NCBI GenBank assembly: GCA_013205365.1
Contig: JABMNC010000043.1
Span: forward strand, 1-32,018
Source: Cryomorphaceae bacterium
GTDB lineage: Bacteria > Bacteroidota > Bacteroidia > Flavobacteriales > Schleiferiaceae
Direction of reading: 5' to 3'
DNA length: 32,018 bases
A program made the translations under genes and the position numbers. The notes under the pieces are model-generated. The model ran no database searches. It had not been told where the DNA came from and saw only the letters and a program-made list of their open reading frames with translations. Position 1 is the first letter of the stretch. Every line of letters starts with the position of its first letter. Positions 1-32,018 of this stretch are shown here, in pieces.

Positions 1-180
1 CTCAGCCTCAATCTTTTGGCCATAAACGCTTACCTCATCTCCGGACTGCACTAAATCACCGAGAACGGCAATTCTCCCGTTGATACGAACCGCAGAGGCT
101 TCAATAGCACGGTCCGCTTCGCGCCGGCTGCAAATACCGTGGCTGCTAATGTATTTGTTTAGGCGAATCCCAGGCTCCAC
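1..180 (-). CDS. S4-domain RNA pseudouridine synthase (RluB/RsuA-like), 5' part only, truncated by window edge
   Basis: Reverse-strand translation from GTG at 180: VEPGIRLNKYISSHGICSRREADRAIEASAVRINGRIAVLGDLVQSGDEVSVYGQKIEAE, a typical S4 domain; in-frame TAA just upstream (about 203-205); not in the ORF track because it is partial. Confidence 0.8.
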   Translation of the reverse strand, partial: MEPGIRLNKYISSHGICSRREADRAIEASAVRINGRIAVLGDLVQSGDEVSVYGQKIEAE

Positions 181-208
181 GTTGTCTCGAAGGTTGGGTT
201 CTTAGTAC

Positions 209-964
209 TTACTTCTGGAGCGATCCAAAAACCTTGCGCAGAAGTTCGGAGGTTCTTCGAACGGGGTCGCGGCGAATGCGCTCCTCTTCCTTAGCAATTT
301 CACTAAAGAGGGCTTCGGTCGCCTTTTGATTCACATAGGCCACCAGGTCGGTCTGAATGTCTTGGGTTCGTCCCAGAAGGCGTTTATTTTGGTTGATTGC
401 ATTAGCCAGGGGTTCCCAGTATCGTGCAATTTCAACCTCATCCAGCGCGGACTGTACCGCCGGTCGAAACGCTTCTTGAAGGGGTCGCTCCGTTTCATTG
501 CGCAGATAGCGTGTTGCGGAACCCTCTCCTCCGCGAAGAATTCCAAAGGCGTCGCGAACCGACATGCCAACCACGGCTTGCTTGAAGATAGGAAAAGACT
601 TGGAGGCTGCGCGCTCGGCACCCTCGTTGAGTTTCTCTTTCAGCTCTTGAATTTTGGGCATTAATGCCGCTCTCAAAAGTGGATTTGCGTTAATCTTCGC
701 CTCAATATCGGCAACCTCCGGGGGCAGTGCCAGGCGGTAAATCGCTGAGGTGGCAAAGCCTCCGCTAGCACCCAGAAGGTCAGAACCTGTCTTAACCCCT
801 TGTGTTAATGCTTCTTTAAGTCCGTCCGAAGCGTCGGTCTCGGTGAGAGCCTCTGCAGACTTTGGCAAAAACTTTCCCGCAGCCTTTGATACTCCTGTAG
901 GAATTTTTATTTGAGCCTGGCAGGACAGGCTAAGCAAGACTGCTGAAAGAAGGATTACGCGCAT
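209..964 (-). CDS. DUF4197 family secreted/lipoprotein-like protein
   Basis: 251 aa ORF, N-terminal signal (MRVILLSAVLLSLSCQAQ), DUF4197-type motif LKEALTQGVKTGSDLLGASGGF. Confidence 0.8.
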   Translation of the reverse strand: MRVILLSAVLLSLSCQAQIKIPTGVSKAAGKFLPKSAEALTETDASDGLKEALTQGVKTGSDLLGASGGFATSAIYRLALPPEVADIEAKINANPLLRAALMPKIQELKEKLNEGAERAASKSFPIFKQAVVGMSVRDAFGILRGGEGSATRYLRNETERPLQEAFRPAVQSALDEVEIARYWEPLANAINQNKRLLGRTQDIQTDLVAYVNQKATEALFSEIAKEEERIRRDPVRRTSELLRKVFGSLQK

Positions 965-990
965 AATGAATAGCTATTCAAAGACCTTGC

Positions 991-2268
991 CTAAGACCAA
1001 ACAAATAGGGGACGGCCTGCCATCATGGCCTTAACCTTATCCCCTACGCGCCGCTGAACCGCGAGATCTTCGGGCTGGCACAGCACGTCGTCAATGAGAT
1101 CAACAACCGCTTCCATGTCGGATTCAACCAGGCCACGGGTGGTCAAAGCGGGAGTTCCAAAGCGAATTCCGCTCGTAACAAAGGGAGACTTGTCGTCAAA
1201 GGGAACCATGTTTTTGTTGGCGGTGATGTGAGCGGCCACTAAGGCGTTCTCGGCCAGCTTACCCGACACGTTCTTGCTGCGCAGGTCCACAAGCATTAAG
1301 TGGTTGTCGGTTCCGCCACTCACAATATGGTAGCCTCGATCAACCATGGCCTGGGCCATGACCTTTGCATTGTTTCGCACCTGGCAGATGTATTTAAAGT
1401 ATTCCTCGCTTAATGCCTCACCATAGGCTACTGCCTTGCCGGCGATGACGTGCTCTAGGGGTCCGCCCTGAATACCCGGAAAAACAGCCATGTCGAGCAA
1501 ATGCGACATCATGCGAACTTCTCCTTTTGGGTTGGTTTCGCCCCAGGGATTTTCAAAATCCTTGCCCATCATGATCATTCCGCCGCGCGGACCACGGAGC
1601 GTCTTGTGCGTAGTGGTGGTCACAAAGTGGCAGTGCGGCATGGGGTCGTTGAGAAGCCCACGCGCAACCAAACCCGAAGGATGGCTTATGTCTGCAAGAA
1701 GCAATGCGCCAACCTCGTCGGCAATGCTGCGAAATTCGGCGTAATCCAAGTCACGGCTGTAGGCACTTGCGCCGCAAATTATCATTTTTGGCTTCTCGCG
1801 CTGGGCGATTTCGCGAATGGAGGGATAATGAAGCGTGCCGGTCTCGCGTTCTAGGCCATAAAAGGTGGCCCGGTAGGTCTTGCCGCTGAAGTTGACCGGG
1901 GAGCCGTGCGTGAGGTGCCCTCCATGGCTGAGGTCAAAGCCGAGGATGGTGTCACCCGGCTTAAGGCAGGCAAGGTATACTGCGGCATTGGCCTGAGAAC
2001 CACTGTGGGGCTGCACGTTGACGTACTCCGCATCAAAGAGTTCCGCGGCGCGGTTGCGGGCGAGGTCTTCTACTAGGTCGACTATTTGGCAGCCACCATA
2101 GTAGCGCTTGCCAGGGTAGCCCTCTGCGTATTTATTGGTTAATACTGAGCCTACAGCCTCCATTACGGCAGGCGAAGTGAAATTTTCGGATGCAATTAGT
2201 TCAATGCCTTCAATTTGGCGTTGATTCTCAGCAGTAATAAGGTCGAATAGGGCGGAATCGCGATGCAT
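991..2268 (-). CDS. glyA: serine hydroxymethyltransferase
   Basis: 425 aa; [38 protein letters not shown] and [14 protein letters not shown]-lysine motif. Confidence 0.97.
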
Positions 2269-2297
2269 AGCGTGTAACTTGGCGTAAAAATACGGCC

Positions 2298-3542
2298 ATG
2301 GTCAGCTTTATTCCGGTTTTAGCGCATTCAGATTTCAGCTTTTCTAATCTTCCGTGGGCTGCGGTCCGCTGGAGCGACGGCAGCATTCATCTTGCGACGC
2401 GGATTGGCGACCGAGTGCTGAGCCTCAAAGCCCTTCGCGCTGCGGGAAAGCTCGCGTCTTGGCCTGAGCTCGACCTCGAAACGTTTAACCGCTTTATAGA
2501 TCGGGGTCCCGAGGCCTGGAGCGCAGTTCGGGCGGAACTCATTGAAGCCTATCGCGAGGGATCCAGCTGGGAACATGATTCAAAACGAGCCCTCTGTGAA
2601 TGCGACTGGCAGGATGCTCCTGCGGTGCTGCCCGTGAGCATTGGAGACTACAGTGATTTTTATGCCTCGCGGCAGCATGCCACCAACGTTGGAATGATGT
2701 TCCGAGATCCCGAAAATGCCTTGCTGCCCAATTGGTTGCACCTCCCGGTGGGCTACCACGGCAGGTCTTCAACAATATCCGTAAGCGGTACCGACGTGGT
2801 TCGCCCCAACGGTCAGCGCAAGGGCCCCAACGATCCGACCCCGGTATTTGGACCTTCGGTAAAAATGGACTTTGAGCTCGAGGTCGGAATCATTCTGCGC
2901 GGCGGACCTACGGATGCTTCATGGATATCCGTGGAAAAGGCCGAGGAGCATATTTTTGGCTTTGTTCTATTCAACGACTGGTCTGCGCGCGACGTGCAGC
3001 AATGGGAGTACGTTCCATTGGGGCCTTTTTTAGGCAAAAACTTTGCTTCGACCATGAGCCCTTGGATTGTTTCTTATGAGGCTCTACAAAACAGCCGATG
3101 CGCCGGCGAGGCCCAGGAAGCCCCCCTCCCACTGCCCTACCTGCAGCAGAATCGAAGTTCCTCGCACTGGAACATTGAGCTTGAGGTTGCACTTGCTACC
3201 CCCGACGGGCAGGAGACGGTGGTTTCTCGATCGAATTCAAGCAACCTTTATTGGAGTTTTGCTCAGCAGATTGCCCACCACAGCATCAACGGCTGCATCA
3301 TTCGGAGCGGAGATTTAATGGCATCGGGAACCATTAGCGGCAACGACCCTGATTCCTTGGGCTCGATGCTGGAGCTGTCTTGGAATGGTAGCAAGCCCCT
3401 TGCGCTTCACGACGGCAGCAGCAGAACCTTTCTTGAAGACGGCGATACCGTAGTACTGCGAGGAAGAGCCCAAAACGGCGGCCGAATAGGCTTTGGCGAG
3501 TGCCGCGCGGCCCTTTTACCGGCAAAGCGATGGCAGAAGTAG
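2298..3542 (+). CDS. fahA: fumarylacetoacetase
   Basis: 414 aa; [70 protein letters not shown] motifs. Confidence 0.95.
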
Positions 3543-5725
3543 ATTTCGTTAAGGTAGTCAGGGCTCAGTACAGGGCCTTACTTAAGTCTGTTACCGACCG
3601 AGGTGCAGACAAAGACGACCTGGACCTAATAAAGCGGGCCTTCAAGGTAGCCGAAGACGCCCACAAAAACGTGCGACGAAAGTCGGGCGAACCCTACATC
3701 ACCCACCCTCTTGCGGTTGCGTTGATTGTATCTCGCGAAATTGGTCTTGGCCCCCTGTCGATTGCTGCTGCACTAATGCACGACGTGATCGAAGATTCCG
3801 AGTACACCAAAGAGGATTTAGATCATTTGTTTGGGGCCAATGTGGCTTACATCGTTGAGGGCCTGACTAAAATTCAAGGAATTTTTGACATGGATACCTC
3901 CATGCAAAGCGAGAATTTTAGAAAGCTCCTTATCAGTATTAGCGACGACGTGCGGGTAGTGCTTATTAAGATGGCAGACCGGCTGCACAACATGCGCACG
4001 ATGGACTCCATGAGCCATTCGAAGCAGCTCAAAATTTCGTCGGAGACGATGTACATTTTTGTGCCCCTGGCCCACCGAATGGGCTTGTATTCGTTTAAAC
4101 AGGAGTACGAAGACCTGAGCCTGAAGTATCTAGAGCCTGAAGTATATAAAGATTTAGAGCAAAAGATGAGCGATGCCGAAGAGCTTGATGGGGGCTACCT
4201 CGAGCAATTCAGTATGAGCCTTGAGGATTTGCTGCACTCAGAAGGCTTTCAGTTCTCCCTAAAAAGGCGCACCAAGGGAATCTACAGCATACGCCGCAAA
4301 ATGGTCAACCAAGAGCTGCCCTTTGAGGAGGTTTACGACAAGTATGCCGTGCGGATCATCCTGGATGCCGGAACAAAGCGAGAAATGGCCGAAATATGGC
4401 GAGCTTATTCGCTCATTACCTCGATATACCGACCCAATCCGCGGCGGCTTCGCGACTGGGTTACGACCCCAAAGGCCAACGGCTACGAATCGCTGCACAT
4501 TACCGTGATGGGCCCTGAAGGCCATTGGATTGAGATTCAGATCCGCTCTAAGCGCATGGACGACCATGCGGAGCAGGGCTATGCCGCACATTGGCGGTAT
4601 AAAGAAGACGGCTCGGGCAGTACCGCCCTGGATTCATGGATCAGCCGAATAAGAGAAGTTATTGAAGGTCAGTCTGATAATGCTATTGAGTTCGTTGACA
4701 ACTTCAAGATTCAGCTGCTTACCGACGAAATTTTTGTCTTTACCCCCAAGGGCAAAATGCTAACCCTCCCCAAGCACTCTAGCCCCCTCGATTTTGCCTT
4801 TGAGATCCACTCTGACTTGGGAATGAATACCCTGGGAGCCAAGGTTAATGGCCAGCTTGTGTCCCTGAACTACATGCTTCAAAGTGGCGATCAGGTTCAA
4901 GTGATTAGCAGCGAAACCCAAAGTCCTCAAGAGTCTTGGCTCGACTGGGTCAATTCTCCCAAGGCAAAATCCAAACTACGGTCCTACTTTAGGGATCGAC
5001 TCCGCACCAACGAGTCAGAAGGGAAAGAGCGGATGGAGCGCTTGCTGCGGCGGGCCAAGATTGAGCCCAATCAGTCGACTATACAGCGAATGCTCAATTT
5101 TTATGGACTGCGCACCCCTAAAGAACTCTACCTCAAGTTTGGCAAGGGAGAGCTGGACGGTACTCGATTGAGGGAGTTTTTGCGCGAAGACCGCGGCGGT
5201 TTTTACCAATACATTATTCGCCGATTTCGACCCAAGAACAAGGACGGTGCGGTAAAAGAAGTAAGTTCGGCCACCGGCGTTCTTTTTGGCCCCGACGAAG
5301 TGGTACTAGAATGCGAACTTGCCACCTGCTGCCAGCCCATTCACGGAGACAGCATATTTGGCTACATCGAAAAAGACGGAATTCAGGTGCACCGAACCGA
5401 CTGTCCTAAGGCTCTTAAGTTGCAAAGCCAGTTCACGGAACGGGTGATCAAGGCCATTTGGAATCTTGGGAGCCGTCCGGGCTTTAATGCCCTGCTTCGT
5501 TTTTCTGGAATTGACTCTAAGGGCTTGATTCTAAAGGTCACCAAGGTAATTTCTAGCGACATGCAAATTGACATTCGGGCCCTTCATATTGACGGAAGCG
5601 ACGGGGTTTTTCAAGGCACAGTGAGTGTAAACGTCTCGGACCGAAGCCACCTGACCGACCTGGTGCAGCAACTAAAGGCCGTCAAGGGCATCGATCGGGT
5701 CGATCGAGAGATTTCTGCCCATTAG
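3530..5725 (+). CDS. bifunctional RelA/SpoT-type (p)ppGpp synthetase/hydrolase
   Basis: HD (HDVIEDSEYT), synthetase (RRTKGIYSIRRKM, EIQIRSKRMDDHAEQGYAAHW), TGS and C-terminal ACT regions. ORF opens at 3500 but MAEVDF at 3530 fits better; overlaps fah by 13 nt. Confidence 0.95.
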   Translation: MAEVDFVKVVRAQYRALLKSVTDRGADKDDLDLIKRAFKVAEDAHKNVRRKSGEPYITHPLAVALIVSREIGLGPLSIAAALMHDVIEDSEYTKEDLDHLFGANVAYIVEGLTKIQGIFDMDTSMQSENFRKLLISISDDVRVVLIKMADRLHNMRTMDSMSHSKQLKISSETMYIFVPLAHRMGLYSFKQEYEDLSLKYLEPEVYKDLEQKMSDAEELDGGYLEQFSMSLEDLLHSEGFQFSLKRRTKGIYSIRRKMVNQELPFEEVYDKYAVRIILDAGTKREMAEIWRAYSLITSIYRPNPRRLRDWVTTPKANGYESLHITVMGPEGHWIEIQIRSKRMDDHAEQGYAAHWRYKEDGSGSTALDSWISRIREVIEGQSDNAIEFVDNFKIQLLTDEIFVFTPKGKMLTLPKHSSPLDFAFEIHSDLGMNTLGAKVNGQLVSLNYMLQSGDQVQVISSETQSPQESWLDWVNSPKAKSKLRSYFRDRLRTNESEGKERMERLLRRAKIEPNQSTIQRMLNFYGLRTPKELYLKFGKGELDGTRLREFLREDRGGFYQYIIRRFRPKNKDGAVKEVSSATGVLFGPDEVVLECELATCCQPIHGDSIFGYIEKDGIQVHRTDCPKALKLQSQFTERVIKAIWNLGSRPGFNALLRFSGIDSKGLILKVTKVISSDMQIDIRALHIDGSDGVFQGTVSVNVSDRSHLTDLVQQLKAVKGIDRVDREISAH

Positions 5726-6330
5726 GGCATCCCAATGTACTTGTGCGCTTGAAGGCCAAGGCGCCATTGGGGCTTGGACTCCAGGTATGCAATGATTTTG
5801 GGTAAATTTTGATCGCGACGTGACCATTCCGGCTGAAGGAAGCGTTCAATTTGCGGCCCGCACTGAGCGGAATGCATTTCTGCCCACTTAAAATCGTCGT
5901 CGTTGTAAACAATTACCTTGAGTTCATTGGCCAAACCATACCACTCGGGTTTGGGCGATTTATTTTTTTTAGGCGAAAGGCAGACCCAATCCCAGCTGCC
6001 CGTAACGGGATAGGCACCACTCGTTTCGAGATGAACCTTGAGTCCGCGCGCTTTGAGGCCTTCGGTGAGCGGACCCATGTCCCACATCAAGGGCTCACCC
6101 CCGGTGATGACCACGGTAGTGTCGTTGGGGCCTGGCATCTGAATGAGGTCCTCGAGTTCCGTCAAGGGATGAACACTCGCATCCCAGGATTCTTTGACGT
6201 CGCACCAATGGCATCCTACGTCGCAGCCACCGATCCGCATAAAAAACGAAGAGCGGCCCGTGTGTGCTCCTTCGCCTTGAACGGTGCGAAATGCCTCCAT
6301 GAGAGGCAATGCCTTGGATTTAGAGACCAC
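5722..6330 (-). CDS. queE: 7-carboxy-7-deazaguanine synthase (radical SAM)
   Basis: MEAFRTVQGEGAHTGRSSFFMRIGGCDVGCHWCDVKESWD with radical SAM Cx3Cx2C; VITGGEPL. Confidence 0.95.
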   Translation of the reverse strand: MVSKSKALPLMEAFRTVQGEGAHTGRSSFFMRIGGCDVGCHWCDVKESWDASVHPLTELEDLIQMPGPNDTTVVITGGEPLMWDMGPLTEGLKARGLKVHLETSGAYPVTGSWDWVCLSPKKNKSPKPEWYGLANELKVIVYNDDDFKWAEMHSAQCGPQIERFLQPEWSRRDQNLPKIIAYLESKPQWRLGLQAHKYIGMP

Positions 6331-7174
6331 GTGCAGCTCGTAGCGTATTCATAAGAAGTCCGACTCGGGTCATTAGACCAACCCCTCCGGGGACCGGCGT
6401 TATGGCCGAGGCGACGGGTTCGACCCCAGCAAAGTCTACGTCTCCAACCAGCTTACCTTCTACCCTAGTGATGCCTACATCGATGACGACTGCACCAGGC
6501 TTGACCATGCCGGCCGTTACAAAATTGGGTTTGCCTGTCGCCGCAACAAGAATATCGGCTGATCGGCACAATTCCTCTAAATTGGTGGTACGGCTGTGGG
6601 CCATGGTCACCGTAGCGTTGCCCATTTCGGTATTGCGGCTCAAGAGTATGCTCATTGGCATTCCCACGATGTTGCTACGGCCTAGCACAAGGGCATTTTT
6701 GCCCGCAGGGCTGAGTCCGAAATGCTGAAGAAGAAGTATGATTCCATAGGGAGTCGCAGGTAAGTAGGTGGGCAAGCCAAGAACCATAAGCCCCACATTT
6801 TTTGGATGAAAGCCATCGACATCCTTGACCGGATCAATGGCGAGAAGTACTTCGTTAGAATTGATTTGCTTGGGCAAGGGAAGCTGCACAATGAAACCGT
6901 CTATATTGGGATTACGATTGAGTCCGTCCACCTGCTTGAGCAAATCCTGCTGGCTGCAGTCAGATGCCAACTCAATGAGGGTTGACGTGAAGCCCACCTC
7001 TTGGCAGTCGCGGACTTTACCTCGAACGTAGGCTTGGCTCGCGGGGTCATTCCCGACCAATACGGCTGCAAGGTGCGGAGCACGTCGGCCCTGAGCCAAA
7101 AGCCCGGCAACTTCTTTGCGGATTATGGACTTCCAGGACTGGGCCGCTTCACGACCGTTGAGAATTAGGGCCAT
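6320..7174 (-). CDS. folD: methylenetetrahydrofolate dehydrogenase / cyclohydrolase
   Basis: 284 aa; VGNDPASQAYVRGK, GFIVQLPLPKQ, VLGRSNIVGMP, VDVGITRVEGKLVGDVDF, PVPGGVGLMTRVGLLMNT. Confidence 0.97.
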   Translation of the reverse strand: MALILNGREAAQSWKSIIRKEVAGLLAQGRRAPHLAAVLVGNDPASQAYVRGKVRDCQEVGFTSTLIELASDCSQQDLLKQVDGLNRNPNIDGFIVQLPLPKQINSNEVLLAIDPVKDVDGFHPKNVGLMVLGLPTYLPATPYGIILLLQHFGLSPAGKNALVLGRSNIVGMPMSILLSRNTEMGNATVTMAHSRTTNLEELCRSADILVAATGKPNFVTAGMVKPGAVVIDVGITRVEGKLVGDVDFAGVEPVASAITPVPGGVGLMTRVGLLMNTLRAARGL

Positions 7175-8505
7175 TATTTTATGCGGTTCATCATAGACAT
7201 GAGCTGGCTGCGACCGCCCGGCCCCTGCATCATCTTCATCATTCGACTCATTTCGTCAAACTGCTTGATCAGTTTATTGAGGTCTGAAACAGTGCGGCCG
7301 CTTCCTTGCGCAATGCGGATTCTTCGGCTGCCGTTAATTATACTTGGATTGCTACGCTCTGCAGGAGTCATGGAGCGTATCATGGCCTCAAGGTGCTTGA
7401 ACGCGTCGTCAGGAATGTCCATTCCCTTCATGGCCTTGCCGACTCCCGGAATCATGCCCATGAGGTCCTTCATGTTGCCCATCTTCTTAATCTGCTGAAT
7501 CTGCTCGAGAAAATCATCAAAACCAAACTTATTGGTGGCAATTTTCTTGTTGATTTTGCGATTGGCCTCCTCGTCAAACTGCTCCTGCGCCCGCTCCACC
7601 AAAGAAATGACGTCTCCCATTCCCAAAATTCGGTCGGCCATGCGGTCGGGATGAAAGACATCCAGGGCATCCATTTTTTCGCCAGTCCCGATAAACTTAA
7701 TGGGCTTTTGGACCACCTGGCGAATGCTAAGGGCCGCTCCGCCGCGAGTGTCGCCGTCTAGCTTGGTCAGAATTACCCCGGTAAAGTCCAAAACATCGTT
7801 GAATGCTTTGGCCGTATTCACGGCATCCTGGCCGGTCATGGAGTCTACTACAAATAGAATTTCTTGGGGCTGAGTGGCCTCTCGAATCGACGAAATCTCG
7901 CGCATCAAAACCTCATCCACCGCCAGGCGACCGGCCGTATCGATCAGAAGGTAGTTGAATCCGTTTTGCTTGGCGTAGGACTGCGCCTCTCGAGCAATTT
8001 TTACTGCATCCTTCTCGCCTTCAATGCTAAATACCTCGACACTTATCTGCTCGCCAAGCGTTTTAAGCTGGTTAACCGCAGCCGGACGGTGCACGTCGGC
8101 AGCAGCCAAAAGAACCTTGCGGCCCTTTTTGCGCTTGAGCATGCTGCCAAGTTTTGCCGTGAAGGTGGTCTTACCCGAGCCCTGAAGGCCCGCCATAAGT
8201 ACCGTTTGAAGTCCGGTGCCTGAGGCGAGTTCGCTGGCGGTTCCGCCCATGAGTTCGGCGATCTCGTCGCGCACAATTTTGACCATCAACTGGCCAGGCT
8301 CCAAGGACTTGAGCACGTTTTGGCCCATTGCGCGGTCTTTGACGCGGTCGGTAAAGTCCTTGGCGAGTTTGTAGTTTACGTCGGCGTCCACCAGGGCACG
8401 ACGTATGTCTTTGACGGCTTCGGCTATGTTGATGTCCGAAATTTTACTGCGTCCCGACAAACGGTGCAGCGCGGAATCAATTTTTTCGCTCAGGGATTCA
8501 AACAT
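7174..8505 (-). CDS. ffh: signal recognition particle protein (SRP54)
   Basis: 443 aa; GLQGSGKTTFTAKL, DTAGRL, TKLDGDTRGGAALS, Met-rich C-terminus. Confidence 0.98.
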   Translation of the reverse strand: MFESLSEKIDSALHRLSGRSKISDINIAEAVKDIRRALVDADVNYKLAKDFTDRVKDRAMGQNVLKSLEPGQLMVKIVRDEIAELMGGTASELASGTGLQTVLMAGLQGSGKTTFTAKLGSMLKRKKGRKVLLAAADVHRPAAVNQLKTLGEQISVEVFSIEGEKDAVKIAREAQSYAKQNGFNYLLIDTAGRLAVDEVLMREISSIREATQPQEILFVVDSMTGQDAVNTAKAFNDVLDFTGVILTKLDGDTRGGAALSIRQVVQKPIKFIGTGEKMDALDVFHPDRMADRILGMGDVISLVERAQEQFDEEANRKINKKIATNKFGFDDFLEQIQQIKKMGNMKDLMGMIPGVGKAMKGMDIPDDAFKHLEAMIRSMTPAERSNPSIINGSRRIRIAQGSGRTVSDLNKLIKQFDEMSRMMKMMQGPGGRSQLMSMMNRIK

Positions 8506-8513
8506 AATCCCGG

Positions 8514-8521
8514 CAAAGTTA
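8514..8521 (-). promoter_or_regulatory. Bacteroidota -7 box TAACTTTG, 8 nt upstream of ffh start
   Basis: Plus strand reads caaagtta; its TAA is the pirin stop codon. Confidence 0.65.
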
Positions 8522-9244
8522 GGCTACAGCGGGGAGCATCAGGGGCATGTCTATGGCCAAAATGAAGCAGGACGTCAGCGCTTCTACCGATGCTTCGGGC
8601 GCTTCGCTCAGGGCGATTCCGTCACGGACTTCTAATGCCTGGCCCGCAATTAGCGCGGAGCCCTCAATTACAAAGAAATAAACTCCATTGCCGCTTCGTT
8701 TGGTCGCGTAGCTTCTCGTGGTGCCGGCCTTCATTCGGGTCAGCGAAAACCAAGCCTGCTGGTGAATGGGCATGGCATCCCCCTGCCCCAAAGGATTCAC
8801 CACCGCATGCCATTCTTGGTCAAGTGCCGCAAGGTCATAAAAGCGCTGCTCGTAGCGTGGCTCCACATCCCGACGCTCCGGGAATATCCAAATTTGAAGG
8901 AGCGAACAGGGTTCGGTCTTGCTGGCATTGTATTCAGAGTGCACCAACCCCGTTCCTGCGCTCATGGCCTGAACTTCGCCCATGCGAAGCACCTCTTGGT
9001 TCCCCATCGAGTCCTGATGCTCTAAGGCTCCCGACAGGGGAATCGTCACAATCTCCATGTTGTCGTGCGGATGCTTGCCAAAGCCCGTTCCGCCGGCAAT
9101 CCAGTCGTCGTTGAGCACACGCAAAACACCGAAATGGTCGCGCGCGGGATTCCGGTAGGACGCGAACGAAAAGGTGTGCGAAGTTTTGAGCCAGCCGTGG
9201 TCGGCGTATCCTCGGGATGCGGCGGAGTGAAAAACAGTCTTCAA
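8519..9244 (-). CDS. pirin family protein
   Basis: KTVFHSAASRGYADHGWLKTSHTFSFASYRNP, GFGKHPHDNMEIVTIPLSGALEHQDSMGN. Best start is TTG at 9244 (family N-terminus), not the ATG at 9331 proposed by the ORF track. Confidence 0.9.
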   Translation of the reverse strand: MKTVFHSAASRGYADHGWLKTSHTFSFASYRNPARDHFGVLRVLNDDWIAGGTGFGKHPHDNMEIVTIPLSGALEHQDSMGNQEVLRMGEVQAMSAGTGLVHSEYNASKTEPCSLLQIWIFPERRDVEPRYEQRFYDLAALDQEWHAVVNPLGQGDAMPIHQQAWFSLTRMKAGTTRSYATKRSGNGVYFFVIEGSALIAGQALEVRDGIALSEAPEASVEALTSCFILAIDMPLMLPAVA

Positions 9245-9347
9245 TGGTGCATTTTTTAGCTGCGTAAAGTTCGAGTACCATGGTCTACTTTTTGCTGCTT
9301 GTCTTAAATATTTTGGGCCCCTTGGATTCACTTGGAACTAAAAAAAC

Positions 9348-9355
9348 TACCTTTG
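9348..9355 (+). promoter_or_regulatory. Bacteroidota -7 box TACCTTTG, 8 nt upstream of dihydroorotase-like start; possible TTG -33 at 9322
   Basis: Exact TAnnTTTG; TTG 23 nt upstream. Confidence 0.7.
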
Positions 9356-9363
9356 CAGAGTCT

Positions 9364-10620
9364 ATGATTTATGGTGAATTCATTCTGCCGAGCGTTCAAG
9401 TCGTGGATCCTCGCTCCCCTTTTCACGGACGCACCGTGGACATCCTTGTTGTTGACGGCCAGGTCAGGGCTATCGATGAGGCAAACAGCCTGAATAATGC
9501 ACCTATTATTGAATGGGCACGCGGACTTTTACTGAGTCCGGGTTGGATTGACGGGCGCGCTCGATCGGGAGCTCCAGGGCATGAGGAGCGAGAAAACTAC
9601 GATTCTCTGGTCGCAGCAGCGTGCAATGGAGGTTTTACGCACGTTGCCTTGATGCCGTCAACCCATCCCGCTAGAGACAATCGGCCTAGTATTGAAGCAA
9701 TTCCCGAGTACGACTCTCTGGCTTGGATTCCCATAGGGGCCCTAACCCAAGGCCTAAACGGCGAACGATTGGCCGAGCTGGCAGACATGCGAGAAGCGGG
9801 TGCCTTGGCATTCTCTGACGACAAGCACCCAATCGACCACCCGCATACCCTTCAGCTTGCTCTGGAATACGCGCAGGGCTTGGATGCACGGGTTTGGAGT
9901 TTTGCCATGGAACGCAGCCTATGCCCAACCGGAGTAGCGCACGAAGGAGCCGCAGCCTTAAAATCAGGCATGGCCGTAATTCCGCGTTTGGCCGAAACCG
10001 TCCGCGTGCAGCGCGACTTGGCCATTGCCGAGTATGCCGGGGGAGCAATTCACCTCTCTGGCCTGTCTTGCGAAGAAAGCGTTGACCTCATTCGCCAAGC
10101 CAAGCTCAAGGGAATTAACGCGACCGCAGACGTCGCCATTGCCAACCTTGTGGGCAGCGAATCCGACGTAGAATCCTACAATACCGCTTACAAAGTTCTT
10201 CCACCACTTCGCAGCGAGTCCGATCAAATGGCACTTTGGGCCGGACTCTACGACGGTACCATCGATCTTGTGGTAAGCGACCATGACCCAATGGATCATG
10301 AGCTAAAGAACTGCGAATGGGGCAGCGCCAGCTTTGGCGCAGCGACCATAGAACGAACCTTTGGATGGTTTATGGCCAAGCAGAGGAGCCAAGACGCATT
10401 AGAATTGTGGGTTGAGGCCGTGGCTCACCGAGCTCGGAGGATTTTTGGACTAGGCACCGTGACCGTAAACGTCGGGAGCCCCGCAGACTTTACCCTTTTT
10501 CGGCTCGATGGCGAGCCGAAGGAGCACGCCAGCTTAGGGGTAAACTACCCCGACTGGCAGCAAGTAGGCCGAGCAGAAGGCGTAGTCCTAGACTGCGCGG
10601 TTTGGCAGGCTGGTTCCTAA
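9364..10620 (+). CDS. dihydroorotase-family protein, probably lacking the HxH metal site
   Basis: Start taken at MIYGEF (9364), just downstream of TACCTTTG; amidohydrolase layout PGWIDGRARSGAPGHEERE...GGFTHVALMPSTHPARDN...GALAFSDDKHP...VSDHDP. Confidence 0.88.
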   Translation: MIYGEFILPSVQVVDPRSPFHGRTVDILVVDGQVRAIDEANSLNNAPIIEWARGLLLSPGWIDGRARSGAPGHEERENYDSLVAAACNGGFTHVALMPSTHPARDNRPSIEAIPEYDSLAWIPIGALTQGLNGERLAELADMREAGALAFSDDKHPIDHPHTLQLALEYAQGLDARVWSFAMERSLCPTGVAHEGAAALKSGMAVIPRLAETVRVQRDLAIAEYAGGAIHLSGLSCEESVDLIRQAKLKGINATADVAIANLVGSESDVESYNTAYKVLPPLRSESDQMALWAGLYDGTIDLVVSDHDPMDHELKNCEWGSASFGAATIERTFGWFMAKQRSQDALELWVEAVAHRARRIFGLGTVTVNVGSPADFTLFRLDGEPKEHASLGVNYPDWQQVGRAEGVVLDCAVWQAGS

Positions 10621-10621
10621 A

Positions 10622-11395
10622 CTACACCTCGAGACGCAGGCCGTCGTAGGCAAGGTGAATTCCATCAGGAAGATCAGCATCCACCTGGTCGTGCAGGCCC
10701 ATTTGATGCGATATGTGCGTCAGGTAGACCCTTGGGACCTTCGTTAACTGAGCAAATTCAATGGCTTCATCAAGACTAAAATGCGAAGAATGCGGGGTCT
10801 TTCGCAGGGCATTGACCACCAGAATTTGGGCGCCCGAGATTTTAAGTCGCTCGGACTCATCCATGCCCGATAAGTCGGTAAGGTAGACCAAGGGTCCAAC
10901 CCTGAAGCCAAGCGTCGGGAAGGTTCCGTGCCTGCCTAAAATGGGAATCCACACTTGATCACCGATGGTAAAAGTGCGGTCATAATGAATGCGGTTCACC
11001 TCGAACTCCGGAGCGCCGGGGTAGCGTTCGCTGCTGAATGCGTAGGCAAACTGCTCGCGAAGCCTCCGCTCCACTCGTTCGCTGGCCCATAGGGGCATGG
11101 CTTTACGGCTGCTAAAAATAAGGGGCCTCAGGTCGTCAAGCCCCGAAACGTGGTCCATGTGCTCGTGGGTCAGTACTACGGCATTCAAACTGCAGTGCTC
11201 CGATCGCAAAATTTGCTGCCTGAAGTCTGGTCCGCAATCAATTAGAACAGAGGTCGAGCCCGTGGAGACCACAACGGATGAACGAAACCTTGCATCCTTT
11301 GGATTTGGAGAGCAGCAGACTGGGCAATGGCATCCGATAATAGGCACTCCCTGACTGGTTCCGCTACCAAAAAAATCAAGTATAATTGGGGGCAT
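10622..11395 (-). CDS. MBL-fold metallo-hydrolase (PhnP-like)
   Basis: GSGTSQGVPIIGCHCPVC and THEHMDHVSGLDDLRPL metal-binding motif. Confidence 0.9.
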   Translation of the reverse strand: MPPIILDFFGSGTSQGVPIIGCHCPVCCSPNPKDARFRSSVVVSTGSTSVLIDCGPDFRQQILRSEHCSLNAVVLTHEHMDHVSGLDDLRPLIFSSRKAMPLWASERVERRLREQFAYAFSSERYPGAPEFEVNRIHYDRTFTIGDQVWIPILGRHGTFPTLGFRVGPLVYLTDLSGMDESERLKISGAQILVVNALRKTPHSSHFSLDEAIEFAQLTKVPRVYLTHISHQMGLHDQVDADLPDGIHLAYDGLRLEV

Positions 11396-11400
11396 TGATT

Positions 11401-11408
11401 CAAATGTA
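11401..11408 (-). promoter_or_regulatory. Bacteroidota -7 box TACATTTG, 5 nt upstream of MBL hydrolase start
   Basis: Plus strand reads caaatgta in a 28-bp divergent intergenic region. Confidence 0.65.
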
Positions 11409-11411
11409 CGC

Positions 11412-11419
11412 TACCTTTA
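11412..11419 (+). promoter_or_regulatory. Near-consensus -7 box TACCTTTA, 4 nt upstream of the 11424 ORF
   Basis: One mismatch to TAnnTTTG; possible TTG at 11386, 23 nt upstream. Confidence 0.55.
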
Positions 11420-11423
11420 GGCT

Positions 11424-12827
11424 ATGGCTGATATGGTGTTAAGCGCCGCGCAAAAAGCGCTTCGAACCAACCTAAACCCCAATATTTACGGGTCTTTTGC
11501 AGAAATTGGCGCAGGACAAGAGACCGTGCGCCACTTTTTTAGGGCTGGCGGTGCCTCGGGGACCATTGCCAAGGCCATGAGCGCCTACGATAAGGAGTTT
11601 TCTGATGCCATTTATGGTCAAGAAGATGCCGGTCGTTACGTTACCGAGAACCGTTTGCGTAAGATGCTCAACCATGAGTACCAGCTTCTTCACGAACGCA
11701 TCAATCGAGAAACTTCTCCCGACAAATGCTTTTTTGCCTTTGCCAATACCGTGGCCACCATAAACTTTGCTAAAACATTCAAGGGTCATGGCTGGTTGGG
11801 CGTTCGCTACCAAACGCGGCCCGACCGTGAGGCCAACGAGGTTATTGTGCACGTGCGGCTCCACGAAGACAATCCCAAGTACCAGCAGGAAACCATTGGC
11901 GCAATGGGCGTCAACCTAATTTATGCGGCCTATAACCTTTACGAAGAACCTAAGAGTTTTTTATTAAGCCTTTACGACGGAATTGATCGCACGGCGATTG
12001 AAGTGGACCTCATTAATTTCTCTGGTCCGGACTTTGACCACATCGACAACAGGCTAATGTCGCTGCAGCTCATTAAGAATGGCTTTACCGACGCCGTTAT
12101 TTTTGGACCCGAAGGCAAAAACCTGCTGCCTGCGGAGTTGCTTTACAAAAAGAACATTTTGGCCATGCGCGGCAGCTTTCGCCCGGTAACACGGGTGAAT
12201 ATGGACATGATTAAAAAGGGCTACAAGCAGTTTATTAAATCTAAGAATGTTCAAAAAGAGGATGCCGTAGTTCTCTTTGAGATTACGCTAAATAACCTGC
12301 TTGCAGACGGGACGCTTGACGAGCAAGATTTCTTGGATCGCGCCGATATTCTCTGCAGCATTGGCCAAACCGTTTTGATTTCAAACTACCAGGAATACTA
12401 TCGCCTGGTAGACTACTTCGCAGGCTTTACCAAAAAGCGTATTGGACTAATCATGGGCATACCCTCTCTTCAAGAGATTTTTGACGAGAAGTACTACGAA
12501 CACCTAACCGGCGGAATCCTTGAGGCCATGGGTCGACTCTTCAGTAAAAGTTTGGTTATTTATGCCTACCCCTTTCGCGGTGAAGCGAGCATTACTACGG
12601 TAAGCGACATCGTGGTGAACGATCTCTTTAAAAACATCTTCGACTACCTGAAGCAGACCCGCCGGGTTCGCGACATTGAAGATTTTGACCCTGATATTCT
12701 AAGTATTTGGAGCCGTGAAGTGCTGCGCAAAATCCGCACCGGAGAAACCGGGTGGGAGGACTCTCTGCCGACCTACGTCGATAAAATCATTAAAGAAAAG
12801 GGTCTTTTTGGCTACCCCAAGGCCTAG
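11424..12827 (+). CDS. large conserved-looking cytosolic protein of unknown function
   Basis: 467 aa intact ORF; N-terminal GSFAEIGAGQETVRHFFRAGGASGTIAKAMSAYDKEFSDAIYG resembles a widespread uncharacterised family (recalled, often inconsistently annotated); no signal peptide or beta-barrel features seen. Confidence 0.75.
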   Translation: MADMVLSAAQKALRTNLNPNIYGSFAEIGAGQETVRHFFRAGGASGTIAKAMSAYDKEFSDAIYGQEDAGRYVTENRLRKMLNHEYQLLHERINRETSPDKCFFAFANTVATINFAKTFKGHGWLGVRYQTRPDREANEVIVHVRLHEDNPKYQQETIGAMGVNLIYAAYNLYEEPKSFLLSLYDGIDRTAIEVDLINFSGPDFDHIDNRLMSLQLIKNGFTDAVIFGPEGKNLLPAELLYKKNILAMRGSFRPVTRVNMDMIKKGYKQFIKSKNVQKEDAVVLFEITLNNLLADGTLDEQDFLDRADILCSIGQTVLISNYQEYYRLVDYFAGFTKKRIGLIMGIPSLQEIFDEKYYEHLTGGILEAMGRLFSKSLVIYAYPFRGEASITTVSDIVVNDLFKNIFDYLKQTRRVRDIEDFDPDILSIWSREVLRKIRTGETGWEDSLPTYVDKIIKEKGLFGYPKA

Positions 12828-12858
12828 CTTACGTTAGCCTGATCCGATTAAACCCTTT

Positions 12859-14169
12859 TTAGTAACCTGCCGACAAGGCGGACTTGTATCGTTCAAGGCA
12901 ACGCTGTCGCGCAAAAGAATGATCCACGATGGGTTTGGGGTATTTAGCCGTTCCGAATTCAGGGATCCATTGCTTGACGTAGGCCATCTTGGGGTCAAAC
13001 TTCTCAAGTTGACTCTGGGGATTAAATATTCTAAAGTAGGGTGCGGCGTCGTTGCCTGACCCGCTTGCCCACTGCCATCCCCCTACGTTACTAGCCTGGT
13101 CGTAGTCCAGTAGTTTTTGAGCAAAGTAGGCCTCGCCCCATCGCCAATCAATCAGCAAGTGCTTGGTCAAAAAACTTGCTACCACCATGCGCACCCGATT
13201 GTGCATGAATCCGGTGGCGTTTAGCTGGCGCATGCCGGCATCGACCATAGGGTAACCGGTGCGTCCCTCGCACCAAGAATTAAAGTTTTCTTCGGAAGTT
13301 TCCCATTCAATCCGGTCGTAGGCTGGCTTCACCGCCTTGCTCGGACTGTCGGGAAAGTGGTAGAGGAGCATCTGGTAAAAATCCCTCCAAATGAGCTCAC
13401 TGACAAAGGTCTCGCTGTGGTCGGCCGCATGGCGAAGCAGCTTCCGAATGCTCAGGGTTCCGAAGCGAAGGTGTAGGCCAAGGCGCGTGGTTCCCTGTTC
13501 TTCCGCCGGAAAATTGCGTCGACTGGCATAGGCACGAATCACCTCATCGCTCCACACTCGGGGCGGAACAGGAAGATCCGACGGGCTAAAGTTCATGGAT
13601 TCGAGGCTTGGAATCGGCTTGACCGACGGCTCTTTGCGGAGTCCGCTTGATAGAAGCTCTAATGAATTAAAGTGATTAATCCCCTCTTGGGCCAAGCGCT
13701 CGCGCCACCTGCGGCTGTAGGGAGTAAAGACCGAATAGGCAGTGCCGTCGCCTTTGGCAACCTCAGACTTTTCAAAAACAACATGGTCTTTGGTGCCTTT
13801 GAACCACCTTCCCTCGCTTTGGTAGAGTTGCTCTATTTGCTCGTCCCGCTTACGGGCATAGGGCTCGTAGTCGCGGTTGGCAAAAACCCCTTGAATTTCA
13901 GGATGTTCCGACAACCATTGACGGTGAGCCTCCAGAGGGCTGCCGTAGTGCACCCAAAGCTTGCTACCCCAAGCAGCCAGCTCCATATTGATTTGGTGCA
14001 GCTCCTGGTGTATGAACTGTACCCTCGCGTCACTGCGGTTCTCGAGTTTGTCAAGGATTTCGCGGTCAAATACAAATACCAGTTGAACCGGAACTCCCGT
14101 TTGTAGCGCCCGACACAGGCCTGCATTGTCTTCGAGACGAAGGTCGCGACGAAACCAAAACAAAACCAT
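12859..14169 (-). CDS. phrB: deoxyribodipyrimidine photolyase (class I-type, photolyase/cryptochrome family)
   Basis: MVLFWFRRDLRLEDNAGL; ELIWRDFYQMLLYHFP; GRTGYPMVDAGMRQLNATGFMHNRVRMVVASFLTKHLLIDWRWGE; GGWQWASGSGNDAAPYFRIFNP. Confidence 0.96.
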   Translation of the reverse strand: MVLFWFRRDLRLEDNAGLCRALQTGVPVQLVFVFDREILDKLENRSDARVQFIHQELHQINMELAAWGSKLWVHYGSPLEAHRQWLSEHPEIQGVFANRDYEPYARKRDEQIEQLYQSEGRWFKGTKDHVVFEKSEVAKGDGTAYSVFTPYSRRWRERLAQEGINHFNSLELLSSGLRKEPSVKPIPSLESMNFSPSDLPVPPRVWSDEVIRAYASRRNFPAEEQGTTRLGLHLRFGTLSIRKLLRHAADHSETFVSELIWRDFYQMLLYHFPDSPSKAVKPAYDRIEWETSEENFNSWCEGRTGYPMVDAGMRQLNATGFMHNRVRMVVASFLTKHLLIDWRWGEAYFAQKLLDYDQASNVGGWQWASGSGNDAAPYFRIFNPQSQLEKFDPKMAYVKQWIPEFGTAKYPKPIVDHSFARQRCLERYKSALSAGY

Positions 14170-14171
14170 GG

Positions 14172-14843
14172 CTAAGCCTTGATCGCCTGTATGAATTCTG
14201 CGCGGGCAACTGGTTCACGAAATTTGCCGCTGAAGTGACTCGTCACGGTAGAGCTTTGCGCGTCTTCTACCCCACGCATTTTGACGCAGAGGTGCTCGGC
14301 ATCTAGGTAGACCGCCACGTCTTCGGTTTTAAGTACTTTTTTGAGCTCTGCAGCGATTTGCTCGGTCAGACGCTCTTGCACCTGAGGCCGTTTAGAAAAG
14401 TACCGCACCAAACGATTCAATTTTGACAGCCCTACTACCTCTCCCGAAGAGAAGTAGGCCACGTGGCAGACGCCCAAAATTGGCACAAAATGGTGCTCGC
14501 AGGTCGAGTGAAGCGTGATGTTTCGCTCAAGAATCATTTCTCCGTACTGGTACCGGTTCTCAAAAAGGGTAACCTCAGGTTTATTCAGGGGATTCAGGCC
14601 AGCAAACTGCTCCAAAACATACATTTTGGCCACCCTTCTCGGGGTATCTTTTAGGGAATCGTCGTTGAGATCCAGTCCAAGAATCTCCATTATGTCGCTG
14701 AATTTGCGGGCAATGCGTTCGATTTTATCGTCGTCGGGCTGCAGAAGATTTTCTTCAATAGTCGGTGTTGCACGTTCTCTGCTGTTGGCCGAGCGCACTC
14801 CGCTTGCCACAAGGGTTCCGTGAAAGGTTTTGTTAGGCTCCAT
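14172..14843 (-). CDS. folE: GTP cyclohydrolase I
   Basis: DTPRRVAKMYV, STCEHHFVPILGVCHVAY, GLSKLNRLVRYFSKRPQVQERLT, EAEHLC-type motif (DAEHLCVKMRG). ORF opens at 14873; MEPNKTF at 14843 is an alternative start. Confidence 0.96.
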   Translation of the reverse strand: MEPNKTFHGTLVASGVRSANSRERATPTIEENLLQPDDDKIERIARKFSDIMEILGLDLNDDSLKDTPRRVAKMYVLEQFAGLNPLNKPEVTLFENRYQYGEMILERNITLHSTCEHHFVPILGVCHVAYFSSGEVVGLSKLNRLVRYFSKRPQVQERLTEQIAAELKKVLKTEDVAVYLDAEHLCVKMRGVEDAQSSTVTSHFSGKFREPVARAEFIQAIKA

Positions 14844-15258
14844 GGTATTCAACAAAATTTCGGGGTGTTTCATACAAAGTAATGTGAAGGTCGAGGGACG
14901 CGGGCAAATGGGGCCTCAGCCAGTGCCAAATCACTACCGCAATGTTCTCTGCGGACGGAACTCGGTCGGCAAATTCAGCAACTTCTTGGTTTAGGTTTCG
15001 GTGGTCAAGCTTAGCCTCAACCTCGCTTTTGATAAGGCTTGAAAGGGTACCCAGGTCAAACACATAGCCAGTCACCGAATCAATTTCTCCTGTTAATCTA
15101 ACGATAAGCTCATAATTGTGACCGTGGTAGTGCGGATTAGAGCACATGCCAAAATAGGCTTCGTTTTGGGCGTCTGTCCAATTTTTGACATAGAGTCGGT
15201 GCGCCGCATTGAAGTGCGCATGGCGACTTACCGATGCGCGTTGGTTCTCAAAATTCAT
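14833..15258 (-). CDS. 6-pyruvoyltetrahydropterin synthase-like protein (COG0720, PTPS-II-type Cx5HGH motif)
   Basis: HAHFNAAHRL...GMCSNPHYHGHNYELIVRLTGEIDSVTGYVFDLGTL...PSAENIAVVIW. Confidence 0.9.
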   Translation of the reverse strand: MNFENQRASVSRHAHFNAAHRLYVKNWTDAQNEAYFGMCSNPHYHGHNYELIVRLTGEIDSVTGYVFDLGTLSSLIKSEVEAKLDHRNLNQEVAEFADRVPSAENIAVVIWHWLRPHLPASLDLHITLYETPRNFVEYHGA

Positions 15259-15779
15259 AGCTTAAGTTGGCTTTGGTATTCGCGGAATATGATTTGAAAC
15301 CAAGCTGTGAATACCTCAGGATGCGAAGTCATTTCTTGGGAGAGCGCATCCATCGATGACCACCTCACGGATTCAACTTCGTTCCTATCGAGCTTCAATG
15401 CCCCGTCGTAGCGTCCAATTATGACATGGTCGAGCTCGTGCTCAATCAGGCCGTTGTCAAATTCTGCCCGATAAATAAAGTGAAACGACTCGCGAAGATC
15501 ATGCAGTTCATGGCCGTTGACTCCCAATTCTTCGCTCAGGCGCCTTTTTGCCGCCTCAATATTAGATTCTCCCTCGCGCTGGTGGCTGCAGCAGGAGTTA
15601 GTCCATAGCAAGGGGGAGTGGTATTTACCTGCGGCTCGCTGCTGGAGCAGGGTTTTACCTTCTGAGTTAATCAAAAAGACGGAGAAGGCGCGGTGAAGGA
15701 GTCCGAGTCGGTGGGCCTCAATCTTCTCCATCCGCCCGACCGGTTCATCGGCTTTATTGACGAGGATAACAGTCTCCAT
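15255..15779 (-). CDS. idi: isopentenyl-diphosphate delta-isomerase, type 1
   Basis: 174 aa NUDIX protein; LLQQRAAGKYHSPLLWTNSCCSHQREGE, AAKRRLSEELG. Confidence 0.95.
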   Translation of the reverse strand: METVILVNKADEPVGRMEKIEAHRLGLLHRAFSVFLINSEGKTLLQQRAAGKYHSPLLWTNSCCSHQREGESNIEAAKRRLSEELGVNGHELHDLRESFHFIYRAEFDNGLIEHELDHVIIGRYDGALKLDRNEVESVRWSSMDALSQEMTSHPEVFTAWFQIIFREYQSQLKL

Positions 15780-15781
15780 AA

Positions 15782-16615
15782 TTATAGCAGATTGAGCATG
15801 TGCCTCACGAATGAGCTTGCAAAAAGTCGGTATTTTTTGCGGTTACCGATTCGAATCCGTGTCATAAATACTTCGGACGACGGAGTGCGCATGATTTTTT
15901 GAAAGAGCGCATAGTAGTACATATAGGCAATGTACACCCCGAAACGAGAGCCTTTGGGCAGCTGCAGTATGCCTTCGTAGCCCTTTCGAAAGTCTCGCTC
16001 AATGTCTCGCTCAATGGCCATTTTTGCTTCGTCGTTAAAGTTGCTCAGGTCTACATTAGGGAAGTAGGACCGACCAAGAGACTGAAAGTCCTGTGCCACG
16101 TCGCGCAAAAAATTAATCTTCTGAAAGGCAGAGCCGAGCTTCATGGCAAAGGGCGTAAGCTCTTCATAGCGCGCCTGATCTCCTTGGACAAAAACCTTTA
16201 GGCACATTAGGCCAACAACTTCTGCACTCCCTAAAATGTATTGTTCGTAGGTCGCTTGATCGAAGTTTTGGTCCATTAGGTCCATTTCCATAGACTTCAA
16301 GAAGGTATTGATTAGGCTTCGGTCAATTTGGTATTCATTGACCACGTACTGAAAGGATTGAAGCACCGGATTGGTCGATATGCCCTCGTCGATAGCGCGG
16401 TCGGTTTCGCTCCAAAACCGCTCCAGTAGGTCTCGTTGATTTTTGCCGTGGAAGGTATCTACAATTTCGTCGGCGACCCGAACGAAGCCATAAATGGCAT
16501 AAATCGGAGAGCGGAGGGGCTTTGACAGCCCTAGAATACCCAGAGAAAAGGAGGTAGAGTACGCCTTGGTAATTTCTTTACTCGTGGCAATCGAGGTTTT
16601 GGTGTAGAAATCCAT
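15782..16615 (-). CDS. crtB: phytoene synthase (squalene/phytoene synthase family)
   Basis: YSTSFSLGI, IYGFVRVADEIVDTF, GSAFQKINFLRDVAQDFQSLGRSYFP. Confidence 0.95.
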   Translation of the reverse strand: MDFYTKTSIATSKEITKAYSTSFSLGILGLSKPLRSPIYAIYGFVRVADEIVDTFHGKNQRDLLERFWSETDRAIDEGISTNPVLQSFQYVVNEYQIDRSLINTFLKSMEMDLMDQNFDQATYEQYILGSAEVVGLMCLKVFVQGDQARYEELTPFAMKLGSAFQKINFLRDVAQDFQSLGRSYFPNVDLSNFNDEAKMAIERDIERDFRKGYEGILQLPKGSRFGVYIAYMYYYALFQKIMRTPSSEVFMTRIRIGNRKKYRLFASSFVRHMLNLL

Positions 16616-18087
16616 TAGGCGGAGGGATGTTCTTTGGCAACCTCACGGGCGACCACTTCTCCAGAAATTATACAGGGAGGAACGCCAGGTCCAGGAACAG
16701 TAAGTTGACCAGCAAAGTACAAATTGTGGAGCTTTCCCTTAAGGCTTGGCTTGAGAATCGCCGTTTGATCGAGCGTATTGGCGAGACCGTAGGCGTTGCC
16801 AAGATGCGCGTGGTATTCCTTGACGAAGTCGCGGTAGGCAAAGCTTCGTTTGACCACAATGTGGTCGCGAATATCTATACCAATCTGCTTTTTAATGCGC
16901 TCCGATACCATGCCGAGATAGCGCTCGCGAATGGAATCGTCGTCTTCGAGCCCTGTGGCCATGGGGATTAAAATAATGAGGGTATCCTTGCCCTCTGGAG
17001 CCATGGATGCATCGGTAGCCGAAGAAATACTCAAGTAAAAAAGAGGCTTTTCGGGCCACCGCGGGTTGGTGTAAATAGCGTCTGCGTGGGTATCAAAGTC
17101 CGCATCAAAGAAGAGCGAGTGGTGCTCGAGTTCAGGAAGTTTGGTATCTAGACCCAGATAGTACATAAAGGCAGAAGGTGCCATTTTTCGTTTTGCCCAA
17201 TAGTTGGCGGAATAGCGTCGAAACTCAGGCTTTAGGAGTTTTTGCTCAATGTGCGCATAGTCTGCCGAGGCTACTACCACGTCGGCGTCGTAGCAGGTTG
17301 ACCCCACGTAAACTCCTGATATTGATTTGCCTTCGTAGCGAAACCCGGTTACTTCTTGGTTAAAATGAAAACGTGCACCCTGCTCCACCGCAAGTTGGTG
17401 AAAGCCTTTGACTACCGAATACATGCCACCAATGGGGTACCATGTTCCTTGGGCAAAATCCGAGTAGTTCATTAGGCTGTACAAGGCCGGTGTGTTGCTG
17501 GGAGTGGCTCCAAGAAAGAGCACAGGGAATTCTAAGAGCTGCTTGAGTTTAGGATTTTTAACCACCTTAGCAATGCTGCTGCGTATGCTGCTCAATAGGT
17601 CCATGCGAAGCAAGCCGGTGAGAATTCTCATGTCGGCAAACTCAAAAAGGCTTCGAGAAGGCTTTCTGACCAGGTCGTCAATGCCCACGCGGTATTTGTA
17701 CTCTGCATCCTTCAAGAAAACCTTTAGTTTCGCTGCAGATCCAGGTTCGAGCCGCTCGAAGAGTGCCTCGATCTCGTCCATACTGGCTGGAATGGGCATG
17801 GGTCCGTCTTCAAAGTAGATGCTGTAGGATGGGTCTAGCCGCTGCAGCTCGTAGTAGTCTGAGGTTTTCTTGCCAAAATGGCCAAAGAACGTATCGAAGA
17901 CGTCTGGCATCCAATAAAAGGAAGGTCCGAGGTCAAAGGTATAGCCCTCATGGATCCACTGGCGACCACGGCCTCCTGGGATGTCGTGCATCTCGAGTAC
18001 ATCGACCGAATATCCGGCTTGAGCTAGGTATGCGGCGCTCGACATTCCGGCAAAACCGGAACCGATTACTATGGCTTTCTTGGGCAT
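16615..18087 (-). CDS. crtI: phytoene desaturase
   Basis: KKAIVIGSGFAGMSSAAYLAQAGYSVDVLEMHDIPGGRG; C-terminal NLYFAGQLTVPGPGVPPCIISGEVVA. Confidence 0.96.
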   Translation of the reverse strand: MPKKAIVIGSGFAGMSSAAYLAQAGYSVDVLEMHDIPGGRGRQWIHEGYTFDLGPSFYWMPDVFDTFFGHFGKKTSDYYELQRLDPSYSIYFEDGPMPIPASMDEIEALFERLEPGSAAKLKVFLKDAEYKYRVGIDDLVRKPSRSLFEFADMRILTGLLRMDLLSSIRSSIAKVVKNPKLKQLLEFPVLFLGATPSNTPALYSLMNYSDFAQGTWYPIGGMYSVVKGFHQLAVEQGARFHFNQEVTGFRYEGKSISGVYVGSTCYDADVVVASADYAHIEQKLLKPEFRRYSANYWAKRKMAPSAFMYYLGLDTKLPELEHHSLFFDADFDTHADAIYTNPRWPEKPLFYLSISSATDASMAPEGKDTLIILIPMATGLEDDDSIRERYLGMVSERIKKQIGIDIRDHIVVKRSFAYRDFVKEYHAHLGNAYGLANTLDQTAILKPSLKGKLHNLYFAGQLTVPGPGVPPCIISGEVVAREVAKEHPSA

Positions 18088-18599
18088 TAGGCGTGTCCGC
18101 GGATTCCTCGCAGTTGCTCAATCATTTTGCGACGAGCTAAGAATATTCTACTTTTTACCGTTCCGAGTGGAATTCCCATGTGGTTGGCTATTTCTTCGTA
18201 TTTGTAGCCGTTAAAGTACATCATGAAGGCATCAAGATAGGTGCTCTCCACCAGCTCAATTCTATCTTTTATGTTGGTCATTTCATAGGGACTGTCTGCC
18301 TCATCCTCTCTATTGGCCATCATGCCACCGAGGACGTACTGGTTCTCGCTGTCGTCGAGGTAGGTATTTTGATTCTTCTTCTTGCGGTAGTTATTGATGA
18401 AGGTGTTCTTGAGAATCGTGTACAGCCAGCCACGCAGATTCGTCCCCGGTTGGTACTTAGTCTGGTTCTTAATGGCCTTGAAGAAGGTTTCTTGCACGAG
18501 GTCTTCAGCGTCTTCAGAGTGGCGCGTTAGCTTGTAGGCAAGCGCGCGCAAGAATTGCTGATGCTGGTAAATTTGAGGACCGAAGGAATCGTGCTGCAT
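18087..18599 (-). CDS. ECF-type RNA polymerase sigma factor
   Basis: 170 aa; sigma2 DAEDLVQETFFKAIKN...NLRGWLYTILKNTFINNYRKKKN; sigma4 YEEIANHMGIPLGTVKSRIFLARRKM. Confidence 0.93.
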   Translation of the reverse strand: MQHDSFGPQIYQHQQFLRALAYKLTRHSEDAEDLVQETFFKAIKNQTKYQPGTNLRGWLYTILKNTFINNYRKKKNQNTYLDDSENQYVLGGMMANREDEADSPYEMTNIKDRIELVESTYLDAFMMYFNGYKYEEIANHMGIPLGTVKSRIFLARRKMIEQLRGIRGHA

Positions 18600-18606
18600 T
18601 TCTTTT

Positions 18607-18634
18607 GTTTAACGAATGATGTTCAAAGTTAAAC
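18607..18634. promoter_or_regulatory. Perfect 7-bp inverted repeat GTTTAAC-N14-GTTAAAC overlapping the sigma-gene -7 box; candidate regulator operator
   Basis: Arms 18607-18613 and 18628-18634; centres 21 bp apart. Confidence 0.45.
18624..18631 (-). promoter_or_regulatory. -7 box TAACTTTG upstream of the ECF sigma gene (24 nt from ATG)
   Basis: Plus strand reads caaagtta; no TTG found at 17-23 nt spacing. Confidence 0.5.
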
Positions 18635-18723
18635 ATAATAGAGCCATTACCGTGCCACTTTTATAAAGTTTTAGTTAAAAACCTAAACAAAACAATAAAC
18701 TCGGGAGCACCCTAGGAACTGGC

Positions 18724-19617
18724 CTAGACCATTGCGGCTAGCGCTTGGCCTAGGTGGGCCAAAGTCGGGTACACGGTAATGTTCGCGTCCGTATTGGTCC
18801 ATTCCAATGTGGCGAGGCCGGTAACCCAAAGGGGCACGGAGCCCATAACAGAGCGTGCATCCTTGGCGTACTGCGCTACTTGTTCCGGCAAGGGCTGAGT
18901 GGTCCAGACACTTACGACAACCTTAAAGGAACTCGCGTCCTTAAAAATGTGCTTCAAATGCTCCAGGGGCAGGGATTGCCCAAGATTTACAACGACCTTG
19001 CCCTGTGATTTTAGCAAATAATGCAGGTAAAGCAGTCCGAGCTCATGCAGCTCGTCCTGCGGGAGATAGAGCAAAATGCCAGGGTTTTGGGCAGACATTC
19101 GCTGGTCCTCTAAACGATCTAGGGCCGCATAAATCTTTTGCTTAATAATGTTGCTGGCAAAGTGTTCGTGCGCTACACCCAGGGCGTCGGTCTGCCACAT
19201 GTAGCCAATTTGATGAATGAACTCCCCCACCAGCTTGGTGAAGGTGGCCTCCTCGCCTACCTCCTTGATGCTCGCGTCCAAAACCTCGGAGAAGGAGCGT
19301 TCGTCGAGGTCAATGCAGGAATGAACCATCCTAGTAACTTGAGCGGATTGGCTACCGTTGAGTACGGCTTCGTCAAAAACGGTTTGGCAAAGTTGTTCTT
19401 TAGTCAAATCTGCGATCTTGCTAATTCTCCAGCCTTTTTGAATGAGGACCGATACATTGAGAAGGGTTTTTAGGTCTTCGTCGCTGTAGTACCGAATATT
19501 GGTCTCGGTTCGCATAGGAACAACAATATCATAGCGCTGCTCCCAGATGCGCAAGGTGTGTGCCTTGATTCCGGTCATGTGCTCTAAGTCCTTGATACTG
19601 TAGGTAGACTCCATCAT
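18724..19617 (-). CDS. MerR-family regulator with B12-binding domain (CarH/LitR-like)
   Basis: N-terminal MerR HTH (YSIKDLEHMTGIKAHTLRIWEQRYDIVVPMRTETNIRYYSDEDL); C-terminal W(141)x9-E(151)H(152) and ExHxxG (ELHELG, H191). Confidence 0.92.
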   Translation of the reverse strand: MMESTYSIKDLEHMTGIKAHTLRIWEQRYDIVVPMRTETNIRYYSDEDLKTLLNVSVLIQKGWRISKIADLTKEQLCQTVFDEAVLNGSQSAQVTRMVHSCIDLDERSFSEVLDASIKEVGEEATFTKLVGEFIHQIGYMWQTDALGVAHEHFASNIIKQKIYAALDRLEDQRMSAQNPGILLYLPQDELHELGLLYLHYLLKSQGKVVVNLGQSLPLEHLKHIFKDASSFKVVVSVWTTQPLPEQVAQYAKDARSVMGSVPLWVTGLATLEWTNTDANITVYPTLAHLGQALAAMV

Positions 19618-19661
19618 CTGCTTAACTTATAATGCTTCAAAAGGTTCAGAGCATGACTACC

Positions 19662-19669
19662 TACCTTTG
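19662..19669 (+). promoter_or_regulatory. Bacteroidota -7 box TACCTTTG, 20 nt upstream of prfC start
   Basis: Exact TAnnTTTG in the merR/prfC divergent intergenic region. Confidence 0.6.
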
Positions 19670-19689
19670 CTCTCCGCAAATTAGTCACT

Positions 19690-21273
19690 ATGTCGAATTT
19701 AATCACGGAGCTTCAGCGCCGCCGAACCTTTGGAATTGTTTCGCACCCCGACGCAGGCAAAACCACCCTAACCGAGAAGCTCTTGCTTTTTGGCGGAGCC
19801 ATTCAAGAGGCCGGTGCGGTAAAAAGCAATAAAATCAAGAAGGGGGCCACCTCTGACTTCATGGAGATCGAGCGCCAGCGGGGCATATCGGTCGCCACTT
19901 CGGTAATGGCTTTTGAATACCAGGGCAAGCACATCAATATTTTGGATACTCCTGGCCACCAGGATTTTGCAGAAGATACCTACCGTACCCTAACGGCCGT
20001 TGACAGCGCCATTGTAGTGGTCGACGTAGCCAAGGGTGTAGAAACCCAGACCGAGAAGTTGGTCAGCGTCTGCCGAATGCGCCAAACTCCCATTATCGTA
20101 TTCATCAATAAGCTTGACCGCGAAGGGCGAGATGCCTTTGACCTGCTTGACGAGATTGAGGGCAAACTTGGCCTGCGGCTCTGCCCCCTCTCTTGGCCCA
20201 TCGGCATGGGTGCCGACTTCCAGGGTGTCTATGATCTTTGGTCCAAGTCTTTATTGATCTACAATCAAGTTAGCAAGCAAAGGGTAGTTGAGGGACTTTC
20301 GTTTAGTGACCTAAGTAGCCCTGAACTCGTGAATCGCATCGGAGAACCGGCAGCAAAAGCCCTACGGGAGGAGCTGGAATTGGTTCGAGGAGTGTATCCA
20401 GAGTTTGACCGTGATTCATACCTCAGCGGGCAGCTGCAGCCTGTATTTTTTGGTTCCGCATTGAATAATTTTGGGGTACGTGAACTCCTGAACTGCTTTA
20501 CCGAAATAGCCCCAAGTCCGCAGCCCAAGCAGGCCGAGGAGCGAATGGTCCGCCCCGACGAGGTCAAGTTTAGCGGTTTTGTCTTTAAAATTCACGCGAA
20601 CATTGACCCCAATCACCGAAGCCGAATTGCCTTTGTGAAGGTCGTGAGCGGAACCTTTGAGCGGAACACGAACTACGTTCACGTAAGGGAGGGCAAAAGC
20701 CTGAAATTCAGTTCTCCAATGACTTTTTTAGCAAGCAAACGGGAGGTGGTTGAGAAGGCCTACCCTGGCGATATCGTTGGCCTTCCTGACACGGGACTGT
20801 TTCGCATCGGCGACAGCCTCACTGCGGGAGAGAGTCTTCATTTTAGCGGAATTCCGTCTTTTTCACCCGAGCACTTTCGTTTTATCAATAACGCCGACCC
20901 CCTTAAGTCAAAGCAACTCGCAAAAGGCGTCGACCAGCTCATGGACGAGGGGGTAGCCCAGTTGTTTACCCTGGTGGCCAACGGACGCAAAGTAATCGGT
21001 ACGGTTGGCGCGCTGCAGTACGAAGTGATTCAGTACCGCCTCGAGCACGAGTATGGAGCAAAATGTTCCTACGAACCCTTCCCCGCCTATAAGGCCCTCT
21101 GGATCGAAGGAGATTTAGGAAGTCAATTAGAAGAGTTCCAGCGCATGAAGGCTCGCCAATTGGCTACCGACAAGTTTGGACGCCTGGTATTTTTGGCCGA
21201 TTCTCAGTTTGGGCTCCAGCTTACCCAAGAGAAATTCAGCACGCTTTCTTTTCACGAGAAGAGTGAGTTTTAA
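19690..21273 (+). CDS. prfC: peptide chain release factor 3
   Basis: 527 aa; RRRTFGIVSHPDAGKTTLTEKLLLFGGAIQEAG, ERQRGISVATSVM, DTPGHQDFAEDTYRTL, NKLDREGRD. Confidence 0.97.
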   Translation: MSNLITELQRRRTFGIVSHPDAGKTTLTEKLLLFGGAIQEAGAVKSNKIKKGATSDFMEIERQRGISVATSVMAFEYQGKHINILDTPGHQDFAEDTYRTLTAVDSAIVVVDVAKGVETQTEKLVSVCRMRQTPIIVFINKLDREGRDAFDLLDEIEGKLGLRLCPLSWPIGMGADFQGVYDLWSKSLLIYNQVSKQRVVEGLSFSDLSSPELVNRIGEPAAKALREELELVRGVYPEFDRDSYLSGQLQPVFFGSALNNFGVRELLNCFTEIAPSPQPKQAEERMVRPDEVKFSGFVFKIHANIDPNHRSRIAFVKVVSGTFERNTNYVHVREGKSLKFSSPMTFLASKREVVEKAYPGDIVGLPDTGLFRIGDSLTAGESLHFSGIPSFSPEHFRFINNADPLKSKQLAKGVDQLMDEGVAQLFTLVANGRKVIGTVGALQYEVIQYRLEHEYGAKCSYEPFPAYKALWIEGDLGSQLEEFQRMKARQLATDKFGRLVFLADSQFGLQLTQEKFSTLSFHEKSEF

Positions 21274-21278
21274 CACTC
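21261..21278. terminator. Small hairpin GAGTG-AGTTTTAA-CACTC with the prfC stop codon in its loop; possible 3' end structure
   Basis: 5-bp stem, 8-nt loop; no T tract. Confidence 0.25.
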
Positions 21279-21295
21279 TATAGCAGCAGAATAAC

Positions 21296-21315
21296 GCGTC
21301 CCTATCGATGGACGC
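21296..21315. terminator. Hairpin GCGTCC-CTATCGAT-GGACGC between convergent prfC and fabI; possible bidirectional 3' end structure
   Basis: 6-bp GC-rich perfect stem, 8-nt loop; no T tract. Confidence 0.35.
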
Positions 21316-21332
21316 CCTCCTGGTATGCTTGC

Positions 21333-22154
21333 TTATTCAGCGCCCTTCATATAGGCGTCGAGCACTTCTTGGCTCACACCCGTATTGCTAAAGCCGCCAT
21401 CGTTGTATAGGTTCTGCATCGTGACCCGACGGGTCATATCGCTAAACATTACGACGCAAAGGTTTGCGCAGTCCTCGGCGGTAGCGTTGCCTAAGGGGCT
21501 CATTTTGTCGGCAAAATTCAAAAAGGCATTGAAGCCTTTAACCCCACTCCCGGCGGTGGTTGGCGTTGGCGATTGACTGATCGTATTCACCCGAACCTGC
21601 TTACTTATGCCGTAGTGGTATCCGAAGCTGCGGGCAACCGACTCCAGATAGGCCTTGTTCTCTGCCATGTCGTTGTAGTCGGGGAAGGTTCGCTGCGCTG
21701 CCATGTAGCTCAGAGCAAGAACACTGCCCCCCTGGCTGAGCGCGTCCATCTGGTAGGCCGTTTGAAGCACCTTGTGAAAGCTAACGGCTGAAACGTCCCA
21801 ACCCTTGGTCAAGAAATCGTAGTTGAGGTCGGTGTATGGCCTGTTTTTGCGAACGTTAACGGACATTCCAATGCTGTGAAGAATGAAGTCAATCTTGCCG
21901 CCAAAGTGATCCATGGCACCTTGGATAAGGTTTTGAAGCTCTTCAAGACTCGTGGCATCCGCTCCTATTACTGGGGCACTTGTTTTCTCTGCCAGGGCAT
22001 TGATTTCACCCATTCGCATCGCCATGGGTGCGTTGGTAAGCACGAGCTGCGCTCCCTGTGCATGGCATTGCTCGGCGACCTTCCAAGCGATGGAATCGCT
22101 GTTGAGGGCACCGAATACGATGCCTTTTTTTCCTTGAAGTAGGTTGTTGTTCAT
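21333..22154 (-). CDS. fabI: enoyl-[acyl-carrier-protein] reductase (FabI type)
   Basis: KGIVFGALNSDSIAWKVAEQ, LHSIGMS, YNDMAENK (Yx6K), RVNTISQSPTPTTAGSGVKGF. Confidence 0.94.
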   Translation of the reverse strand: MNNNLLQGKKGIVFGALNSDSIAWKVAEQCHAQGAQLVLTNAPMAMRMGEINALAEKTSAPVIGADATSLEELQNLIQGAMDHFGGKIDFILHSIGMSVNVRKNRPYTDLNYDFLTKGWDVSAVSFHKVLQTAYQMDALSQGGSVLALSYMAAQRTFPDYNDMAENKAYLESVARSFGYHYGISKQVRVNTISQSPTPTTAGSGVKGFNAFLNFADKMSPLGNATAEDCANLCVVMFSDMTRRVTMQNLYNDGGFSNTGVSQEVLDAYMKGAE

Positions 22155-22173
22155 AGTGCAAATATCGCTAAAA

Positions 22174-23847
22174 TCATTGGGCAGACGCCATCAAGGCCTC
22201 CGCCTGCGCCATGGCCACTTCACTCAAGACTCCATCAGAAAGAAGGCGGGCAACTTCTGAAATGCGCTCAGCCTGGTTTAAGACCTTGAGTATCGTGCGC
22301 GTACTGTCTTTATCGACGGACTTCTCCACAACCCAGTGCTGGCTGCCAAGCGCAGCTACCTGGGGCAGGTGGGTAATGGCAATCACCTGAGCGTCTCGAC
22401 TCATTGATCGAAGCATTTGCGCCAATTTGCTGGCCGTTCCGCCCGAAACCCCGGTATCGATCTCATCAAAAAGCACCGTAGACAAACCCTGGCGTTGGGC
22501 TAGGAATCGCTTGAGCACGAGCATAAGTCGGCTCCGCTCTCCCCCTGACGCCACCTTGGCAAGGTCCTGCATGGATTGTCCCGGGTTGGCACTGAATTCC
22601 AATCGGTAGCTGTAGGTTCCGGCGGCACTTGGCGCAGTGCGGAGCTCGGCTTTCACGGCAAACTGGGTCTGGGGCATGGCCAAATCAGCCAATCCCTCCC
22701 GCACCGCTTGGACCAGTTTGGGTTCAGCCTGCATCAAATTTTTGTTCCAGGCCGAGCCTGCTTGCTGCACTTTCTTTAGCGCGGACTCTATTGCAGCATG
22801 GGCCTGAAGACGCCGTTCCTGTCCGGCATCCCAAACCTCGAGCCTTTGCTCCAGCAGGGATTGATGCTTTAAGAGCGCCTCTTCGTCGGGGCATTGGTGC
22901 TTGCGCTGGAGTCGGTCGATTGCGGCAAGGCGTTCTTCGGCAATTTCTAGTGCCATGGGGTCTGAATCGAGCCGTTCCACCAGATCGCTCCAGCGAGCTC
23001 GGAGCTCTCGGACCTGCTCTTCAAGGGCGAATCCCATGTCAGACAGTTCCTCGTTGGAAGGGCTCAGGCGGGCAACCCGCTCCCCCAGCCTGCGCACCTG
23101 GGCTGCTATGGATTCTAATCCGAGTTCTTCGCGTTCAATGAGCGAGAGGGCTTCTGCGCTCGCTTCACTAAGCTCCTGTTGGTTGCCCAGGAGACTCAAG
23201 CGCTCCCGCAAGGAGGCCTCTTCACCGGGTTTAAGGGCTAAAGCCTGCAGCTCCTCGACCATGAATCTTAGGTATTCTGGGTCTGACACCGCGCCAATTT
23301 GCGATTCTAAAAGAGCCAAATCAGACGCGGCAGCGCGGTAGGCAGACCATGCACTGGTATAGTCTGCGCGAACCTCTTGCCCTTGATGCGCAAAAGCCTC
23401 AAGAAGCAAAACAACGCCTTCGCTGCGAGCCCAAAGGCCTTCGTCTCGCTGGCTATGAATGTCAACTAGGGAGGCCGAAACCCTCCGCAACTCGTCGAGG
23501 CGTACCGGCGAATCGTTAATAAAGGCTCGACTCCGTCCGCCAGGAATCACTTCGCGGCGAAGCACCAAAAGGGCTTTGTCTTGGTCGGTCCACCAATCCC
23601 ATTCGGCGGAGCCAAGGTCGGATTCACGAGATTGGGGTACGGAGAACTCCGCTTCTACCAAACTTCGGTGGTTCGCTTGACCGATGCTGGCAAACTCTGC
23701 CCTACCGCCAAGGGCAAGCTGGAGTGCGCCGAGAAATATTGACTTACCAGCCCCTGTTTCTCCCGTAACCACGGTGAATCCAGGCTCGACAATAAGGTCC
23801 AACTGGTCGATTAGCGCAAAGCGTTCTATGTGCAGACGACGAAGCAT
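22174..23847 (-). CDS. recN: DNA repair protein RecN
   Basis: 557 aa; LRRLHIERFALIDQLDLIVEPGFTVVTGETGAGKSIFLGAL; ASGGERSRLMLVLK; FDEIDTGVSGGTASKLAQML. Confidence 0.97.
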   Translation of the reverse strand: MLRRLHIERFALIDQLDLIVEPGFTVVTGETGAGKSIFLGALQLALGGRAEFASIGQANHRSLVEAEFSVPQSRESDLGSAEWDWWTDQDKALLVLRREVIPGGRSRAFINDSPVRLDELRRVSASLVDIHSQRDEGLWARSEGVVLLLEAFAHQGQEVRADYTSAWSAYRAAASDLALLESQIGAVSDPEYLRFMVEELQALALKPGEEASLRERLSLLGNQQELSEASAEALSLIEREELGLESIAAQVRRLGERVARLSPSNEELSDMGFALEEQVRELRARWSDLVERLDSDPMALEIAEERLAAIDRLQRKHQCPDEEALLKHQSLLEQRLEVWDAGQERRLQAHAAIESALKKVQQAGSAWNKNLMQAEPKLVQAVREGLADLAMPQTQFAVKAELRTAPSAAGTYSYRLEFSANPGQSMQDLAKVASGGERSRLMLVLKRFLAQRQGLSTVLFDEIDTGVSGGTASKLAQMLRSMSRDAQVIAITHLPQVAALGSQHWVVEKSVDKDSTRTILKVLNQAERISEVARLLSDGVLSEVAMAQAEALMASAQ

Positions 23848-23851
23848 GGCG

Positions 23852-23859
23852 CAAACCTA
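23852..23859 (-). promoter_or_regulatory. Bacteroidota -7 box TAGGTTTG, 4 nt upstream of recN start
   Basis: Plus strand reads caaaccta; lies between DUF4835 stop and recN ATG. Confidence 0.55.
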
Positions 23860-23866
23860 GGGCTGT

Positions 23867-24772
23867 CTAGCGAGACTTGCCCATGTTTAAGTACTTACTT
23901 GCGTTTGAAGCATCCATTACCTGGAGCACCTCTATCAACTCCTGCAGGGCAACAGTGGGTCCGCCCGAGAAAATTTGCTGAATCTCCACCGACTTGCTGT
24001 CAAAAAACCAGCGGAGTAAGAAAATATTGGGCTGACGGGTATGAATGGGCTGCAGGGCTTGCAAAGAAGCAATGATTGACCGCTTTGCCTCCAGCTGGGT
24101 TTCTAGGCTGGCAATGCGATCCATTCCTTCGCGGTGGTATCGGTACCAAGACTGCAAAAAAACATCATTCGCCGGATTAAGCAGGTCCTCAATGAGCCAG
24201 AAACGGTTTCGGGTAGAGGTAAAACGGTCCCAACCACCCCCAGCACCCGATGCCTGAGCCATCTGCGCTATCTGCATGGCAGACAGCAGCGAAGCCCTGG
24301 CCTGCACATCAAAAGAGGCCTCATCCAACCCGAGCGCTAAGTAGGCGTAAAAACCCAGCAAAGAGGGTAAATCTTGGAACTGGTTGGGCTGAAATTCTAC
24401 AATTTCGTTGGGTCGGTACCTAAATCGCAGGTCAGGATCCTGAAAATTGAGTGTCGTGGTATTGTAGTCTGCGCCATAAACCGGACGCGCAAAAGAGACC
24501 TGCAGGTTGCCCGACATTTGACCGCTGCTTTGGTCGTAGTCTCTGATGGTCAGCACTAAAGAGCCGCGAATGCGCTCGTCTTGCTCCCAAGTTCCCTCGG
24601 TCCAAGCCCGGTTATTGACCAGGTCGCGAACCACCTGCTCTAATTGCGTAAAAACTTGACGGTCATTAGTTTGAACCTCAGGAGCTTGAACCTTAACTTC
24701 AATAAAAAATTCTTGAGCATGCATGGTTATGCCAGCCAACCAAAGTATCGAATGAAGAACAATTGATTTCAT
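23867..24772 (-). CDS. DUF4835 family protein (I recall this family being annotated PorD)
   Basis: 301 aa with signal peptide ending AQEF; FFIEVKVQAPEVQTNDRQVFTQLEQVVRDLVNNRAWTE; position between coaBC and recN. Confidence 0.88.
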   Translation of the reverse strand: MKSIVLHSILWLAGITMHAQEFFIEVKVQAPEVQTNDRQVFTQLEQVVRDLVNNRAWTEGTWEQDERIRGSLVLTIRDYDQSSGQMSGNLQVSFARPVYGADYNTTTLNFQDPDLRFRYRPNEIVEFQPNQFQDLPSLLGFYAYLALGLDEASFDVQARASLLSAMQIAQMAQASGAGGGWDRFTSTRNRFWLIEDLLNPANDVFLQSWYRYHREGMDRIASLETQLEAKRSIIASLQALQPIHTRQPNIFLLRWFFDSKSVEIQQIFSGGPTVALQELIEVLQVMDASNASKYLNMGKSR

Positions 24773-24781
24773 GCCTTGAAG

Positions 24782-25999
24782 TTAGTCCTTGGTCGCGAAG
24801 CGTTCAACCCAATCCAAAATTCGGCTGGCAACCTGGGCTTTAGTCTCGAGCGGCCCCTGCTCTTCTCGGCTCTCGGTAACCAGGGTTATCTGGTTGGTGC
24901 TTGAATTCATGCCCGTTTGCTCGGTTTCGTAGTTCAGAACCATGGCATCTGCGCCTTTGCGAACCAGCTTATTTTTTGCGGAACTCAAGCCCTCTCCCGT
25001 TTCAAGGGCAAAACCAATAATTACTTGACCCGGAATTCTACGCTTGGCTAAATCCTGGAGAATATCTGGCGTAGGCTCAAAATTTATGGTCGCGGACAGC
25101 TCTGATTTTGGAATTTTTTCGCTGCGGACTGAAGTCGGACAAAGGTCCGACACCGCGGCGGCAGCTATGACAACGTCTGCATCCGGCAAGGCTTTTACCG
25201 CTGCAGCATGCATTTCTGATGCGCTTCGCACGGGAACGATTTGTACCGCATCGGTCCAAGTCCGGTCCGCTCGGCGCAAAGGCCCGCGAACCCAAAGAAT
25301 CCTGGCTCCACGCTGCTCGGCTTCGGCGGCAATGGCCTCCCCCATGCGTCCGCTGGAACCGTTGGTCACAAAACGCACGGGATCAATCGATTCCTCCGTG
25401 GGTCCAGAGGTGAGCAATAGGGTCTTACCAAGCCAAAATGGGCGCGAAGCAAAATGCAGTACCAGGGCGCGAAGCATGAATTCTGGCTCCACCATGCGCC
25501 CGGTGCCACTCAAGCCTGAGGCAAGCGATCCTTCTGGAGAAGGCCAAACTTCGTGACCCATGCTTCGCAGCCGGACTAAATTCTCTTGGGTGGCCGGGTA
25601 GGCAAACATGTCTAGATCCATGGCCGGCGCCCAAAAAACAGGACATTTTGCCGAGAGCACAATAGACAGGACCAAATTGTCACAAAGTCCGTTGGCGGCC
25701 TTTGCCAGGGTATTGCTCGTAGCAGGAGCAACTACAACGGCCTCAGCCCATTCGGCAAGATGAACATGGTTGTTCCAAGAGGTACGGCCTCCATGACTCA
25801 GCACCAAATGCTGTTCGGCAGCGGCACCCGAGAGGGCCGCAAGCGTTAAGGGCGAAACAAAGTCTTCGGCGGCTGGAGTAAGGGCTACCCGAACCTCTGC
25901 ACCCTCTTGCCGAAGCAAGCGAACCAATAAAGGAATTTTGTAGGCGGCGATGCCCCCACTTAAAGCCAGCAGGATGCGGCGACCCTGCAGAATCATCAA
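24782..25999 (-). CDS. coaBC: bifunctional phosphopantothenoylcysteine decarboxylase / phosphopantothenate-cysteine ligase
   Basis: ILLALSGGIAAYKIPLLVRLL; APAMDLDMF; LLTSGPTEESIDPVRFVTNGSSGRMG; VLNYE. Confidence 0.97.
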   Translation of the reverse strand: MMILQGRRILLALSGGIAAYKIPLLVRLLRQEGAEVRVALTPAAEDFVSPLTLAALSGAAAEQHLVLSHGGRTSWNNHVHLAEWAEAVVVAPATSNTLAKAANGLCDNLVLSIVLSAKCPVFWAPAMDLDMFAYPATQENLVRLRSMGHEVWPSPEGSLASGLSGTGRMVEPEFMLRALVLHFASRPFWLGKTLLLTSGPTEESIDPVRFVTNGSSGRMGEAIAAEAEQRGARILWVRGPLRRADRTWTDAVQIVPVRSASEMHAAAVKALPDADVVIAAAAVSDLCPTSVRSEKIPKSELSATINFEPTPDILQDLAKRRIPGQVIIGFALETGEGLSSAKNKLVRKGADAMVLNYETEQTGMNSSTNQITLVTESREEQGPLETKAQVASRILDWVERFATKD

Positions 26000-26332
26000 T
26001 TAAGCCTTGTCGCTATCGGTCTCCGGATAGCGGTAAAATACCTTGCCGTCAAGCCATTCGCGCACTGCCATGGCATGCGGCTTAGGGAGCACCTCGTACT
26101 GGCGAGACATTTCAATCTGCTCCTTGTTCTCAAAAACTTCTTCGAGACTATCAGTAACTACCTCAAAATCAATAAGCTTATCATTGATTTCAGCACGTAA
26201 AGTCTCGTTAATCTGCTCTGCACGACGAGAAATCTGGGCAATTGCTTCATAAATGTTGCCTGTGGCGGCATCCAGCTCGTTAAAATCCAAGGTTTTGGTA
26301 GTCTTTGAGGCGGCGAGGTGGGCTTTATCCAT
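26000..26332 (-). CDS. rpoZ: Bacteroidota-type RNA polymerase omega subunit-like protein
   Basis: 110 aa; ATGNIYEAIAQISRRAEQINETLRAEINDKL and position upstream of coaBC, downstream of bamD. Confidence 0.87.
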   Translation of the reverse strand: MDKAHLAASKTTKTLDFNELDAATGNIYEAIAQISRRAEQINETLRAEINDKLIDFEVVTDSLEEVFENKEQIEMSRQYEVLPKPHAMAVREWLDGKVFYRYPETDSDKA

Positions 26333-26363
26333 AATTGAGGTAACTAAGTTGCAAATTGGAGGG

Positions 26364-26371
26364 CAAAAGTA
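26364..26371 (-). promoter_or_regulatory. Bacteroidota -7 box TACTTTTG, 31 nt upstream of the omega-like gene
   Basis: Plus strand reads caaaagta in the 42-nt gap after bamD. Confidence 0.55.
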
Positions 26372-26374
26372 CGA

Positions 26375-27157
26375 TTATTTTTGTTTGTTTAGCGTGATTT
26401 GCTTCTCGAGCGATGCGACATCTGCGGCATAGGTTCCGCCAGGGAAGGTTGATCGGTACTCCTTCACGTAGGTTTCGGCCTCCTTAAAACGCTCGGCCTT
26501 CTTGGCATCAATAGAATTTTGAGCGTACCTCACGGCAGACTCCAGTCTAAAGAACATGGCCTGCTCGCGGCGCGGGCTTGAGGGATGCTCGGTAAGCATT
26601 ACGTTAAAAGAGACCACGGCGCTGGAATACTGATTGCGATGATGGTATCCTTTCGCAATTAAATAGCTCTTTTCTTCTAGCCTGCCCCGAAGCTCGTCAA
26701 TGTGGTCGTTGGCCTCACTCAAAAACTTAGAATTCGGGTGGGTGTTGATAAAAAGCTGGAGTTCATCCATCGCTTGGTAGGTGTAGGCCGGGTCAAGGGT
26801 GATCGAAGGGGCTTCGAGGTAGGCACAGTAGGCACCCAGATACGCTGCATCCTCCGCATACTCGTCGGATGGAAAGGTCTGGGCAAAACGCTTAAAGTGG
26901 TAGGATGCAAGAATATAATCGCGCTGGGCATAAAGGGTTTTGGCGAAGTAGCGGTATACTTCTTGGGCCTTGGTGGTGCCTCGGTACGAGGTCATTAACT
27001 CATCAAAAAGAGGGAAGGCCTTGCTGTAGTTGCCCCCTTCGTAGTACTTAATGGCCCGCTCAAGCCGGTAGGCCGGGTCGGTGTTTTTAAGCACTTTGCC
27101 GTAGTCTCCGCACGAGCTTAGGGCCACTACCGCAGCCAATAGGATCCAGTTCTTCAT
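26375..27157 (-). CDS. bamD: outer membrane assembly lipoprotein BamD
   Basis: Lipobox VALSSCGDYGKVLKNTDPAYRLERAIKYYEGGNYSKAFPLFDELM; TPR-like repeats. Start at MKNWILL (27157), giving ATGA overlap with dapA. Confidence 0.92.
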   Translation of the reverse strand: MKNWILLAAVVALSSCGDYGKVLKNTDPAYRLERAIKYYEGGNYSKAFPLFDELMTSYRGTTKAQEVYRYFAKTLYAQRDYILASYHFKRFAQTFPSDEYAEDAAYLGAYCAYLEAPSITLDPAYTYQAMDELQLFINTHPNSKFLSEANDHIDELRGRLEEKSYLIAKGYHHRNQYSSAVVSFNVMLTEHPSSPRREQAMFFRLESAVRYAQNSIDAKKAERFKEAETYVKEYRSTFPGGTYAADVASLEKQITLNKQK

Positions 27158-28056
27158 AGTTCGTGCTGCTGCAATTTGTGTACCGATTGGGCCAAGGCCG
27201 CATCGAGTTGGGGTGAAACGGGCCACAAGGGCAGGCGAAGTGCGGGGTGGATGATGCCGAGGTGCGCGAGGGCAGATTTAATTCCGCCCGGATTGCCTTC
27301 GGCAAAAAGTTGCTGGGTGAAGCCAAGCATGGCGTAGTGCCCGACTTGGGCCGCGTCCAAAGAGCCAGCACGGGCATCGCGGACCATTTGGCTAAACGTT
27401 TTGGGAAAGGCTTGGCCGCTCACCGAAATAACGCCATGGGCTCCGCAGGCCACCAAGGGAAGCGTCAGGTTGTCGTCGCCGCTCAAAACGTCAAAGCCTT
27501 CTGGGGCGCCGAGTACAATGGTCATGGCCTGCTCGAGGTTGCCACTGGCTTCTTTAATCGCTACGGCGTGCGGAACCTCATGCGCGATGCGCAGCGTGGT
27601 TTCGACAGCCATATTTGACCCCGTTCGGCCAGGTACGTTGTACAGAATAATGGGCAAGTCCGTAGCGGCTGAGATATGGATGAAGTGGCGGTAAATACCC
27701 TCTTGCGTCGGCTTGTTGTAGTAAGGCGATACACTAAGCACACCTGAAATTCCGAGCTGTAATCCAGCCTTTAGTTCTGCAGCCACTTTGGCGGAATCAT
27801 TACCTCCTACCCCTTGGACCACAGGGACGCGGCCCGCGGCTGCATCGCAAACGGCCGCCACAACACGCTGCTTTTCGTCCGAGGTGAGGGTTGCCGTTTC
27901 GGCAGTCGTTCCTAAAGCTACAAGGAAGTCCACTCCGCCGTCAATGCAATGGTTAACCAGACGCTTAAGCGCTGGATAATCGACTTCATTTTGAAGCGTG
28001 AAGGGAGTCACCAAGGCTATGCCTGTTCCGCGAAATGGGTTGATGCGAGCGTTCAT
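27154..28056 (-). CDS. dapA: 4-hydroxy-tetrahydrodipicolinate synthase
   Basis: 300 aa; GTGIALVTPF, DFLVALGTTAETATLTSDEK, YYNKPTQEGIYRHF, YNVPGRTGSNM, AIKEASGNLEQ. Confidence 0.97.
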   Translation of the reverse strand: MNARINPFRGTGIALVTPFTLQNEVDYPALKRLVNHCIDGGVDFLVALGTTAETATLTSDEKQRVVAAVCDAAAGRVPVVQGVGGNDSAKVAAELKAGLQLGISGVLSVSPYYNKPTQEGIYRHFIHISAATDLPIILYNVPGRTGSNMAVETTLRIAHEVPHAVAIKEASGNLEQAMTIVLGAPEGFDVLSGDDNLTLPLVACGAHGVISVSGQAFPKTFSQMVRDARAGSLDAAQVGHYAMLGFTQQLFAEGNPGGIKSALAHLGIIHPALRLPLWPVSPQLDAALAQSVHKLQQHEL

Positions 28057-28589
28057 CGAGGAGGAATTTTAGCGAGCCATGCGCTCAAAGCACGAAAGTA
28101 GTCCATAGGAAGGCGGTCTGCGCTGTGGTAGCGCACGTCATAAAAGTCGTTGGCACCCGTAATGCTCACGCGAAGTCCCGAGGGAGTACGCGCCACAATG
28201 TAGTCAATAGGGCTGTCTTGGCCGCGGTGCAGAACAACTACAAGGTCAAACTCGGTCTGCATGAATTCCAAGGCATTGCCCCCTTGCACCGCTCCGTTCC
28301 ATGCAAAGTCGTCGGTAAAGATGAGCTGGCGGCCTGAATAGAGTGCGTTTTTGGGGCGCATTTCTCCCGTCCAGCCAATTAGGTTGACCGATCGCTGCTG
28401 GGCCTGTAGGGCAGAAACTACCTGGCGCATGGACTCGAGGTAGCCTTCTTCGGCCCGTGAGTCAAATACGATTCCTATGCGACGAACCTTTTCCCAGCCC
28501 GGCCAATGGGTCGTTGCGGGTCGTTCACTGGCGGCATTGCGCCAGGCCCTCTTCTGGAGCGGAGCGCTTAGTCTGTAGAGCCAATCCAT
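28053..28589 (-). CDS. conserved Bacteroidota protein of unknown function (DUF6913-like)
   Basis: Intact ORF between ligA and dapA; VRRIGIVFDSRAEEGYLESMRQVVSALQ and FDLVVVLHRGQDSPIDYIVARTPSGLRVSI; likely start MDWLYRL at 28589 (ORF opens at 28616). Confidence 0.7.
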   Translation of the reverse strand: MDWLYRLSAPLQKRAWRNAASERPATTHWPGWEKVRRIGIVFDSRAEEGYLESMRQVVSALQAQQRSVNLIGWTGEMRPKNALYSGRQLIFTDDFAWNGAVQGGNALEFMQTEFDLVVVLHRGQDSPIDYIVARTPSGLRVSITGANDFYDVRYHSADRLPMDYFRALSAWLAKIPPR

Positions 28590-30583
28590 AGTTGATATTC
28601 TTCTTCGGTTAACCATTGTACTCCCAGGGCCTCTGCCTTGCTGCGTTTGCTAGGCCCCACCCCTTCTCCAGCCAACAAGTAGTCTGTTTTACTGCTTACA
28701 GAGCTGCCTACGCGTCCGCCATGCTCTTCGATGGAACTCTTGATTCCGTCGCGGCTAAAATGCGCAAAAACTCCGCTCACTACAAAGGTCTTGCCCTGAA
28801 GCAGTCCAGAGCCTGACACAGTGGATTGGGCCTGTTCCAGCTTGATTCCATGGGATTGGAGTCGGTCGAGTTCATGGCGGTTTTCTGGGTTTGCCAGCCA
28901 AGACTGAATGCTCTCAGCGATTTGAGGTCCTACGTCGGGAACGTCGAGCAATTCTTCTTGGGTCGCATTCATTAAATCTTCGACGCGAGCAAATGCTTGA
29001 ACGAGTTTTTTTGCCACTGTTTCGCCCACATGGCGAATTCCTAAAGCAAAAAGTACGCGCGAAAAGGGCAGGTTTTTGCTTGCCTCAAGGCTGGCCAGTG
29101 CATTACTAACGGACTTTTCTTTGAACTTCTCGAGCTTACTCCAGCCCTGCTCGCCAAGGTCGTAAAGGTCTGCAGGAGTGTGAACCCAACCAAGATCGAC
29201 CAAACGGTCGATGGTTTCGGTTCCAATGCCGTCTACGTCCATGGCGCGCCGATGAATAAAGTGCTCCAGGCGACCCTTGATTTGGGTAGGGCATTTTTGG
29301 TGGTTAGGGCAAAAGTGCTGCGCCTCTCCCTCGCGGCGTTCCAAAGCAGAGCGGCAGTCGGGGCAGATTATGGCAAAGGACACTGGGATAGCTCCAACGC
29401 TGCGACGGTCCAGGTCCACCGACGTGATTTTAGGAATAATTTCTCCGCCCTTTTCTACCCAAACCCAGTCGCCAAGGTGCAGGTCGAGCTTGAGAATTTG
29501 GTCTGAATTGTGTACCGAGGCACGCTGAACCTGGGTGCCGCTGATCCATACGGGCTCAAGATGGGCCACTGGAGTTATGGCTCCGGTGCGACCGACCTGG
29601 TAGATGACGTCGAGCAATGGCGTGCAGGCCTGCTCGGCATTGAATTTATAGGACATTGCCCATCGGGGCGATTTGGCGGTCGAACCCAGTCGCTGCTGCT
29701 GGTCCACCCGATCAACCTTGACGACTACCCCGTCGGTAGCAACCGGGAGGTTTTGGCGTTTTTGGTCCCAAAAGGTGAGAAACTCCTTGACTTGGTCTGC
29801 TGTTTCGCAACGCTGCGACCATCGCTCCTGCTGCGACGGGACAGGAAATCCCCATCGAGCCAAACCCTGCATGGCCTCGGAGTGCGAAGCAAAGGGACTT
29901 TGGCTGGAGTAGGCCGCGTAGGTAAACATACTGAGTCGGCGCTGGGCAACCTCAGCCGAGTCCTGCATTTTAAGGGTTCCTGAAGCGGCGTTTCGAGGGT
30001 TGGCAAAGAGTTCGAGTCCGGCGTTTTTGCGGCGGTTGTTGAGCCGCTCAAAGTCCGCATGCAAGAAGACAATTTCGCCCCTCACCTCGAGATCGAGGGG
30101 GGCATCAGAGGGAAGTTGAAGCGGAATTCCCTGGATGGTGCGCACATTCACGGCCACATCGTCGCCCTTCAGGCCATCGCCACGGGTAAGGGCGCGCGCA
30201 AGCAGTCCGTTTTGATAGCCAAGCGAAATTGCAACCCCGTCAAATTTAAGTTCCGCGTTCCAAAGAATGCGATCGCCAGAGACGAGCTCTTGGGCTCGGT
30301 TTATGAATTCGTCGAGTTCCTCGAAGCTGTAAGTATTGGCAAGACTCAGCATGGGCCTCTGGTGACTAACCTGTTCAAAGATCTTGGTGAAGCCTCCACC
30401 CACTCTTTGTGTAGGACTATTGGGGTCCCTTAACTCCGGGTGCGCCTGCTCCAATTCCTGAAGCTCGCGGAGCAGTTGATCAAATTCCGCGTCGCTTACC
30501 TCGGGATGGTCGGTGACGTAGTAGCGACGGTTGTGCTCGTGCAGTTCCTTGCGCAACTGGAGAATTCGATCGATCGCGGTCAT
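28568..30583 (-). CDS. ligA: NAD-dependent DNA ligase
   Basis: YYVTDHPEVSDAEFDQLLREL; AELKFDGVAISL; Zn-finger CPDC...CPNHQKCPTQ; HhH and BRCT (GKTFVVSGVFAHFSRDGIKSSIEEHGGRVGSSVSSKTDYLLAG). Start MTAIDRIL at 30583, not 30724. Confidence 0.97.
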   Translation of the reverse strand: MTAIDRILQLRKELHEHNRRYYVTDHPEVSDAEFDQLLRELQELEQAHPELRDPNSPTQRVGGGFTKIFEQVSHQRPMLSLANTYSFEELDEFINRAQELVSGDRILWNAELKFDGVAISLGYQNGLLARALTRGDGLKGDDVAVNVRTIQGIPLQLPSDAPLDLEVRGEIVFLHADFERLNNRRKNAGLELFANPRNAASGTLKMQDSAEVAQRRLSMFTYAAYSSQSPFASHSEAMQGLARWGFPVPSQQERWSQRCETADQVKEFLTFWDQKRQNLPVATDGVVVKVDRVDQQQRLGSTAKSPRWAMSYKFNAEQACTPLLDVIYQVGRTGAITPVAHLEPVWISGTQVQRASVHNSDQILKLDLHLGDWVWVEKGGEIIPKITSVDLDRRSVGAIPVSFAIICPDCRSALERREGEAQHFCPNHQKCPTQIKGRLEHFIHRRAMDVDGIGTETIDRLVDLGWVHTPADLYDLGEQGWSKLEKFKEKSVSNALASLEASKNLPFSRVLFALGIRHVGETVAKKLVQAFARVEDLMNATQEELLDVPDVGPQIAESIQSWLANPENRHELDRLQSHGIKLEQAQSTVSGSGLLQGKTFVVSGVFAHFSRDGIKSSIEEHGGRVGSSVSSKTDYLLAGEGVGPSKRSKAEALGVQWLTEEEYQLWIGSTD

Positions 30584-31431
30584 GCTTTCAAAGGTAGGGC
30601 CTGACTGCCTGGCTTTTGAGCCCAAACCCAACGCGGCGCCGCAAATTGATCCTTCATCTCCTGGGTTTGGTATCCTGCCGATTGGGCCAATTCTGCGACA
30701 TCGCCCACCCGATCGCGGTGGCATTCAAAGCCCACTTGGTTTACGCCAAGTACTCGGGCCCATGCCAACGCACGTCGGTAGTAGAATAAGGGATCCCCTG
30801 AGGGAGCATACAGCGCCAAAGAAGGTTCAAATTCAACTACCTCTACCTCGAGGTATTCCTCAGGGCTGATGTAGGGAGGATTGCAGAGTATGGCATCTGC
30901 CTGCAGACTATCGGACGGGTCGTCGCGAAGGTCCGCTTCAGTAAAACGCAGGTCAAGGCCCAGCATAACCGCATTTTGAACGGCTACTTCAAGGGCAAGT
31001 GGCGACAAGTCTATGCCCGTGATGCTCAAGTCAGGACGACGGTTTTTTAAAGCTAGGGCAATGCAGCCGGAACCCGTACCTAAATCTAGGACGCTAGCAG
31101 CTTTAGGAAGGCGTTCCGCAGCGAGAGCAACCAGCTCTTGGGTCTCGGGGCGCGGAATGAGGACATGGCTGTTGATATGAATTTTTAGGCCATCAAAATA
31201 CTCAAAACCAATAATTTGCTGAATTGGCATGGCGCTATTTAGGGCGGAGTTGTGCGCGGTAAATGCTTGGACTACGTCGGGGGGGACCGGCTTGCCTTCC
31301 TCCAGAAACAAACGACCTGGACTGAGTCCCGTTTGGGCATCAATCCAAAGCCGCCATTGGGCTCTGGCCTCGGAATCTTGAAAATGACTCCTGATCAAGA
31401 GAAATGCTTGCTGAAGTTCACGCCATGTCAC
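30580..31431 (-). CDS. prmC: peptide chain release factor N5-glutamine methyltransferase
   Basis: VLDLGTGSGCIALALKNRRPDLSITGIDLS; ILCNPPYIS. GTG start at 31431 (VTWRELQQ) preferred over ATG 31461 because TACCTTTG lies directly upstream of it. Confidence 0.93.
   Translation of the reverse strand: MTWRELQQAFLLIRSHFQDSEARAQWRLWIDAQTGLSPGRLFLEEGKPVPPDVVQAFTAHNSALNSAMPIQQIIGFEYFDGLKIHINSHVLIPRPETQELVALAAERLPKAASVLDLGTGSGCIALALKNRRPDLSITGIDLSPLALEVAVQNAVMLGLDLRFTEADLRDDPSDSLQADAILCNPPYISPEEYLEVEVVEFEPSLALYAPSGDPLFYYRRALAWARVLGVNQVGFECHRDRVGDVAELAQSAGYQTQEMKDQFAAPRWVWAQKPGSQALPLKA
30589..30596 (-). promoter_or_regulatory. Bacteroidota -7 box TACCTTTG, 5 nt upstream of ligA start, inside the 3' end of prmC
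   Basis: Plus strand reads caaaggta. Confidence 0.5.
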
Positions 31432-31435
31432 GCGC

Positions 31436-31443
31436 CAAAGGTA
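31436..31443 (-). promoter_or_regulatory. Bacteroidota -7 box TACCTTTG, 4 nt upstream of the prmC GTG
   Basis: Plus strand reads caaaggta. Confidence 0.6.
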
Positions 31444-31467
31444 GCGCAGTACCTTAGCCACGTGGTG

Positions 31468-32018
31468 ATGCAGCGCGAAGAGTACTTCATGCGTCGAGCC
31501 CTTGATTTGGCGGCTCAGGGGAGTGGTTTTACCCAGCCCAATCCTTTGGTTGGAGCCCTAATCGTGCACAACGAAAGGATTTTAGCCGAGGGCTACCATC
31601 ACCGAGCCGGGGAAGTGCACGCCGAAATTATGGCCTTAAATCAACTGCAGGCCGAGGACCTTAGCCTTTTGCCGGAGTCTACGCTTTATGTGAGTCTAGA
31701 ACCCTGTAGCCACCAAGGACGGACTGGCCCCTGCAGTTTGGCCATTGTAAATTCCGGCATAAGCACTATCGTGGTGGCGCACCAGGATCCGAATCCCTTG
31801 GTTGCCGGGCGCGGACTCGCCATGCTGCGCGATGCCGGACGCAGTGTCATTCTTGGAACTTTAGCGAAGGAGGCCGCAGAGCAAAACAAGCGGTTTTTTA
31901 CTTCCATTGCTGCGGGCCGGCCGCATACCACACTCAAATGGGCCCAAGACGCCCTAGGTCAGGTGGATGGTCCGCGCGAAAACCACCCTGGCCCTTGGCC
32001 CATCACGGGGCAAGAGGC
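31468..32018 (+). CDS. ribD: riboflavin biosynthesis protein RibD (deaminase domain; truncated by window edge)
   Basis: Plus-strand translation from 31468: MQREEYFMRRALDLAAQGSGFTQPNPLVGALIVHNERILAEGYHHRAGEVHAEIMAL...YVSLEPCSHQGRTGPC; absent from ORF track because incomplete. Confidence 0.94.
   Translation, partial: MQREEYFMRRALDLAAQGSGFTQPNPLVGALIVHNERILAEGYHHRAGEVHAEIMALNQLQAEDLSLLPESTLYVSLEPCSHQGRTGPCSLAIVNSGISTIVVAHQDPNPLVAGRGLAMLRDAGRSVILGTLAKEAAEQNKRFFTSIAAGRPHTTLKWAQDALGQVDGPRENHPGPWPITGQE

Follow-up and report, generated by a model that had tools for sequence, protein, structure and literature searches.

Trp131 of the Thermus thermophilus regulator CarH stacks on the adenosyl group of AdoCbl, and the operator of this protein consists of tandem 11-bp direct repeats. 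Its light state is a bis-His form. Reports on the H132A variant conflict, with earlier work describing disassembly and later work a protein that stays mostly tetrameric in the light (PMC10442372). The residue at the His132 position varies among other B12 photoreceptors; it is Arg in CtMerR, Gln in SasPcob and Tyr in AbDPcob, all of which are photoactive (PMC11796333). In SasPcob light turns the dimer into a monomer, yielding water/hydroxo-Co(III) and a shift of the Glu-His helix with no bis-His form (PMC10979010), and no bis-His form is seen in the anaerobic light structure of CtMerR (PMC11796333). As for targets and their control regions, the crt promoter of Myxococcus xanthus carries palindromic sites (PMC9304148), and folE and phrB of P. 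putida are light-induced via the PplR regulators (PMC9758184). The literature that we searched contained no paper on CarH in Bacteroidota, nor any spectrum, binding or light data for the clade considered below.

The stretch of DNA analyzed here (the window) comprises 32,018 nt, positions 1-32,018 of contig JABMNC010000043.1 from a Cryomorphaceae bacterium (GCA_013205365.1). One of its genes probably encodes a light switch that is based on vitamin B12 and acts on carotenoid and DNA-repair genes.

The carH-like gene and its product

The carH-like gene (18724-19617, minus strand) encodes a MerR regulator of 297 aa, as assigned by ORF translation, Pfam and Foldseek. The protein consists of a MerR HTH (residues 6-74; Pfam MerR_1, 7e-17), a four-helix bundle (residues 95-164; Pfam B12-binding_2, 7e-8) and a Rossmann half (residues about 178-297), which is the architecture of CarH and class I LitR; no match of the window protein to Pfam B12-binding PF02310 was reported. 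Class II LitR, which is LOV-partnered and has no usable Rossmann B12-binding half, was considered and ruled out by the lower His motif and the Rossmann fold. Full-length Thermus CarH was the best phmmer match among PDB sequences (5c8d, E = 6e-20). An AlphaFold2 model built with the window protein and 44 distant relatives reached a mean pLDDT of 87.9; its 50 best Foldseek matches in the PDB are all B12 photoreceptors (Thermus CarH, the photocobilin SasPcob and CtMerR), and the match to the cobalamin domains of Thermus CarH has a TMt of up to 0.85 at about 2.6 Å. The NCBIfam CarH equivalog NF052513 gives 94.8 bits for the window protein, below its cut-off of 400, and this model appears to be tuned to near relatives of the type protein.

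Translation of the minus strand agrees with the initial annotation in every residue that it had read from the cobalamin pocket. The codons are those of W141 (19195-19197; Thermus Trp131), Q142 (19192-19194; CAG on the minus strand and hence CTG on the plus strand, exactly where it had been placed), E151-H152 (19162-19167; Thermus Glu141-His142) and E189-L-H191-E-L-G194 (19036-19053), the lower axial ligand motif ExHxxG that includes the counterpart of Thermus His177, all on the minus strand and assigned by translation and alignment. The W-x9-EH stretch aligns without gaps to Thermus CarH in the phmmer alignment, with Q142 under His132 as had been claimed, and the columns W131/H132/E141/H142/H177 of the full-length Thermus protein correspond to W141/Q142/E151/H152/H191. 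The accompanying statement that the AdoCbl-binding motifs are kept holds for two of the three parts of the signature, but of the third part, the S-x-T/V and subsequent G-G elements of the Rossmann half, V237-W-T239 and T266-G267 retain only some positions: the T and the second G are present, the first G is lost, and a Ser is found only with a one-residue shift. Among 126 Bacteroidota-type homologs, a label deduced from the gene content and promoter type of the genomes, E151 is present in 126/126, W141 in 122 and both H152 and H191 in 118. As a sequence pattern the Wx9EH motif is far beyond chance, and the conservation of W141, E151, H152 and H191 supports the AdoCbl binding that had been predicted from the pocket residues. 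Some genomes of the same class also carry copies with a decayed pocket, in which the W, H152 or the lower His is lost (L076, L078, L104, L112 and L115); these may be B12-independent paralogs, in parallel to CarA.

The distribution of B12-related enzymes was surveyed in a family sample (60 genomes searched for carH homologs, 52 positive) and a phylum sample (396 genomes searched, 86 positive). The adenosyltransferase PF01923 occurs in 58 of the 60 family genomes and B12-binding enzymes in all 60, and the CobA-type PF02572 has no match over cut-off in these 60 genomes. The PduO-type PF01923 was not found in the window's own 92%-complete draft genome; it is present in all nine genus-mates, and its absence is probably an assembly gap. 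Loss of AdoCbl supply, that is, B12 independence, was considered for this genome, and the presence of PF01923 in 9/9 same-genus genomes speaks against it. All the other carH-positive genomes of the phylum sample have PF01923, a co-presence that is weak evidence because PF01923 is so common.

The residue at the His132 position

Residues at the His132 position were counted only in homologs keeping the W and the EH, and the counts come from a biased sample. Gln is found in 30/30 such homologs of the window's family and in 46 of the 74 of the main Bacteroidota-type set; the remaining members of this set carry L, I, V, M, G, R, T, S, D or A. Of 117 Bacteroidota-type homologs, one has His; this protein (L113, 7486-8418), with WHKGEIRVSHEH and with crtI and crtB nearby, is the sole one of its type with His after the Trp. 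The cross-phylum sample consists of named genomes, and the narrow alignment used for the genome-collection scan favours Thermus-like seeds; the sample has His in 15/15 Deinococcota, 1/11 Chloroflexi and 0/58 homologs from Proteobacteria, Acidobacteria, Myxococcota and Planctomycetota, and within this sample His132 is regular only in Deinococcota. The initial annotation implied that Gln was an oddity, and this picture is reversed: members of the window's clade regularly have Gln, and it is His that is exceptional outside Deinococcota.

In a tree built without the column of the His132 position, the smallest starred clade that extends beyond the family comprises 33 rows, of which 32 have Gln and one has Leu (L041). 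An alignment of 49 close-clade rows from two sub-clades (minimum and mean identity 28 and 43%) has 28 invariant residues, Gln among them. W141, Q142, E151, H152, E189 and H191 are the same in 49/49 rows, and the invariant residues of the ligand half besides Gln are F109, G138, W141, E151, H152, Q160, K161, L185, E189 and H191. Such invariance implies a strong constraint on the Gln and excludes a chance variant; judged from these sequences, the Gln is probably part of the pocket.

It had been suggested that the light-state chemistry may differ from that of Thermus CarH, unless another His took the adduct position. This suggestion is borne out as far as residue 142 is concerned, since a bis-His adduct at the 132 position is impossible with Gln, and H152 and H191 are the only invariant His residues in the ligand half of the clade alignment. 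A substitute His for the adduct was sought, and the ligand half offers no conserved candidate. The central idea of the initial annotation is thus reasonable and, given the published precedent, not new in kind: these switches probably reset their B12 unlike the textbook protein.

Gene organization and a candidate operator

The gene order in the window, all on the minus strand, is carH - ECF sigma - crtI - crtB - idi - PTPS - folE - photolyase. The first gene of the putative target operon encodes an ECF sigma factor of 170 aa (18087-18599; Pfam Sigma70_r2, 3e-19). It is followed by genes for a crtI/CrtID phytoene desaturase (16615-18087; NCBIfam CrtID, 690 bits against a cut-off of 640), a crtB-like phytoene/squalene synthase (15782-16615; Pfam SQS_PSY, 6e-44), the isopentenyl-diphosphate isomerase Idi (15255-15779), a 6-pyruvoyl-tetrahydropterin synthase/QueD family protein (PTPS; 14833-15258, below cut-offs), the GTP cyclohydrolase I FolE (14172-14873) and a photolyase/cryptochrome family protein (phr; 12859-14169; TIGR03556, 345 bits, below cut-off). 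The order carH, then (sigma) crtI crtB, is shared by the majority of the Bacteroidota-type loci that were examined, and the Thermus carH locus also has phr and phytoene synthase. By analogy with described systems, the crt genes, folE and the photolyase gene would be typical CarH/LitR targets. The segment 12859-15258 places folE and the PTPS/QueD-type gene between idi and the photolyase gene, and their products may provide the photolyase with a pterin or folate antenna.

A perfect inverted repeat, TGTTTAAC-N14-GTTAAACA (18606-18635), lies between carH and this operon, 6 bp upstream of the start of the sigma gene, and is a candidate operator. By sequence, it contains TAACTTTG (18624-18631, minus strand), a match to TAnnTTTG, which we take to be the Bacteroidota -7 element consensus. 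The repeat is the sole site in the window and in the 1.5 Mb genome. When 71 testable carH loci (intergenic regions of at least 30 bases) were scanned, allowing spacers of 12-16 and no more than 3 mismatches, and compared with Markov shuffles, it was found in 62 of them versus 1.9 expected, and with one mismatch at most in 36 of the 71 versus 0.0 expected. The best spacer is 14 in 42 loci and 15 in 17, a -7-like element falls within the left arm in 36 of the 62 repeat-bearing loci, and a second, weaker repeat is present 52-64 bp upstream in 26 loci versus 5 expected. The exact repeat (0 mismatches) occurs once per genome in 9 genomes of the genus, each time at carH. Its core pattern was found in 29/30 carH-bearing versus 5/20 carH-lacking genomes (p = 1e-7, a value that is indicative only as the genomes are related), with 96 versus 7 sites over these 50 genomes. 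On this sequence evidence the inverted repeat is likely the operator for the whole clade, and its description at carH is new here.

Extra repeat sites were seen upstream of genes in some relatives (L274, L276, L279, L281, L283, L284, L285, L288, L289, L290 and L291). Nineteen of the 20 that were inspected lie outside large reading frames, and fasciclin-domain, TetR-type and flavin-reductase genes are among the neighbours. A fasciclin gene also adjoins the Eleftheria homolog, and a flavin reductase gene is near Thermus carH. The extra sites suggest a wider light regulon.

Proposed mechanism

We propose that the window protein is probably an AdoCbl-dependent dark repressor that acts as a dimer on inverted repeats and is released by light without a bis-His adduct. 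The residues, the fold, the synteny, the repeat and its co-occurrence with the gene are observed, and the binding of AdoCbl, the repression, its relief by light and the light state with its cobalt ligands are predicted from them. W141, E151 and H152 would form the cap over AdoCbl and H191 would hold it from below, giving a dimer that would sit on the repeat and mask the -7 element together with the beginning of the sigma-crtI-crtB-idi-PTPS-folE-phr operon. On illumination the Co-C bond would break and the adenosyl group would leave. Because position 142 is Gln, no adduct of the His132 type would form; the cobalt would keep H191 with water or hydroxide above, and Q142 would probably hydrogen-bond the upper ligand or the pocket. 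The departure of adenosyl, together with a shift of the E151/H152 helix, would weaken the dimer, so that the DNA would be released and the operon transcribed. The degraded third B12 motif and the lack of the Thermus dimer salt bridge and Gly160 weigh against this explanation, as do the low NCBIfam CarH score, the missing PF02310 match and the failure to find PF01923 in the draft genome of the window, and the mostly tetrameric state of Thermus H132A in the light, reported in one study (PMC10442372), means that loss of the His could block release.

The degraded motif and the missing salt bridge are also what would be expected of a CarA-like protein, that is, of constitutive DNA-binding dimers with no need for B12, relieved by a partner such as an antirepressor or a sigma/anti-sigma circuit. 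Constitutive dimers would suit the inverted repeats, which in some cases come as a pair spaced by about 54 or 63 bp, and the paralogs in which W, H152 or the lower His is missing point the same way. However, the Trp of Wx9EH and the residues flanking it are absent from myxobacterial CarA (PMC9304148), whereas the present clade keeps the W, E, H and lower His without exception, and we consider a CarA-like mode improbable.

The occurrence of AdoCbl metabolism throughout the family would also allow bound AdoCbl to be the ligand of a non-photoreceptor that reports cobalamin status or redox state. Such a role seems very unlikely, as the predicted co-transcription of photolyase and carotenoid genes points to light and photolability is to be expected of an AdoCbl pocket like this one. 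Slimmer still is the chance that the protein, with its MerR fold and inverted-repeat site, is a MerR-type activator remodelling the promoter instead of a repressor: classical activators of the MerR type have their sites within the -35/-10 spacer, unlike this repeat, which covers the -7 element and start region. The least probable reading, a bis-His light state in which H150 or some other His stands in for residue 142, could draw on the position of H150 next to E151 and on its being His in 38/49 clade rows, but it is N or Q in the others, H135 is variable and there is no other conserved His column.

Extending the AdoCbl-dependent dark repressor beyond the window, we suggest tentatively, at somewhat less than even chances, a phylum-wide CarH-type branch that never forms a bis-His adduct, has a conserved Gln in its largest clade and places dimers on paired inverted repeats over the -7 element. 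This branch would represent a second evolved route from AdoCbl photolysis to DNA release, with a regulon of its own that comprises carotenoid and photolyase genes, to which some relatives would add fasciclin and flavin-reductase genes.

Comparison with known systems

Like the window protein, Myxococcus CarA and CarH combine a MerR domain with a B12-type domain in the control of carotenogenesis; CarA differs in having no Trp and in being B12-independent, and many myxobacterial CarH proteins keep the His after the Trp (PMC9304148). CtMerR from Chloracidobacterium (PDB 8JBS/8JBT) is likewise a MerR-annotated B12 photoreceptor without His at the His132 position, but it has Arg instead of Gln and belongs to another clade. 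The photocobilin SasPcob (PDB 8J2W/8J2X) shares the fold of the B12-binding domain, the Trp/Glu-His cap and the Gln itself (PMC11796333), and has a bilin-binding globin domain instead of the MerR DNA-binding domain.

Thermus CarH (PDB 5C8A/5C8D/5C8F and 8C31-8C37) has in common with the window protein the MerR HTH, four-helix bundle and Rossmann half, the W/EH cap, the lower His, and linked phytoene synthase and photolyase genes. The two proteins are about 22% identical and differ in the change of His132 to Gln and in the third B12 motif, which is only partly kept. The R176-D201 salt bridge of the Thermus dimer corresponds to L190/S215, and Gly160 of the dimer-dimer contact is not Gly in the window protein, although Gly192 is kept as G206. 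The Thermus operator is a direct repeat, whereas the candidate operator of the window's clade has inverted arms separated by 14-15 bp. The missing salt bridge and Gly160 and the likely inverted-repeat operator went unmentioned in the initial annotation, and they indicate that more differs than the adduct chemistry. This clade is set apart from known CarH by its constant Gln, by the loss of interface features present in Thermus CarH and by the inverted repeat that it conserves.

With this clade, nature provides a way to ask whether release requires ligation by His132, a point on which the published H132A data disagree (PMC10442372), and the predicted operator makes such a test easier. The bis-His light state of Thermus CarH, the common model for B12 photoreceptors, is applicable to few proteins of our sample, and the clade would point to green-light switches whose light state differs.
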